From contig NZ_JACSQJ010000003.1 in the NCBI RefSeq assembly GCF_014836665.1, forward strand, positions 248,001-312,000: a DNA stretch of 64,000 nt. The letters run 5' to 3'. Numbering within the stretch: the stretch's first letter is position 1; every line of letters starts with the position of its first letter. The translations under genes and the position numbers were made by a program. The DNA comes from Luteimonas colneyensis. Lineage in GTDB: Bacteria > Pseudomonadota > Gammaproteobacteria > Xanthomonadales > Xanthomonadaceae. Shown here piece after piece: positions 1 through 64,000 of this stretch. A model generated the notes under the pieces. The model worked only from the letters and a program-made list of their open reading frames with translations, was not told where the DNA came from and did not search any database.

Positions 1-362
1 ACGCGACCCTGCTGCGACAGCAGGCGCTCGTCGCCCCAGCGCGCATACGGACGGTGCTCGCTGACGCGCACTTCGAGCACGTCCGGCCAGCGCTTGGAGA
101 CCTCGGCCTGCTCGACCCAGGGCAGGCGCGCGACGGCCGCGCGGGCCTCGTCCAGGCGCACGGCGAAGAAGCCCTGCCGCGCGTAGGGCAGCACCGCCTC
201 GCGCACCACGTCCGGGTCGACCTGCTGCAGGTTGTCGTTGATGCGCAGCGTGCGCAGCGGCCAGCGCTCGGCGCCGATCCAGCCCTGGACCACGGCGACG
301 ACCGGCAACGCGACGAGCGCCACCGCCAGCGTCCAGGCAAGGATCCGCGCCAGCGCGTTCAC
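1..362 (-). CDS. ftsQ: Cell division protein FtsQ, N-terminal part (cut by window edge)
   Basis: FtsQ is a bitopic inner-membrane protein that links early and late divisome proteins at the septum. The visible 120 residues begin with a short cytoplasmic end, one membrane segment at about residues 5-25, then the start of the POTRA region, which contains [14 protein letters not shown], a typical FtsQ pattern. The start is GTG at 362, overlapping the ddl stop as GTGA, which matches the coupling seen throughout this cluster. The remainder of the gene, and presumably ftsA and ftsZ, lie left of position 1. Assignment by family pattern plus position after ddl. Confidence 0.88.
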
Positions 363-1297
363 AGCGTCTGCTCCAGCACGCGCCAGCACAGCCCGGCGTA
401 GTCGCATCCCAGCTGCGCGGCGGCCTTGGGCACCAGCGAGTGGCTGGTCATGCCCGGCGCGGTGTTCACCTCGATCAGCTGCAGGCCGCGCTCGCGGTCG
501 CGCATCACGTCCACCCGGCCCCAGCCGCTGCAGGCGGCGGCGCGGAAGGCGCGCAGGGCCAGGTCGCGGATCGCCGCCTCGTCCTCACCGTCCAGGCCCG
601 GGCACAGGTACTGCGTGTCCTCGGCGACGTACTTGGCGTGGTAGTCGTACCACTCGCCCGCGGGCACGATGCGGATCGACGGCAGCGCGATGTCGCCGAG
701 GATGCCGACGGTCAGTTCGTCGCCGCGCACCATCTGCTCCATGAGCAGCTCGCCGTCGTAGCGCGAGGCGAACTCGATGGCCGGCGCGAGGTCGGCCTCC
801 GACAGCACGCGGAACACGCCGACGCTGGAGCCTTCGGACGACGGCTTCACGAACACCGGGTAGCCCAGGCGCGCGGCCGCGGCACGGAGGTCGGCGCCCT
901 TCGCCAGGCGCTCGTAGCGCGGCGTGGGCAGGCCTTCGGACAGCCACACCTGCTTGGTGCGGATCTTGTCCATGGTCAGCGCGCTGCCGAGCACGCCCGA
1001 GCCGGTGTACGGCACGCCCAGCGCGTCGAGCAGGCCCTGCACGGTGCCGTTCTCGCCGGCGCCGCCGTGGAGGATGTTGAAGACGCGGTCGAAGCGCCCG
1101 GCCTGCAGCGCGGCCAGCAGCGCCGGCACGCCGTCGACGGGCTGTGCGTCGACGCCGCGCGAGCGCAGCGCCTCGAGCACGCCCGCGCCGGAGTCCAGCG
1201 ACACCTCGCGCTCGCTGGTGTCGCCGCCCAGCAGCACGGCCACGCGGCCGAAGGCGGCGGGGTCGGTCACGCGCGGCGGTGGAAGCGACATGCTCAT
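359..1297 (-). CDS. ddlB: D-alanine--D-alanine ligase
   Basis: This ATP-grasp enzyme joins two D-alanines to make the dipeptide that MurF adds to the peptidoglycan precursor. It is 312 residues, the usual length for DdlB. Visible family features are [19 protein letters not shown] near the N-terminus, the [17 protein letters not shown] ATP-binding loop (here [15 protein letters not shown]), and the C-terminal [10 protein letters not shown] metal/phosphate-binding segment. The start ATG at 1297 overlaps the murC stop (ATGA); a second ATG two codons on (1291) is equally possible. It sits in the usual dcw position between murC and ftsQ. Confidence 0.96.
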
Positions 1298-2748
1298 GCG
1301 CCCTCTCCTGCGGCCGGGAAGCCTTCGGTGGCCAGGCTCTGCGAGACCTGGCCGATGTCGCCGGCGCCCATCACCAGCAGCAGGTCGCCGTCCTCGAGGA
1401 TGTCGGGCAGGACCTCGCGCAGGTCGCCGGGGCCATTCACCACCACGGGGTCGATGCGGCCGCGGGCGCGGATCGCACGCGCCAGCGCGCGCGCGTCGGC
1501 GTTGGGCAGCGGCTGCTCGCCCGCCGGATAGACCTCGGTCAGCACCAGCGCGTCGACGTCGGACAGCACGCCGGCGAAGTCGTCGAGCAGGTCGCGGGTG
1601 CGGCTGTAGCGGTGCGGCTGGAAGGCGACGACCAGGCGCTTGTCGGGCCAGCCGCCGCGCGCGGCGGCGAACACCGCGGCGAGTTCGCGCGGGTGGTGGC
1701 CGTAGTCGTCGACCAGCTGCACCGTCGCGCCGCGCGCGGTCGTGAGTTCGGCGAGGCGGTTGAAGCGGCGGCCGACGCCCTCGAACTTCGCCAGCGCGGC
1801 GCGGATGGCGGCGGGCTTGACGCCCAGTTCCCAGGCCACGGCGGCGGCGGCGAGCGCGTTCTGCACGTTGTGGCGGCCCGGCATCGCCAGCTCCATCGGC
1901 GTGGCGGAGGCGTCGGGAAGCACGAGGTCGAAGTGCATGGTCGGGCCGTCCTGGCGCACGTTCTGGGCGCGCACGTCGGCGTCGGCATGGAAGCCATAGG
2001 TCATGACGTGGCGCGACACCGCACCGGCCAGCGCCGCGACCTCGGGATCGTCGATGCACAGCACCGCCAGGCCGTAGAACGGCAGCCGGTGCAGGAACTC
2101 GGAGAACGCCTGCTGCACGCGCGCGAAGTCGCCGCCGTAGTTCTCCAGGTGGTCGACGTCGATGTTGGTGACGATGGCCACCAGCGGGTTCAGGCGCAGG
2201 AAGCTGCCGTCGCTTTCGTCGGCCTCGGCCACCAGCCAGTCGCCACCACCCAGGCGCGCGTTGGCGCCGGCGGCCAGCAGCTTGCCGCCGATGACGAAGG
2301 TGGGATCCAGTCCGCCTTCGGCGAGCACGCTCGCCAGCAGTGACGTCGTGGTGGTCTTGCCATGCGTGCCGGCCACGGCCACGCCGCGGCGGAAGCGCAT
2401 CAGCTCGGCCAGCATCTCCGCGCGGGGCACCACCGGGATGCGCTGCGCACGCGCCTCCATCAGTTCGGGGTTGTCGGGCCGGATCGCGCTCGACACCACC
2501 ACGCAGTCGGTGCCGAGCACGTTCGCGGCGGCGTGGCCGCGGTGCACGGTGGCGCCGAGGCCGGCCAGGCGGCGCGTGACCGCGCTGTCGGCCATGTCCG
2601 AGCCCGAGACCTGGTAGCCCAGCGTGCACAGCACTTCGGCGATGCCGCTCATGCCGGTGCCGCCGATGCCGATGAAGTGGACGCGCGAGTGCCGCCGCGC
2701 GAAGTCGGCCATCGGCACGCCGTGGGTGTCGTGGAGGCGACGGATCAT
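1294..2748 (-). CDS. murC: UDP-N-acetylmuramate--L-alanine ligase
   Basis: MurC adds L-alanine to UDP-MurNAc, the first peptide step of cytoplasmic peptidoglycan precursor synthesis. The 484-residue protein has the N-terminal nucleotide motif [12 protein letters not shown] at about 24-35, the ATP loop GTHGKTTT at 127-134, and the downstream family motif DYGHHPRE. The ATG at 2748 overlaps the ftsW stop directly (ATGA). An in-frame ATG at codon 13 (MADF...) is an alternative and is nearer the start used in some relatives. In most related clusters murG separates ftsW from murC, but here nothing does. Confidence 0.96.
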
Positions 2749-4055
2749 GCCTGTGCTCCGGGGCTGAGCCTGGGTTCGATGCGCTGGCGCAGGCGGCTGG
2801 TGCCGCGCGCGGCCAGCGACGGCACGGGCTGGGCGGTGGCCGGCATCGGGGCCGGGGATGCGGCGGGCGCGGCCGCTTCGCCGCGCAGGCGGGCGACCTG
2901 GCGCTGAGTCCGATCGAGTTCGTAGGACACGCGCAGCAGCAGGCCGACCGCGGCGCAGGTCATCATCACGCTGGATCCGCCCGACGAGACCAACGGCAGG
3001 GTCAGGCCCTTGGTCGGCAGCAGCCCGAGGTTCACGCCGATCGACACCAGCGTCTGCAGGCTCATCCACAGCGCGATGCCGAAGGCGATATAGCCGGCGA
3101 AATGGCGGCGGTTCTCGACGCAGCGCAGGCCGACCAGGAAGGCGCGGCCGACCAGCAGCGCGTACAGGCCGATCACCAGGCACACGCCGACGAAGCCGAG
3201 CTCCTCGGCGATCACCGCCAGGATGAAGTCGGTATGCGCTTCGGGCAGGTAGTTGAGCTTCTGGATCGAGGCGCCCAGGCCCACGCCCCAGAACTCGCCG
3301 CGGCCCACCGCCATCAGCGCGTTGGCCAGCTGGTAGCCGCTGTTGAACGGATCGGCGAAGGGATCCATGAACGAGGTCAGGCGGCGCATGCGGTAGGGCT
3401 CGGCGATCGCCACGGCCGCCAGCACCGGCAGCAGCAGCAGCACCGGCGCGGCCATGCGCGGCAGGTGCACGCCACCCAGCACCAGCATGCCGGCGGTGAT
3501 CGCCAGGATCAGCGCCAGCGAGCCGAAGTCCGGCTGCAAGGCCAGCATCGCCATCAGCACGATGGCCACGCCGATCGGCTTGAGCATCGCGCCCCAGGTG
3601 GCGTTGACCTCGTCGCGGAAGCGGACCAGGTAGCTGGCGAGCCAGACGATGTACATCACCTTGACCGCCTCGACCGCCTGGAACTTCGACACGCCCAGGT
3701 TCACCCAGCGCTGCGCGCCGTTGACGCTCGAGCCCAGGCCCGGGATGAACACCGCCAGCAGGGCGAGGAAGCAGGCCAGCAGCAGCAGCCGGTCGTAGCG
3801 CTCGACGGTCTTGAGCTCCAGGCGCATGGCCATGAACGCAAGCACGCCGCCGAGGCCCATGAACACCACGTGCCGGACCAGGAAGTAGTGCTGGCCCACG
3901 CCCAGTTCCTCGCCGATGGCGATCGAACTGGAGCCGACCATGACGATGCCGAGCGCGGCCAGCGCCAGCGCGGCGCCGAGCATCCACGGGTCGTAGCGCC
4001 CGCCGATGGACTCGAGGCGGACCGCCTGCGTGCTGCGCTCGTGGGTCCTGTCCAT
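2745..4055 (-). CDS. ftsW: Septal peptidoglycan polymerase FtsW (SEDS family)
   Basis: FtsW is the multi-pass glycosyltransferase that polymerises lipid II at the septum together with FtsI. The 436-residue product shows about ten hydrophobic segments and SEDS hallmarks: [20 protein letters not shown], the extracellular stretch around [29 protein letters not shown], and PLVSSGGSS near the end. The C-terminal tail (last ~50 residues) is Ala/Pro-rich and cytoplasmic. The ATG at 4055 shares one base with the mraY stop (TGATG), and its own stop overlaps murC. The protein looks complete, so the missing murG is not fused or frameshifted into it. Confidence 0.96.
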
Positions 4056-5140
4056 CAGCGCACCTTCAGCGTGGCCAGGCCGACCAGAACGAGGATCACC
4101 GAGATGATCCAGAAGCGCACGATCACGCGCGGCTCCGGCCAGCCCTTGAGCTCGAAGTGGTGGTGGATGGGCGCCATGCGGAACACGCGCTTGCCGGTGA
4201 GCTTGAAGCTGGCGACCTGGATCATCACCGAGAGCGTCTCGATGACGAAGATGCCGCCCATCACCACCAGCACCAGCTCCTGGCGCACGATGACCGCGAT
4301 GGTGCCGAGCACGGCGCCCAGCGCCAGCGCGCCGATGTCGCCCATGAACACCATCGCCGGATAGGTGTTGAACCACAGGAAGCCGAGGCCCGCACCCGCG
4401 ATCGCCGCGCAGATGATCACCAGCTCGCCGGCGCCGGGCACGCGCGGGATCTGCAGGTACTCGGCGAACTGGGCGTGGCCCGAGGCGTAGGCGAACACAC
4501 CCAGCGCGCAGGCCACCAGCACCGTCGGCATGATCGCCAGCCCGTCCAGGCCGTCGGTCAGGTTGACCGCGTTGGAGAAGCCGACGATCCAGAAATACGC
4601 GATCGCCACGAACGAGACGCCGGCCAGCGGCAGCGCTACCGCCTTGAAGAACGGGATGTAGAACGTGGTCGCCACCGGCGTGTCGGCGGTGAACCAAAGG
4701 AACAGGCCCGCGGCCAGGCCGATCACCGACTGCAGCGCGTACTTGGTGCGCGAGCGCATGCCGTTGGGATCGCGCTTGACGATCTTGATCCAGTCGTCCC
4801 ACCAGCCGATGGCGCCGAAGCCGGCCATCACCAGCAGCACCAGCCACACGTGCTTGCTGCGCAGGTCGCCCCACAGCAGCACCGAGGCCAGCACCGTGAT
4901 CAGGATCAGGCCGCCGCCCATCGTCGGCGTGCCGGCCTTGGAGAAGTGCGTCTGCGGGCCGTCCTGGCGGATCGGCTGGCCGCCCTTGTACTGCGCGAGC
5001 TTGCGGATCACCGCCGGGCCCCACCACAGCGACAGCGCCAGCGAGGTCAGGGCCGCGAGGATGCCGCGGAAGGTCAGGTAGCCGAACAGGCCGAACAGGC
5101 CCTCGAGCTGCTGCAGCCAGCGGGTGAGTTCAAGCAGCAT
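4055..5140 (-). CDS. mraY: Phospho-MurNAc-pentapeptide transferase MraY
   Basis: MraY transfers phospho-MurNAc-pentapeptide to undecaprenyl phosphate, making lipid I in the inner membrane. The 361-residue protein is polytopic with family signatures visible: PTMGGGLIL, the DDWIK aspartates, [13 protein letters not shown], and the C-terminal histidine motif [15 protein letters not shown]. The ATG at 5140 (MLLELTRW) was chosen over an upstream in-frame TTG because it gives the standard length. It overlaps the 3' end of murF by 11 nt, suggesting coupled translation. Confidence 0.96.
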
Positions 5141-6539
5141 CGGTGTCGACTCCTTCAAGCAGCGCGTGGACCACGCGATCCATCGCGCTGCCGCGCGAAC
5201 CCTTCACCAGCACCGTGGGCACCGGAGCACCCGCCTCCGTGGCCGGACGACCTGCAGGAGAGATGGACGCCAGGGCGTCCGCGACGGCGGTGGCCAGTCC
5301 GGCGTGGGAGGCGAACACTTCGCCACCTTCGCCGAACGCCTCGGCCGCCTTCGCCGCCAGCGTGCCCAGCGCGAACAGCCGAGCAACGCCGGCCTCGCGC
5401 GCGCGGCGGCCGGCGGCCGCGTGCAGCGCTTCCGCGTCGTCGCCCAGCTCGCGCATGTCGCCCAGCACCAGCCAGCCGCCGCCGCTGGCCGCGGCCAGCG
5501 TGTCGATGGCCGCGGCCAGCGAACCCGGATTGGCGTTGTAGCTGTCGTCCACCAGCCACGCACCCGGCAGGCGCCGGCGCACCAGGCGTCCCTGCACCGG
5601 GCGCGCGAGGGTCAGGCCCTCGGCGATCGCGGCCAGCGGCGCGTCGCAGGCCAGCGCGAGCGCCGCCGCCGCCATGGCGTTGGCGACGTTGTGCCGGCCC
5701 GGCAGCGCCAGCGACACGGCGGCCTCGCCGGCCGGCGTCTCCAGCACGAAGTCGCTGCCGTCCTCGCGCAGCGCGAGGTCGCGCACGCGCACGTCGGCGC
5801 GCGGCCCGAAGCCGAAGCGGAGGATCCGGCGGCCGTGCGCGCGCTCGGCGAAGAACGAGGCGAACGCGTCGTCGGCATTGACCACCGCGGTGCCGTCGGC
5901 CGGCAGCGCGTCGTAGATCGCGCCCTTGACGTCGGCGACGTTGGCGATCGTGCCCATGCGCTCGAGATGCGCCGGCGCGATGTTGTTCACCAGCGCCACG
6001 CGCGGCGACGCGATGGCCGCGAGGTAGGCGATGTCGCCCGGCTTGCCGGCGCCCATCTCGTAAACCGCGAAGCGCGCGGCGTCGTCGGCATCGATGATTG
6101 CCAGCGGCAGGCCGATCTCGTTGTTGCGGTTGCCGGGGCTGGCGACCACGGAGGCGAAGCGGCCGAGGATCGAGAGCGTGAGCTCCTTGACGCTGGTCTT
6201 GCCGTTGCTGCCGGTGATCGCGACCACCGTCTGGCCGACGCGCGCGGCCTGCAGGGTCCGCGCCAGCGACCCCAGCGCCTCGACCGTATCGCCGACCACG
6301 ACCTGGGGCAGCGGCGCGTCCACCTGGCGCGACACCAGCGCCGCGGCTGCGCCGCTGGCCGCGGCCGCGGCGACGTGCGCATGGCCGTCGAAGTTCTCGC
6401 CGGCGATCGCCACGAACAGCGGCGCGCCCACCGGGGCCAGCGTGCGGCTGTCACTCACGACCGCGTCGACCACGACGTCGTCGCCGTGCAGGCGGCCGTT
6501 GCAGGCCTGTGCGATCCGCGAGAGCGCGATCGGCTTCAT
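5130..6539 (-). CDS. murF: UDP-MurNAc-tripeptide--D-Ala-D-Ala ligase
   Basis: MurF completes the pentapeptide by adding D-Ala-D-Ala. The 469-residue protein has the Mur ligase three-domain layout. The N-terminal UDP-precursor domain includes VVSDSR, the ATP loop [14 protein letters not shown] lies at about 108-121, and the central segment has [12 protein letters not shown]-terminal dinucleotide-like domain has [13 protein letters not shown] and [10 protein letters not shown]. The ATG at 6539 overlaps the murE stop (ATGA). Its substrate partner Ddl is encoded in the same operon. Confidence 0.96.
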
Positions 6540-8011
6540 GCCCGGCCTCCGAGGGCGCGCTGCGCCACGTCGCGGTCGTCGAAGGGATGGCGCACGCCGT
6601 CGATCTCCTGGTAGGGCTCGTGGCCCTTGCCGGCGACCAGCACGATGTCGCCGGGGCCGGCGGCGCCGATGGCGCGCGTGATGGCCGCGGCGCGATCGCG
6701 CTCGACCGTGACCCGGGACGCATCGCTGAAGCCCGCCATGATGTCGGCGACGATGGTGTTGCCGTCCTCGGCGCGCGGGTTGTCGTCGGTCACCACCACG
6801 GCGTCGGCGCCCTGCTCGGCCGCGGCGGCCATCTCGGGGCGCTTGCCGCGGTCGCGCTCGCCGCCGCAGCCGAACACGCAGGTGATGCGGCCGGCCGCGT
6901 GCGCGCGCACGCTCGCCAGCGCCTGCACCAGGGCGTCAGGGGTGTGCGCGTAGTCGACCACCACCAGCGGCAGGCCATCGTGGCCGCCGAGGCGGTTCAT
7001 GCGGCCGGCGATCGGCTCCAGCCTGGCCAGCGCGCGCGCGATGCCGGCGGCATCGACGCCCTGCGCGTGCAGCACGCCGGCCACCGCCAGCAGGTTCTCG
7101 ACGTTGAAGCGGCCCAGCAGCGGCGAGCGCACGGGCAGCGTGTCCGCGCCCACGCGCAGGTCGAAGGCGATGCCGGCCGCGTCGAGCATGACGCCGGACG
7201 CGGCGACCTCGGCGTCGGCGTCGCCGCGCGCGCTGGTGCCGATGCGGCGCAGCCCGGCCGGCAGGCGCGCGAACAGCGCACGGCCGAAGCCGTCGTCGAT
7301 GTTGACCACCGCGGCCTCGAGGCCCGGCATCGCGAACAGGCGTTCCTTCGCGGCGCCGTAGGTGGCCATGTCGCCGTGGTAGTCGAGGTGGTCGCGGGTG
7401 AGGTTGGTGAACACGCCGACCTGGAAGTGCACCGCGTCCACGCGGCCCTGGTCGAGCGCGTGCGAGCTGGTCTCCATCGCCACCGCCTGTGCGCCGGCGT
7501 CGCGCAGCTGCGCGAGCAGCTCGTGCACCTGCAGCACCAGCGGCGTGGTGAAGCCGGTCGGACGCACCTCGCCGTGCAGGCCCGCGCCCAGCGTGCCGAT
7601 CGTCGCGGCCCGGCGGCCGAGCAGCTCCCAGGCCTGCGCCAGCAGCTGCACGGTCGAGGTCTTGCCGTTGGTGCCGGTCACCGCGACCGTCGCCATCGCC
7701 GCGGAAGGCCTGCCGTGGAAGGCGTCGGCCATCGCGCCCATGCGCGCGCGCAGCCCGGGCACGGCGATCGCGCCGGCGGGCGGCGCGGGCACGTCGGCCG
7801 GGACCGGGGGTTCGTACATCACCGCCGCGGCGCCGTCGGCCAGCGCCTTCGCCGCGAAGTGGAGCCCGTGCGTCCCGAAGCCACCGATGGCGACGAAGCC
7901 GTCGCCCACGCGCACCTGGCGGCTGTCGAGCACCAGGCCCGACACCTCGAGCGCGTCCGGCACGCCGGCGACGTCGGGCAGCAGTTCGCGCAGGCGCATG
8001 CGGCGGCTCAC
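6536..8011 (-). CDS. murE: UDP-MurNAc-L-Ala-D-Glu--meso-diaminopimelate ligase
   Basis: MurE adds the third residue of the stem peptide. The sequence has the ATP loop TGTNGKTST at 112-120, [12 protein letters not shown], and the DDNPR motif that distinguishes diaminopimelate-adding from lysine-adding enzymes, so a Gram-negative A1-gamma wall is inferred. The length of 491 residues is normal. The start is taken as GTG at 8011, which overlaps the ftsI stop (GTGA); an ATG four codons later (7999) is the alternative. It ends four bases inside murF. Confidence 0.95.
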
Positions 8012-9822
8012 GGTCGGCCTCCGGTCGTCGCGGCGGTCGACGCCGTGCTCGCGGCGGCCTGGCGCGGCGCAGTGCGCGCGCGCTCCTTTTCCTGCTGCTT
8101 CGCCTGCTCGGCCAGCCAGGTCTCGATGTCGTCCGGCGGCACGTCCATCAGGCGCAGCGCGCCGTCCATGGTCTTCTGGAACACCGGGCCGGCCACGGCG
8201 CCGCCGTAGATGCCCTTGGCGGGGTCCGGATCGTCGATCACCACCACCATCGAGAACCGCGGGTGCTCCACCGGCACCACGCCGGCGAAGAAGGAGACGT
8301 AGCGGCGCGAATAGCCGCCGCCAGACGCCTTGCGCGCGGTGCCGGTCTTGCCGGCCACGTGGTAGCCCGGGATCGCGGCCTGGATCGCGGTGCCGCCGGG
8401 CTCGGTGACCGTCTGCATCATCTTCAGCACGGTGTCGGCCACGCCGGCGTCCATCACCTGCTCGGGCTCTTCGTGCTGGCCCTTGACCAGGGTCGGGCGC
8501 ACCGCGCGGCCGTGGTTGGCCAGCGTGGCGTAGGCGCGCGCGATCTGCAGCGGCGTGGCCGACAGGCCATAGCCGTAGCTCATGGTCTGCTTGGTGGTGC
8601 CGCTCCAGCTGCCAGCCGGAGGCAGCAGGCCCGAGGCCTCGCCCGGGAAGCCGCTGCCGGTGCTGCGGCCGAAGCCCAGGCTGGCGACGAAGTCGTGGAA
8701 ATAGGCGTTGTCGAGCTTCTCGACGATGCGCGAGGTGCCGATGTTCGAGCTCTTGGTGATCACGCCCGTGGTGTCGAGGACGCCGAGGTTGCGGTGGTCG
8801 GTGGTGCGGTAGCGGCCGTTGGGAATCCAGCCCGGGTTGGTGTCGAAGATCGTGTGCGGCGTGATCACGCCCGCCGACAGGCCCGCGGCCACGGTGATCG
8901 GCTTGATCGTCGAACCCGGTTCGATCAGGTCGGTGACCGCGCGGTTGCGGCGCGCGTCGCGGTGTTCGCCGGTCACCGCGTTCGGGTTGTACGTCGGCAG
9001 GTTGGCCATGGCGAGGATCTCGCCGGTGGCGATGTCCATCACCACGACCGAGCCGGCGCTGGCGCCGGTGCGCTCGAGCGTGGCGCGCAGCTCGCGGTGC
9101 GCGAGGTACTGCACGCGGCGGTCGATGCTGAGCGTCAGGTCCTTGCCCGGCTGCGCCGCACGCACCAGGTCGACGTTCTCGACGATGCGGCCGCGGCGGT
9201 CGCGGATCACCTTCTGCGCGCCCGGGGTACCGCGCAGCCATTCGTCGAACGCCAGCTCCACGCCCTCCTGGCCGGCGTCGTCGATGTTGGTGAAGCCCAG
9301 CACGTGCGCCAGCGCCTCGCCCTGCGGATAGAAGCGGCGGAACTCGCGCTGAGAGAACACGCCGGGCACCTTGTGCGACAGGATCGCCTCGGCCTCGCTG
9401 GGATTGATGCGGCGCTTGAGGTAGACGAACTCCTTGTCGGCGCGCTGCGCCAGGCGGCGCTCGAGATGGTCGAGCGGCACGCCGAGGGCTTCGGCCAGCT
9501 GCGGCAGGCGGTCGGGGTGCTTGAGCAGTTCCTGCGGATTCCCCCAGACGCTGTCCACCGGCGACGACACCGCCAGTGGCTCGCCGTTGCGGTCGGTGAT
9601 CATGCCGCGCGAGGTCGGGATCGGGATCTCGCGCAGGAAGCGCGAGTCGGCCTTCTGCTGGTAGTAGGCGTTGTCGACCAGCTGCAGGTCGACCGCGCGC
9701 GCCACCAGCACCACGCCGCAGGCGCCGAGCACGCCAACGATCAGCTTCAGCCGCCCGCGCAGGTCGAACTGCGCGCGGCCACGGGGCCTGACGGTGCCGT
9801 TGCGGTCGCGACGGAACTTCAT
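8008..9822 (-). CDS. ftsI: Septal transpeptidase FtsI (penicillin-binding protein 3)
   Basis: FtsI crosslinks septal peptidoglycan and partners with FtsW. The 604-residue class B PBP has a short cytoplasmic end and one membrane anchor at about 27-45. A pedestal domain containing [18 protein letters not shown] follows. The penicillin-binding domain has all three active-site motifs: S304-T-I-K307, S358-S-N360 and K492-T-G-T495. The last ~35 residues are a low-complexity Ala/Thr-rich tail. ATG at 9822 overlaps the ftsL stop (ATGA). Confidence 0.96.
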
Positions 9823-10082
9823 GGCTGCACCACCACGATCTCGCCGGCCTCGGGGAACTTCATGCCCAGCCGGGCGCGCGCGACCTGGTCGACGCGGTGG
9901 GCCTCGGCCCAGGTGGCCTGCTCCAGCTGCAGGCGGCCGAAGTCGATGTTGAGCTCGTCGCGCTCGTCCACCAGCCGGGTCAGCTCGACGAACAGCTGGC
10001 GGTGCTGGTGGCGCGCCTGCACCACGCCGATGCCGGAGATGACGTTGGCGGCCAGCAGCAGGAGGGCGAGGAAGCGGGTCAT
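9819..10082 (-). CDS. ftsL: Cell division protein FtsL
   Basis: FtsL is a small bitopic divisome protein that works with FtsB and FtsQ. The 87-residue product has one hydrophobic segment at about 4-20, followed by a leucine-spaced coiled-coil ([17 protein letters not shown]) and a short C-terminal region ending [13 protein letters not shown], typical of proteobacterial FtsL. The start ATG at 10082 overlaps the rsmH stop. Identification depends partly on position, because FtsL sequences diverge strongly. Confidence 0.92.
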
Positions 10083-11035
10083 GCCGCGGCCTCCAGCTTC
10101 TCGGCCACGCGCAGCACGGCGCTGCGCGCGCGCGGATTGCCGGCGACCTCGGCGGCTTCGGCGCGGATCGCGCCTCCGATCTCGCGCAGGCTCGGCACGA
10201 AGGGCGCGGCTTCGGGCAGGCGGCGGTTGCCCGCCGGCGGCTTCGCGTGCGCGGCGATGAAGCGCTTGGCGATGCGGTCTTCCAGCGAGTGGAAGCTGAT
10301 CACCGCCAGCCGGCCACCGGGACGCAGCGCGTCGTGCGCGGCCGCGAGCCCGGTCTCCAGGTCCGCCAGCTCCTGGTTGACGTGGATGCGGATGGCCTGG
10401 AACGAGCGCGTAGCGGGATGGATCTCGTGGCGGCCGGGCTTGGGCCGCGGCATCACCGAGGCGATCAGCTCGGCGAGCTGGCCGGTGCGCAGCAGCGGCG
10501 TGGCGGCGCGGCGCTCGACGATGGCGCGCGCGATGCGGCGGCTCATGCGCTCCTCGCCGTAGGTCCAGAGCACGTCGGCGATCTCGTCGGCCGAGGCGCG
10601 CGCCAGCCACTCGGCCGCGCTCTCGCCGGAGTCGGGATCCATGCGCATGTCGAGCGGGCCGTCACGACCGAAGCTGAAGCCGCGCTCGGCGACGTCGAGC
10701 TGGGGCGAGGACACGCCGAGGTCGAACAGCACGCCGTCGAGGCCCGTTGCGGCCGCCTCCCAATGGCCCAGGGCGGCGAAGCTGCCGCGGAAGATCGAGA
10801 CGCGCGGATCCGTGCCGAACTCGCGTTCGGCGACCGCGATGGCATCGGGATCCTTGTCCATCACCAGCAGCCGGCCTCCACTCCCCAGCGCCTGCAGCAC
10901 GCCGCGCGCATGGCCGCCACGGCCGAAGGTGCCATCCAGGTACGTCCCGTCCTCACGCACGCGCAGCCCTTCCATGACCTGCTTGAACAAGACCGGAAGG
11001 TGCGCGGAGCGGACATCCGCGGCACCCCCCGTCAC
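10079..11035 (-). CDS. rsmH: 16S rRNA (cytosine1402-N4)-methyltransferase
   Basis: RsmH (MraW) methylates N4 of C1402 in 16S rRNA; RsmI, encoded at 13.4 kb, makes the 2'-O-methylation of the same nucleotide. The 318-residue protein has the SAM-binding motif [29 protein letters not shown] and FHSLEDR near the C-terminus. The start is taken as GTG at 11035 because it overlaps the mraZ stop (GTGA) and gives the usual length; no ATG lies nearby in frame. Confidence 0.95.
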
Positions 11036-11478
11036 AGCTGCAGCCCGACCAGGTCGTCGCCGAGATCGTCGTCGCCCAGCGGCGTCTCGATCTGCGCGCG
11101 ATGTGCCTGCTCGCTCCAGAGTTCGAACCTGTCGCCCATGCCCAGCAGCACGGCCTTCTTCTCGATGCCAAGCGCGTTGCGCATGCTGGCCGGGATCGGG
11201 ATGCGGCCGTTGCCGTCGGGTTCGACGACCGATGCGGCGCCCACCAGCTTCAGCTGCATGGCGCGGTTGGTGGCCTTCAGGCGGGACAGCTTGTTGACGC
11301 TGTCGCGCACGCCTTCCCAGGTCGCATGCGGGTAGATCCAGAGTGCGCCGCGCTCGAACGGGTTGTAGGTGATGACCAGGCGGTTGCCGAAATCGGACGC
11401 GACGATCTCCCGGTAGCCGGTCGGAATCGCCAGCCGTCCCTTGTCGTCGATCGTGATGGCGGTCTCGCCCTGCAACAC
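11032..11478 (-). CDS. mraZ: Transcriptional regulator / cell division protein MraZ
   Basis: MraZ is the first gene of the dcw cluster and, in characterised bacteria, a ring-forming DNA-binding protein that regulates its own operon. The 148-residue product has two SpoVT-AbrB-like halves: [20 protein letters not shown] near the start and a second copy with [16 protein letters not shown]. The start is set at GTG 11478 (VLQGETA) because relatives begin at this point and a GGAG-type ribosome site lies about 12 nt upstream. An upstream in-frame extension to 11556 would start near the transcription start and is unlikely. Confidence 0.93.
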
Positions 11479-11524
11479 GTTTGCCTGCCCACTCCATGCC
11501 CGTCTGCGGCGGGCTTCATGCGCT

Positions 11525-11564
11525 GGAAAACCACGATATTCCCGGTCTTCCCACACGGCACCAC
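11525..11564 (-). promoter_or_regulatory. Candidate MraZ operator, four 10-bp repeats
   Basis: Reading the minus strand from 11564 there are four consecutive 10-base units: GTGGTGCCGT, GTGGGAAGAC, CGGGAATATC and GTGGTTTTCC. Each starts with a G-rich pentamer related to TGGGN, giving exact 10-bp spacing. In E. coli MraZ is known to bind TGGGN direct repeats spaced 10 bp upstream of mraZ. Here the array lies just past the -10 element and before the GTG start, the right place for autorepression. Binding itself is inferred. Confidence 0.6.
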
Positions 11565-11591
11565 CTTAGGAGTGCCCCCCAGCCTTGTCAA
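11563..11591 (-). promoter_or_regulatory. Sigma-70 promoter of the dcw cluster
   Basis: On the minus strand a TTGACA (11591-11586) is followed after exactly 17 nt by TAAGGT (11568-11563). The -35 is consensus and the -10 matches 4 of 6. Transcription would begin near 11556, leaving a leader of about 78 nt before mraZ that contains the candidate MraZ repeats. It is the only strong promoter seen for the eleven-gene cluster. Confidence 0.7.
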
Positions 11592-11743
11592 CAGGTCCTG
11601 TGGGGAGTTTTCGCCAGTCCGGTCAATGACTTGCGGCGAACTTGAGAGACTTGTTCAAGCTTTATCCACAAGCTTATGATTCGTCTCAGATTGTGAGAAT
11701 CGTGACTTTCTTCACACCATTTTCATGTGGGGGCTTGCGGCAC

Positions 11744-11861
11744 AGCGGGGCGTGGTTGCCCTTGGGTGCGAATGTCCCCCGGCGGCCGATTTCCGCGGCC
11801 CTCCCCCACACCTCGGCCGCCTCCTCCTTGATTTCGCACCCAAGGGCAACCACGCCCCGCT
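11744..11861. repeat. Palindromic intergenic element, copy 1
   Basis: The left arm at 11745-11772 and right arm at 11833-11860 are perfect 28-base reverse complements, extended to 29 by an A-T pair at 11744/11861. They enclose a 60-nt interior. The interior begins TGTCCCCCGGCGGC and ends GGCCGCCTCCTCCTTGAT, and both blocks recur in copy 2. The arm contains GCCCTTG and ends GCGAA next to the interior. No coding function is apparent; short open frames across it are by-products of its GC content. Confidence 0.9.
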
Positions 11862-11957
11862 CCAAACGCCGCGGTGGGCTGGCAGAAAGAGCGTCGCGGC
11901 TGTGGGGACCAGCCTGAAGTCACGGTATGAACCCCGGACTGGGGGAGATGCAGCCTT

Positions 11958-12075
11958 GGCGTGGGCGGGAGGCCCTTGTGGCGAAATCAAGGAGGAGGCG
12001 GCCCGCCAAGGCCGGAATGGCGACGCCACCCATGCCGCCGGGGGACATTCGCCACAAGGGCCTCCCGCCCACGCC
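11958..12075. repeat. Palindromic intergenic element, copy 2 (inverted)
   Basis: Arms at 11958-11985 and 12048-12075 are perfect 28-base reverse complements around a 62-nt interior. Read on the minus strand, the interior starts and ends with the same 14- and 18-base blocks as copy 1, so the two elements face each other. Its arm sequence differs from copy 1 at many positions and by one indel, yet pairs perfectly with itself. It ends 18 bp from the 3' end of rnpB and could act as its transcription terminator, although it has no U tract. Confidence 0.9.
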
Positions 12076-12093
12076 GGGGCGGTCGGAGGAAGT

Positions 12094-12450
12094 GGCGGAG
12101 CCGGCCGGTAAGCCGGGTTCTGTCGTGGACAGTCATTCCTCTAGGCGCATCGTCACCGATACGCTCAAGCAACCTACCCGGACCCGACGCGGGCCGCGTC
12201 ATGAGGTCCCTATTTGGCCTTGCTCCCGGTGGGGTTTGCCGTGCCGGTCCGTTGCCGGACTCGCGGTGCGCTCTTACCGCACCGTTTCACCCTTGCCACG
12301 CGCTCCCGGAGGAGCCGTTCGGCGGTCTGCTCTCTGTTGCACTTTCCGTCGGCTCGCGCCGCCCAGGCGTTACCTGGCACCGTGCCCTGTGGAGCCCGGA
12401 CTTTCCTCGGCACTCCGAAGAGTGACGCGACTGTCTGGCCGGCTCCGCCG
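12094..12450 (-). ncRNA. rnpB: RNase P RNA (type A)
   Basis: RNase P RNA is the catalytic RNA that removes 5' leaders from tRNA precursors. On the minus strand the diagnostic sequences occur in order: GAGGAAAGTCCGGGCTCCAC, AGGGTGAAACGGTGCGGTAA, AGAGCGCACCG and, near the 3' end, ACAGAACCCGGCTTA. The outer helix P1 is visible as GGCGGAGCCGGCC at the 5' end pairing with GGCCGGCTCCGCC at the 3' end, which sets the boundaries to within a few bases. A -10-like GACAAT at 12461-12456 places the start near 12450. That promoter overlaps the 3' end of the upstream hydrolase gene. Confidence 0.96.
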
Positions 12451-12475
12451 CGCGCATTGTCGCACGCATGGCCCG

Positions 12476-13360
12476 TCAGCCGGACGCCCCTGCGCAGCGG
12501 CCCTTCCCTGCTGTTACCACGCTGTCCACGAATCCGGCCATCGCCTCGCGGAAAGCCTCGGAGCGGGTCGCGTCATTGTGTCCCCTCTCCGGAACCACCT
12601 GCAGGCGCCGGCATTCCTCCGGGAGCGGCGTGGCCGCGTACAGGCGGCGGCTGAAGTCCGGCGGCGTGGCGCCATCGGCTCCACCCACGACGTAGAGCAC
12701 AGGCTCATCGAGGCCCCCTGCCACCTGCAGGTTGCCCTGCCGCGCCAGGCTGCCGTCGACCCGGATCCGGCGCACCCACATGCGCTGCCACCAGGGCAGC
12801 TGCGTGCGCTGGTACGCAACCCAGTCCTCGGTGGTTGTCGCGCTGCTTTCGAGCACCAGCCCATCGAGCCTGCGCTCGGCCGCCACGCGCCCGGCCATGA
12901 AGCTGCCCAGCGACTGGCCATGCACGATCAGCGGCAAGCCGTGGCGCGCAGGATCCCCGGCGACGTGGTCGTGGACGCGCAATGCATCGTCCATGAGCAG
13001 CTGGATGCCAGGTTCACCGGTACTGGCGCCGTAACCCCGGTGGTCAACCAGCACGAGGTTGACCGGCAGGTCCGCATACGCCGCCGCGGAGAAGCGCGCC
13101 CAGCGCCCGATGCGATAGCCGTTGCCGCCGAAATAGAGGACCGTGGCGCGCGCATCGGGACGGATCATCGCCAGCGAATACAGCGAGGCACCTTCGACCT
13201 CGATGCGGCTTTCCTCGAACGCGTGGAGCGGGAACGCGGCGCGCAGCGCATCGAGCTCCGGGGGCGGCTCGGGCTGCGCACTGACCAGGTAGGACTCGCG
13301 GTAGTTGAACGTGCAGCCTGTGGCCAGCAGCAGCCAGGCGAAGAGCAGGACATGTTTCAT
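12476..13360 (-). CDS. Putative lipoprotein with alpha/beta-hydrolase fold
   Basis: A 294-residue predicted serine hydrolase of unknown substrate. A lipoprotein signal ends at LLATGC with Cys16 as the lipidation site, so the product should be anchored to a periplasm-facing membrane. The fold is indicated by YFGGNGYRIG (oxyanion region), DHRGYGAS at 106-113, the nucleophile elbow HGQSLGS with Ser150, and a C-terminal ERGHND carrying the likely catalytic His. It resembles the family that includes BEM46/YfhR-like hydrolases. A strong AAAGGAG ribosome site precedes the ATG. It lies upstream of rnpB on the same strand, and rnpB's promoter overlaps its end. Confidence 0.82.
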   Translation of the reverse strand: MKHVLLFAWLLLATGCTFNYRESYLVSAQPEPPPELDALRAAFPLHAFEESRIEVEGASLYSLAMIRPDARATVLYFGGNGYRIGRWARFSAAAYADLPVNLVLVDHRGYGASTGEPGIQLLMDDALRVHDHVAGDPARHGLPLIVHGQSLGSFMAGRVAAERRLDGLVLESSATTTEDWVAYQRTQLPWWQRMWVRRIRVDGSLARQGNLQVAGGLDEPVLYVVGGADGATPPDFSRRLYAATPLPEECRRLQVVPERGHNDATRSEAFREAMAGFVDSVVTAGKGRCAGASG

Positions 13361-13414
13361 CGCAGGGTCTCCTTTCCCGAAAATTTGCCGGCCACGGCCA
13401 CGGCGGCGGTGGCA

Positions 13415-14239
13415 CTACCCGCCGTAGAGTGCCTTGCGCGGCGCTCCCGTGATCTCCGCGGCAAGCTTCGCCGCCAGTGACGGCTTCAACTCGGCGGCCA
13501 GCAGCGCGTAGACGCGGCGGCCTTCGGCAATGCGCGCATCGGCGTCTTCGGCCGCGCCCTGCACCAGCAGCACGAACTCGCCCTTGCGCTGGTTGGCATC
13601 GGCCTCCACCCGCGCCTGCAGCGTCGACAGGTCGCCGTCGAGCACGGTCTCGAACAGCTTGGTCAGCTCGCGCGCCAGCACCGCGGGACGCTCGCCGCCG
13701 AAGGCCGCCACGCAGTCGGCCAGGGTGTCGGCGATGCGGTGCGATGACTCGTAGAACACCAGCGTGCGCGGCTCGCCGGCGAGCGCGGCGAGGCGATCGC
13801 GGCGCGCGCCGGCCTTCGCCGGCAGGAAGCCTTCGAAGGCGAAGCGGTCGCTGGGCAGGCCGGCCACGCTGAGCGCGGCGATGAGCGCGCTCGGCCCCGG
13901 CACCGGGCTCACCCGGATGCCGGCCTCGCGCGCGGCGCGCACCAGGCGGAACCCGGGATCGCTCACCAGTGGCGTGCCGGCGTCGGAGACCAGGGCCAGG
14001 GACTCGCCGGCGGCGAGGCGCGCGACCAGCGTCTGCGCAAGTTCGGCCTCGTTGTGTTCGTGCAGCGCCAGCAGCGGCCGCTCGACGCCGAAGTGCGCCA
14101 GCAGCTGGCGTGTGTGGCGGGTGTCCTCGGCGCAGACCGCGGCCACGCTGCGCAGCGTCTCCAGCGCCCGCGGCGACAGGTCGGCGAGGTTGCCGATCGG
14201 CGTGGCGACGACGTGGAGGGTTCCGGCGGAAGGCTGCAT
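13415..14239 (-). CDS. rsmI: 16S rRNA (cytidine1402-2'-O)-methyltransferase
   Basis: RsmI adds the ribose methyl group to C1402 of 16S rRNA, complementing RsmH. The 274-residue protein starts MQPSAGTLHVVATPIGNLAD, a classic tetrapyrrole-methylase-type N-terminus, with EDTRHTRQLL at about 38-47 and VPGPSALIAALSVAG mid-protein. It is divergent from lpoA, with only 59 bp between the two start codons; the rsmI-lpoA-yraN neighbourhood is conserved in many gammaproteobacteria. Confidence 0.95.
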   Translation of the reverse strand: MQPSAGTLHVVATPIGNLADLSPRALETLRSVAAVCAEDTRHTRQLLAHFGVERPLLALHEHNEAELAQTLVARLAAGESLALVSDAGTPLVSDPGFRLVRAAREAGIRVSPVPGPSALIAALSVAGLPSDRFAFEGFLPAKAGARRDRLAALAGEPRTLVFYESSHRIADTLADCVAAFGGERPAVLARELTKLFETVLDGDLSTLQARVEADANQRKGEFVLLVQGAAEDADARIAEGRRVYALLAAELKPSLAAKLAAEITGAPRKALYGG

Positions 14240-14298
14240 CGTGTCCTTGCGGGGCTGGCGGTAGAATCCGGGGCATTCTCGCAGCCGGAACGCACAGA

Positions 14299-15480
14299 AT
14301 GCGCCATCCCTGGAAGCAGGCCTTCGCCGCCACCCTCCTTGCCATGGCGATCGCCGGGTGCTCGACCGTGCAGGTGACGCGGCCGACGGAGGTGCCCGAC
14401 AGCGCGCCGGAGCCGGTGGCGACCGGCCACTGGCAGTTCGATGCCGGCGACCGTCCGCCCGCCGAGCGCGACGGCTACCGCCCCCCGCGCAAGCTCGCGG
14501 TACTGCTCCCGCTGACCGGCAGCCTGGCCACGGCGGCCGGCCCGGTGCGCGACGGCCTGCTGGCCGGCTACTACGGCGAGCAGCGCCGGCGACCCGACCT
14601 CGAGTTCTACGACACCCAGGGTACGGGCTACGGCGCCGTGGCCGCCTACCAGCGCGCGGTGGCCGAAGGCGCGGACCAGGTGCTCGGTCCGCTCGGCCGC
14701 GACGAGGTCGATGCGGTGTTCCAGCAGGCGACGGTCACGGTGCCGGTGCTGGCGCTCAACCGCGCCGGCGCTCCGCCGGTGAACAGCGCCAGCTATGCGC
14801 TGGCCCCCGAGGACGAAGGCCGCGCGGCCGCCGACTTCCTGGCGTCGCGCGGCGCGAAGCGGGTACTGGTGCTGAGCTCGGGCGACGACAACGCGCGCCG
14901 CAGCACCGATGCGCTGTCGGCGCGCCTGCAGGAGCTTGGCGGCGGCGTGGCGCAGCTGCTGGCGGTGGTCGGCGACACGCCGCCGGACCTCATCGGTCCG
15001 ATGCAGGCGGCGGTGCAGGCCGAAGGCGGCGTGGACGCGGTGTTCATCGCGCTGCGCGGGCCGCAGGCGCGGCTGGCCGCGGCGCAGATCTCTGCGGCCG
15101 GGCTGTCGGGCCGCCCGCGCGTGGCGACCTCGCAACTGCTGTCGGGCACCGGCAAGCCGGAGGAGGATGCGGCCCTGGACGGCATCGCCTTCCCCACCGA
15201 TGCGTGGACGGTCTCCGGCGTGCCGGGGCTGCCGGCGGCGCGCGGCGTCGCCGACGCGCTCGCCACGGCGCGCGGCCCGGCGGCGCGGCTGTTCGCCTTC
15301 GGCTACGACGGCTGGCTGCTGTCGGCCTACCTGGGCCACCTGGCGACCAGCGCCGACGCCTCGGTGTCGAGCGCCAGCGGCGTGCTGCGCATGAGCCCGG
15401 ACGGCCACGTGCTGCGCACGCCCGCCTGGTCGACCTTCAGCGGAGGCCACGTGGTGCCGCTGGCCGGCGCAGGCCGTTGA
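14299..15480 (+). CDS. lpoA: Penicillin-binding protein activator LpoA-like lipoprotein
   Basis: In E. coli LpoA is an outer-membrane lipoprotein that stimulates PBP1A from the periplasm. This 393-residue protein has a lipobox (MAIAGCST, Cys21) and a periplasmic-binding-like domain starting [22 protein letters not shown], with [19 protein letters not shown] and a C-terminal [17 protein letters not shown]. It lacks the roughly 250-residue N-terminal TPR domain of enterobacterial LpoA, so only the C-terminal module is present. A -10-like TAGAAT (14262-14267) lies upstream. Divergent rsmI and downstream yraN support the assignment. Confidence 0.85.
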
Positions 15481-15848
15481 ACGACGCGCGCCGGCGCGGT
15501 GCCGGCGTGGAAGCCGCGGCGCGCACGCACCTGCTGCGCGCCGGCCTGACCGACGTCGCCGCCAATGCCGGCTACCGGCTCGGCGAACTCGACCTGGTGA
15601 TGCGCGACGGCGACACCCTGGTGTTCGTCGAGGTGCGCTACCGCGCCAGCGACGGCTACGGCGACGGCGCGGAATCGGTCGACCGCGGCAAGCGCCGGAA
15701 GATCGTGCGCGCGGCGCAGCTGTTCCTGCTGCAGCATCCAGCGCTGGCGGAGGATATCTGCCGCTTCGACGTGGTGGACGCCACCGGCGACCCGGAGGCA
15801 CCGGACTTCACCTGGCACCGGGACGCCTTCCGCCTCGACGACGCCTGA
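15477..15848 (+). CDS. yraN: YraN/UPF0102 family endonuclease-like protein
   Basis: A 123-residue protein of the UPF0102 family, which has a restriction-endonuclease-like fold and no settled function. The family core is present: [16 protein letters not shown], then [24 protein letters not shown], containing the ELD...EVR arrangement expected of that fold. The start is TTG at 15477, overlapping the lpoA stop (TTGA). This is the only start that preserves the usual N-terminus and implies translational coupling to lpoA. Confidence 0.88.
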
Positions 15849-15860
15849 GGCCGCACCGCG

Positions 15861-16817
15861 TCAGGCGAAGTGCTCGTGCCCCGCGCTGTCCGGCCGCCAT
15901 GGCCGGCCCTCGCGATCCAGGGCCCGCACGCCCTGCCCCGCGACCACGGTGCCGATGCGCGTGACTTCGATGCCCGTGGCCGCTGCGCCCGCGGCGGCCA
16001 GCGCCACCGCGTCGGCACCCGCCGGCAGGGTGAAGCAGAGCTCGTAGTCGTCGCCGCCGGTGGCCTGCAGCCTGCGCACGGCGTCGGCGTCGAAGTGCGT
16101 CCGCAGCATTCCGGCGCCCGGCAGGGCATCGACGTCGAGCACGACCCCGACCCCGCTCGCGACGCAGACGTGGCCGAGGTCGGCGAGCAGGCCGTCCGAG
16201 ACGTCGATGCAGGCGGTGGCCACGCCCGCGAGCGCACGTCCCAGCCGCACGCGCGGACATGGCCGATCGAGGCGCTCGCGCAAACCCGGATCGATCGGAC
16301 CGCCCCCGCGCCACTGGGCCAGCGCGGCCGCCGCGGCGCCAAGGCCGCCGCTCACCCATACCGCGTCGCCGACGCGCGCGCCGTCGCGCCGCAGCGCGCG
16401 ACCGGGATCGACGAAGCCATGCACGGTGACCGAGACCGACAGCGGCCCCCGCGTGGTGTCGCCGCCGACCAGGGCCACGCGATGCTGCGCGGCCAGCGCC
16501 AGGAAGCCGTCGAGGAAGCCGTCGACCCAGGCCGGGTCGCCGTCGGGCAGCGACAGCGACAGCGTGCACCACGCCGGCTCCGCGCCCATCGCCGCGAGGT
16601 CGGACAGGTTCACCGCCAGCGCCTTCCAGCCGACCAGCGCCGCGCCGGTACCGGCCGGGAAGTGCACCCCGTCGTTGAGGGTGTCCATCGACACCACCAG
16701 CTGCATGCCCGGAGGCGGCTGCAGCAGGGCGGCATCGTCGCCGATGCCGAGGACGACGTCGTCGCGCACCTGCGCGGCGCGGGCGCGGATGCGATCGATC
16801 AGCCCGAACTCGGCCAT
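15861..16817 (-). CDS. thiL: Thiamine-monophosphate kinase
   Basis: ThiL phosphorylates thiamine monophosphate to the active cofactor thiamine pyrophosphate. The 318-residue protein shows the AIR-synthase-like family pattern: EFGLIDRI at the start, GIGDDAALL, SMDTLNDGVHF, KALAVNLSDLAAMGA, and DVSDGLLADLGH for Mg-ATP binding. It is the last gene of the glyA-nrdR-rib-nusB strand run, 16 bp beyond nusB, an arrangement common in proteobacteria. Confidence 0.95.
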   Translation of the reverse strand: MAEFGLIDRIRARAAQVRDDVVLGIGDDAALLQPPPGMQLVVSMDTLNDGVHFPAGTGAALVGWKALAVNLSDLAAMGAEPAWCTLSLSLPDGDPAWVDGFLDGFLALAAQHRVALVGGDTTRGPLSVSVTVHGFVDPGRALRRDGARVGDAVWVSGGLGAAAAALAQWRGGGPIDPGLRERLDRPCPRVRLGRALAGVATACIDVSDGLLADLGHVCVASGVGVVLDVDALPGAGMLRTHFDADAVRRLQATGGDDYELCFTLPAGADAVALAAAGAAATGIEVTRIGTVVAGQGVRALDREGRPWRPDSAGHEHFA

Positions 16818-16833
16818 GCCGGCGGGCGCGGGC

Positions 16834-17304
16834 TCAGCCGCGCGCGGACTGCACTTCGGCCGCGCGCCACTCGACGGCCGCGTGGTCGAGCACGCCGTTG
16901 ACGTAGGTGTGGCCGTGCTCGGAGCCGAAGCGCTTGACCGTCTTCAGCGCCTCGTCGATCACCACCCGGTAGGGCACGTCGATGCGGTGGCGCAGCTCGT
17001 AGGCGGCGATGCGCAGCATCGCGCGCTCGATCGGGTCGACCTCGGCGATCGGGCGGTCGAGGAACGGCTGCAGGGCGGCGTCGAGGTCGCGGCGGTGGGT
17101 CTCCACGCCGCGCACCAGGTCCTCGAAGTACTCGAGGTCGGCGACTTCGTGCGCCTGTTCGTGCGCGAACTGGGCGATCGCGTTGCGCGCGTCCACGCCC
17201 GACAGCTGCATCGCGTACACCGCCTGCAGCGCGCGCCGGCGCGAGCGCGAGCGCCCGACGGTGTCGACGCCGCCGCTGCGGCCGCCGCCCTTCTGCGGCC
17301 TCAT
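16834..17304 (-). CDS. nusB: Transcription antitermination factor NusB
   Basis: NusB binds boxA RNA with NusE (S10) in rRNA antitermination. The 156-residue all-helical protein contains the family patterns [19 protein letters not shown] near the N-terminus and [19 protein letters not shown] then YVNGVLD at the C-terminus. The ATG at 17304 overlaps the ribH stop (ATGA), and the Gly/Arg-rich first 20 residues are a family-typical extension. Confidence 0.94.
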
Positions 17305-17768
17305 GGCAGCTGCGCCAGCAGGTTGGCCATCTCGATCGCGACCAGGGCGCATTCCTCGCCCTTGTTGCCATGGCTGCCGCCGGCGCGGTTCTCGGCGTCG
17401 GCCATGTCGTCGACCGCGAGCACGCCGTTGGCGACCGGCACGCCGCGCTCGAGCTGGACCCGGGCCAGGCCCTCGGCGCAGCTGTCGGCGACGTGCTCGA
17501 AGTGGCGCGTATCGCCGCGGACCACGCAGCCCAGGGCCACGATCGCGGCATGCGCGCCGCCGCCGGCCAGGCGCGCGGCGACCATCGGGATCTCCCAGGC
17601 GCCGGGCACGCGGATGACGTCGACGGCGTCGGCGGGAACGCCGTTGCGCTCGAAGGTGGCGCGCGCGGCGGCCACCAGCGCGTCGACGATGCGCGGATTC
17701 CAGCGGCTGGCGATGATCGCGAAGCGCGCGCCTCCGGGCGCGTGCAGGTCGCCTTCGTGATGGGTCAT
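17301..17768 (-). CDS. ribH: 6,7-dimethyl-8-ribityllumazine synthase
   Basis: RibH condenses the ribityl-pyrimidine from the RibA/RibD branch with the four-carbon unit made by RibB, giving the lumazine that RibE converts to riboflavin. The 155-residue protein has [39 protein letters not shown] and NGVLAVDD, all standard for the family. An AAGGAA ribosome site precedes the ATG. It is followed by overlapping nusB and preceded by its own -10-like element. Confidence 0.96.
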
Positions 17769-17792
17769 GGCGTGTTCCTTGGGGAGGAGCGC

Positions 17793-17798
17793 ATTCTA
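17793..17798 (-). promoter_or_regulatory. Possible -10 element for ribH-nusB-thiL
   Basis: TAGAAT on the minus strand about 25 nt before the ribH ATG. No good -35 is visible, so this is weak evidence for a separate promoter between ribB and ribH. Confidence 0.35.
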
Positions 17799-17806
17799 GC
17801 CGCTCC

Positions 17807-17830
17807 GCTCCGGGGGGACGTCCCCCGGGT
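17807..17830. terminator. GC-rich palindrome between ribB and ribH
   Basis: A perfect 14-bp palindrome, GGGGGACGTCCCCC, at 17813-17826 with flanking partial pairing, located 13 bp past the ribB stop. There is no U tract, so termination is only a possibility. Confidence 0.35.
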
Positions 17831-17842
17831 TGCGGAGGAAGG

Positions 17843-18961
17843 TCAGGGCTCGAGGTACTCGACGACTTCGAGGCCGAAGCCGGCCAGGCCGACCTGCTTG
17901 CGCGCGGTGCCCATCACCCGCAGCTTGCCCAGGCCGAGGTCGGCGAGGATCTGGCTGCCGGCGCCGTTGCGCCGCCATTCCGCCAGGGCGCCGCCGCGGG
18001 AGGGCGCCGGCTGCACCGTGCCGGTGGAGCCGTCATCCGCCGCGCGCAGGCGCTCGAGCAGGGCGTCCGGCGTCTGGCCGCCGTCGAGCAGCACCAGCGC
18101 GCCGCGGCCTTCGCCGGCGATCGCGGCCAGCACGTCGCCCACGGCCGGTCCGAAGTCCGGGCGCCGCCAGCGCAGCACGTCGGCGAGCGCATTGCGCACC
18201 TGCACGCGCACCAGGGTGGGCGTGTCGGCGTCGGGCTCGCCGCGCACCAGCGCGAAGTGCAGCGCGTGGCCGAGGCGGTCGTGGTAGGTGTGCAGGCGGA
18301 ACGGCCCGTGCTCGGTCTCGATGTCGCGGCTGTCCACGCGCTCGACCGTGTGCTCGGTTTCCAGTCGGTGGCGGATCAGGGCCTCGATCGAGCCCATCTT
18401 CAGCCCGTGCTCGCGCGCGAACACCTCCAGCTCCGGGCGCCGCGCCATGGTGCCGTCGGGATTGAGGATCTCGACCAGCACGCCGGCCGGCTCCAGTCCC
18501 GCCATCATCGCCAGGTCCGCCGCGGCTTCGGTGTGGCCGGCGCGCGCCAGCACGCCGCCCGGCTGCGCGGTGAGCGGGAAGATGTGGCCCGGCTGCGCCA
18601 GGTCGGCCGGCGCCGCGTTGGGCCGCACCGCGGTGCGGATCGTGTGCGCGCGGTCGTAGGCGGAGATGCCGGTGGTGACGCCCTCGGCGGCCTCGATCGA
18701 CACCGTGAAGTTGGTGTGGTGCGAGGAGGTGTTCGACTGCACCATCGGCGGCAGCCCGAGCTGCGCGCAGCGCTCGCGCGTCAGCGACAGGCAGACCAGG
18801 CCGCGGGCGTGGGTGACCATGAAGTTGATGTCGGCCGGGCGTACGAGCTCGGCGGCCATGATCAGGTCGCCCTCGTTCTCGCGGTCCTCGTCGTCGACGA
18901 TGACGACCATGCGGCCGGCGCGGAGCTCTTCGAGCAGTTCGGGGATGGGGGCAAAGGGCAT
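17843..18961 (-). CDS. ribB: 3,4-dihydroxy-2-butanone-4-phosphate synthase with degenerate GTP cyclohydrolase II-like domain
   Basis: The N-terminal ~200 residues are a complete Rib[56 protein letters not shown] (here [16 protein letters not shown]), HTEAAADL and [10 protein letters not shown]. They make the four-carbon riboflavin precursor from ribulose 5-phosphate. The C-terminal ~165 residues align in position with GTP cyclohydrolase II but lack its cysteine zinc-site signature and R-C-D-C-G pattern, so this half is probably inactive. Such RibB-X fusions are known in other proteobacteria, so a true RibA is expected elsewhere. The start is ATG 18961 ([10 protein letters not shown]); an upstream in-frame TTG at 18973 is less likely. 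Confidence 0.92.
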
Positions 18962-19008
18962 GGCGGACTGCAACCTGTTGAATGCGTGGAGGAACGTGGA
19001 GCTTTTTC

Positions 19009-19033
19009 TGCAGGAGCAGCTACAGCTGCGACC
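19009..19033. repeat. REP-like element (GGAGCAGCTxxAGCTGC type)
   Basis: TGCAGGAGCAGCTACAGCTG followed by CGACC lies between ribE and ribB. The palindromic core GCAGCTACAGCTGC recurs at 25956, 26210 and 27902 with one- or two-base changes. It is probably a dispersed extragenic palindrome; no other feature is seen in this 138-bp gap. Confidence 0.7.
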
Positions 19034-19099
19034 AGTCCTGCCAACAGGCCGTTCGCGACGACAGCCGCTCCGCCTGGAATGCGAAAAACATGGCAGGTT

Positions 19100-19693
19100 T
19101 CACGGCGCGCTGCGCAGACGCTCCAGGTAGCGCGCCACCAGATCCACCTCGAGGTTCACCGGATCGCCCACGCGCGTGGCGGCGAACGCGGTGTGCGCGA
19201 CGGTGTGCGGCACCAGCGCGACCTCGAAGGCGGCATCGTCCACGGCGTTGACCGTGAGGCTGACGCCGTCGACGCAGATCGAGCCCTTCTGCGCGACGTA
19301 CTTCGCCAGCGCCGGCGGCATCGCGAAGCGCCAGCGCTGCGCGCGCGCGTCCTCGCGCACGTCCAGCACGCGCCCCACGCCGTCGACGTGGCCGCTGACC
19401 AGGTGGCCGCCGAGGCGGTCGCTGGGCCGCATCGCGCGCTCGAGGTTGAGCGGCGCGCCCTCGGCCAGGCCGCCCAGCGTGGTCAGCGCCAGGGTCTCGT
19501 TGGAGGCGTCGGCCTCGAAATGCGCCGCGTCGAAGGCGACCACGGTCAGGCACACGCCGTTGACCGCCACGCTCTCCCCGAGCTTCGCGTCGGCGAAGGG
19601 CATCGTGCCGACGTCGATGCGCAGGCGGGCGTCGCCGCCGCGGGGCTGATTGCCGGCCAGGCGGCCGACGGCTTCGATGATTCCGGTGAACAT
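19100..19693 (-). CDS. ribE: Riboflavin synthase, alpha subunit
   Basis: RibE (often called RibC in other species) dismutates two lumazine molecules to riboflavin. The 197-residue protein has the duplicated barrel layout: [11 protein letters not shown] start, [12 protein letters not shown] in the first half and [12 protein letters not shown] in the second, with [13 protein letters not shown] at the domain junction. It follows ribD by 7 bp. A REP-like element separates it from ribB. Confidence 0.96.
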
Positions 19694-19700
19694 GCGCGCC

Positions 19701-20819
19701 CTACCCTGCCGGGCCGGCGTCGCCCGCCGACTGCGCGGGCACCAGGCGCAGGCGCAGGTCGTCGCCGACGCTGACGATGTCTTCGATCCGCAGCGCCATC
19801 CGCTGCGTCATGTCGTGGATGTCGAGGCCGGCGAACAGCGGGCGCGCCTGCGCGCCGAGCAGCACCGGCGCCATGTACAGCAGCACCTCGTCGACCAGCC
19901 CGGCCCGCATGAACGCACCCGCGAGCGTGGCGCCGGCCTCGACCTGCACCTCGTTGATGCCGCGCTGGGCCAGCACCCGCATCACCGCGGCCAGGTCGAG
20001 CGCGTTGCCGCTGGCTGGCACCGCCACGCGGTCGCTGGTGAAGTCCCGCGGCGGCTTGGCATTGGCGGCGTGCACGTAGAGCGTGGGCGCATCGCCTTCG
20101 CGCACCCGGCCGCGCGCCACCGTGGCCAGGCCGGGATCGAGCACCACGCGCAGCGGCGGCACGAAGTCCGCGTCGTCGTCCAGGCGCACGGTCAGCTGCG
20201 GGTCGTCGGCCATCACCGTGCCGGAACCGGTCAGCAGCGCGCCGGCCCGCGCGCGCCAGCGCATCACGTCGCGGCGCGAGGCCTCGCCACTGATCCACTT
20301 GGACTCGCCGCTGGCCAGCGCGGTATGGCCGTCCAGGCTCATCGCCAGCTTCACCCGCAGCCATGGCCGGCCGCGCACCACGCGCGACACGTAGCCGCGG
20401 TTGAGCGCCTGCGCGGCGGCCTCCATCAGCCCGTACTTGACCTCGATGCCGGCGGCGCGCAGGCGTTCGAAGCCGCTGCCGTCGACCTGCGGGAAGGGAT
20501 CGCGCATGGCCGCGACCACCCGCGACACGCCCGCGGCGACCAGCGCGTCTGCGCAGGGCCCGGTGCGCCCGGTGTGCGCGCAGGGTTCGAGCGTCACGTA
20601 GGCGGTGGCGCCGCGCGCGCGTTCGCCCGCGGCCTGCAGCGCGAACACTTCGGCATGCGGCCCGCCCTGGCGCTGGTGCCAGCCCTCGCCCACCACCTCG
20701 TCGCCGTGGGCCAGGACGCAGCCCACCATCGGGTTGGGCTTCGTGGTCCAGGCGCCGCGCCCGGCCAGCCGCAGCGCGCGCGCCATCATCACGTGGTCGG
20801 TTTCGGAATGGCCCTGCAT
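19701..20819 (-). CDS. ribD: Bifunctional riboflavin deaminase/reductase RibD
   Basis: RibD carries out two consecutive riboflavin steps, deamination of the pyrimidine and reduction of the ribosyl chain. The 372-residue protein has an N-terminal zinc deaminase domain (HAEVFALQ at 55-62; TLEPCAHTGRTGPC with Cys80 and Cys89). The C-terminal reductase domain has KLAMSLDGHTA, WISGEASRRDVMRWRA and EAGATLAGAF. The ATG at 20819 shares one base with the stop of the preceding DUF4272 gene (TGATG). Confidence 0.96.
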   Translation of the reverse strand: MQGHSETDHVMMARALRLAGRGAWTTKPNPMVGCVLAHGDEVVGEGWHQRQGGPHAEVFALQAAGERARGATAYVTLEPCAHTGRTGPCADALVAAGVSRVVAAMRDPFPQVDGSGFERLRAAGIEVKYGLMEAAAQALNRGYVSRVVRGRPWLRVKLAMSLDGHTALASGESKWISGEASRRDVMRWRARAGALLTGSGTVMADDPQLTVRLDDDADFVPPLRVVLDPGLATVARGRVREGDAPTLYVHAANAKPPRDFTSDRVAVPASGNALDLAAVMRVLAQRGINEVQVEAGATLAGAFMRAGLVDEVLLYMAPVLLGAQARPLFAGLDIHDMTQRMALRIEDIVSVGDDLRLRLVPAQSAGDAGPAG

Positions 20820-21538
20820 CAGGTGATGTTTTCCACTCTGGAATAGACGGGGTCGGCGCCGGCCAGCCAGCTCGCGGCGCGATGGCGCTCGCTGGCGATG
20901 CTGGTGCAGCGGAGGATCGCGTCGGGCTCGGCGCGATCGATGGTGTCGCCGTCGATAGCGAGGTCGCGGTCGAGGAGCGCGGCGGCATCGATGTCCAGGC
21001 GCGCCCAGCCGCCGGTGGCGACGACCGCGGCGAAGTCCATCGGGCCCGGGCGCAGCGAGTATTCGCGCAGGCGCCAGTGCACGGCCAGCTGCCGCGCCAG
21101 GAAGCCGTCGACCTCGTGCTCGGCGCGCAGGCTGGGGGCCTCCGGGGCGTCCAGCGCCGCGTCGTCGAGGAAGCGCAGCGGGCCGGCAAGGTCGTTGGGA
21201 TCGGCCAGCCGGTCGTGGGCCAGCGGCGGATGCGCGCCCAGCGCCCAGGCCAGCACGTACACGCCTTCGGCGCGCCAGCTCGCGTCGCGGGTGTCGGCGT
21301 CGCCCAGGCTGCCCGGGGGCGACTGGAGCAGGCGGGCCTCGCCCGGCTCCAGCGACCGGTCCAGCCCCGTACGCTCCAGCCACGCCAGCATCCGGGCCTG
21401 CCAGTCAGCGGCATCGGGGCGGGCGGCATCGGCCTCCATGGCGGCGCGCGCGGCGACGCTGAACAGCACCAGGGCGCGGCACAGCACCGCGTGCGCCTGC
21501 GGCCTCGGATGACGCCCTGGCTCGCCTGGTCCGCTCAT
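20819..21538 (-). CDS. DUF4272 family protein
   Basis: A 239-residue protein with no known function. The family pattern is a central DASWRAEGVYVLAWALG followed by PLRFLDDAALDAPEAP and a helix-rich C-terminal part with HWRLREYSL; this resembles DUF4272 proteins, sometimes annotated as hypothetical cytoplasmic proteins. No signal peptide or clear catalytic motif is visible, although residues 20-40 are hydrophobic. It starts 5 bp after nrdR and ends overlapping ribD, so it is translated as part of the riboflavin operon. An upstream extension exists in frame, but this ATG fits the tight spacing. Confidence 0.72.
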   Translation of the reverse strand: MSGPGEPGRHPRPQAHAVLCRALVLFSVAARAAMEADAARPDAADWQARMLAWLERTGLDRSLEPGEARLLQSPPGSLGDADTRDASWRAEGVYVLAWALGAHPPLAHDRLADPNDLAGPLRFLDDAALDAPEAPSLRAEHEVDGFLARQLAVHWRLREYSLRPGPMDFAAVVATGGWARLDIDAAALLDRDLAIDGDTIDRAEPDAILRCTSIASERHRAASWLAGADPVYSRVENIT

Positions 21539-21542
21539 CGGA

Positions 21543-22076
21543 TCAGCGCTTCCGGCCCTTGCCGGACGGGGGTTCGAAGGCCACGACCTCGCCCGCGAGC
21601 AGCGGCAGCTGGCCGTCGCCGGGGAGGTCGCGCTCGAGCCGGTCGAGCTCCTCGCGGAAGTCGGCCACGTCCTGGAAGGAGCGGTAGACCGAGGCAAACC
21701 GCACGTAGGCGACATGGTCGAGCTTGCGCAGCTCGGCCATCACGAATTCGCCGACCCGCCGCGAGGCGAGCTCGCGCTCCGTGGTCATGCGCAGCTGGTG
21801 GATGACGGCGCGCACCGCGGCCTCGATCTGCTCCTCCGATACCGGGCGCTTGTGCAGTGCGCGGTCGAAGCTCTGGCGCAGCTTGCGCGCGTCGAAGTGC
21901 TCGCGGCGGCCATCGGACTTGATGATCGCCGGCAGCTTCAGCTCGATCGTCTCGAGCGTCGAGAAGCGCTCGCCGCAGGCCTCGCACTCGCGCCGGCGGC
22001 GGATGGTCGCGCCATCGTCGCTCACGCGCGAATCGATGACCCGGGTGTCGACGTGCTGGCAGAAGGGGCAATGCAT
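21543..22076 (-). CDS. nrdR: Transcriptional repressor NrdR
   Basis: NrdR senses ATP/dATP through an ATP-cone and represses ribonucleotide reductase genes. The 177-residue protein has the zinc ribbon with Cys3, Cys6, Cys31 and Cys34, the following [16 protein letters not shown] motif, and an ATP-cone segment from about residue 49. It is slightly longer than the usual ~150 residues because of a basic tail (PPSGKGRKR). The glyA-nrdR-ribD order is conserved in related genera. Confidence 0.96.
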
Positions 22077-22175
22077 CGCTGCGGCGGCGTCAGAGGTCGT
22101 GGTTGGACGGCAGCGGGAACGCCGCGCACCCGGGCTCGCCGGCGCAGCTGGCCGGCGCGCCGGCGCGCCCGCGCA

Positions 22176-23444
22176 TCAGCCGTAGACCGGCAGGCGCCGG
22201 CACTGGGCCACGACCTTGCCGCGCACCGCCTCGATCACCGCCTCGTCCGCCGGCGCGTCCAGCACGTCGCAGATCCAGCCGGCCAGGTCGATGCAGTCGG
22301 CCTCGGTGTAGCCGCGCGTAGTCACCGCCGGGGTGCCCAGGCGCAGGCCCGAGGTCACGAAGGGCTTCTGCGGGTCGTTGGGCACCGCGTTCTTGTTGAC
22401 GGTGATGTTGGCGCGGCCCAGGGCCTCTTCCGCGGCCTTTCCGGTGACGCCCTTGCCGATCATGTCGACCAGCATCAGGTGGTTCTCGGTGCCGCCCGAG
22501 ACGATGCGGTAGCCGCGGTCGATGATCACCCTGGCCATCGCCTGGGCGTTCTTCACCACCTGCTGCTGGTAGGCCTTGAACTCCGGCTCCAGCGCTTCCT
22601 TGAAGGCCACGGCCTTGGCCGCGATCACGTGCATCAGCGGGCCGCCCTGGATGCCCGGGAACACGATCGACTGCAGCTTCTTGGTGATGTCGTCGGCGTG
22701 CTCGCCCATCGCGGCGCGGCTGCCGACGATGATGCCGCCGCGCGGGCCGCGGAGCGTCTTGTGGGTGGTCGAAGTGACCACGTGCGCGTGCGGCACGGGG
22801 TTCGGGTACACGCCCGCGGCCACCAGGCCGGCGACGTGGGCCATGTCGACGAAGAGGTACGCGCCGACCTTGTCGGCGATGGCGCGGAAGCGCGCCCAGT
22901 CGATCTTCTGCGAATATGCGCTGAAGCCGGCCACGACCATCTTCGGCCTGTGTTCCACCGCCAGGCGCTCGACCTCGTCGTAGTCGATCAGGCCTTCGTC
23001 GTTGACGCCGTACTGCACGGCGTTGAACAGCTTGCCGCTGGCGTTGACCTTGGCGCCGTGGGTGAGGTGGCCGCCGTGGGCCAGGCTCATGCCGAGGATG
23101 GTGTCGCCGGGCTTGAGCAGGGCGAAGTAGACGGCCTGGTTGGCCTGCGAGCCGGAATGCGGCTGGACGTTGGCATAGTCCGCGCCGAAGAGCTGCTTCA
23201 CGCGGTCCAGCGCCAGCTGCTCGGCGACGTCGACGAACTCGCAGCCACCGTAGTAGCGCTTGCCGGGATAGCCCTCGGCGTACTTGTTGGTGAGCTGGCT
23301 GCCCTGGGCCTCCATGACGCGGGGGCTGGCGTAGTTCTCGCTGGCAATCAGCTCGACGTGGTCCTCCTGCCGGCGGGTTTCGGCGGCGATCGCCGCGGCC
23401 AGTTCAGGATCGTAGGCTTCGATGCGCGCGTCGCGAGGAAACAT
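22176..23444 (-). CDS. glyA: Serine hydroxymethyltransferase
   Basis: GlyA interconverts serine and glycine and supplies one-carbon units on tetrahydrofolate. The 422-residue PLP enzyme has [39 protein letters not shown] and the PLP lysine in [13 protein letters not shown] (Lys229). The ATG at 23444 follows a GGAG ribosome site and a -10-like TACAAT at 23479-23474. The 99-bp gap to nrdR holds only GC-rich inverted repeats. Confidence 0.97.
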
Positions 23445-23473
23445 GCCAGCTCCAGGGGCCGTGGGGACGGGCC

Positions 23474-23479
23474 ATTGTA
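23474..23479 (-). promoter_or_regulatory. -10-like element upstream of glyA
   Basis: TACAAT on the minus strand about 30 nt before the glyA ATG; the -35 region is GC-rich and not recognisable. Confidence 0.35.
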
Positions 23480-23516
23480 GCCCGCCCCCGTGCCCCGGAC
23501 CGGCGGTGGCCGGAAC

Positions 23517-24005
23517 TCAGCGGCCCAGGATCACGTCGGCGATGATCCCGGTGGCGATGGCCACCAGCAGGAAGTCGCCGGTGTCGCTGCGGCGCCAGTG
23601 GTGGCCCCGCGGCGGGTGGCGCAGGCCGTACGGGCCGTAATCGTGGACCACGTAGGTCGGGGCGTAGCCGGCATGGCGGTAGTGGTGGCCGCGCGCCCAC
23701 GGCGGCGGGCCGCGATGGCGCACCACCACCCGCGGCGGCGGCGCGTAGACCACCCGGACGTCGCGGCGGTCATAGCGGCGGTCGTAGCGGTCGTAGCGGT
23801 CGTAGCGGTCGCGGCGGTCATGGCGGCGATCATCCCGGCGCGCCTGGCGATGGTCGCGGCGGTACTCCCCGCGGCGCCAGTCCTGGCTGGAATGGCCACG
23901 GTCATGCCCGCGGCGGTGGTGGTCGCGCGCCTCCGCCGGAGCCGCGAAGGCGACTCCGAGCGCAAGCGCGAGGGCGGCAAGTCCAAGGGTGCGGATCGGG
24001 TTCAT
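23517..24005 (-). CDS. RcnB-like periplasmic protein
   Basis: A 162-residue secreted protein related to RcnB, a periplasmic factor tied to nickel/cobalt homeostasis in E. coli. A Sec signal (LAALALALGVAFAAPAEA) is followed by a very His/Arg/Asp/Tyr-rich region including the repeat DRYDRYDRYDRRYDRR. The RcnB-like C-terminus is HHWRRSDTGDFLLVAIATG plus a short hydrophobic end. The start ATG at 24005 was chosen because it directly precedes the signal sequence. The metal link is inferred from family similarity and histidine content, and no metal transporter is adjacent. Confidence 0.75.
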   Translation of the reverse strand: MNPIRTLGLAALALALGVAFAAPAEARDHHRRGHDRGHSSQDWRRGEYRRDHRQARRDDRRHDRRDRYDRYDRYDRRYDRRDVRVVYAPPPRVVVRHRGPPPWARGHHYRHAGYAPTYVVHDYGPYGLRHPPRGHHWRRSDTGDFLLVAIATGIIADVILGR

Positions 24006-24149
24006 CACGACTCTCCGGTGGAGGGGCTGTGAAGCGACTATCCCGCGCGGGGGCTGAACCACCGCGTTACCGGCGCGTCATCGGCGCGCAGCGCCTGGAC
24101 CCGTTCATTTCGCGGCCGGGCTGGCACCTCGGCCCGGCCCTCGAAGCCT

Positions 24150-24155
24150 TATAAT
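24150..24155 (+). promoter_or_regulatory. -10 element upstream of ettA
   Basis: A perfect TATAAT, striking in this GC-rich DNA, 74 bp before the ettA start. No good -35 at 16-18 bp spacing. The 223-bp gap between rcnB-like and ettA shows nothing else recognisable. Confidence 0.5.
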
Positions 24156-24228
24156 CGGCGCATCCCAATTCGCCGTCTTCCGCCCATGGCCACCGCCCGG
24201 GCGGCGGCCACGCTGCACCGGAGCTCCC

Positions 24229-25890
<1,662 letters not shown>

Positions 25891-25901
25891 CTAAAGCGTC
25901 T

Positions 25902-26289
25902 GCCACGGATTTGCGCGGATGACGCGGATTTACAGGAATAAAGCAAAAGACGATTTGTAGGAGCAGCTATAGCTGCGACCACAGGCCGCCTTGAACGAGG
26001 CAGAGAAGGCGTTTCAACCACGGATGACGCGGATCACGCGGGTTTGCGCGTATCTTGCCGAGGCAAGGATGTTGCAGGAAATGCACCAGAAGAAAAAACG
26101 TTCCCGGAGCGTATTGCGTGCGCTGGCCTCGAGGGGATCCGTGTACATCCGCGTGATCCGCGTCATCCGTGGTTGAAAGGCTTTCGAGACCATGACCAAG
26201 GCGGCCTGTGGTCGCAGCTGTAGCTGCTCCTACAGGTGCTTTTCCGCCTTATCCGTGTAAATCCGCGTCCATCCGCGCAAATCCGTGGC
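25902..26289. repeat. 388-bp concentric three-layer palindrome
   Basis: This fills the gap between ettA and pyrF. The outer arms, 25902-25934 and 26256-26289, are GGAT-type iterons (GCCACGGATTTGCGCGGAT plus GACGCGGATTTACA, one base deleted). The middle arms, 25956-25992 and 26198-26234, pair at 36 of 37 bases and contain the REP-like core. The inner arms, 26012-26041 and 26149-26178, are perfect 30-base complements of the GGAT type. All three pairs centre on about 26095. The unpaired centre holds GCCGAGGCAAGG, also present in the copy at 58.8 kb. Small open frames here are artefacts of the repeats. Confidence 0.9.
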
Positions 26290-26302
26290 AAAAGGAATCC
26301 CC

Positions 26303-27139
26303 ATGACCTTCATGCAGACCCTCAGGCAGCGCTGGACCGATTCGGGTTCGCTGGTCTGCGTCGGACTGGACCCCGAGCCGGCGAAGTTCCCGGCCCGGTT
26401 CGAGGGCGATGCCGATGCGGTGTTCGGGTTCTGCCGCGACATCGTGGACGCCACTGCGGAGTACGCCTGCGCGTTCAAGCCGCAGATCGCGCACTTCGCG
26501 GCGCTGGGTGCGGAAGCGGCGCTCGAGCGACTAGTCGCGCACATCCATTCGGCGCATCCGGGCATCCCGGTGATCCTCGACGCCAAGCGCGGCGACATCG
26601 GTTCGACGGCGCAGCGCTATGCGGCCGAGGCTTTCGACCGCTACGGCGCGGATGCGGTCACCGCCAATCCCTATCTCGGCGGTGATTCGCTGCAGCCCTT
26701 CCTCGAGCGCGCCGACCGCGGCGTCGTCATCCTCTGCCGCACCTCCAATCCGGGCGGCGCCGATCTCCAGGACCTCGAGGTCGCCGGCCCAGGCTCCGGC
26801 ACGCCCCGCCCGCTGTACCAGCACGTCGCCGCGACCGCGGCACGGACGTGGAACGGCCACGGCAACGTGGCGCTGGTGGTCGGCGCGACCTGGCCGGAGC
26901 AGCTGCGCGAGGTGCGGGCCATCGTCGGCGACATGCCGCTGCTGGTGCCGGGCGTCGGCGCCCAGGGCGGCGACGCCGAGGCCGTGGTGCGCAATGCGCG
27001 CACCGCCGACGGCACCGGGCTGATGGTGAGCTCGTCGCGGGCGATCCTGTATGCATCCGCGGGCGACGACTACGCGGACGCGGCCGCACGCGCCGCCCGC
27101 GCGCTGCGCGACAGCCTCGACGCCGCGCGCCGGGGCTGA
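26303..27139 (+). CDS. pyrF: Orotidine 5'-phosphate decarboxylase (long type)
   Basis: PyrF catalyses the last step of UMP synthesis. The 278-residue protein belongs to the longer subfamily (about 270-280 residues) rather than the ~230-residue E. coli type. Its active-site Lys/Asp cluster is in [13 protein letters not shown] (Lys95, Asp98), with CVGLDPEP near the start and [10 protein letters not shown] near the phosphate-binding end. The ATG at 26303 has the ribosome site AAAGGAA; a GTG 18 nt upstream lies at the edge of the adjoining repeat and is less likely. Confidence 0.95.
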
Positions 27140-27224
27140 GCGGCCGGCGCCGCTTGCCGCCGGCGTCACGCAGCCCGGATATCCTCGTCCGACGGCATCA
27201 CTGCCGGATTCCGGACGGATATCG

Positions 27225-27887
27225 ATGACCCGATACGCCCTGCCTTCCACGCTCGCCCTGGTCCTCGCCGCCTGCGGCCAGGCCACGGCGCCTGCCACGC
27301 CGGCGGATGCCGCGGCGACCGCCAGCGCGCAAACGCCTCCCGCCTCCGTCACCGCCGCAGCGCCGCCCACGCCGGACCTGATCGCAGGCACCGGCCTGCC
27401 CACGACGGCGGCGGAACCGGCCACCGACGAAGTGGCCGCGACGCCCGGCAGCGACGCCGAGGACACCCAGTACTTCGACTTCAGCGGCGCGGCGCTCGCC
27501 CGCGTGCGCAGCGACGCGCGCCCGGCCACGCCGGCGCTGCGGGATGCGGCCCGGCGCCTGGTCGACGACACCGGCAGGGAGCGCGGCTGCGGCACCTACC
27601 CCGAGGGCGAACGCCTGTTCCTGCTCGACCTGGACGGCCAGCCGGGCGACGAGGCCCTGCTGCTGTACACCATGGAAGGCTGCGGTGGCGGCGGCAATTA
27701 TTACGATCGCAGCGGCTACGTGCTGCGCGAAGCGGATGGCGGGTGGACGCCGGTGGCCGAGTTCCCGCTGGGCACGAAGCTCGTCGGGAACGCCACGATC
27801 AGCGCGCTCGAGCCGGGCGTCTTGGTGGTGGGGCCGGAGGGCGACAGCCTGTTCGAGCAGCAGCGGGTGGAGATTCCGCCGCGCTGA
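27225..27887 (+). CDS. Putative lipoprotein of unknown function
   Basis: Not recognised as a known family. The 220-residue product has a lipobox (ALVLAACG, Cys near residue 17) and then about 60 residues of Ala/Thr/Pro-rich linker. A compact C-terminal domain has a Cys pair (RGCGTYPEG ... MEGCGGGGNYYDR) and an acidic LLDLDGQPGDEALLLYTMEG stretch reminiscent of repeats that report on calculated volumes or metal-free beta structures. It should sit in the outer membrane facing the periplasm. It stands alone, convergent with pncB. Confidence 0.75.
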   Translation: MTRYALPSTLALVLAACGQATAPATPADAAATASAQTPPASVTAAAPPTPDLIAGTGLPTTAAEPATDEVAATPGSDAEDTQYFDFSGAALARVRSDARPATPALRDAARRLVDDTGRERGCGTYPEGERLFLLDLDGQPGDEALLLYTMEGCGGGGNYYDRSGYVLREADGGWTPVAEFPLGTKLVGNATISALEPGVLVVGPEGDSLFEQQRVEIPPR

Positions 27888-27901
27888 GGCGGGCGGAGGG
27901 G

Positions 27902-27926
27902 GTCGCAGCTTTAGCTGCTCCTACAG
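27902..27926. repeat. REP-like element overlapping the end of pncB
   Basis: GTCGCAGCTTTAGCTGCTCC plus TACAG, the reverse orientation of the element at 19009. On the minus strand its CTGTAGGAGC start supplies the TAG stop codon of pncB. Confidence 0.7.
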
Positions 27927-29123
27927 GGGGCGGGTGGTCGCCTCCGCGGGGTGGCTGGGGACCTCGAACACCTGGCGCAGGTAGCGCAGGTAGCCCTCGT
28001 CGTCGACCATGGTCTTGCCGGGCGTGTCGCTGAGCTTGGCCACCGGCTGGCCGTTGCAGGCCACCATCTTCAGCACGATCTGCAGCGCCTTCGGGCCGGT
28101 GTCGTTGGTGAGGTTGGTGCCGATGCCGAAGGAGGTGCGGCAGCGCCCGCGGAAGCGCTCGTACAGCGCCATCACCTGGCCGATGTCGAGGCCGTCGCTG
28201 AAGACCAGCGTGCGCGTGCGCGGATCGATCCGCATCGTCTCGAGGTGCGCCAGCATGCGCTCGCCCCATTCGAAGGGATCGCCGGAGTCGTGGCGCATGC
28301 CGTCGAACAGCTTGCAGAAGTAGAGGTCGAAGTCGCGCAGGAAGGCCTCGAGCCCGATCACGTCGGTGAGCGCGATGCCGAGGTCGCCGCGGTACTCCTG
28401 CGCCCAGGCCTCGAACGCCGCCTTCTGCGAATCGCGCAGGCGCGGACCCAGCGCCTGGTGCGCCTGCAGCCATTCATGCGCCATCGTGCCCTGCGGCACC
28501 AGGCCGTGGCGGCGGGCGATATCGACGTTGCTGGTGCCGGCGAACTTCGGCCCCAGCAGCTCCGCCAGCCGCGGCACCAGCCGCTCCTGCCAGGCCTGCG
28601 AGTAGCGCCGGCGCGTGCCGAAATCGGTGATGCGGCAGTCCTCGTAGCCGACCGCGGCGTCGATCCGGTCGACCTTGGCCTGCAGCCGGCGCAGCCCTTC
28701 GGCCTCGTCGGCCGGACCATGCTCGCCCACCGACCAGGCCTCGCTGACGATGGCCAGCAGCGGCACTTCGAACAGGATCGTGTGCAGCCACGGCCCTTCC
28801 ACGACCAGCGACAGCCCGCCCTGCTCGTCGTCGCTGCGCTCCAGCCGCACGTGGCGACGATCCAGCCGGAACAGGCCGAGGAAGTCGACGAAGTCCGGCT
28901 TGATGAAGCGCAGGCCGCGCATGTAGTCGAGTTCGTCGGCGCTGAAGCGCAGCCCGCACAGCGCATCGATCGCGTCCGACACTGCGTCGATGTGCCGCGC
29001 CAGGTCGACGCCCGGCGAGCGGCAGCGGAAGCGGTAGCGCACCTGCGCGGCCGGGTAGCGATGCAGCACCGCCTGCATCATCGTGAACTTGTACAGGTCG
29101 GTGTCGAGCAGCGAATGGATCAT
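27921..29123 (-). CDS. pncB: Nicotinate phosphoribosyltransferase
   Basis: PncB makes nicotinate mononucleotide from nicotinate in NAD salvage. The 400-residue protein has the expected start ([20 protein letters not shown]), the [10 protein letters not shown] region, [29 protein letters not shown] with the GTMAHEW motif, and GIGTNLTND for phosphate binding. The ATG at 29123 overlaps the glycosyltransferase stop (ATGA). The last codons (ATTRPL then TAG) run into a REP-like element, so the C-terminus may have been reset by that repeat. Confidence 0.95.
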
Positions 29124-29989
29124 GGCGTGCCGGCGCGCAGGGCCGTGGCGAGTATCCGCGGCAGGCGTGAAAGCCAGTGCGCCCAGATCGCCAGCCAGAC
29201 GCCGGCGCGCACGGCCGGGCCGCGCGCAGGCGCCTCGAAGCGGCGGAAATAGCGCCACAGCCCGCGGTGCTTGTGCCACTCGACGAAGAACGGCCGCGCG
29301 CGCGAGGACACCCCGCGCAGGTGCAGCACGCGCACGTCGTTGGCGACCGCGACGGTGGCCCCGGCCAGGCGCGCGCGCCGGCACAGGTCCAGGTCCTCGG
29401 CGTGCAGGCGGTAGCCGGCGTCGAAGCCGCCGATGCGCTCGAACAGCGTGCGCGGCAGCAGCATCAGCGCGCCTGACACCGCCTCCACCGGCTGCAGCGC
29501 GACGCCCTCGTCGATGGCGACGTCCAGCGGCCGGCCGCGGCCCGCGCGCAGCGGACCGCGCAGCATCGCGGCGAAGTCGGGATCGTTGCGGCGCGCGGCG
29601 CCGTCGCGCACGCCGGCCTCGTCGACGAGGTCGGCGCCGAGCAGCGCCTCGCCCGCCAGGCCGCGCGCATGCGCCAGCAGCCTCGCGAAGGTGTCCGGCT
29701 CGACCACGCAGTCGGGATTGACGAAGGCCAGCCAAGGCGCGTCGCTGTCGGCCGCGCCCTGGTTGCAGGCGGTGGCGAAGCCGGGATTGTCGGGATTGGC
29801 GACGAAGCGCAGGCGCGCATCGGCCAGCGCATGCCGCTGGACCACGGCCAGGGTGTCGTCGCTGGAGGCGTTGTCGACGACGCGGATGGCGATGACGCCG
29901 GCCGCCGCGCGCAGTCGCGACAGGCAGGCGTCGATGCTCGACGCGCTCTCGTGGCTGACCACGATGGCGGCGATGCCGTCGCCGCTCAT
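29120..29989 (-). CDS. Family 2 glycosyltransferase (rhamnosyltransferase-like)
   Basis: A 289-residue GT-A fold enzyme: [18 protein letters not shown] at the start, [10 protein letters not shown] for nucleotide binding, [23 protein letters not shown] as the DXD-like metal site, [18 protein letters not shown] and [11 protein letters not shown]. This pattern matches bacterial rhamnosyl- and related transferases, but acceptor and sugar cannot be told. A hydrophobic C-terminal segment ([16 protein letters not shown]) may associate with the membrane. It overlaps both neighbouring genes by 4 nt. Confidence 0.85.
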
Positions 29990-30849
29990 GGCGCGAACAG
30001 CTCGTGCTGCGCAGGCGGGTCGATGCCGTCCAGGCGCTGCGCCAGCGCCCTCCGGCAGTCCACGAGCGGGTCGTGCATCAGGAACCGCGCCAGCCGCGGC
30101 GGCCAGGCCGGCCAGCGCGCCGCCAGCGCCTCGAGATCGCCGTCAGCGGGCCCGCCTTCGCCCCGGCGCGCGACGAAGGCGGTCTCGCACAGCGCGTTGC
30201 GCCAGCCCAGGCCGGCCATGCGCAGCGAAAGATCGATCAGCGCCGCGTACCAGGACGCGTAGCTGGCGGCATCCAGGCCGCCGGCCTTGGCGCGCGCGCG
30301 GCCGCGGATGAACACCGCATGGTCGATCGCGGCGGGCAGCTCCGGATGCAGCTGCGGCATGGTCTCGGCGGCGCGCGACAGGCGCGCCAGCCCGGCGCCG
30401 TCCGGCTGCGGCGACACCTCGCCGCAGGCCGGCCAGGCCGCGGCCTCGCCGGCATTGCACCAGGGCGTGGCCGTCGCGATTGCGCCGTCGCGCGCGGCGC
30501 AGGCGGCGAGCTGCCGGGCCCAGCCCGGACCCGGCACGGCGTCGGGTGCGAGCACGATCACGTCGGCGTCGCCGCAGGCCGCGAGCACTTCGTCGAGGTG
30601 CGCGACCTCGCCCAGCGGCCGCTGCCGCCGCGTGTATTCCGCGCGCAGCGGCGTGCGCCCTAGCCAGCGCTCGATGATCGCCAGCCCGCGCGGGCCGGCC
30701 TGCGCGTCGTCCGCCAGCCACACGCGCGTACCCGCCGGCGTGCCGGCATCGAGCGCGGCCAGGCACGCGTCCAGGGTGCCGTCGTCGAGCGCGACCGGCA
30801 GCAGCACCACCGGCAGCTCGGGCGTGCCGGAGTGCACTCCGCCGGCCAT
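29986..30849 (-). CDS. Glycosyltransferase-like protein (family 2, divergent)
   Basis: A 287-residue protein with a weak GT2 pattern: [31 protein letters not shown] in the nucleotide-binding position, and [19 protein letters not shown] in place of the DXD strand. [16 protein letters not shown] resembles xanthomonad proteins annotated as glycosyltransferases. The canonical metal-binding DXD is not obvious, so activity is uncertain; it might be an accessory or inactive partner of the following enzyme. It begins 2 bp after gspD and ends overlapping the next glycosyltransferase. Confidence 0.65.
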
Positions 30850-30851
30850 GC

Positions 30852-33068
30852 TCAGTCGGCGGTCCGGTTCAGCGGCTCCAGCGCGCGGAAGCGGCGGCCG
30901 TATTCGTCGGTGAGGTCGCGCGCGTCCTGCTGGTTGCGGACCAGGGTCGGGGTCAGCAGCACGATCACCTCGCTGCGGGTCGTGTTCGACGACTGCCGCC
31001 CGAACAGGCCGCCCAGCACCGGGATCCGGCTCAGGCCCGGGAAGCCGGCGGAACCGCGCGTGGTCGAGTCCTGGATCAGGCCGGCCAGCATCACCGTATC
31101 CCCGCTCTGCACCACGGCGTTGGTCTTCATGCGGCGGGTGTCGATGCGCACGTTGCCGTTGGCATCGGGCTGGCTCCCGGGGCTGCTGACCTCCTGGACG
31201 ATGTCCAGGAACACGGTGCCATCGCGGGTGACCCGCGGCCGCACCTTGAGGATGGTGCCGGTGTCGAGATACTGCACCTGGCTGTAGGAGCTGTCGCCGC
31301 CGAAGCCCGGGTTCACCGTCACCGAGGAGATCGGGATCCGGCTGCCGACGTTGAGCGTGGCCTCGTAGTTGTTGCGCACCATCACCGAGGGCGTCTGCAG
31401 CATCTGCACGTCGCTGACCTCGTCGAGCGCGCTGATGATGCCGGCGGCGTTGCGGCCGAGGAAGGTCCAGGCCAGGCCGGCCGGGCCGGCGCCGGTCTCG
31501 GTGCCGGTCACGTTGCCGGCGATCGCGCTCCAGGTCTCGCGGCCGACCGCGTTCGGGAGGCCGGCGTCGGTCACCGCGCGCTCGAAGAACCAGTTCACGC
31601 CGTAGCTCAGCTCGCCGCTCAGGGTGACCTCCACCACCTGCGCCTCGATGTGCACCTGCAGCGGCATCACGTCCAGGCGGTCGATGACCTCGCGGATCGA
31701 GCGCCAGGCCTGGCCGGTGGAGCGCACCAGCAGGGTGTTGGTCTCGTCGACCGCAGACACGCCGACCTCGGCGCCATCGACCTCCAGCGTCACCGAGGTG
31801 TCGCCGCCCTGGCGTTCGCCCAGCGAGAGCGACCCGCCGCCCAGCCCGCCGCTGCTGCCGCTGTCACCGCGATCGCCGATGTCGGCGCTGCTCGTGCCGT
31901 CCACGCCGCCGTCGCCGATCTCGGTGGACTCGAGGCCCGGCATCAGCGAGGCACCACCGCGACGGGAGCCGCCGCTGCCGCCGCCACGCCGTCCGTACAC
32001 CTCGGACAGCCGTTCGGCCAGGTCCTTGGCGGTGACGTACTTCAGCTCGTACGAGAACAGCTGCACGCCGCCGCCGGCGCCGTCGATGCGCGCGATCCAC
32101 TGCTCGATCTGGTCGAGGTAGGCCGGCTGCGAGGTGATCACCAGCACCGAGTTGGCGCCGTCCAGCGGCATGAAGCGGAACATGCCCGCCACCGGCGAGT
32201 TGCTGCCTTCGCCGAACACCTTCTCGAGGTCGGCCACGACCTGCGGCGCGCGCCCGGCCACCAGCGGGAACACGCCCACCGACATGCCGGCCAGCCAGTC
32301 GACGTCGAAGATCTCGATCGTCCGCAGGTAGTTCTGCAGTTCCTGGCGCGTGCCGGCGACGGTGATGACGTTGCGCCCGGCGTCCACGTTGACGATGGCG
32401 TTGGGCCGCGCGTAGGGCTGCAGCACCTTCTCCATCTCGACCGCGGACACATACTGCAGCGGCACCACGCGGGTCTCGAAGCCGCGCGCGCCGGTGGCGG
32501 TGCCGGTGCGCGCGGGCACCGCGCCGCTGGCGACGGCGGCGTCCGCGGGCACGATGTTGTAGCGGCCGTCGGCGTAGATCATGCGGGCGTTGTTCCAGCC
32601 CAGCACCATCTCCAGCAGGCTGAGCGCCTGCGCGGGGCTGACGGTCTTCGGCGTCGCCAGGGTGACGGTGCCCTGCACGCCCGGCGCGATCACGTAGTTC
32701 TGCCCGAGCATGTCGCCCAGGATCACCTTGACCACCGCGTGCAGCGACTCGCCCTCGAAGTTGAAGGTGGCCTCGCCGCTGGTGCCGGCCAGGCTGGGCG
32801 GGGCCGACGCGGCCAGCGATTCGTTGATCACCCGGCCGTCGCCGCGGTGCTTGATCGCGCGCGGATCGCCCGCCAGCGGCGCCTCGACGATGCCGTCACC
32901 GTCGACGGTGGCCGCGGCGGCGTCGCGCGGCACGCCATCGACCTGGAACACCGGCTGCGGCATGCGCGCGTCGCGACGCACGTCGGGCGTCGGCACCGAG
33001 GCGCAGGCGGCCAGCAGCGTGGCGAGGAGCGCGGCGAGCGCGGGCTTGAACTGGGATCTCGGCGTCAT
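30852..33068 (-). CDS. gspD: Type II secretion secretin (GspD/XpsD)
   Basis: The outer-membrane secretin forms the exit pore for folded exoproteins. The 738-residue lipoprotein has a lipobox (LLATLLAACAS), so it may reach the outer membrane without a pilotin. Periplasmic N domains follow, including a Gly/Ser-rich insert (GGGSGGSRRGG). The secretin core has VPLQYVSAVEMEKVL, VQMLQTPSVMVRNNYEA, GSRIPI, GDTVMLAGLIQD and PVLGGLFGR. The ATG at 33068 was preferred over 33077 because only it leaves a normal gap after the AGGA ribosome site. It is last in the xps order, as in Xanthomonas. Confidence 0.95.
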   Translation of the reverse strand: MTPRSQFKPALAALLATLLAACASVPTPDVRRDARMPQPVFQVDGVPRDAAAATVDGDGIVEAPLAGDPRAIKHRGDGRVINESLAASAPPSLAGTSGEATFNFEGESLHAVVKVILGDMLGQNYVIAPGVQGTVTLATPKTVSPAQALSLLEMVLGWNNARMIYADGRYNIVPADAAVASGAVPARTGTATGARGFETRVVPLQYVSAVEMEKVLQPYARPNAIVNVDAGRNVITVAGTRQELQNYLRTIEIFDVDWLAGMSVGVFPLVAGRAPQVVADLEKVFGEGSNSPVAGMFRFMPLDGANSVLVITSQPAYLDQIEQWIARIDGAGGGVQLFSYELKYVTAKDLAERLSEVYGRRGGGSGGSRRGGASLMPGLESTEIGDGGVDGTSSADIGDRGDSGSSGGLGGGSLSLGERQGGDTSVTLEVDGAEVGVSAVDETNTLLVRSTGQAWRSIREVIDRLDVMPLQVHIEAQVVEVTLSGELSYGVNWFFERAVTDAGLPNAVGRETWSAIAGNVTGTETGAGPAGLAWTFLGRNAAGIISALDEVSDVQMLQTPSVMVRNNYEATLNVGSRIPISSVTVNPGFGGDSSYSQVQYLDTGTILKVRPRVTRDGTVFLDIVQEVSSPGSQPDANGNVRIDTRRMKTNAVVQSGDTVMLAGLIQDSTTRGSAGFPGLSRIPVLGGLFGRQSSNTTRSEVIVLLTPTLVRNQQDARDLTDEYGRRFRALEPLNRTAD

Positions 33069-33095
33069 CGTGGGCATTCCTGGGAGTCCGTCCGG

Positions 33096-33917
33096 CTACT
33101 GGCCCTGCTGGGCCTGCTCGCGCAGGCGGGCGCGGCGCGCCTCGATGCGCGCGCGGATCGCCTCCACCTGCTCGTCGGGCGTGCGGGCGGTCGGCGTGTC
33201 GGGTGTGGGAGCGGGCGGCGATGGCTGTGCGTCGCCTTCGGTCGGCACCGGCTGGCCGGGCTGGGGCGCGGGCACCGGCTGGCCGCCGTCGCCCGCGGCG
33301 TCCGCCGCGGCCGCGCGCGGCGACGCGGGGCGTGCCGGCGACTGGCCCGCGGTCGACCGCGCTGGCGTGGCCTGTCCGGCCGGGGGCGGGCTCGCCATCG
33401 CGGTCGGCGCCTCGCCGCCGGTGCCGTCGAACACGCGCAGTTCCAGCGTGCGCTGGCCTTCCGGGCCGTCGAACACGGCCCCGCGCGGCGAGATCGAGGA
33501 CAACTGCCAGCCCTGCGCGCCGGCCGGCGATTCGCCCACCTTCAGGCGCACGGATTCGCCGCCGGCGGCCGGCTGCACGATCGCGACCTGCAGGCCCGGG
33601 GTCAGCAGCACGCTGGTCAGCACGTACTCGAACTCGGCCGGCGCGTCCTCGTCCACCGGGTTGATGAAGAACGGCTGCGGGCGGCGGTCGGTGGTGAACA
33701 GCGGGCGCTCGCCGAATTCGCCGTACTGCGCCAGCGGACCCAGGCGGTCCTCGGTTTCGGCCGCGGCCGCGGGCAGCCGCTGCACCAGGCCGGGATCCGG
33801 CGGCAGGCGGTCGATCCGGCCGCCCAGGCCGAACAGGCCCAGCACCCAGGTCGCCAGCGCCCACAGCGCCAGCGCGCCGAGCAGCCAGGTGCGCGCGCCC
33901 GCGGTCTCAGGGCGCAT
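33096..33917 (-). CDS. xpsN: Type II secretion protein XpsN (GspC-like role)
   Basis: A 273-residue inner-membrane protein in the position of xpsN. In Xanthomonas this protein stands in for GspC by linking the GspL/M platform to the secretin. It has a short cytoplasmic end, one membrane segment at about 10-27 and a periplasmic HR-like region (LFTTDRRPQPFFINPVDE). QVAIVQPAAGGESVRLKVG, SPRGAVFDGPEGQRTLELRVF and a long Pro/Ala-rich tail ending EQVEAIRARIEARRARLREQ follow. It starts 11 nt inside gspM. Functional role is from synteny more than motif. Confidence 0.82.
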   Translation of the reverse strand: MRPETAGARTWLLGALALWALATWVLGLFGLGGRIDRLPPDPGLVQRLPAAAAETEDRLGPLAQYGEFGERPLFTTDRRPQPFFINPVDEDAPAEFEYVLTSVLLTPGLQVAIVQPAAGGESVRLKVGESPAGAQGWQLSSISPRGAVFDGPEGQRTLELRVFDGTGGEAPTAMASPPPAGQATPARSTAGQSPARPASPRAAAADAAGDGGQPVPAPQPGQPVPTEGDAQPSPPAPTPDTPTARTPDEQVEAIRARIEARRARLREQAQQGQ

Positions 33918-34536
33918 TGCTGGCTCCCGCCGCGGCCGGCTGCGGCTGCAGGTAGCCGTAGAGGTCGAAGGTGACGTCCAGGCCCGCGCCCTGCGTGCCC
34001 GCACCGGCCCCGCGGCCGAACGGCTGGCGCGGCGCCAGCACGTTGAGGTTGTCGACGAACAGGCGCGGCGAGCCATCCTCGAGCGAGTGCAGCACCGCCG
34101 CCAGCTCCGGATTGCCGCAGTGCAGGCGCACCTGCACCAGCGCGCGGCGGAACCGGTCCTGCTGGCGGGTGTCGGTCATCGGCGAGCGGTTGCGGATCGC
34201 GCAGCTGCGGTTGCCGGGGCTGGCCTCGAGCACGGCGGTTTCCAGGCGCGCGCTCAGCGCCGCGGTGGCGAGTTCGGCGCTGCGCTCGTCCATGAAGCCG
34301 GGCACGCGCGCGGCGACCTCGCGCACCTCTTCGAGCCGCGCCTGCACCTGCGGCGCCTGCGCCAGCTCCATGCGCACGCGCAGGTCGCGCTCCTGCAGGC
34401 CTTCGATGCGCGCGCCGGCCTCGAGCATCGGCGCCGTCCACCACGGGTGCACCAGCACCAGGTAGGCCAGGGCCAGCACGCCGGCGAGGATCGCCAGCGC
34501 CAGCCAGCGGTCGCGGTCAGGGATCGGTTCGCGCAC
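33907..34536 (-). CDS. gspM: Type II secretion protein GspM
   Basis: GspM is a small bitopic assembly-platform protein partnering GspL. The 209-residue product has one membrane segment at about 11-28, a coiled-coil region with repeated Glu/Arg (LQERDLRVRMELAQAPQVQA), and a ferredoxin-like periplasmic domain. The start is GTG 34536 with a GGGAGG ribosome site; it overlaps gspL by 20 nt. The sequence is poorly conserved in the family, so position supports the call. Confidence 0.84.
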   Translation of the reverse strand: MREPIPDRDRWLALAILAGVLALAYLVLVHPWWTAPMLEAGARIEGLQERDLRVRMELAQAPQVQARLEEVREVAARVPGFMDERSAELATAALSARLETAVLEASPGNRSCAIRNRSPMTDTRQQDRFRRALVQVRLHCGNPELAAVLHSLEDGSPRLFVDNLNVLAPRQPFGRGAGAGTQGAGLDVTFDLYGYLQPQPAAAGASNAP

Positions 34537-35698
34537 CGGCGGCCTCCCTGCCCTGCGCCGCGGCGGTGGCCGTCGGCGCGACCACCAGCTCGGCGGTCAG
34601 GGTGAAACGGTCGCGGCCGCTGCGCGGGTCCGGCTGCAGCGCGCCGGCCAGGGCCGGCGAACGCCACAGCGGCGAGCCCTCCAGCCGCTGCACCAGCGCC
34701 GGGGCCTCGCTGCTGAGGCCGATGAGCAGGATCCGCGTGTCCTCGATCGACAGCTTCTCGAGATAGGTGGAGTCGGGCAGCCGGCGCGCAAGTTCGTCCA
34801 TGACCTCGACCGTGGTCGGGCGCGCGGCGCGCGCGGACTGCAGGAAGGCCATGCCGTCGACCAGGTCGACCAGGGCCTGGCGCTGCGCAGAGGCGCCGCG
34901 GGCACGGGTCGCGGCCGCGGCGACTTCGGCCTCGAAGGCGTCGGCGGCGGCGCGGCGGTTGTCGAGGATCTGCCACAGCCCGGCGGCGGTGGCGACCACG
35001 GCCACCAGGCCGAGGGCCAGGTTCCAGCCCAGCCACGGATCGGCGCGCCGGTGGCGTCGGGCGCCGGGCAGCAGGTTGACGCCGCGGCCACCGCCTTCGT
35101 CGCCCTCGACATCGACGCCGGTCAGCGTGGACGCCAGCGGACCGAGCGCGGCCAGACGTGCGTCCAGGGCCTGGCGCGGCACGACCACCAGCTCGGCGTC
35201 CACCTGGCCGTCGCCGCGGCGGCCCACGAGGCGCGCGTCGTATTCGACCTCGGACACCGGAAACGGCGTCTGGCGTTCGATCTCGAAGCCGAGCACCTCG
35301 CGCAGCCGGTCGGCGGCGGCGGCCGGCAGCGGCAGGCGGCGGCGCAGGGTGGCCTCGGCGGGCAGCACCAGCCAGCGCGGCAGGCTGGCGACGCGCTGGT
35401 TCAGCAGCGGCGCCAGCGGGTCGTCCTCGCCCGCAGACAGCGCCGGCAGATCGGCGATGCGGCGCACGCCGCCCGGACCCTCGATCGACAGCACCAGGCC
35501 GTCGCCCGCGGACTGCAGCAGCAGGCGCTCGCGGGCGAGGCCGAACAGCTCGCGCAGACGCTGCGGCAGCCACGTGGCCAGGGCCTGGGTCCACCAGCGC
35601 CAGAAGCCGGCCAGGCGCGGGCGCAGCGCAGCACCGGGCCCGGCGATGGCGGGGCCCGCGCGACGCGGTGAACCGGCGGTGTCCTCTACGGTGCCCAT
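34517..35698 (-). CDS. gspL: Type II secretion protein GspL
   Basis: GspL anchors the GspE ATPase to the inner membrane. The 393-residue protein has an actin-like cytoplasmic domain with LPAEATLRRRLPLPAAAADR and LGFEIERQTPFPVSEVEYDA, as in the PilM/GspL-type group. A membrane segment lies near 235-255 (LALGLVAVVATAAGLW), then a periplasmic region with DELARRLPDSTYLEKLSIED, typical of fimbrial-assembly PilN-like modules. ATG 35698 shares one base with the gspK stop. Confidence 0.88.
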   Translation of the reverse strand: MGTVEDTAGSPRRAGPAIAGPGAALRPRLAGFWRWWTQALATWLPQRLRELFGLARERLLLQSAGDGLVLSIEGPGGVRRIADLPALSAGEDDPLAPLLNQRVASLPRWLVLPAEATLRRRLPLPAAAADRLREVLGFEIERQTPFPVSEVEYDARLVGRRGDGQVDAELVVVPRQALDARLAALGPLASTLTGVDVEGDEGGGRGVNLLPGARRHRRADPWLGWNLALGLVAVVATAAGLWQILDNRRAAADAFEAEVAAAATRARGASAQRQALVDLVDGMAFLQSARAARPTTVEVMDELARRLPDSTYLEKLSIEDTRILLIGLSSEAPALVQRLEGSPLWRSPALAGALQPDPRSGRDRFTLTAELVVAPTATAAAQGREAAGARTDP

Positions 35699-36546
35699 CA
35701 GCGCGGCGTGGCTCCTTCTTCCCATGCCAGCGGAACATATGCCGACCCCGGCAGTCCGCCCCCACCCGCGCGTACCACCGCCCGCAGCACGGCCTGGCGG
35801 CCATCGGCGAGCCGCGCGCGGCTGTCGATACTATACGTGCCGCTGCCGGCGCCCACGAGGTCCGGGGCGAGGCCTTCGCCGCCTTCGCGCTGCTGCAGTA
35901 CCAGCGCCGGATCGTTGCCCAGCGCCTGCAGCACTTCGCCGCTGGCGAAGCGCGCGTCGGGCTGCGGCATGCCGCTGAACACGGTGAGGTGGCGCGCAGC
36001 CGCCTCGAACAGCGCACGGTCCATCCCGAGCACCTGCTCGACCTCGGCCACGGTCTCGAACGGCGCATCCTTGGCGCCGTAGGGCAGGCCGGCGGCGGCG
36101 TACTGCGAATCCTCGGCGCCGCCCATCGGCTGGGTGAATTCGTCGCCGTCGCGCCAGTCGACGATCGCCGCCGCCACCGCGTCGGCCTGGCCCTCCTCGG
36201 CCCCGAGCACCCGGAACAGCGACCCGAGCAGGCCGGCATCGACGGCGTTGAGGTCGACCTTGCCGGACTCGTCGACGATGCGGACCTCCACCTCCGCCGC
36301 GCCGAAGGCCCAGCGGTAGGGACGGCCGTCGGGCACCCACGCGAACTCCGGCTGGCCGGACTGCACCCGCACCATGGCGTACTCGAGGCCCGCGCGCGCG
36401 GCGGACTCGGCGACGACCGCGCCGTGCAGTCCCCGCCCCTGCATGTACTCGATGCGCGCGGTGGCGGCGTACGCGCCGACGAGCGCGGTCAGCAGCGCCA
36501 CCAGCCACATCACGATCACCAGGGCCGCGCCCCGCTGCATGGCCAT
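35698..36546 (-). CDS. gspK: Minor pseudopilin GspK
   Basis: GspK caps the pseudopilus tip. The 282-residue protein starts MAMQRGAALVIVMWL, with the prepilin peptidase site after Gly6 and, as in other GspK, no glutamate at position +5. Downstream are ESAARAGLEYAMVRVQSG, KVDLNAVDAGLLGSLF and AIVDWRDGDEFTQPMGGAED, all standard GspK patterns. Its ATG and stop each share one base with neighbouring genes. Confidence 0.92.
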   Translation of the reverse strand: MAMQRGAALVIVMWLVALLTALVGAYAATARIEYMQGRGLHGAVVAESAARAGLEYAMVRVQSGQPEFAWVPDGRPYRWAFGAAEVEVRIVDESGKVDLNAVDAGLLGSLFRVLGAEEGQADAVAAAIVDWRDGDEFTQPMGGAEDSQYAAAGLPYGAKDAPFETVAEVEQVLGMDRALFEAAARHLTVFSGMPQPDARFASGEVLQALGNDPALVLQQREGGEGLAPDLVGAGSGTYSIDSRARLADGRQAVLRAVVRAGGGGLPGSAYVPLAWEEGATPR

Positions 36547-37295
36547 CAGCGCCGCCCCCGCGCGTCGCGCAGCCGGCTGCGCGCGCCGCCATCGGTGCCC
36601 TGACGGCCACGCGGCGCGACCCCGCGTCCCAGGCGGGCGCCCAGCCGGCTGGCGCGCCCGCTGCCGAACTCCGGGGCGCTCGCCGCCTGCGGCAGCGCGA
36701 CCACCAGGGCCGGCCACGCACCGCCGTTCGCGCTCTCGATCTCGATCGACACCTGCAGCGGGAGCTGTTCGTAGGACTCCCAGGCGTCCAGCCAGTCGGT
36801 CAGGCCCTCCTCGTCCATGCCGCGGTAGCGGATGCGCAGGCCGGTCAGGCCTTCGACCAGCGGTTCGGGCGGACGCGGCTCGTCCTCGATGATGGTCTCG
36901 CCGGCGAGCACCAGGTCGAACGTCACCGCCAGCGCCTCGCCGTCGTCGGCGTCGTACACGCCGATGTCGTGCAGGTGCGGGCCGCCGCGGCCGAGATAGC
37001 TGGGCAGGTCGGCGACGAAGCGGATGCGGTCGGGCTCGCCGATGAAGCGCAGTGCGCCGCCGTTGCTTTCATCCTGCGCGAAGGCGATGGGCTGCGCGGC
37101 GGCGAGGCGGCGGCGCAGGAAGCCTTCGACCGCGCGCATGCGCTCGGTGCGCGCGGCGATGGCCTCGCCGCGGTCGACGGTGGCGGTCGCGGCGCGCAGG
37201 GTGCCGAAGCCCAGGGCCAGGCCGGCGGCCAGCAGCACCGTGGCCAGCAGGACCTCGATCAGGGTGAAGCCGGCGGCGGCGCGGGCGCGGTTCAT
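36546..37295 (-). CDS. gspJ: Minor pseudopilin GspJ
   Basis: A 249-residue minor pseudopilin with the methylation/cleavage motif RAAAG-FTLIEVLLATVLLA (cleavage after Gly9, Glu at +5). The rest shows RMRAVEGFLRRRLAAAQPIAF and a beta-rich domain, with a 40-residue Gly/Arg-rich tail not usual for the family. Starts ATGA-overlapping gspI. Assigned as J by order (I-J-K) and length. Confidence 0.9.
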   Translation of the reverse strand: MNRARAAAGFTLIEVLLATVLLAAGLALGFGTLRAATATVDRGEAIAARTERMRAVEGFLRRRLAAAQPIAFAQDESNGGALRFIGEPDRIRFVADLPSYLGRGGPHLHDIGVYDADDGEALAVTFDLVLAGETIIEDEPRPPEPLVEGLTGLRIRYRGMDEEGLTDWLDAWESYEQLPLQVSIEIESANGGAWPALVVALPQAASAPEFGSGRASRLGARLGRGVAPRGRQGTDGGARSRLRDARGRR

Positions 37296-37714
37296 GGCCC
37301 TTCGCCCGGTTCCGGCTGCACCAGGCGCAGGGACTCCACCACCAGCCGCTGCGCCGGCCCGCCCTCGCCCCAGGACAGCTCCAGCCGCAGGTGCAGCAGC
37401 TGCGCGGCGAAGGGATCCTGCAGCGGCGCCGCCGGCTGCAGCGGATCGACCCACGGCGAGACCTCCAGCCGCCAGCGGTAGCGGCCGTCCTCGAGTTCGC
37501 CGTCGTCGCGGCCCGGGACCAGCGCCTCGCCCACGCCGATGTCGGCCAGCAGCGACTGCGCGTGCAGCGACGCGCGCCCGGCGTCGGCCGACCAGCGCAC
37601 TTGGCGGGTCGAGCCCGACAGCGTGCCGAGCAGGAAGGTCAGCGCCAGCGCCAGCACGGTGAACGCGACCAGCACCTCGATCAGGGTGTAGCCGCGCTGG
37701 CGGCGAGCGCTCAC
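37292..37714 (-). CDS. gspI: Minor pseudopilin GspI
   Basis: A 140-residue pseudopilin that in known systems seeds tip assembly with GspJ and GspK. Cleavage motif RRQRG-YTLIEVLVAFTVLALA (after Gly8, Glu at +5), followed by a short beta domain with WRLEVSPW and QLLHLRLELSWGEG. Overlaps gspH by 4 nt and gspJ by 4 nt. Confidence 0.92.
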   Translation of the reverse strand: MSARRQRGYTLIEVLVAFTVLALALTFLLGTLSGSTRQVRWSADAGRASLHAQSLLADIGVGEALVPGRDDGELEDGRYRWRLEVSPWVDPLQPAAPLQDPFAAQLLHLRLELSWGEGGPAQRLVVESLRLVQPEPGEGP

Positions 37715-38184
37715 GGCCGCGCCTCCGCCCGGTGCATCGTGACCTCGCCGGTCAGCCAGGCCACGTCGATGTCGAAGGCCGCGCGGCCGCGGCTGAGCTG
37801 CACGCGGCCACCGGTGGAGGCGCCGTCGCCGAAGAACACGATCGCGCCGACGCCGTCGGCCGGCTGCACCTCGCGCGCGCCGGTGAAGTGGATGCCGAGC
37901 GACTCGGGCACCTCGCCGCTGCGCCCGTCAGCGCCCTGCCAGGCGTGGGCGGCGGGATCGATGGCGAAGGTCTGCGGCTGGCCGGTGGCCAGCGCGCGGG
38001 CGCGCGTGTAGCGCAGCTGGGTGGCGATGTCGCGGGCGTTGCCGCGCAGCTCCATGCGCGCGAAGCCGCCGCCGAGCACGCCGGCGGCCAGCACGCCGGT
38101 CGCGGCGATCAGGACCATCACCAGCAGCAGCTCCAGCAGCGAGAAGCCGCCGGAGCGGCGCCTTCCGCCGCGCCCGGCGTTCAT
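37711..38184 (-). CDS. gspH: Minor pseudopilin GspH
   Basis: A 157-residue pseudopilin. Cleavage motif RRSGG-FSLLELLLVMVLIA (after Gly13, Glu at +5) then LRYTRARALATGQPQTFAID, the region shared by GspH and FimT proteins, and a C-terminal INFTPLG-like strand set (here VIFFGDGASTGGRVQLSR pattern). It links the major pseudopilin to the tip. 12 bp downstream of gspG. Confidence 0.92.
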   Translation of the reverse strand: MNAGRGGRRRSGGFSLLELLLVMVLIAATGVLAAGVLGGGFARMELRGNARDIATQLRYTRARALATGQPQTFAIDPAAHAWQGADGRSGEVPESLGIHFTGAREVQPADGVGAIVFFGDGASTGGRVQLSRGRAAFDIDVAWLTGEVTMHRAEARP

Positions 38185-38196
38185 GGCGGCGCGGCC

Positions 38197-38628
38197 TTAT
38201 TCGTAGCGGATGTCCGCGTCGACGCTCTCCCCGCCCGGCTTGCGGTCGGCGCCGTAGCTGACGATGTCGTAGGGACCGTTGTCGCCGGGGACACGGTATT
38301 CGAAGGGCGTGTTCCAGGGATCGTTGAGGTCGGCGGCCTTGGCGTAGGGGCCGAGCCAGCCGGGCGCGCCGCCGGGGGCGTTCACCAGCTCGGACAGCGC
38401 GCCCGGCAGCGTGCCGGTGTCCATCTCGAACTGGCTGACCTTCTCGGCCAGCGTCTGCACCTGCGCGCGCGCGAGGTTGACCTTGGCGCGGTCGCCGCCG
38501 CCGAGGATGCGCGAGGCCGCGAAGGCGACGATGCCGCCCATGAGCACGACCACCACGATGATCTCGATGAGGCTGAAGCCGCCCTGCGCGGACGGACGCG
38601 GGGAACGGTTGAGCGGACGCTTGTGCAT
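38197..38628 (-). CDS. gspG: Major pseudopilin GspG
   Basis: The main pseudopilus subunit, 143 residues. The prepilin motif is PSAQGG-FSLIEIIVVVVLMG (cleavage after Gly17, Glu at +5). The C-terminal part has ALSELVNAPGGAPGWLGPY, DPWNTPFEYRVPG and YGADRKPGGE, the calcium-binding beta loop typical of GspG. It is separated from gspF by 57 bp, the largest gap inside the operon. Confidence 0.95.
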   Translation of the reverse strand: MHKRPLNRSPRPSAQGGFSLIEIIVVVVLMGGIVAFAASRILGGGDRAKVNLARAQVQTLAEKVSQFEMDTGTLPGALSELVNAPGGAPGWLGPYAKAADLNDPWNTPFEYRVPGDNGPYDIVSYGADRKPGGESVDADIRYE

Positions 38629-38685
38629 GGATTCCTGCCTGACTGGAAAGAGTGGGAGGCCGCGCGGGCCGGGCGTGCCCTGCGC

Positions 38686-39903
38686 CTAGCCTATGACATT
38701 GGTGAGGTCGTAGATCGGCACCAGCACCGCCAGGATCACCACCATGACCACCACCGCCAGCAGCAGGGTGATCACCGGGACCAGCGCGGCCAGCATGCGG
38801 TCCAGCGCCTGGCCGGTCTCGGCCTCGAAGGTGTCGGCGGTCTTGAGCAGCATGGCGTCGAGCGCGCCGGACTCCTCGCCCACCTGCACCATCTGCAGCG
38901 CCAGCCGCGGGAAGCGCTTGTTGCGCGCCAGCGCCGTGGACAGCGCGACGCCGTTCTTGACCTCCTCGCCCGCGGCTTCGACATCGGCGGCGAGCGCGCG
39001 GTTCCCGAGCACGTTGCGGCCGATCGCCATGGCCGCGATCAGCGGCACGCCGTTCTTCAGCAGCGTGCCGAGCGTGCGCGCCAGGCGCGCGGTCTCGATC
39101 CGCGCGACCAGGCCGCCGGCGAGCTTCCGCCCGAGCAGCCATTCATCGAAGCGCGCGCGGAAGGCCGGATCGCGCAGCCGGCGGTCGAACCACAGCGCCG
39201 CCAGCGAGGGCACCGCCAGCAGCACGATCCACCAGTCGCGCACCAGCTCGCCCAGGCCGAGCACGATCTTCGTGAAGAACGGCAGCTCCGCGTCCAGGCT
39301 CTCGTACATCACCCCGAACTGCGGAACCACGTAGCCGAGCAGGAACAGCAGCGCCAGGCCCACCATCACGATCAGGATGACCGGGTAGATCAGCGCATTC
39401 ATCACCCGGCCGCGCAGCGCGCGCGAGCGCTCCAGGTAGTCGGCCAGGCGCTGCAGCGTGTCCTGCAGGGTGCCGCCGGCCTCGCCGGCGCGGACCATGT
39501 TGATGTAGAGCCGCGAGAAGGTGCCGTGCTGGCGCTCGAGCGCGGCCGACAGCGAGGTGCCGCCGCGGACCTGGTCGCGCACGTCGGCGATGGTGCGCCG
39601 GGCGGCCTCGTCCTCGGGCAGGTCGAGCAGGATGGTCAGCGCGCGGTCGAGCGGCTGGCCGGCGCCGAGCAGGGTCGCCAGCTGCTGGGTGAACTGCACC
39701 AGGCGTTGGCCGGAAAAGGCACTGGGCTTGAACAGTGTCTTCAGGCTGCTGCCACCGCCACCCTCGCTGGCCAGCTTCGCCTCCACCGGCAGGTGGCCCT
39801 GCTCCTGCAGGCGCAGCACCACCTCGGCGTCGCTGGCGGCCTCCATCTGGCCGTCGAGCGTCTCGCCGCGCGCGTTGAGCGCCTTGTAGCGGTACAGCGG
39901 CAT
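38686..39903 (-). CDS. gspF: Type II secretion inner-membrane protein GspF
   Basis: The polytopic assembly-platform protein, 405 residues. It starts MPLYRYKALNARGE and has two copies of the GspF domain: LVQFTQQLATLLGAGQPLDRAL in the first and ETARLARTLGTLLKNGVPL in the second. Three membrane segments are expected, two visible at about 170-190 and 375-400. It follows gspE by 2 bp. Confidence 0.96.
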   Translation of the reverse strand: MPLYRYKALNARGETLDGQMEAASDAEVVLRLQEQGHLPVEAKLASEGGGGSSLKTLFKPSAFSGQRLVQFTQQLATLLGAGQPLDRALTILLDLPEDEAARRTIADVRDQVRGGTSLSAALERQHGTFSRLYINMVRAGEAGGTLQDTLQRLADYLERSRALRGRVMNALIYPVILIVMVGLALLFLLGYVVPQFGVMYESLDAELPFFTKIVLGLGELVRDWWIVLLAVPSLAALWFDRRLRDPAFRARFDEWLLGRKLAGGLVARIETARLARTLGTLLKNGVPLIAAMAIGRNVLGNRALAADVEAAGEEVKNGVALSTALARNKRFPRLALQMVQVGEESGALDAMLLKTADTFEAETGQALDRMLAALVPVITLLLAVVVMVVILAVLVPIYDLTNVIG

Positions 39904-39905
39904 GA

Positions 39906-41621
39906 TCAGGCGTCCTCGGTGACGCGCAGGACTTCCTCGATCGTGGTCTGGCCGGCCAGCGCCTTGCGGATGCCGTCCTCGTACATGGTCTGCATGCCGG
40001 CCTCGCGCGCGAGCTGTTCGAGTTCACCCATGCCGGCGTGGCGCATCACCGCGCGGCGCAGGGCGTCGTCCATCACCAGGAACTCGACGATGGTGGTGCG
40101 GCCCAGGTAGCCGGTGGGCGCGATCGCCGAACCGCGCGGGCGGTACAGGAAGATCTCGCCCTCGGGCTGGAAGCGCCGCAGGTCGAACTTCGCGATCTCT
40201 TCCGGCGAGGCCGGGTAGCGCTCGGCGTGCGTGGGCTCGAGCCGGCGCACCAGGCGCTGGGCGAGGATGCCGTTGATGGTCGAGGTCAGCAGGTAGTCCT
40301 CGACGCCCATGTCGAGCATGCGGGTGATGCCGCCGGCGGCGTTGTTGGTGTGCAGCGTCGACAGCACCAGATGGCCGGTGAGCGCCGACTGGATCGCGAT
40401 GCGCGCGGTCTCGAGGTCGCGCATCTCGCCGATCATGATGATGTCCGGGTCCTGGCGGACGATCGAGCGCAGCGCATTGGCGAAGTCCAGGCCGATCTGC
40501 GGCTTGGCCTGGATCTGGTTGATGCCCTCGATCTGGTACTCGACCGGATCCTCTACGGTGATGATCTTCACCGTCGGCTGGTTGAGCTTCGACAGCGCCG
40601 TGTACAGCGTGGTGGTCTTGCCCGAGCCGGTGGGGCCGGTGACCAGCAGGATGCCGTGCGGCTGCTTCAGCACCTGCTCGAAGCGCGGCAGGAACTCGTC
40701 GGTGAAGCCCAGGCGGTGGAAGTCGAACACCACGGTTTCGCGGTCGAGCAGGCGCATGACCACGCTCTCGCCGTGCGCCGTGGGCACGGTGCTGACGCGC
40801 AGGTCCAGCTCCTTGCCCTGCACGCGCAGCATGATGCGGCCGTCCTGCGGCAGGCGGCGCTCGGCGATGTTGAGCTTGGCCATGATCTTGATGCGGCTGA
40901 TCACCGCGGCGGTGAGGTTGGTCGGCGGGCTCTCGCCCTCCTCAAGCACGCCGTCGACGCGGTAGCGGACCTTGAGCCGGTTCTCGAAGGGCTCGACGTG
41001 GATGTCGGACGCGCGCAGTTCGACCGCGCGCTGGATGACGAGGTTCACCAGGCGGATCACCGGCGCTTCGCTGGCGAGGTCGCGCAGGTGCTCGACGTCG
41101 TCCATATCGCCGCCCTCGCCCTCGGCGGTCTCGACGATCGCGCCCATCGCACTGCGGCCCTGGCCGTGCCAGCGCTCGATCAGGTCGGAGATCTCGGAGC
41201 GGATCGCGACGCTGGCGCGCACGTCCTTGCCGCTGGCCAGGCGCACGGCGTCGAGCGCGTAGGGGTCCTGCGGATCGGCGGCGAGCACGTCGACGACGCT
41301 GTCGCCTTCGGCCACCGGCACGACGTGGAACTGGGTCATGAAGCGCAGGCCCAGCGCCACGCCCTCGGGCGGCAGCTCGGGCATGTCCTTGGCGCTGGCC
41401 AGCGGCAGGCCCAGCACGGCGGCGCAGGTTTCGGCGTGGTCGCGTTCCGACACCAGGCCCAGGCGGCCCAGCAGGGCGAGCAGGCTGCCGCCCGTTTCCT
41501 CCTGCAGCCGCCGGGCGCGGCCCAGGTCGGCCTCCTTCAGGCGGCCCTTGTCGAGCAGCGCGGCGACGATGCGCTCGTCGGCGCCGGCGGTCCCGGTGGT
41601 CTGTTCCGCGGCGGCGTTCAT
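39906..41621 (-). CDS. gspE: Type II secretion ATPase GspE (XpsE type)
   Basis: The cytoplasmic motor ATPase, 571 residues. An N1 domain is followed by ASDIHVEPFENRLKVRYRVDG, Walker A GPTGSGKTT at 329-337, the Asp box IRQDPDIIMIGEMRD-type (here VRQDPDIIMIGEMRD), His box LVLSTLHTNNA and Walker B. The zinc-binding four-cysteine module near the C-terminus of most GspE proteins is missing. That stretch reads LEPTHAERYPASPEEIAKF...PTGYLGRTTIVEFL with no Cys. The start is set at ATG 41621 (MNAAAEQ); an upstream in-frame start at 41654 has no clear ribosome site. Confidence 0.95.
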   Translation of the reverse strand: MNAAAEQTTGTAGADERIVAALLDKGRLKEADLGRARRLQEETGGSLLALLGRLGLVSERDHAETCAAVLGLPLASAKDMPELPPEGVALGLRFMTQFHVVPVAEGDSVVDVLAADPQDPYALDAVRLASGKDVRASVAIRSEISDLIERWHGQGRSAMGAIVETAEGEGGDMDDVEHLRDLASEAPVIRLVNLVIQRAVELRASDIHVEPFENRLKVRYRVDGVLEEGESPPTNLTAAVISRIKIMAKLNIAERRLPQDGRIMLRVQGKELDLRVSTVPTAHGESVVMRLLDRETVVFDFHRLGFTDEFLPRFEQVLKQPHGILLVTGPTGSGKTTTLYTALSKLNQPTVKIITVEDPVEYQIEGINQIQAKPQIGLDFANALRSIVRQDPDIIMIGEMRDLETARIAIQSALTGHLVLSTLHTNNAAGGITRMLDMGVEDYLLTSTINGILAQRLVRRLEPTHAERYPASPEEIAKFDLRRFQPEGEIFLYRPRGSAIAPTGYLGRTTIVEFLVMDDALRRAVMRHAGMGELEQLAREAGMQTMYEDGIRKALAGQTTIEEVLRVTEDA

Positions 41622-41714
41622 TCGTTGCGACGGCTGTCCGGAGGGGCCCAGCACTGTAGCAAACGCCGCAGCCCCGCTACCCCCTGCAGGAGCAGCGAGG
41701 CGATCAGGCGGGGC

Positions 41715-44700
41715 TCAGCCGACCGCGGCGCGGGCGTTCCTGAACATGCGCAGCCAGGGCGAGCCCTGCGGCCAGCTGGCCGGCGCCCAGCTGAAGTTCG
41801 CGCTCGCGAGCGTGCGCTCCGGATGCGGCATCAGCAGGGTCACGCGGCCGTCGTCGCTGGTGAGCCCGGCCACGGCGTCGTCGGAGCCGTTGGGGTTGGC
41901 CGGATAGCCGGTGGCCGGAGCACCATCGCCCCCGACATAGCGCAGCGCCACGCGCGCGGCGGCGCGGTCGGCGTCACCGGCGAACTCCGCGCGGCCCTCG
42001 CCGTGCGAGACCACCACCGGGATCCGCGAGCCGGCCATGCCGCGCAGGAACAGCGACGGCGAATCCACCACCTCGAGCATCGACAGGCGGGCCTCGAACT
42101 GCTCGCTGCGGTTGCGCAGGAACTTCGGCCAGTGCGCCGCGCCCGGCACGATGTCCTTCAGCTGCGAGAGCATCTGGCAGCCGTTGCACACGCCCAGGGC
42201 GAAGCTGTCGCCGCGGGCGAAGAAGCGCTCGAACATGGCGCGCAGCGCTTCGCGCTCCAGGATCGAGGTCGCCCAGCCGCGGCCGGCGCCCAGCACGTCG
42301 CCGTAGCTGAAGCCGCCGCAGGCGGCGAAGCCGGCGTAGCCGTCCAGCGTGGCGCGGCCTTCGACCAGGTCGCTCATGTGCACGTCGACGGCCTCGAAGC
42401 CGGCGAGCGTGAACGCCGCGGCCATCTCCACCTGGCCGTTGACGCCCTGCTCGCGCAGCACCGCCACGCGCGGCGCGGCGCCGGTGTTCACGTAGGGCGC
42501 GGCCACGTCCTCGGCGGGATCGAAGGCCAGCGCGGGCTGCAGGCCGGGCGCGTCGAAGCGCGAGGCCGCGGCGCGCTCGGCGTCGGCGCAGTCGGGGTTG
42601 TCGCGCTGGCGCTGCATGGCGTGGCTCACCGACCACCAGGCGCCGAACAGGTCTTCCCACGCCCACTCGGCCAGGACCTCGCCCTCGGCCAGCACGCGCA
42701 CCGAGGATGCGGTGGTCGGGCGCGCGATGCGCTGGGCGCACTCCACCAGCCCATGGCGCGCGACCAGGTCGGCGAACTCCACGCGGTCCTCGACCGCGAT
42801 CTGCACCACCGCGCCCAGCTCCTCGTTGAACAGGGTGCGGAACACGTTCTCGGTGCGGTCGTCGCCCCAGGCGTCCAGGTCGATGTCCAGGCCCACGCGC
42901 GAGCAGAACGCCATCTCGCACAGGCTGGCGAAGACGCCGCCGTCGGAGCGGTCGTGGTAGGCCAGCAGCAGGCCGGCCTGGCGCGCCTCGCAGACCAGCT
43001 CGAAGAAGGCGCGCAGGCGCTGCGGATCGTCGAGGTCCGGGCAGGCGCCGCCGAAGGCGCCGTGCACCTGCGACAGGATCGAGCCGCCCAGGCGCTGCTT
43101 GCCCGCGCCCAGGCCGATCAGCCACAGCTCGGTGCCCGGCTGGCGCGCGAGCAGCGGCGTCAGCTGCGCGCGCACGTCGGCCACAGGCGCGAAGGCGCTG
43201 ACCACCAGCGACACCGGCGAGACCGACTTCTGCGCCCCTTCGGCGTCCTGCCACTGCGCCTGCATCGACAGCGAGTCCTTGCCCACGGGAATCGACAGCT
43301 CGATCTCCGGGCACAGCTCCATGCCGACCGCATGCACGGCGTCGTACAGGCGCGCGTCCTCGCCCGGATGGCCGGCCGCGGCCATCCAGTTGGCCGAGAG
43401 CTTGGTGCGCGCCAGCGATTCCACCGGCGCGGCGCAGAGGTTGGTGATCGCCTCGCCCACGGCCATGCGCGCGCTGGCGGCGGCGTCGATCAGCGCCAGC
43501 GGGGTGCGCTCGCCGATCGCCATCGCCTCGCCGGCGTGGCCGTGCAAGTCCGCGAGGGTGATCGCGCAGTCGGCCACCGGCAGCTGCCAGGGGCCGACCA
43601 TCTGGTCGCGCGCGGTCAGGCCGCCGACGCTGCGGTCGCCGATCGTGACCAGGAACTGCTTGGACGCGACGGTGGGATGCGACAGCACGCGCAGCCCGGT
43701 CTCGTGCAGGGCCGCGCCGGCGCCGGCGCCGGCGGCGAGCGCCACCACGTCGAGCTGCGGCCAGCGGTTCGGGGCCAGGCGCGCGGTATCGCGGTGCATC
43801 TTCGGCGGCTTGCCGAAGATCACGTCCATGGGAAGGTCGATCGGCAGCGCGGCGGCACCGGCGTCATGCGGCTGCCGCTCGAGGCCCAGCGCATCCGCGG
43901 ACGGTGCCAGCACGCCATGGCCGACCACCAGCCGCTCCTCCGCGGTCGCTACGCCGACCACCGCGAACGGGCAGCGCTCGCGCCGGCACAGCGCGGCGAA
44001 CCCGGCGATGTCGGCGGCCGCGATGCCGAGCACGTAGCGCTCCTGCGACTCGTTGCACCACAGCTGCATCGGCGACAGCGAGGGATCGTCGCTGGGCACG
44101 CGGCCGAGGTCGATCACGCCGCCGACGCCGGAGTCGTGCAGCAGCTCGGGAATGGCATTGGACAGGCCGCCGGCGCCGACGTCGTGGCACCACTTGATCG
44201 GGTTGCCGTCCTCGCCCAGGGCCGCGCAGCGGTCGAGGACCTCCTGGCAGCGGCGCTCCATCTCGGGGTTGTCGCGCTGCACGCTGGCGAAGTCGAGGTC
44301 CTCGGCGCTCTCGCCGGAGGCCACCGAGCTTGCCGCGCCGCCACCCAGGCCGATCAGCATCGCGGGACCGCCGAGCACGACCACCGCGTCGCCCGGCGAC
44401 AGCCGGCGCTTGGCCACCTGGTCGCGGTCGATCGCGCCCAGGCCGCCGGCGAGCATGATCGGCTTGTCGTAGGCGCGCACCAGGCCGTCGGCTTCCGGCA
44501 GCTCGAAGCTGCGGAAGTAGCCGGCGAGGTTGGGGCGGCCGAACTCGTTGTTGAACGCCGCCGCGCCCAGCGGGCCGTCGGTCATGATCTCGAGCGCCGG
44601 CGCCATGCGCGGGTTCAGCGCGCGCGGCTGCTCCCAGGGCTGCGGCAGCGCCGGGATGCGCAGGTGCGAGACGCTGAAGCCGACCAGGCCGGCCTTGGGC

Positions 44701-45677
44701 TTGCCGCCGCGGCCGGTGGCGCCCTCGTCGCGGATCTCGCCGCCAGCGCCGGTAGAGGCCCCCGCGAACGGCGAGATCGCCGTCGGGTGGTTGTGGGTCT
44801 CGACCTTGATGCAGAAGGCGCTGTCGCGCAGGCCTTCGGCGCGGTACACGGCCGTGGCCGGGTCGGGCCGGAAACGCTGCGACGGATAGCCCTCCACCAC
44901 CGCGGCGTTGTCGCTGTAGGCCGAAAGCGTGTGCTCCGGCGTCTGCGCATGCGTATGCCGGATCATCCGGAACAGCGACTGCGGGCCGCCGGCGGGCGCG
45001 CGCATGTCCTCGCCGTCGATGGTCCAGGAGGCATTGAAGATCTTGTGCCGGCAGTGCTCGGAGTTGGCCTGCGCGAACATCATCAGTTCGACGTCGTGCG
45101 GGTCGCGGCCGAGCGCGCCGTAGCGCTCGCGCAGGTAGGCGATCTCGTCGTCGGCCAGCGCCAGGCCGAGGCGGCCGTTCGCCTCTTCCAGCGCGGCCAG
45201 CGGGACCACCTCGACTTCGCCGCGCGCGGGCGCGGTGAACAGCGCCGAGGCGCCGGCGTGCGAGGCCAGCAGCGACTGGGTCATCGGATCGTGCAGGACG
45301 CGTTCGACCGCGGCGGCGACCGCGGCATCGGACGGCCAGCCGGCAACGTCGATGCGGGTGCCGCGTTCCACGCGCTTCACCGGCACGCCGGCGCCGCGCA
45401 GCAGCTCGCCGGCCTTGCTGGCCCAGGGCGACAGCGTGCCCAGGCGCGGCGAGACGTAGCGGCTGGTGGCGCCGGGCGCGGCGGCTTCGACGGCGTCCGA
45501 GGCCTGGAGGATGCGGTGCAGGACCGCCGGGTCGGGCGTGGCGCCGGCCTCGGCGGCGATCCAGTAGACATGCCAGGCACCGGTGATGCGGATGCCGGGA
45601 TCGATGGCTTGCAGGCGGGCCTGGAGGCGTTCGCGCCGGAACGGCGACAGGGCGGGCAGGCCCTCGAGGACGATCAT
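41715..45677 (-). CDS. purL: Phosphoribosylformylglycinamidine synthase (single-chain)
   Basis: PurL converts FGAR to FGAM in purine synthesis, using glutamine. The 1320-residue protein is the fused gammaproteobacterial form. An N-terminal PurS-like domain precedes the synthetase domain with [39 protein letters not shown] segments and [14 protein letters not shown] glutaminase domain at about 1060-1320 has [28 protein letters not shown] (Cys nucleophile) and MPHPERT. The ATG 45677 (MIVLEGLPA) lies after a -10-like TACAAT at 45714-45709. Confidence 0.97.
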
Positions 45678-45708
45678 GTCCGGATTCGACCGTGGAAACG
45701 GGCCCGCC

Positions 45709-45714
45709 ATTGTA
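45709..45714 (-). promoter_or_regulatory. -10-like element upstream of purL
   Basis: TACAAT on the minus strand, 32 nt before the chosen purL ATG; no recognisable -35. Confidence 0.35.
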
Positions 45715-45753
45715 GCGAAGCCGGGCGGCCGCGCGCGGCGCGGGCGGGAAGGC

Positions 45754-46614
45754 TCAGCGGCTGCCCGCGGCGCCGTCGGCCTGCGGCACGGCGGCGCCAG
45801 CCGGGGCGGCTTCGGCCGGAGCGGCGTCGGCGGCCAGCTCGTCCAGCGCCGCGCGCAGGTCGGCCGGCGGCATGTAGCCCGGCATCTGCACGCCGGCGGC
45901 GGTCACGATCATCGGCGTGCCGGTCAGGCCGACGCGGCGGCCGATGTCGTAGTGGCGCGCCACCGGGTTGGTGCAGTTGGCCGACTGGACCTTGCGGCCT
46001 TCCTTGGCGGCGGTCAGCGCCGCGCCGCGGTCGGCCGCGCACCAGACCGAGACCATCTTGGCGAAGTCCTCGCTGGCCGGGCCCATGCGCGGGAAGGCCA
46101 GGTACTCGATCGCGATGCCGAGGCGGTTGTACTCGGCGATGTCCTGGTGAAGCTTCTGGCAGTAGCCGCACTCGACGTCGGTGAACACGCTCACCGTGTG
46201 CACCGGGTTTTCCGGCGCGAACACGATGCGCTCCGAGGCCGGGATCGTGGCCAGCAGCCTGCGGCGCACCTCGGCCATGCCGGCCTGGCTGAGGTCCTTC
46301 TTCTCGACCACGTCGTACAGCGCGCCCTGCAGCAGGTAGCGGCCGTCGTCGCTGATGTAGACCACCTGGCCACCAACCACCGCCTCGCGGAAGCCCGGCA
46401 GCGGCGCCGGGCCGACGTGGTCGACCTCGATGCGCGGATTGATCGACTGCAGCGCCTGGATCGCGCGCTCGTCCACCGAACCCTCGGCGGCCGTGGCCAG
46501 GCCCTGGGACGGCGCGGGCGCGGCCGCGGTGCCAACGCCGGCGGCGCTGTCGGGGGCCTGGGCGCAGGCGGTGAGGCTGACGGCGCAGAGCAGCAGGGGA
46601 AGCAGGGACTTCAT
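45754..46614 (-). CDS. dsbC: Thiol:disulfide interchange protein DsbC-like, predicted lipoprotein
   Basis: DsbC is a periplasmic disulfide isomerase. The 286-residue protein has a DsbC dimerisation region ([20 protein letters not shown]), a thioredoxin-fold domain with the CGYC active site at 149-152, and the cis-proline loop [10 protein letters not shown]. Unusually the signal ends [11 protein letters not shown], a good lipobox (Cys17), so it may be membrane anchored instead of soluble. The C-terminal 30 residues are Ala/Pro-rich. The ATG at 46614 (MKSLLPL) is the natural start of the signal. Confidence 0.9.
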
Positions 46615-46722
46615 TCGCGGTCTCGATCCGGGGGCGGCACCGGGCGACGGCGCCAAAGGCCGCATTCTCGCACGGGGCCCCGTCGCGGGACCGGCCGCCG
46701 CCGCGGAGCGTTGCGCGGGCTT

Positions 46723-47691
46723 TCAGGCACGCGGGTGGTGGCGCGCATGCAGCCGCTTGAGCTGCTCGCGCGCGACCAGGGTGTAGATCTGGGTCGTCGA
46801 CAGCGAGCTGTGGCCCAGCAGCATCTGCAGCGAGCGCAGGTCCGCACCGTGGTTGAGCAGGTGGGTGGCGAAGCTGTGGCGCAGGCCGTGGGGGCTGACC
46901 TTGCCGGGATCGATGCCGGCCGCGGCGGCGTGGCGCTTGACCGTGGACCAGAACGCCTGCCGCGACAGCGGCCGGCGCCGCGCGTCGATGAACAGCGGCA
47001 CCTCGCCGCGCGCGTCGAGCGGCACCGGCCTGCCGCCCGCCAGCGCCGGAAGCGCCTGGGCGAGATAGCGCTCGAGCCAGGCGCGCGCCTCCTCGCCCAG
47101 CGGCACCAGCCGGTCGCGGCCGCCCTTGCCGGTGACGCGCAGCACGCCCTGGCGCAGGTTCACGCCGTTGGCCGGGAGGTCCACCAGCTCGCTCACGCGC
47201 AGCCCGCAGCCGTACATCAGCTCGAGCATGGCGCGGTCGCGCAGCCCATCGGCGGCGTCGACGACGGGCGCCTCGAGCAGCCGCTCGACCTCGCGCTCCG
47301 ACAGCGCCTTCGGCAGCAGCCGCGGCAGCCGCGGCGGCTCCAGCAGCGCGGTCGGATCGTCCGCGCGCAGGCCCTGGCGCAGGCGCCAGCCGTAGAAGGC
47401 ACGCAATGCCGACAGCAGGCGCGCGTTGCTGCGCGGCGACCAGCCCTCGCGGCTGCGCCAGGCCAGGTAGTCGAACAGGCCGGCGCGGTCCGCGTCGGCG
47501 ATGTCGCCGCGATCGCGCCAGCGCGCGAATCCCTGCAGGTCGCGGCGATAGCCGTCCAGGGTCTGCCGTCCGGCGCCGGACTCGGACCACCAGGCATCGA
47601 TGAAGCCATCGATCGCGCGGGCGTCTGCATCGCGCAGCGGCGGCAGCGCGTGCACGCGTGCGCGGAGCTCGGCGGGCGTGGTCGCGGTCAT
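46723..47691 (-). CDS. xerD: Tyrosine recombinase XerD
   Basis: XerD acts with XerC at dif to resolve chromosome dimers. The 322-residue protein has an N-terminal SAM-like domain and the complete catalytic set: Arg in MYGCGLRVSEL, Lys in VTGKGGRDR, His-x-x-Arg in SPHGLRHSFATHLL, His in GHSSLSTT, and Tyr in TQIYT. Housekeeping XerD is favoured over a phage integrase because of its length, the dsbC-xerD neighbourhood, and the absence of mobile genes. ATG 47691 is preferred to GTG two codons upstream. Confidence 0.93.
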   Translation of the reverse strand: MTATTPAELRARVHALPPLRDADARAIDGFIDAWWSESGAGRQTLDGYRRDLQGFARWRDRGDIADADRAGLFDYLAWRSREGWSPRSNARLLSALRAFYGWRLRQGLRADDPTALLEPPRLPRLLPKALSEREVERLLEAPVVDAADGLRDRAMLELMYGCGLRVSELVDLPANGVNLRQGVLRVTGKGGRDRLVPLGEEARAWLERYLAQALPALAGGRPVPLDARGEVPLFIDARRRPLSRQAFWSTVKRHAAAAGIDPGKVSPHGLRHSFATHLLNHGADLRSLQMLLGHSSLSTTQIYTLVAREQLKRLHARHHPRA

Positions 47692-47738
47692 CGCCACCAG
47701 CTTAGCGGCGCGCGCCGCGCGGCGGCTATCCTGTGGCG

Positions 47739-48236
47739 ATGCACGCGAACGCCCCGCACGACACTCCCGAGCCGGTCGCCGGCAGCACCCGCGCCGGCGC
47801 CCACGTCGGCAAGCGCCTGCTGGCGATGCTGTACGACCTGCTGCCGGTGCTGTCGCTGTGGTTCCTGCTCGGCTTCCTGTTCACGCTGGGCTACACCCTG
47901 GCCGGCCACGCGCCGCGCGAGAACATCGCGCCCTGGAGCCCGCTGCAGTGGCTGCTGTGGCTGTGCTGCTGGCTGGTCACCGGCGCCTACGCGACGGTCA
48001 GCTGGCGCCGCGGCGGCCAGACCCTGGGCCTGCGGCCATGGCGCCTGCGCGTGGTGTCCGCCGACGGCGCGGCCCTGGCGTGGCCGGCGCTGTGGCGACG
48101 CTACGCCGTGGCCACGCTGTCGCTGGCGGCCGGCGGCCTGGGCTTCTGGTGGGCCTGGATCGACCGCGACCGCCTGACCTGGCACGACCGCGCCGCGGGG
48201 ACGCGCATGATCCACGAGCCGAAGAACAGGAGCTGA
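47739..48236 (+). CDS. RDD family membrane protein
   Basis: A 165-residue inner-membrane protein of the RDD family, function not established in most members. The Arg/Asp hallmarks are visible: GKRLLAMLYDLLPVLSLW in the first membrane segment, GGQTLGLRPWRLRVV after the second, and DRLTWHDRAAGTRMI at the end. About three membrane segments. It is divergent from xerD with under 50 bp between them; a -10-like TATCCT lies just ahead of the start. Confidence 0.88.
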   Translation: MHANAPHDTPEPVAGSTRAGAHVGKRLLAMLYDLLPVLSLWFLLGFLFTLGYTLAGHAPRENIAPWSPLQWLLWLCCWLVTGAYATVSWRRGGQTLGLRPWRLRVVSADGAALAWPALWRRYAVATLSLAAGGLGFWWAWIDRDRLTWHDRAAGTRMIHEPKNRS

Positions 48237-48241
48237 GCCGC

Positions 48242-48925
48242 GTGCGCATCGACATCTGGTCGGACCTGGTCTGCCCCTGGTGCTGGATCGGCAAGCACCG
48301 CCTCCGGCGCGCGCTTGAACTGCTGGGCGACGCCGCGCCGCCGGTCGAGATCCACTGGCACCCCTTCCTGCTCGACCCCGGGGCCGACGCGACGCCGGTT
48401 CCGCTGCGCGAAGCCTATGCTGCGAAGTTCGGCGGCGCCGGGCGCGCCGGCGAGATCCTCGCGCAGACCCAGGACACGGCGCGCGCCGAGGGCCTGCCGA
48501 TGGACTTCGACCGCGGCCAGGTCCGCGTGACCACCCTGCCCGGCCACCGCCTGATGTGGCTGGCCGCGCGCGAGGGGGACGCCGATGCCGTGGGCGAGGC
48601 CCTGTTCCGCGCCCACTTCGCCGAGGGCCGCAACCTGGCCGATCCGGAGGTGCTGGCCGCGGCGGGCGCCGAAGGCGGACTCGACGCGGCGCGGGTGCGC
48701 GCGATGCTCGATTCCGACGAGGGCCTGGCCGAAGTGCGCGCCGCGCTCGGCCGCGCGCAGGCGATGGGCATCCGCGCGGTGCCGACCTTCGTCATCGACG
48801 GCCGCCAGGGCATCCAGGGCGCGCATCCGCCCGAGGCCCTGGCCGACGTGCTGCGCGAACTGGCGCCGCCGCGTCCGGCCGAAGACGGAGCCGCCGCCTG
48901 CGGGCCCGACGGCTGCGACGCCTGA
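48242..48925 (+). CDS. DsbA/FrnE-family oxidoreductase
   Basis: A 227-residue thioredoxin-fold protein of the DsbA-like FrnE group, which lacks a signal peptide and so probably acts in the cytoplasm. Features: VRIDIWSDLVCPWCWIGKHR with a CPWC active site near residue 11, PFLLDPGADATPVPLREAYA, and the cis-Pro loop IRAVPTFVIDGRQGIQGAHPP. The tail carries two further cysteines (ACGPDGCDA). Start GTG 48242 is 5 bp after the RDD stop with an AGGAG ribosome site. Confidence 0.88.
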   Translation: MRIDIWSDLVCPWCWIGKHRLRRALELLGDAAPPVEIHWHPFLLDPGADATPVPLREAYAAKFGGAGRAGEILAQTQDTARAEGLPMDFDRGQVRVTTLPGHRLMWLAAREGDADAVGEALFRAHFAEGRNLADPEVLAAAGAEGGLDAARVRAMLDSDEGLAEVRAALGRAQAMGIRAVPTFVIDGRQGIQGAHPPEALADVLRELAPPRPAEDGAAACGPDGCDA

Positions 48926-48939
48926 GCCCGCCGGGCGAA

Positions 48940-51615
48940 TCAGGACCTCTCCGCCACCGTCCCGTCCGCGCCATCGCCCTCCGCATCGCCCTCGTCTGCC
49001 GACCGCGGCGGCGCGGGGGCGAACCAGCCCACGGCCGTGCATAGCAGGCCGTAGGCGATGAAGGACCCGATGCCGAGCAGGTCGCCCAGGTGGCGGCGGT
49101 CGAACAGCACCAGCTTGGCCAGCACCACCCCCATCAGCACCGCACCCGCGAGCCACAGCGCGCGCTGGCCGCGGCGCGAGCCGCTGATCCAGCCGGCCAC
49201 GCCCAGCACGCTCCAGACCAGGGTCAGCGCGGTCTGCGCGAGGCTGGTCGACCACATCGATTCGCCCCAGGCCACCCCGCCCCAGTGGTGCACGCCGCGC
49301 AGGGTGACGCAGGTGACCAGCATGAAGCCCGCGGCCGCAAGCAGCGCCACCCGCCGGCGCCCGAACTCCGCCGGCGCATCCGCCGACCAGAGCCAGCGCC
49401 CGAACAGCGCCAGCGCCGCCAGCTGGGCGAGCTCCAGGGGATTGAGCAGCGGCAGCCAGGGCAGCGGCGCGCTGGCCCCGGCATCGCGCAGCGCCAGCAG
49501 CCAGCCAAACCCCACCACGCCCAGCACCAGCGCCGACAGCGGCGCGCGGGCCGCGTCGAAGGCGGCCCCCAGCGGCGGCCGCAGCCAGCGCCAGCGGAAC
49601 AGCTGCAATGCGAGCAGGGCCAGCCAGGGCAGGGCCGGCAGCGCCCGCCTCCAGCCACCGCCCAGCCCAAGGACGCGCGCAAGCTCCAGCGCCGAGAGCG
49701 ACAGCACCAGCGGCCACAGCAGCCACCAGGCCGACTGCGCCCAGAGCGCGGGCAGGCCGCCGTCGCGGCGCAGGCAGGCCAGGCTGCGCCAGCCGAGGAC
49801 GGCGAACAGCAGCCAGGCCGCGGCGCCCCAGCCGGCCAGCGGCTGCCCGCGGGCGTCGACCTGCGCAAGCGCCAGCGGCGCGGCGAGCGCGAAGGCGCCC
49901 AGCACCGTCAGCACCAGCGCCGGTGCCGCACGCCGGCGCTGCGCCTGCGCCGCCAGCAGCGCGGTCAGGGCCAGCGCCGCGACCAGCGCGTCCGGACGCT
50001 GCGCGGCGGACAAATGCTCCACCACCTCGCCCAGCACCGCACCGGCCCACCAGGCCAGGCCCCAGCCGTAGGACAGCAGGGCGGCGCCGTCCCGGCCGGC
50101 CGCGCGCAGCCACCAGGCGCTGGCGAATCCGGCCACCGCCACCAGCAGCGCACCCGCGAACACGGGATTGAGCAGCGGACGCGGATCCGCGGGCAGGCTG
50201 GCGAGGCCGATGAAGAAGGCCAGCGCGGCCGCCAGCTGCAGGGCCGCGCCGCTCCAGCGCGGCAGCCGGCGCCCGGTGCGCAGCCCCAGCCAGACCAGGC
50301 CTGCGCCCTCGACGGCGAACACCGCCGCCGTGGCCCGCGCCGACAGTGCCAGCGGCACCGCCAGGGTCGCGAAGCCGGCGGCCAGCAGCGTGTAGGCCTC
50401 CGCGAGCACCGCATGCGGGCCGCGGCGCTGCCACCAGGCCAGCGCGGCGTAGACGGCCGCCAGCACCAGCGCACAGCCCGCCAGCGCCCTACCATCGCCT
50501 TCGAGCAGGCCCGCCTGCAGCACGAACGCGACCAGCGGCGTGCCGAACAGCAGGCAGCCGTCGACCACGTCGCGCCGCCCCGGCGCCCGCCGGCGCGCAT
50601 ACAGCACGGGCAGCAGCAGGTAGAAGGCGAAGAACAGCAGCAGGAAGGGCTGGGTGCTTGCGAACTTCGAAGGCGCGTAGGCCAGCACGCCCCAGGCCAC
50701 GCCGATGCCCCAGGTGAAGGCCCAGCCCAGCAGGTTGAGTTCGCGCCAGGCCCGCAGCCAGGCGATGGCGAAGATCGCCGCGTTGAGCAGCGCGTAGTAC
50801 GAGAACAGCACCACGTGGTTGCCGCTGCCGGTGGACAGCCAGATCGGCGCCATGAAACCGGCGAGGATGCCGAGCACCGCCAGGGTGCGGGAATCCTGCA
50901 GCACCGCAAGCAAGCCCAGCGCCGCCACCAGGGCGACGCTGGCGGCAAAGGCCGGGCCCGCCGGCATCAGGCCGTGCAGCTTGAACGCCGCGAACACCAC
51001 CAGCAGCAGCACGCCGATCGCCCCGCCCTGCACCGCCAGCGCGAAGCTGCGGTGGCTCTCGCGCTGGCGCCAGGCGAAGGCCAGCGCCGCCAATGCCGCC
51101 GCGGCGATGCTCGCCAGGCGCAGGCTCATGGGCACCGCCAGCCAGCCCTGGTCGCTGGCGTACTTGAGCAGCGCGGCCACGCCGGCCAGCAGCACCAGCA
51201 CGCCGACCTTCACCGGGACGTTGCCCTCGGTGAACCAGCGGCGCAGCCGGCTGGCGATTCGCCCGAACGGATCCGGCCCTGCCGGCGCCCGCCGCGCGGC
51301 GGCGGGAATCGGCTCGACGCGTGGCGGCCGTTGTGGCTGCGGCGGTGGCCGATGTGACGACCCCGGCTGGACCGGCGCCGGTGTCGGTGACCGCTGCGTT
51401 TGCGCGACGTCCGCTTGCGCGGCCGGCCCCCGGGCCTGCTGCGCACCCATACCGGGCGCCGCCGCCGGCGCGTCCGTCCGCGCTCCGGCCCGCGCCATCG
51501 CGCGTTCCAGCTCCGCGACGCGCCGCTTGAGGTTGCCCACGGCGACCAGCACCACGACCAGCAGCACCGGCACCGCCAGCACCGCCAGCGCTCCCAGCAG
51601 GAGGATCGATTCCAT
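48940..51615 (-). CDS. Large DUF2339 membrane protein
   Basis: An 891-residue polytopic protein of unknown function. An N-terminal membrane segment and short coiled-coil (NLKRRVAELERAMARAG) are followed by a ~70-residue Ala/Pro/Arg-rich linker. The DUF2339 region starts at about 125 with NVPVKVGVLVLLAGVAALLK and LLKYASDQGW, and then has more than twenty hydrophobic segments rich in Ala/Leu/Trp. No enzymatic motif is seen; cell-envelope localisation is inferred. It converges with the FrnE-like gene (14 bp). Confidence 0.82.
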   Translation of the reverse strand: MESILLLGALAVLAVPVLLVVVLVAVGNLKRRVAELERAMARAGARTDAPAAAPGMGAQQARGPAAQADVAQTQRSPTPAPVQPGSSHRPPPQPQRPPRVEPIPAAARRAPAGPDPFGRIASRLRRWFTEGNVPVKVGVLVLLAGVAALLKYASDQGWLAVPMSLRLASIAAAALAALAFAWRQRESHRSFALAVQGGAIGVLLLVVFAAFKLHGLMPAGPAFAASVALVAALGLLAVLQDSRTLAVLGILAGFMAPIWLSTGSGNHVVLFSYYALLNAAIFAIAWLRAWRELNLLGWAFTWGIGVAWGVLAYAPSKFASTQPFLLLFFAFYLLLPVLYARRRAPGRRDVVDGCLLFGTPLVAFVLQAGLLEGDGRALAGCALVLAAVYAALAWWQRRGPHAVLAEAYTLLAAGFATLAVPLALSARATAAVFAVEGAGLVWLGLRTGRRLPRWSGAALQLAAALAFFIGLASLPADPRPLLNPVFAGALLVAVAGFASAWWLRAAGRDGAALLSYGWGLAWWAGAVLGEVVEHLSAAQRPDALVAALALTALLAAQAQRRRAAPALVLTVLGAFALAAPLALAQVDARGQPLAGWGAAAWLLFAVLGWRSLACLRRDGGLPALWAQSAWWLLWPLVLSLSALELARVLGLGGGWRRALPALPWLALLALQLFRWRWLRPPLGAAFDAARAPLSALVLGVVGFGWLLALRDAGASAPLPWLPLLNPLELAQLAALALFGRWLWSADAPAEFGRRRVALLAAAGFMLVTCVTLRGVHHWGGVAWGESMWSTSLAQTALTLVWSVLGVAGWISGSRRGQRALWLAGAVLMGVVLAKLVLFDRRHLGDLLGIGSFIAYGLLCTAVGWFAPAPPRSADEGDAEGDGADGTVAERS

Positions 51616-51718
51616 CGGCGCGAATCCTTCGCCGCTCCCCGCGGCCCAGAGCGCACCTTAGCCGCGCCGGTGCCGCCGGTGCACGGCTGGCACCGGTTTC
51701 CGACCCTTCCCCCGGAAA

Positions 51719-51746
51719 CAGGAAGCCCCGCGCGCGGCGGGGCTCC
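51719..51746 (-). terminator. Intrinsic terminator downstream of gap
   Basis: On the minus strand GGAGCCCCGC and GCGGGGCTTCC form a ~10-bp GC stem around a 5-nt loop, followed by TGTTTCC. It lies about 25 bp past the GAPDH stop. Confidence 0.7.
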
Positions 51747-51770
51747 AGGGAGTCGAACCGGTGGCGCGCC

Positions 51771-52790
<1,020 letters not shown>

Positions 52791-52837
52791 TCACGCCGCG
52801 TCGCCGCGGCAGGGTGGGTGGGACACGCAGAACGCGC

Positions 52838-52843
52838 ATTTTA
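52838..52843 (-). promoter_or_regulatory. -10-like element upstream of gap
   Basis: TAAAAT on the minus strand, 63 nt before the gap ATG, an AT-rich island in GC-rich surroundings; the -35 is not clear. Confidence 0.4.
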
Positions 52844-52942
52844 GCAGTCCCGGCAGGGCGGGGCCCGACTTGATCGCCGTCAATGCGCCGCGGTACGGCG
52901 CCCCGCAGGATGGCGCCACTCCCACACCAAGAAGGCACGCAC

Positions 52943-53569
52943 ATGCCCCGCAAGACCCTGCCGTTGCTCGCCCTGGCCCTCGCCGGCGTCCTCGCCGCCC
53001 CCGCCGCCCTCGCCCAGTCCGCCGGCGACTGGACGGTCGCGATCGGCGCCCACCAGGTGAACCCGGATTCCGACAACGGCGCCCTCGCCGGCGGCACCCT
53101 GCCGCTGGACATCGGCTCCAGCACCCGCCCGACGATCGCGTTCGAATACTTCCTGCGCGACAACCTCGGCCTGGAAGTGCTGGCCGCCCTGCCCTTCCAG
53201 CACGACATCAACATCGACGGCCTCGGCCGCGTGGGCAGCACCAAGCACCTGCCGCCGACCATCAGCCTGCAGTACCACTTCAACAGCGCGGGCAAGGTTT
53301 CGCCGCTGCTGGGCGTGGGCCTGAACTACACGACCTTCTTCAGCGAGGACACCCGCGGCGCGCTCGCCGGCTCGGACCTGGAGCTGGACGACTCGTTCGG
53401 CCTGGCGCTGCACGCCGGCCTCGACTTCAAGGTCGGAGAGAAGGGCGCGATCCGCGTCGACGTGCGCTGGATGGACATCGACAGCGACGTGAAGCTCGAC
53501 GGCGCGGCGCTGGGAACCGCGGAGATCGACCCGCTGGTCTATGGCGCCGCCTACGTCATGCGCTTCTGA
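52943..53569 (+). CDS. ompW: OmpW family outer-membrane protein
   Basis: A 208-residue small beta-barrel. A Sec signal (LLALALAGVLAAPAALAQ) is followed by GDWTVAIGAHQVNPDSDNG, the classic OmpW start. PTIAFEYFLRDNLGLEVLAALPF, LPPTISLQYHFNS and a C-terminal GAAYVMRF with terminal Phe for BAM recognition follow. OmpW channels pass small hydrophobic molecules in characterised species. The ATG at 52943 is preceded by AAGAAGG. Confidence 0.93.
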   Translation: MPRKTLPLLALALAGVLAAPAALAQSAGDWTVAIGAHQVNPDSDNGALAGGTLPLDIGSSTRPTIAFEYFLRDNLGLEVLAALPFQHDINIDGLGRVGSTKHLPPTISLQYHFNSAGKVSPLLGVGLNYTTFFSEDTRGALAGSDLELDDSFGLALHAGLDFKVGEKGAIRVDVRWMDIDSDVKLDGAALGTAEIDPLVYGAAYVMRF

Positions 53570-53610
53570 TCCACACGGCGACGCCGGGCGCGTGCGGCTA
53601 GAATCGCCGC

Positions 53611-54450
53611 ATGCGCCCCTACCGTGACCGCCCGATGACCCGATTCCTCCCCGTCCTCGCCCTCGCCTGCGCGTTCGTCGCCGGCGACGCCTCCGCCTGG
53701 AGCGCGAAGGGCCACCGCATCGTGGCCCACATCGCCGACGCCGGCCTCAGTCCGGCCGCCCGCGTGGAAGTCGAGCGCCTGCTTGCCGGCGAAGCCGACC
53801 CGACCCTGGCCGGCGTGGCCACCTGGGCCGACGAGCTGCGCGACAACGAGCCCGAGCTGGGCAAGCGCTCGGCGAAGTGGCACTACATCAATTTCGACGG
53901 CCGCTGCGGCTTCGAACCCCCGCGCGACTGCAAGGGCGACAACTGCGTCGTCACCCAGACCAACCGGCTGTACCGCATCCTCGCCGACACCCGCCGCGAT
54001 CCCGCGGAGCGCACCATGGCGCTGAAGTTCCTGGTGCATTTCGTCGGCGACCTGCACCAGCCGATGCACGCCAGCCCGCGCGACGACAAGGGCGGCAACG
54101 ACTACCAGGTCAACCTGGGCGGCGAAGGCAGCAACCTGCACCGCATCTGGGACGGCACCATCATCGAGCGCCGCGACCTGTCCGCGGAGGACCACGCCGA
54201 GGCCCTGCTGGAACACCTGCCGTCGTCCGACCCGACCCTGCAGTCCGACCGCCCGGTGCTGGAGTGGGCGCTCGAATCCTGCCGGCTGGTGGAAGACGGC
54301 AAGGCCTACCCGGCCGAGGGCGTGCACGTGATCGACGAGGCCTTCCTCGACGAACGCCTGCCGCTGGCCGAACAGCGCCTGCGCGACGCCGGACTGCGCC
54401 TGGCGCAGCTGCTCAACCACGCGCTGGCGCCGCCGACCCGGGCGCCGTGA
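53611..54450 (+). CDS. Secreted S1/P1-family nuclease
   Basis: A 279-residue zinc nuclease expected to act in the periplasm or outside the cell on single-stranded nucleic acid. The mature protein begins right after ASA with Trp30, and [14 protein letters not shown] supplies the N-terminal Trp and His35 ligands. [15 protein letters not shown], and [15 protein letters not shown] plus GGNDYQV supply the rest of the trinuclear zinc site. A TAGAAT at 53599-53604 puts the transcript start at about 53611, so the first ATG could be leaderless; ATG 53635 is the alternative, directly before the signal peptide. Confidence 0.9.
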
Positions 54451-54539
54451 CCCGGGCTGCGCCTGCAGTCGAGCCCCCCCGCCCCGCCGGCGCCCGCACG
54501 CGGCACCACGGCGGGCGCCGCCAGCCGCGGACGCCATCG

Positions 54540-55334
54540 ATGCCGGACGTCCTCCGCGCCCTCGCCACGCTCTGCGCCCTGCTGCTCGCGTCCGCGGCCG
54601 CGCTGGCCGCGCCCGGCGCCGCGCGCGCCGCGGATGCGCCGCTGACCGTGTTCGCCGCCGCCAGCCTGAAGGAATCGATGGACGAGGCCGCGGCCGCGTA
54701 CCAGGCCGGGACCGGCCAGGCCGTGCGGGTGTCCTACGCGGCCAGCTCCGCGCTGGCGCGGCAGATCGAACAGGGCGCGCCGGCCGACGTCTTCGTATCC
54801 GCCGACCTCGACTGGATGGACAGGCTGCAGGCACAGGGCCTGGTCGATGCGGCGACGCGCAGCGAACTCCTCGGCAACACCCTTGTGCTGATCGCGCCCG
54901 CGGCGTCCAAGGCGAAGCCGCTCGCGCTGCGGGAGGGCCTGGACCTGCGCCCGCTGCTCGGCGAGCGCGGGCGGATCGCGCTGGGCATGGTCGACAGCGT
55001 GCCGGCGGGCAAGTACGCGAAGGCCGGCTTCGAATCGCTGGGCATGTGGTCGGCGCTCGAGCCCCGCGTGGCCGGCGTGGAGAACGTGCGCGCGGCGCTG
55101 ATGCTGGTCGCGCGCGGCGAGGCGCCGCTGGGCGTGGTCTACGCCAGCGACGCCCGGGCGGAACCGCGCGTGCGCGTGCTGGCGACATTCCCCGCGGACT
55201 CGCATCCGCAGATCGTGTATCCCGCGGCGCGGGTGGCCGCGAGCCGGCATCCGCACGCGGCCGGCTTCGTCGCCTGGCTGCAGCGGCCCGGGGCGCGCGC
55301 GATCTTCCTGCGCCACGGCTTCAGCCTCCGCTGA
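54540..55334 (+). CDS. modA: Molybdate ABC transporter substrate-binding protein
   Basis: ModA captures molybdate/tungstate in the periplasm. The 264-residue protein has a signal peptide to about residue 31 (ARA then [19 protein letters not shown]). The oxyanion-binding serines are in FAAASL and [20 protein letters not shown], and GNTLVLIAP and [11 protein letters not shown] follow. It starts 90 bp after the nuclease gene and heads a modABC set. Confidence 0.95.
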
Positions 55335-55361
55335 GGCAGGCGACGCGAGCCCCCGCCGCAC

Positions 55362-56066
55362 ATGCCCGACTTCAGTCCCGCCGAATTCGCCGCGATCACG
55401 CTCAGCCTGAAGGTGGCCTGCGTGGCGGCGCTGGCGAGCCTGCCGGCCGGCATCGCCGTGGCCTGGGTGCTGGCGCGCCGGCGCTTCCCGGGCAAGGCGC
55501 TGCTCGACGCACTGGTGCACCTGCCGCTGGTGGTGCCGCCGGTGGTGGTGGGCTATGCGCTGCTGGTGAGCTTCGGCAGCCAGGGCGCGATCGGCGCGTT
55601 CCTGGCGGAGCACGTCGGCCTCACCTTCGCGTTCCGCTGGACCGGCGCGGCGCTGGCCAGCGCGATCATGGGCTTCCCGCTGATGGTGCGCGCGATCCGG
55701 CTGTCGATCGAGGCCGTCGACCATCGCCTGGAGCAGGCCGCCGCCACCCTCGGCGCCAGCCCCTGGCGCGTCTTCGCCACCGTTACCCTGCCGCTGGCCT
55801 GGCCCGGCATCGTGGCCGGCGGCGTGCTCGCGTTCGCCAAGGCCCTGGGCGAGTTCGGCGCCACCATCACCTTCGTGTCGAACATCCCCGGCGAGACGCA
55901 GACGCTGTCGTCGGCGATCTACGAACTGATGCAGGTGCCCGGCGGCGAGACCGGGATCTGGCGCCTGGCGCTGGTGGCGGTGCTGATCTCGCTGCTGGCG
56001 CTGCTGGCCTCGGAGTGGCTGGTGCGCAGGCAGCACGGCCGCCGCGACGAGGGGGACGAGGCGTGA
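55362..56066 (+). CDS. modB: Molybdate ABC transporter permease
   Basis: The inner-membrane channel of the Mod transporter, 234 residues with five or six membrane segments. The EAA loop contacting the ATPase is AATLGASPWRVFATVTLPLA, followed by ALGEFGATITFVSNIPGET, both diagnostic of ModB. It lies 27 bp after modA. Confidence 0.95.
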   Translation: MPDFSPAEFAAITLSLKVACVAALASLPAGIAVAWVLARRRFPGKALLDALVHLPLVVPPVVVGYALLVSFGSQGAIGAFLAEHVGLTFAFRWTGAALASAIMGFPLMVRAIRLSIEAVDHRLEQAAATLGASPWRVFATVTLPLAWPGIVAGGVLAFAKALGEFGATITFVSNIPGETQTLSSAIYELMQVPGGETGIWRLALVAVLISLLALLASEWLVRRQHGRRDEGDEA

Positions 56067-56124
56067 AGCGCGGGCAATCCCGCATGGCCGGCGCGGCGAT
56101 CACGGCGGACGCGGAGCCCGCGGC

Positions 56125-56745
56125 ATGCTGAGCCTGGACGTCGAACTCAGGCGCGGCCGCTTCCGGCGCCACGTCCGGATCGAGGACGCGGCCCGCGTGG
56201 TCGCGCTCACCGGGCCCTCGGGCGCCGGCAAGACCACGGTGCTCAACGCGATCGCGGGGCTGGTGAAGCCGCGCGCGGGCCGCATCGAGGTCGACGGCCG
56301 GGTGCTGTTCGACAGCGCGCGCGGCATCGACCTGCCCGCCCATCGCCGGCGCGTGGGCTACGTCTTCCAGGACGCGCGCCTGTTCCCGCACCTCGACGTA
56401 CGCGCCAACCTGCTCTACGGCCGCCACGCCGGACGCGGCGAAGGCCCGCGCTTCGGGCTCGAGCCGGTGGTGTCCCTGCTCGGCATCGAGGCCCTGCTGC
56501 GGCGCCGCACCGCCAACCTCTCCGGCGGCGAGGCGCAGCGCGTCGCCATCGGCCGCGCCCTGCTCTCGCAGCCGGCGATCCTGCTGTTCGACGAACCGCT
56601 GTCGGCGCTCGACCAGGCCCGGCGCGAGGAGCTGATCCCCTACCTGCAGCGCGTGCGCGACGAGGTGCGGCTGCCGATGCTCTACGTCAGTCATCGCGCC
56701 GAAGAGGTGCAGCAGCTGGCGGAGGCGACGCACCGCCTGGACTGA
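56125..56745 (+). CDS. modC: Molybdate ABC transporter ATPase, short form without Mop domain
   Basis: ATPase of the Mod transporter. The nucleotide-binding domain is complete: Walker A TGPSGAGKTT at about 29-38, Q-loop FQDARLFPHLDV, signature NLSGGEAQR, Walker B LLFDEPLSALD and the switch His in YVSHRAEEV. It stops at 206 residues, shortly after the switch region. ModC of E. coli is about 350 residues and ends in a Mop/TOBE molybdate-binding domain, absent here. No continuation was seen in the next 80 bp in any frame, so this looks like a real short form rather than a frameshift. Confidence 0.88.
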   Translation: MLSLDVELRRGRFRRHVRIEDAARVVALTGPSGAGKTTVLNAIAGLVKPRAGRIEVDGRVLFDSARGIDLPAHRRRVGYVFQDARLFPHLDVRANLLYGRHAGRGEGPRFGLEPVVSLLGIEALLRRRTANLSGGEAQRVAIGRALLSQPAILLFDEPLSALDQARREELIPYLQRVRDEVRLPMLYVSHRAEEVQQLAEATHRLD

Positions 56746-56785
56746 AGCGCGGGCCTCCCTTCGATCGCGCATCGATGCCACGGGC

Positions 56786-56811
56786 CGCGGCCGCCGTGGG
56801 GGGCGGCCGCG
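56786..56811. terminator. Hairpin between convergent modC and M56-TonB genes
   Basis: CGCGGCCGCC and GGCGGCCGCG form a 10-bp perfect stem around a 6-nt loop in the 80-bp convergent gap. No T run on either side, so terminator function is plausible but unproven. Confidence 0.45.
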
Positions 56812-56825
56812 AGCCGGGCAGCCAC

Positions 56826-58292
56826 TCAGGCGCCGCTGCCGCCTCCGGGCGCCGGGGCGACCGCCTCATCTTCCGACGACCGGAAGTCGACCGGGACGCG
56901 TACCCAGCGTTCGACGGGCCTGCCGTCTTCGGTGGCCGGATCGAACGTCCACATCCGGGCAGCCTCCACCGTCGCGGCGTCGAACACGCCGGCCGGCTCG
57001 GATCTCTCCACCACCACGTCCTTGACCGTGCCGTCGGTGCGGACGAGCAGCTTGAGGATCACGCGCCCGTCCACCTCCGCCGCGGCGGCCTCGGCCGGAT
57101 ACTTCGGCGGCGGCGTGCGGTTGATCGCGCTGGGACCGGAGGTGGCGGCAATCGCCGTCGGCAGGACATGGCCCGGCGCTGCGGGAGCCGGTGCCGGAGG
57201 TGCCGGAGGTGGCGGAGGTGGCGGAGGTGGCGGAGGGGCAGACGGTACCGGCGGCGCGGCCGGTGCCGTTGGCATGGGCGGCGCCGGCGGTGCCGCCGGT
57301 GCAGGGGGCGGGACCGGGGCCTTCGTCGCAGCGGACATGGCCGCTGCAACAGGTGTCGACGGTGTCGCCGGTGGCGGCGGGGCCGCCGGACGCACGGCCC
57401 AGGCGGCATAGCTGCTGCCGGCGAGCACTGCGCCCAGCACCAGGAGTCCGGTGCGGCGGCGCAGGGCGCCGGGTTGCGGCTGTTTCAACATCTGGATGCG
57501 CTCCTTCAGGGATTGGCTGGACTGCCAATGGCAGCCGACCGGCAGTCCAGGGACGGCCAGCTGCACGTTCAACATCGCGGCCGCATAGCTGCGGCGGGCA
57601 TGGGGATGGCGGGCGAGCACGGTGGCGTCGCAGGCCAGCTCCTGGTCGAGGCGGAAGCGCCGCTCAGCCAGGTGCAGGACGGGGTTGAACCACTGCAGGC
57701 AGCGCAGCGCGACGGCCAGCAGGTTGGCGCGGGTGTCGCCGCGGGCGAGGTGGGCGCGCTCGTGGGCGATGACCAGGACGGCTTCCTCGCACCCGTGCCG
57801 CTGCTCGAAGGCCAGGGGCAGGACGATGCGCGGGCGCCACGCGCCGACCACCGCCGGACCTTCGACGCCGTCGCCACGCCAGTGGCCTTCGGCGTCGGGC
57901 TCGAGACGGCCCAGGGCTGCGACGAAGCGGCGCTGCTGGCCGGCGAAGCGCCAGGCCACGGCCACGGCGCCCAACAGCCAGACGGCGGCGAGCACGCTGG
58001 CCCACCCGGGTCCGTCCGCCGACGCCGCGGCCGGGGCGACCTGCTCCGGAACCACCAGCAGCGCACCCGGATGCAGGGCCGCCAGCGCCGGCGCCAGCAG
58101 CTGCCCGGCTTCCGGCCGCGGCAGCAGTGTGACCAGCAGTGCGAGCGGCACCAGCGCCCAGGCCGAATAGGCCACGCGCGCACCGAAGGCTCGACGCAGC
58201 GGACGCCGCAGCGCCAGCACCAGCAGCGCGGCCGCGCCCGTGGCCAGGCTGCCTTCCACCAGCCAGCGCAGCACGGCCTCAGCGGCGCTCAT
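56826..58292 (-). CDS. M56 peptidase (BlaR1-like) fused to TonB C-terminal domain
   Basis: A 488-residue two-part inner-membrane protein. The N-terminal ~330 residues are a BlaR1/MecR1-type M56 zinc protease with membrane segments at about 15-28, 43-57, 100-116 and a cytoplasmic HERAH motif at 177-181. A proline run and Ala/Pro linker of about 70 residues follow. A TonB-like domain at about 405-480 contains PPPKYPAEAAAAEVDGRVILK and AARMWTFDPATEDGRPVERW. It lacks a beta-lactam sensor domain. The start overlaps blaI by 14 nt, so repressor and protease are co-translated. A sensor role is inferred, not shown. Confidence 0.85.
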   Translation of the reverse strand: MSAAEAVLRWLVEGSLATGAAALLVLALRRPLRRAFGARVAYSAWALVPLALLVTLLPRPEAGQLLAPALAALHPGALLVVPEQVAPAAASADGPGWASVLAAVWLLGAVAVAWRFAGQQRRFVAALGRLEPDAEGHWRGDGVEGPAVVGAWRPRIVLPLAFEQRHGCEEAVLVIAHERAHLARGDTRANLLAVALRCLQWFNPVLHLAERRFRLDQELACDATVLARHPHARRSYAAAMLNVQLAVPGLPVGCHWQSSQSLKERIQMLKQPQPGALRRRTGLLVLGAVLAGSSYAAWAVRPAAPPPPATPSTPVAAAMSAATKAPVPPPAPAAPPAPPMPTAPAAPPVPSAPPPPPPPPPPPAPPAPAPAAPGHVLPTAIAATSGPSAINRTPPPKYPAEAAAAEVDGRVILKLLVRTDGTVKDVVVERSEPAGVFDAATVEAARMWTFDPATEDGRPVERWVRVPVDFRSSEDEAVAPAPGGGSGA

Positions 58293-58650
58293 CGTCGAGC
58301 TCCTCCACCAGCCGGCGCAGCTCGTCGATATCGGCCCGGCTGAGCTTGCCGCGCTCGCTGAAGTGCGCCACCAGCGGCGCCACCCGGCCGCCGAACAGGC
58401 GATCGAGCACGCCCTCGCTCCGGTTGGCCACCCAGGCCTCGCGGGTGAGCACCGGCGAATAGAGATAGCGGCGACCGTCACGCTCGGCGCGCACCGCGCC
58501 CTTCTTCAGCAGCCGGTTGAGCAGGGTCTTGATGGTGGGCTCGGCCCAGTCGCTGTGCCCGGCCAGACGCGCGACGACGTCCTCGGAGGCCAGCGGATGC
58601 TCGGCCCAGAGCACGTCCATCACCACGGATTCGGAGTCGCTGATCGGCAT
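58279..58650 (-). CDS. blaI: BlaI/MecI/CopY family repressor
   Basis: A 123-residue winged-helix repressor of the family that is inactivated by M56 proteases. It has ISDSESVVMDVLWAEHPLAS, the recognition helix region WAEPTIKTLLNRLLKKGAVR, and a C-terminal dimerisation helix bundle. Two operator-like repeats lie immediately upstream, one overlapping its own -10, indicating autoregulation. No good ribosome site is visible because the operator occupies the leader. What else it controls is unknown; no beta-lactamase is nearby. Confidence 0.92.
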   Translation of the reverse strand: MPISDSESVVMDVLWAEHPLASEDVVARLAGHSDWAEPTIKTLLNRLLKKGAVRAERDGRRYLYSPVLTREAWVANRSEGVLDRLFGGRVAPLVAHFSERGKLSRADIDELRRLVEELDDERR

Positions 58651-58695
58651 ATCGATTACGCCCGTAAACGCTTGAATCGATTACAGGCGTAAACG
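58651..58695. promoter_or_regulatory. Two BlaI-type operators, 25 bp apart
   Basis: ATCGATTACGCCCGTAAACG at 58651-58670 and ATCGATTACAGGCGTAAACG at 58676-58695 differ at 3 of 20 bases. Each contains a dyad TTAC-N4-GTAA, close to the TTACA/TGTAA dyads bound by BlaI-like repressors. The upstream one overlaps the -10 of the blaI promoter and the other abuts the start codon. Confidence 0.75.
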
Positions 58696-58708
58696 GAGGC
58701 GGTGTCAA
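58680..58708 (-). promoter_or_regulatory. Sigma-70 promoter of blaI
   Basis: TTGACA at 58708-58703, 17-nt spacer, TGTAAT at 58685-58680. Transcription should start near 58673, about 23 nt before the blaI ATG. Confidence 0.75.
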
Positions 58709-58752
58709 GGGGGGTGCGGGGGCGCGCTGGTCAGGGATTGGAGCAAAGATTT

Positions 58753-58900
58753 GCCACGGATTGCGCGGATTTACGCGGATTTACGCGGATCTGGCCGAGG
58801 CAAGGTCGTGGCTGGAATCTTTGGGAAGAGCCTTGGCTGCCAAGCACGTGCTGATGGGGCTGGCCTTGCACGGATCCGCGTAATCCGCGTAATCCGTGGC
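58753..58900. repeat. GGAT-iteron inverted repeat element, second copy
   Basis: The left end at 58753-58790 is GCCACGGATTGCGCGGAT followed by two TTACGCGGAT units. The right end at 58871-58900 is the inverse (GTAATCCGCGTAATCCGTGG type). The centre includes ATCTGGCCGAGGCAAGG at 58789-58805, matching 16 of 17 bases of the centre of the 26-kb palindrome. It fills most of the 226-bp gap between blaI and the next gene. Confidence 0.85.
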
Positions 58901-58921
58901 CAGACGCTTTCAAACCAGGCT

Positions 58922-60025
58922 TCAGGCCTCGCCCAGCGCCTCCAGCCCCTCGATGCGCCCACCCGCGACCGCGGCTGCGATGGTGGCGTCCGTGCCGTCT
59001 ATGTCGATGCCGTTGGCCGCGTACCACTCCGCCGCGTAATAGCTGTGCGCGTAGCGCTCGCCGCTGTCGCAGAGGATGGTCACGATGGAGCCGCTGCGGC
59101 CTTCATCGGCCATTCGTCGCGCGGCGTGCAGCACGCCGACGAAGTTGGTGCCGGTGGAGCCGCCGACGCGGCGGCCGAGCGTGGCGCTGACGTGGCGCAT
59201 CGCCGCCAGCGCCAGGGCGTCGGGCACCTTGACCATGCCGTCGATACAGCTCGGGATGAAACTCGCCTCGACCCGCGGGCGGCCGATGCCTTCCACGCGC
59301 GAGCCGCAGGGATGGGTGAAATCGCGCCAGGGCGCGCCGGCCAGCGCCGCGCGATAGGCGGCGTGGAAGACCGATTCCTGGGGGTCGGCGCACAGCACCC
59401 GCGTGTCGTGGCGGCGGTAGCGCGCGTAGCGGCCGAGCGTCGCCGCGGTGCCGCCGGTGCCCGGGCTGCACACGATCCAGGTCGGCACCGGATGCGGCTC
59501 CTCGGCCATCTGCCGGAAGATCGATTCGGCGATGTTGTTGTTGGCGCGCCAGTCGGTCGCCCGCTCGGCGTAGGTGAACTGGTCCATGAAGTGGCCGCCG
59601 GTTTCGGCGGCGACGCGGTGCGATTCGGCGTCGAGGTCGCAGGCGCGCTCGACCAGGTGGCAGCGGCCGCCGTGGAACTCGATCGCGGCGATCTTCTCCG
59701 GCGAAGTGCTGGCCGGGATCACCGCGATGAACGGCAGGCCGAGCAGGCGCGCGAAGTAGGCCTCCGAGACCGCGGTCGATCCGCTGGAGGCCTCGACCAC
59801 CGGCCGCCCCTCGCGCAGCCAGCCGTTGGCCAGCGCGTACAGGAACAGCGAGCGCGCCAGCCGGTGCTTGAGGCTGCCGGTGGGGTGGCTGGACTCGTCC
59901 TTGAGGTAGACGTCGATGCCGGGATAGCCCGGCAGCGGCATCGGGATCAGGTGGGTGTCGGCCGAGCGGTTGAAGTCGGCCTCGATGGTGTGGATGGCGC
60001 GTGCCACCCAGTCGCGCTGCGCCAT
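58922..60025 (-). CDS. PLP-dependent cysteine synthase-family enzyme, Cds1-like
   Basis: A 367-residue fold-type II PLP enzyme. [22 protein letters not shown] holds the PLP lysine (SLKHR), [21 protein letters not shown] is the substrate Asn/Ser loop region, and [14 protein letters not shown] binds phosphate. Sequence around the lysine and the start [26 protein letters not shown] resembles mycobacterial Cds1, an L-cysteine desulfhydrase releasing sulfide, more than CysK. Whether it makes or degrades cysteine cannot be decided from sequence. It is 23 bp downstream of tkt on the same strand. Confidence 0.82.
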
Positions 60026-60048
60026 GATCCCGCCTCCCCCTGCGCGCG

Positions 60049-62037
60049 TTACAGCGCGCGCGCGGCGTCGACCACCGCCTCGACCGTGAAGCCGAAGTGC
60101 GGGAACAGCACCTCGGCCGGGGCGCTGGCGCCGAAGCGGTCGATGCCGACCACCGCGCCGTCGAGGCCGACGTACTTCCGCCAGAAGTCGGTGATGCCGG
60201 CTTCGATGGCGACGCGCTTCCTGCAGGCGTTGGGCAGCACCGACTCGCGGTAGGCCGCGTCCTGGCGGTCGAAGACGTCGGTCGAGGGCATCGAGACCAC
60301 GCGCACCTTGTCGCCGAGCTGCGCGGCGGCGTCCATCGCCAGGCCGACCTCGGAGCCGGTGGCGATCAGGATGACCTCCGGCGCACCGACGGAATCCTTC
60401 AGCACGTAGCCGCCGCGTGCGATCGCCGCGACCTGGGCGGCGTCGCGCGCCTGCGGCGCGAGGTTCTGGCGCGAGAACACCAGGCAGCCGGGGCCGTCGC
60501 GACGCTCGATCGCGGCCTTCCAGCACACCGCGGACTCGACCGCGTCGCAGGGACGCCAGACGTCGTTGCCCGGGATCGCGCGCAGGCTGGCCAGGTGCTC
60601 GATCGGCTGGTGGGTCGGGCCGTCCTCGCCCAGGCCGATGGAGTCGTGGGTGTAGACGTGGATCGCATGCGCGCCCATCAGCGCGCTCATCCGCACCGCG
60701 TTGCGGGCGTAGTCGCTGAACACCAGGAAGGTGGCGTCGTAGGGAATGAAGCCGCCGTGCAGCGCGAGGCCATTCGAGATCGCGGTCATCGCGAACTCGC
60801 GCACGCCGTAATAGACGTAGTTGGCGTCCGGGTCGTCGCCGGCCACGGACTTGCTGCCGCTCCACAGCGTGAGGTTGGAGCCGGCGAGGTCGGCCGAGCC
60901 GCCGACGAGTTCCGGCAGGTGCGGCGCGAAGGCTTCGATCGCCATCTGCGAGGCCTTGCGCGAGGCGACCTTGGGGCTGTCGGCCTGCAGCTTGGCGATG
61001 TACGCATCGGCGGCGGCGGCGAAGCCCTCGGGCAGCTCGCCGTGCGAACGGCGACTCAGCTCGGCGGCCAGCTCCGGGTGGCGCTGCGCATAGGCATCGA
61101 ACAGGCGGTTCCACTGGTCCTCGCGCACGGTGCCCGCGTTGTTCGCGCGCCAGCCGCCGTAGATCGCCTCCGGGATCTCGAAGTCGCCCTGCTCCCAGCC
61201 CAGCGCCTTGCGCGTGGCGACGATCTCGTCCTTGCCCAGCGGCGCGCCGTGCGAGGACTCGCTGCCGGCCTTGGCCGGCGAGCCGAAACCGATCGTGGTG
61301 CGGCAGCAGACCAGCACCGGCCGGTCGTCGTGCTGCATCGCCTGGTCGATCGCGGCCTTGATCGCCTTCGCGTCATGGCCGTCGACGCCGCGGATCACGC
61401 GCCAGCCGTAGGCCTCGAAGCGGGCCGGGGTGTCGTCGGTGAACCAGCCCTCGACGTCGCCGTCGATCGAGATGCGGTTGTCGTCCCAGAACGCTACCAG
61501 CTTGCCCAGGCCCCAGGTCCCGGCGAGCGACGCGGCCTCATGCGAGATGCCCTCCATCAGGCAGCCGTCGCCGAGGAACACCCAGGTGCGGTGGTCGACC
61601 ACGGCGAACTCGGGGCGGTTGAAGCGCTGCGCCAGCAGCTTCTCGGCCAGCGCGAAGCCGACGGCATTGGCGAAGCCCTGGCCCAGCGGCCCGGTGGTGG
61701 TCTCGACGCCGTCGGTGACGAAGTTCTCCGGGTGGCCCGGGGTGCGGAAGCCGAGCTGGCGGAAGTTCTTCAGCTGTTCGATCGGCAGGTCATAGCCGGA
61801 CAGGTGCAGCAGCGCGTACTGCAGCATCGAGCCGTGGCCGTTGGAGAGCACGAAGCGGTCGCGGTTGAACCACTTCGGGTTGCCCGGGTTGTGGTTCAGG
61901 TAGTCGTTCCACAGCACTTCGGCGATGTCGGCCATGCCCATGGGCATGCCGGGATGGCCGGAGTTGGCCGCCTGGACGGCGTCCATGGCGAGGATGCGGA
62001 TGGCGTTGGCGAGGTCGCGGCGGCTGGGGCTGGTCAT
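60049..62037 (-). CDS. tkt: Transketolase
   Basis: Transketolase moves two-carbon units in the pentose phosphate pathway using thiamine pyrophosphate. The 662-residue protein has the early signature [39 protein letters not shown], the cofactor motif [18 protein letters not shown] and the later [20 protein letters not shown]. Length is standard for TktA. A -10-like GACAAT lies about 40 nt upstream of the ATG. Confidence 0.97.
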
Positions 62038-62115
62038 GGTCTCGGGAGGCTGGGGACGGCGGGCGAAGCCGCCATTGTCCCATCCCCCGCCCCCCGCGTC
62101 TCCCGCGGGCCGGGT

Positions 62116-63450
62116 TCAGGCGGTCGTTCCGGGCGGGTCGTCCGCCAGCCCGGCCGGCGGGTCCACCTCGCCCTTCGACACGATGGCCGCGATCCCCAGG
62201 TCGCCGGTCACGTTCACCGTGGTCCGGCACATGTCGAGGAAGTGGTTCACGCCCAGGATCAGGCCGATGCCCTCCGGCGGCACGCCGACCATGGCGCAGA
62301 TCAGGGCCACCACCGGCAGCGAGCCCGAGGGCACGCCGGCGGTGCCGATGCCGCCGAGGATGCACACCAGCATCACCATGAACTGCTGGCCCAGGGTCAG
62401 GTCGACGCCGAAGAACTGCGCCAGGAAGATCACGGTCACGCCCTCGAACAGCGCCGTGCCGTTCTGGTTGGCGGTGGCGCCGATGGTCAGCACGAAGCGC
62501 GAGACCTTGTTCGGCAGGCCGAGGTCCCGGTCGGCGACCTTGAGCGCGGTCGGCAGCGTGGCGTTGCTCGAGGCGGTGGAGAACGCCATCAGCATCGCCT
62601 CCTGCACGCCCTTGAAGAACTTCCAGGGCGAATAGCCGCCGACGAACTTCAGCGCCAGCGAATACGTCACCAGCATGTGCAGCGCCAGCGCGCCCACCAC
62701 CACCAGCACGAAGGCGCCCAGGCGCAGCAGCAGGTCCCAGCCGAACAGCACGGCGAGGTTGAACATGAAGCAGAACACCGCCAGTGGCGCCAGGCGGATG
62801 ATCAGGCCGATCAGGGTCATCGAGACCTCGAAGAGGCCCTCGATGCCGCGGCGCAGGGTGCGGATCGGCGCGGAGTCCGGGCTCATCACGATGCCGACGC
62901 CGAACATCAGCGCGAAGAACATCAGCGCCAGGATGTTGGCGTTGTTGGCGGCGGCGCCGACCACGTTCTGCGGCACGATGTCGAGCAGCATCTGCACGCC
63001 GGTGGGCTGCGCGCCGCTGTCGCGGACGATGGCCTCGGTGCGCTCGGCGCCCTCGGCCAGGAGCTGCTGCGCCAGCACCGGGTCGACGCCGACGCCGGGC
63101 TTGAACACGTTCACCATCACCAGGCCGAGCAGCACGGCGATGCCGGACAGCACCACGGTCGCGACCAGGGTCTTCCAGCCGATGCGCCCCAGCGATCGCA
63201 CGTCGCCCATCTCGGACACGCCGACCACCAGCGCCGAGAACAGCAGCGGCACGATCATCATGAAGATCAGGCTGAGGAACAGCGTCGAGAACGGCTGGGT
63301 GGCGTACTGGGTCAGGGCCTGCACCCAGCCGGCGTCGCGACCGATCCCGTAGTGCACGAACAGGCCGAGCACGAGGCCGGCAACGAAGCCGATGGCGATC
63401 TTCCAGTGCAGCGGCATGCGCTGCCTGGCGGGCGCGGTCGGCTCGGTCAT
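62116..63450 (-). CDS. Dicarboxylate/amino acid:cation symporter (DAACS family)
   Basis: A 444-residue secondary transporter related to GltP and DctA. It has eight membrane segments and two re-entrant hairpins. HP1 carries AFSTASSNATLP, TM7 carries ATANQNGTALFEG (equivalent of the NMDGT cation site), HP2 carries GIGTAGVPSGS, and TM8 carries GVNHFLDMCRTTVNVTGD with the substrate-binding Asp/Arg/Asn. Whether it prefers aspartate/glutamate or C4-dicarboxylates is not clear; the Arg in TM8 (DMCRT) fits acidic substrates. Confidence 0.92.
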   Translation of the reverse strand: MTEPTAPARQRMPLHWKIAIGFVAGLVLGLFVHYGIGRDAGWVQALTQYATQPFSTLFLSLIFMMIVPLLFSALVVGVSEMGDVRSLGRIGWKTLVATVVLSGIAVLLGLVMVNVFKPGVGVDPVLAQQLLAEGAERTEAIVRDSGAQPTGVQMLLDIVPQNVVGAAANNANILALMFFALMFGVGIVMSPDSAPIRTLRRGIEGLFEVSMTLIGLIIRLAPLAVFCFMFNLAVLFGWDLLLRLGAFVLVVVGALALHMLVTYSLALKFVGGYSPWKFFKGVQEAMLMAFSTASSNATLPTALKVADRDLGLPNKVSRFVLTIGATANQNGTALFEGVTVIFLAQFFGVDLTLGQQFMVMLVCILGGIGTAGVPSGSLPVVALICAMVGVPPEGIGLILGVNHFLDMCRTTVNVTGDLGIAAIVSKGEVDPPAGLADDPPGTTA

Positions 63451-63508
63451 GCGGTGTTCCCCGGAACGGTGTGGACCGCGGAGCTTAGCAAAGCGGCGCA
63501 TCCGCCCT

Positions 63509-64000
63509 TCAGCGGGGATAGTGCGGCGGCAGGAGCCCGTCGTCGCCGGCATCGTCGCCGTCAAGCCAGTCCGGACCGCGCATGAAGGCGGCGCGGACGG
63601 CCGCCCGCGCCTGCGCGGCGCCTGCCCCGTCCTGCCCCCAGCGCGCGCGCTGCAAGCCTGCGATGGCTTCACGCTGCGGCCCCGGTGCGAGCCGCGCCGA
63701 CAGGGCGTCGAGGTCGGCGACCGGGGGCGTCGCCAGCGCGCAGAGTGCCGCCGCGACTTCGCCGAGATCACCGGTATCGAGCGCCGTGCGCAGCGCGGGC
63801 CCGTGGCTGCTGCGAGACGCGGCCTGGCCGCCCGGGCGTCGCGACGGCGTCCCGGCAACCGCGTCCGCAGCCAAGACAAGCCCCCGCTGGCGCCACTGCA
63901 GCGCCCAGGCCAGGGTGACCAGCCACAGCAGCGCGAAGGCCACGGTGGCCAGGGCCCAGCGGTGCACCGGACCCTGCACGCCCGGCAGGCGCACCCAGGG
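63509..64000 (-). CDS. C-terminal part of a probable BatD-like protein (cut by window edge)
   Basis: The visible ~160 residues contain a membrane segment (WALATVAFALLWLVTLAWAL) preceded by VRLPGVQGPVHR. A basic Arg-rich stretch and a helical C-terminus (ALRTALDTGDLGEVAAALCALATP) follow and end DDGLLPPHYPR. This order matches the end of BatD proteins, which accompany MoxR-type ATPases and von Willebrand domain proteins in the cell envelope. The true start lies beyond 64000, so the call rests on pattern only. Confidence 0.5.
   Translation of the reverse strand, partial: PWVRLPGVQGPVHRWALATVAFALLWLVTLAWALQWRQRGLVLAADAVAGTPSRRPGGQAASRSSHGPALRTALDTGDLGEVAAALCALATPPVADLDALSARLAPGPQREAIAGLQRARWGQDGAGAAQARAAVRAAFMRGPDWLDGDDAGDDGLLPPHYPR

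Follow-up and report, generated by a model that had tools for sequence, protein, structure and literature searches.

A pair of facing palindromes beside rnpB in Luteimonas colneyensis belongs to a dispersed family of hairpins with a conserved internal loop

In Luteimonas colneyensis, two palindromes lie in the gap between rnpB and an mraZ-like open reading frame, within a window (the whole 64,000-nucleotide stretch of contig NZ_JACSQJ010000003.1 that was analysed) in which both of these genes are encoded on the minus strand. rnpB, the class A RNase P RNA, was found at 12093..12446 (RF00010, 313.7 bits), and the ORF list places the other gene at 11032..11556 (minus); from its sequence and the gene order we take it to be mraZ-like and to head a dcw-type cluster. 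Element 1 (11744..11861), whose sense strand is the minus strand, is a two-stem hairpin with a perfect outer stem of 29 bp. Inverted-repeat detection placed its arms at 11744..11772 (3′ on the sense strand) and 11833..11861 (5′ on the sense strand), 29 nt each, 100% complementary and with 60 nt between them. Its conserved blocks are found on the minus strand at 11821..11837 (sense GCGAAATCAAGGAGGAG) and 11768..11781 (sense CGGGGGACATTCGC), and enclose an inner hairpin (11782..11820, minus) that is longer than in most other copies. A spacer without assigned strand (11862..11952), which has diverged among relatives at the rnpB–mraZ locus, leads to element 2 (11953..12080), whose sense strand is the plus strand and whose end lies 12 nt past the 3′ end of rnpB. 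It is likewise a two-stem hairpin, with 33-nt arms (11953-11985 and 12048-12080) that are 94% paired around 62 nt, the inner 28 pairs (11958-11985/12048-12075) being perfect by eye, and its blocks are at 11981..11997 (sense GCGAAATCAAGGAGGAG) and 12039..12052 (sense CGGGGGACATTCGC) on the plus strand. The long inner hairpins of both elements are unusual; same-locus counterparts were seen in the genome G081 and, for element 1 only, in G003.

The two elements face each other and share blocks of 23 and 19 nt that are perfectly complementary between the copies, bearing out the preliminary description of two real palindromes with interiors of about 60 nt and interior blocks common to both. The RNA fold z-scores of the sense strands were -10.0 (element 1) and -8.6 (element 2) and those of the other strands -10.7 and -8.6, which excludes chance palindromes. 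With arms that are perfect or nearly so, both strands of these two elements fold about equally well and show no strand preference. At up to 2 mismatches, CTCCTCCTTNATTTCGC occurred twice against 0.02 occurrences expected, and the other block occurred twice against 1.55 expected, which is not rarer than chance. A covariance model matched element 1 at 11742-11863 on the minus strand (87.4 bits, E 1.2e-17) and element 2 at 11955-12078 on the plus strand (84.3 bits, E 6e-17). The word AAGGAGG was observed within the sense loop of both copies (11823-11829, minus, and 11989-11995, plus). Since we take this to be a strong Shine-Dalgarno-like word, the sense loop might bind the 3′ end of 16S rRNA.

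Throughout, the sense strand was defined as the one reading AAGGAGGAG and then GGGGGACAT. The outer stem and the inner hairpin of the element are variable, and between them lies a conserved, purine-rich internal loop in which sense AAGGAGGAG stands opposite GGGGGACAT. In sense order this gives a variable 5′ arm, GCGAA, A-T-x-AAGGAGGA, the variable inner hairpin, GGGGGACA, TTCGC and a variable 3′ arm, together about 104-128 nt. The alignment rows behind this order were picked by the conserved blocks, which are therefore invariant by construction; the arms were not used. Variant cores are present in the genomes G013 and G029.

Both blocks were found in at least 118 stretches of a public genome collection, mainly from the Lysobacteraceae and the Comamonadaceae/Burkholderiales, with record titles that include Luteimonas, Lysobacter, Thermomonas, Stenotrophomonas and Pseudoxanthomonas as well as Variovorax, Ramlibacter, Hydrogenophaga, Rhodoferax, Polaromonas and one Stagnimonas MAG. 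The distribution is patchy among congeners, 18 of 52 being positive by the covariance model (E ≤1e-3) with 3 to at least 76 matches per genome, although some of these copy numbers may count weak opposite-strand shadows of strong matches. Two of the congeners (G022 and G066, Luteimonas abyssi) have identical element coordinates. The L. colneyensis genome itself has four elements, namely the dimer and two weaker singles on other contigs (C2:12155-12258 and C10:76318-76423). These, and the many copies in relatives, are the further copies that the preliminary description had proposed to look for, and they speak against its refuting option of an assembly chimera. At E ≤1e-6 and with the best 10 candidates per genome considered, the class as a whole gave matches in 4 of 369 genomes, namely this one, two more of the same family and one from elsewhere.

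The family also appears to lack a name, as had been surmised. At the gathering score, Rfam 15 matched only rnpB in the window region, all others being far below, and gave no match in five further element loci. In the literature searched we found no published description of the blocks and no REP, BIME or RNA-motif account of them in these taxa; the searched terms were absent from the portions consulted of Di Nocera 2013 (PMC3733652) and RepRanger (PMC12306157), and the REP literature compared also included portions of Nunvar 2010 (PMC2817692). The family is thus apparently large and unnamed. No phage matched, either among viral contigs (exact pattern) or phage records, and plasmid matches were limited to three Variovorax replicons of more than 1 Mb and one weak Burkholderia match; when the window's own dimer was compared with plasmids, only a chance-like piece matched. 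A second palindromic repeat, with the core GCCGGCCATCCATGGCCGGC inside longer inverted arms, was also seen in this genome. Its exact core occurs four times on C10 and C2 of this genome (G000), in the loci L009 (1348-1367, 1751-1770 and 2024-2043) and L005 (1816-1835), of which L333 and L337 are overlapping stretches, and is absent from the window.

What the preliminary description did not notice is that the two elements form a dimer of a standard kind, whose relative orientation hardly varies. The covariance model found 187 primary elements in 108 loci, and among neighbours less than 300 nt apart 72 of 74 were sense-divergent; in 59 of the 72 the arms are 37-66 nt apart. This count covers 108 of 118 loci; of the ten omitted, L093 alone would add two divergent and two other neighbours. 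A looser motif search that included overlapping stretches gave 107 of 120 sense-divergent. Units are therefore found singly or, if adjacent, nearly always as sense-divergent dimers.

Gene orientation around the elements was taken from a crude ad hoc ORF caller, with 27 element clusters inside called ORFs omitted, and on this basis gaps that contain an element are less frequently divergent (7 of 80, compared with 53 of 176 control gaps, p 1e-4) and more frequently convergent (26 of 80, compared with 31 of 176, p 0.01). A single element in a tandem gap mostly lies antisense to its neighbouring genes (17 against 5, p 0.017), a tendency repeated with other gap limits (17 against 6) and in a coarser set (12 against 6). 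Since tandem-gap singles tend to be antisense, a simple 3′-UTR role is disfavoured. The units aligned from three genomes (G029, G036 and G084) have no U-run following their sense 3′ arm such as an intrinsic terminator would have. The idea that the spacers are coding was rejected, the long spacers compared sharing only the element ends (one of the six stretches was largely N). The neighbouring genes are ordinary and include no transposase in the best 25 of the 142 families matched when 102 of 267 called neighbour proteins were scanned.

The preliminary description had proposed that matched changes on the two arms preserve pairing, and this is upheld across the family. Among 40 elements of equal length, 87.3% of cells are paired and 34 of 41 pairs have two-sided changes against 29.4 when shuffled (1 of 500), with 382 two-sided cells against 125.1 (0 of 500). 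The covariation score of these 40 rows was 0.610, compared with 0.173 for shuffled rows and at most 0.139 for slid registers. The covariance model was built on 37 of the 40 (361 two-sided cells against 114.3 shuffled, score 0.634), leaving out L060, L074 and L134, all from one Variovorax MAG and two of them with partly mismatched arms. The partial mismatches lie in the outer stems of the elements at 591-694 of L060 and 6191-6294 of L074; in the latter the arms apparently come from different element types, and both elements look like the result of recombination across cores or of misassembly. When arms were swapped among 165 copies, the mean pairing score fell from 39.5 to 12.3.

These 165 elements, selected by sequence motif alone, were also used to tabulate wobbles. 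Stem columns 4-23, a range picked after seeing the table, contain 334 A.C-type and 42 G.T mismatches on the non-sense strand, the A.C-type cells being G.T as seen from the sense strand. The bias is absent from the outer end of the stem (columns 24-30, 74 A.C-type against 90 G.T on the non-sense strand). Read on the sense strand, G.T to A.C was 136:12 for plus elements and 146:11 for minus elements. Collapsing the arms to 62 clusters gave 98:18, and to 29 clusters 43:10. Over most of the stem the wobble ratio is thus 8-12 to 1, or 4-5 to 1 once related arms are collapsed. The sense strand is kept foldable better than the other. This suggests that one particular strand of each element is kept able to fold, and supports a putative folded single strand of fixed polarity. 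Since dimers point both ways, strand effects of replication or transcription are unlikely to be the cause of the bias.

Change in place could be followed in 17 orthologue-like pairs drawn from 237 distinct elements, one of which (L173/L179) comes from a single genome and is a pair of paralogues. In the 16 orthologue pairs, 93 of 991 arm sites had changed compared with 363 of 1542 sites in the immediate flanks (p 1e-20), a rate 0.4 times that of the flanks, and the arms were slower in 14 of the 16, with two ties at zero. More distant DNA, largely coding, had changed at a rate similar to that of the arms (891 of 8770), so that constraint is clear only against the adjacent non-coding DNA. In the pairing register, the 17 pairs contained 15 two-sided changes that were still paired and 29 one-sided changes kept by wobble. 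The changes that did not keep pairing comprised 3 A.C breaks and 22 others or, split otherwise, 13 one-sided breaks and 12 others. Four slid registers taken together, with four times as many pairs, gave 3 two-sided and 43 wobble-kept changes. Gene conversion between copies could mimic some of the two-sided changes. The conserved blocks changed at 3 of 304 sites in orthologues, a rate biased by the elements having been picked by those blocks. Between two Variovorax paradoxus replicons the arms are identical while 12 of 51 sites have changed in the spacer-side flank. At the rnpB locus itself, rnpB was matched in 50 genomes, of which 30 could be compared; mraZ-like ORF DNA matched in the same stretch as rnpB in 25 of these 30 loci and the element motif was absent from 26. 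Since most rnpB loci lack the element, and since element 2 has lost its 5′ half at the orthologous locus in G003, no copy can be essential.

Near-identical copies at different sites indicate that the elements have spread. In G013, 16 dimers have a common repeated unit of about 300-420 bp in mostly different surroundings, although two pairs of units have a common flank, so that the flanks are not all independent. Several units of the G013 dimers (loci L283-L299) run, by eye, from GGTTCATCTCCCAACT to its near inverse, in or beside T-tracts, and some have T-runs on either side. In three other genomes the units stop at the arms or close to them and lie in different flanks: six single units in G029, four dimers in G084 and three dimers among six loci in G036. 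A search for the enzyme responsible led to two candidates that were rejected. When elements were found with a strict pattern, Y1/RAYT genes were present in 9 of 9 congeners with the element and 14 of 28 without it, an association that was gone with the covariance model (13 of 18 with the element, 20 of 34 without), so that the TnpA-REP-like partner suggested earlier was not borne out. Reverse transcriptase genes were found in 3 of 18 congeners with the element and 12 of 34 without.

It is possible, though in our judgement not probable, that the elements are REP-like in the strict sense, the folded DNA strand being the substrate of a single-strand transposase, the wobble bias arising from the transposition intermediate and the copies having no host function. 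Tolerance of G.T could also come from the folding of single-stranded DNA, and the strand-specific folding, the multiple copies, the inverted dimers, the near-identical copies at different sites and the ordinary neighbouring genes would all fit. Against this, a cognate Y1 gene was not found: none of the 16 Y1 loci (15 distinct) had the element motif beside the gene, and several Y1 flanks carry other repeats. Y1 genes in L182, L185, L192 and L195 are flanked by short repeats of the GGGGTCAGGTTCA, GGGACGGAGGTAGTTAA or TGACTCTGACACCG type, which resemble TIRYT ends, and a Stenotrophomonas Y1 gene (L193) by REPs of the GTAGTGCCGGCC type. Five genomes that have elements, including the three richest, gave no Y1 match (G013, G029, G036, G079 and G080), although the G079 assembly is 73% complete and the transposase may have been lost. 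Compensation in place at orthologous loci would also be unexpected for inert copies.

Movement as a MITE, with a DDE transposase acting on terminal inverted repeats and the hairpins as cargo, is improbable. In G013, where several units have GGTTCATCTCCCAACT and near-inverse ends in T-tracts, terminal inverted repeats and a target-site duplication are possible, which would suit it. The aligned units of G029, G036 and G084, however, stop at the arms or close to them and show no such ends. All six G029 copies consist of one hairpin each, and no transposase is among the best 25 families matched by the neighbour proteins scanned. The GGTTCATCTCCCAACT ends of G013 may instead represent a separate MITE frame carrying hairpins. 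Least probable is a DNA cruciform, or a site for a protein of the gyrase or IHF type between genes as proposed for BIMEs, which the long perfect palindromes, their enrichment in convergent gaps and their depletion from divergent gaps would favour. Since a cruciform uses both strands, it does not fit wobbles that are tolerated mainly on one, whichever way the element is oriented. Among the structured RNA, cruciform and mobile hairpin offered by the preliminary description, it is the cruciform that is disfavoured, while a dispersed and apparently mobile hairpin stands.

Our tentative preference, to which we would give a little under half of our belief, is that the two palindromes represent one dimer from a dispersed family of extragenic palindromes of the Lysobacteraceae and Comamonadaceae/Burkholderiales, a family that has been or still is mobile and that acts as an RNA hairpin in the handling of read-through. 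From the maintenance of copies in place we infer that the folded strand would be RNA, made by transcription past a gene end or returning antisense. A transcript entering from either side of a dimer would contain the antisense copy first and the sense copy second, so that a dimer would supply one sense hairpin in each direction. A host RNA-binding factor or nuclease could then read the conserved internal loop and stop or process the read-through before the next gene. The likeliest role would be to handle, via the conserved loop, RNA that is antisense or arises by read-through at the ends of genes. The copies may have been spread by an enzyme supplied in trans, which need not be a resident Y1 transposase. 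A more far-reaching proposal, which we hold to be doubtful, is that the family represents a class of RNA elements of mobile origin in which each copy is maintained by selection, sense-divergent dimers serve as two-way insulators at gene ends, with exactly one sense hairpin arising from transcription on either side, a host factor common to the Lysobacteraceae and Comamonadaceae reads the conserved purine loop, and no known single-strand transposase is needed for the spread.

It has long been asked why bacteria retain extragenic palindromes, and this family gives a handle on the question. Since wobble and compensatory changes are seen in place between orthologous copies, the function of individual copies can be tested by deletion, and the presence of the family in two distant bacterial families permits independent tests. 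The abundance of the palindromes is decoupled from a resident RAYT, the copy-richest congeners being without a detected one, and this prompts one to ask what moves them.

Among known systems, integron attC sites have a variable stem that is recognised as a folded single strand, but they carry other conserved boxes and stand in cassette arrays, whereas the copies described here are scattered. The ERIC, NEMIS, YPAL and Rickettsia palindromic elements are intergenic palindromes of about 100-170 bp, some of them thought to act as RNA. They are alike in size and location, but their arm sequence is more constant within a family, unlike the variable arms seen here, and we know of no sequence that they have in common with the element. 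According to the portion consulted of PMC6006769, the ends of the TIRYT group read GGGG[AT][CG]A[CG]. The element motif GGGGACA resembles this consensus but is located within the hairpin, and none of the Y1 genes examined had it alongside. The closest resemblance in behaviour is to REP/BIME sequences and their RAYTs, which are also dispersed, extragenic and palindromic, often occur as inverted doublets and have arms that vary yet stay paired. Two defining features of these are lacking: the GT(A/G)G head is absent from the conserved columns of the element, with none conserved at the unit ends by eye, and no cognate Y1 gene was found. The element further differs in its strand-specific wobble and in its size and build, having more than 100 nt, two stems and a conserved internal loop compared with the 20-40 bp of a REP. 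It is probably best seen as a REP/BIME-like dispersed element of new architecture that would function as an RNA hairpin beyond gene ends.
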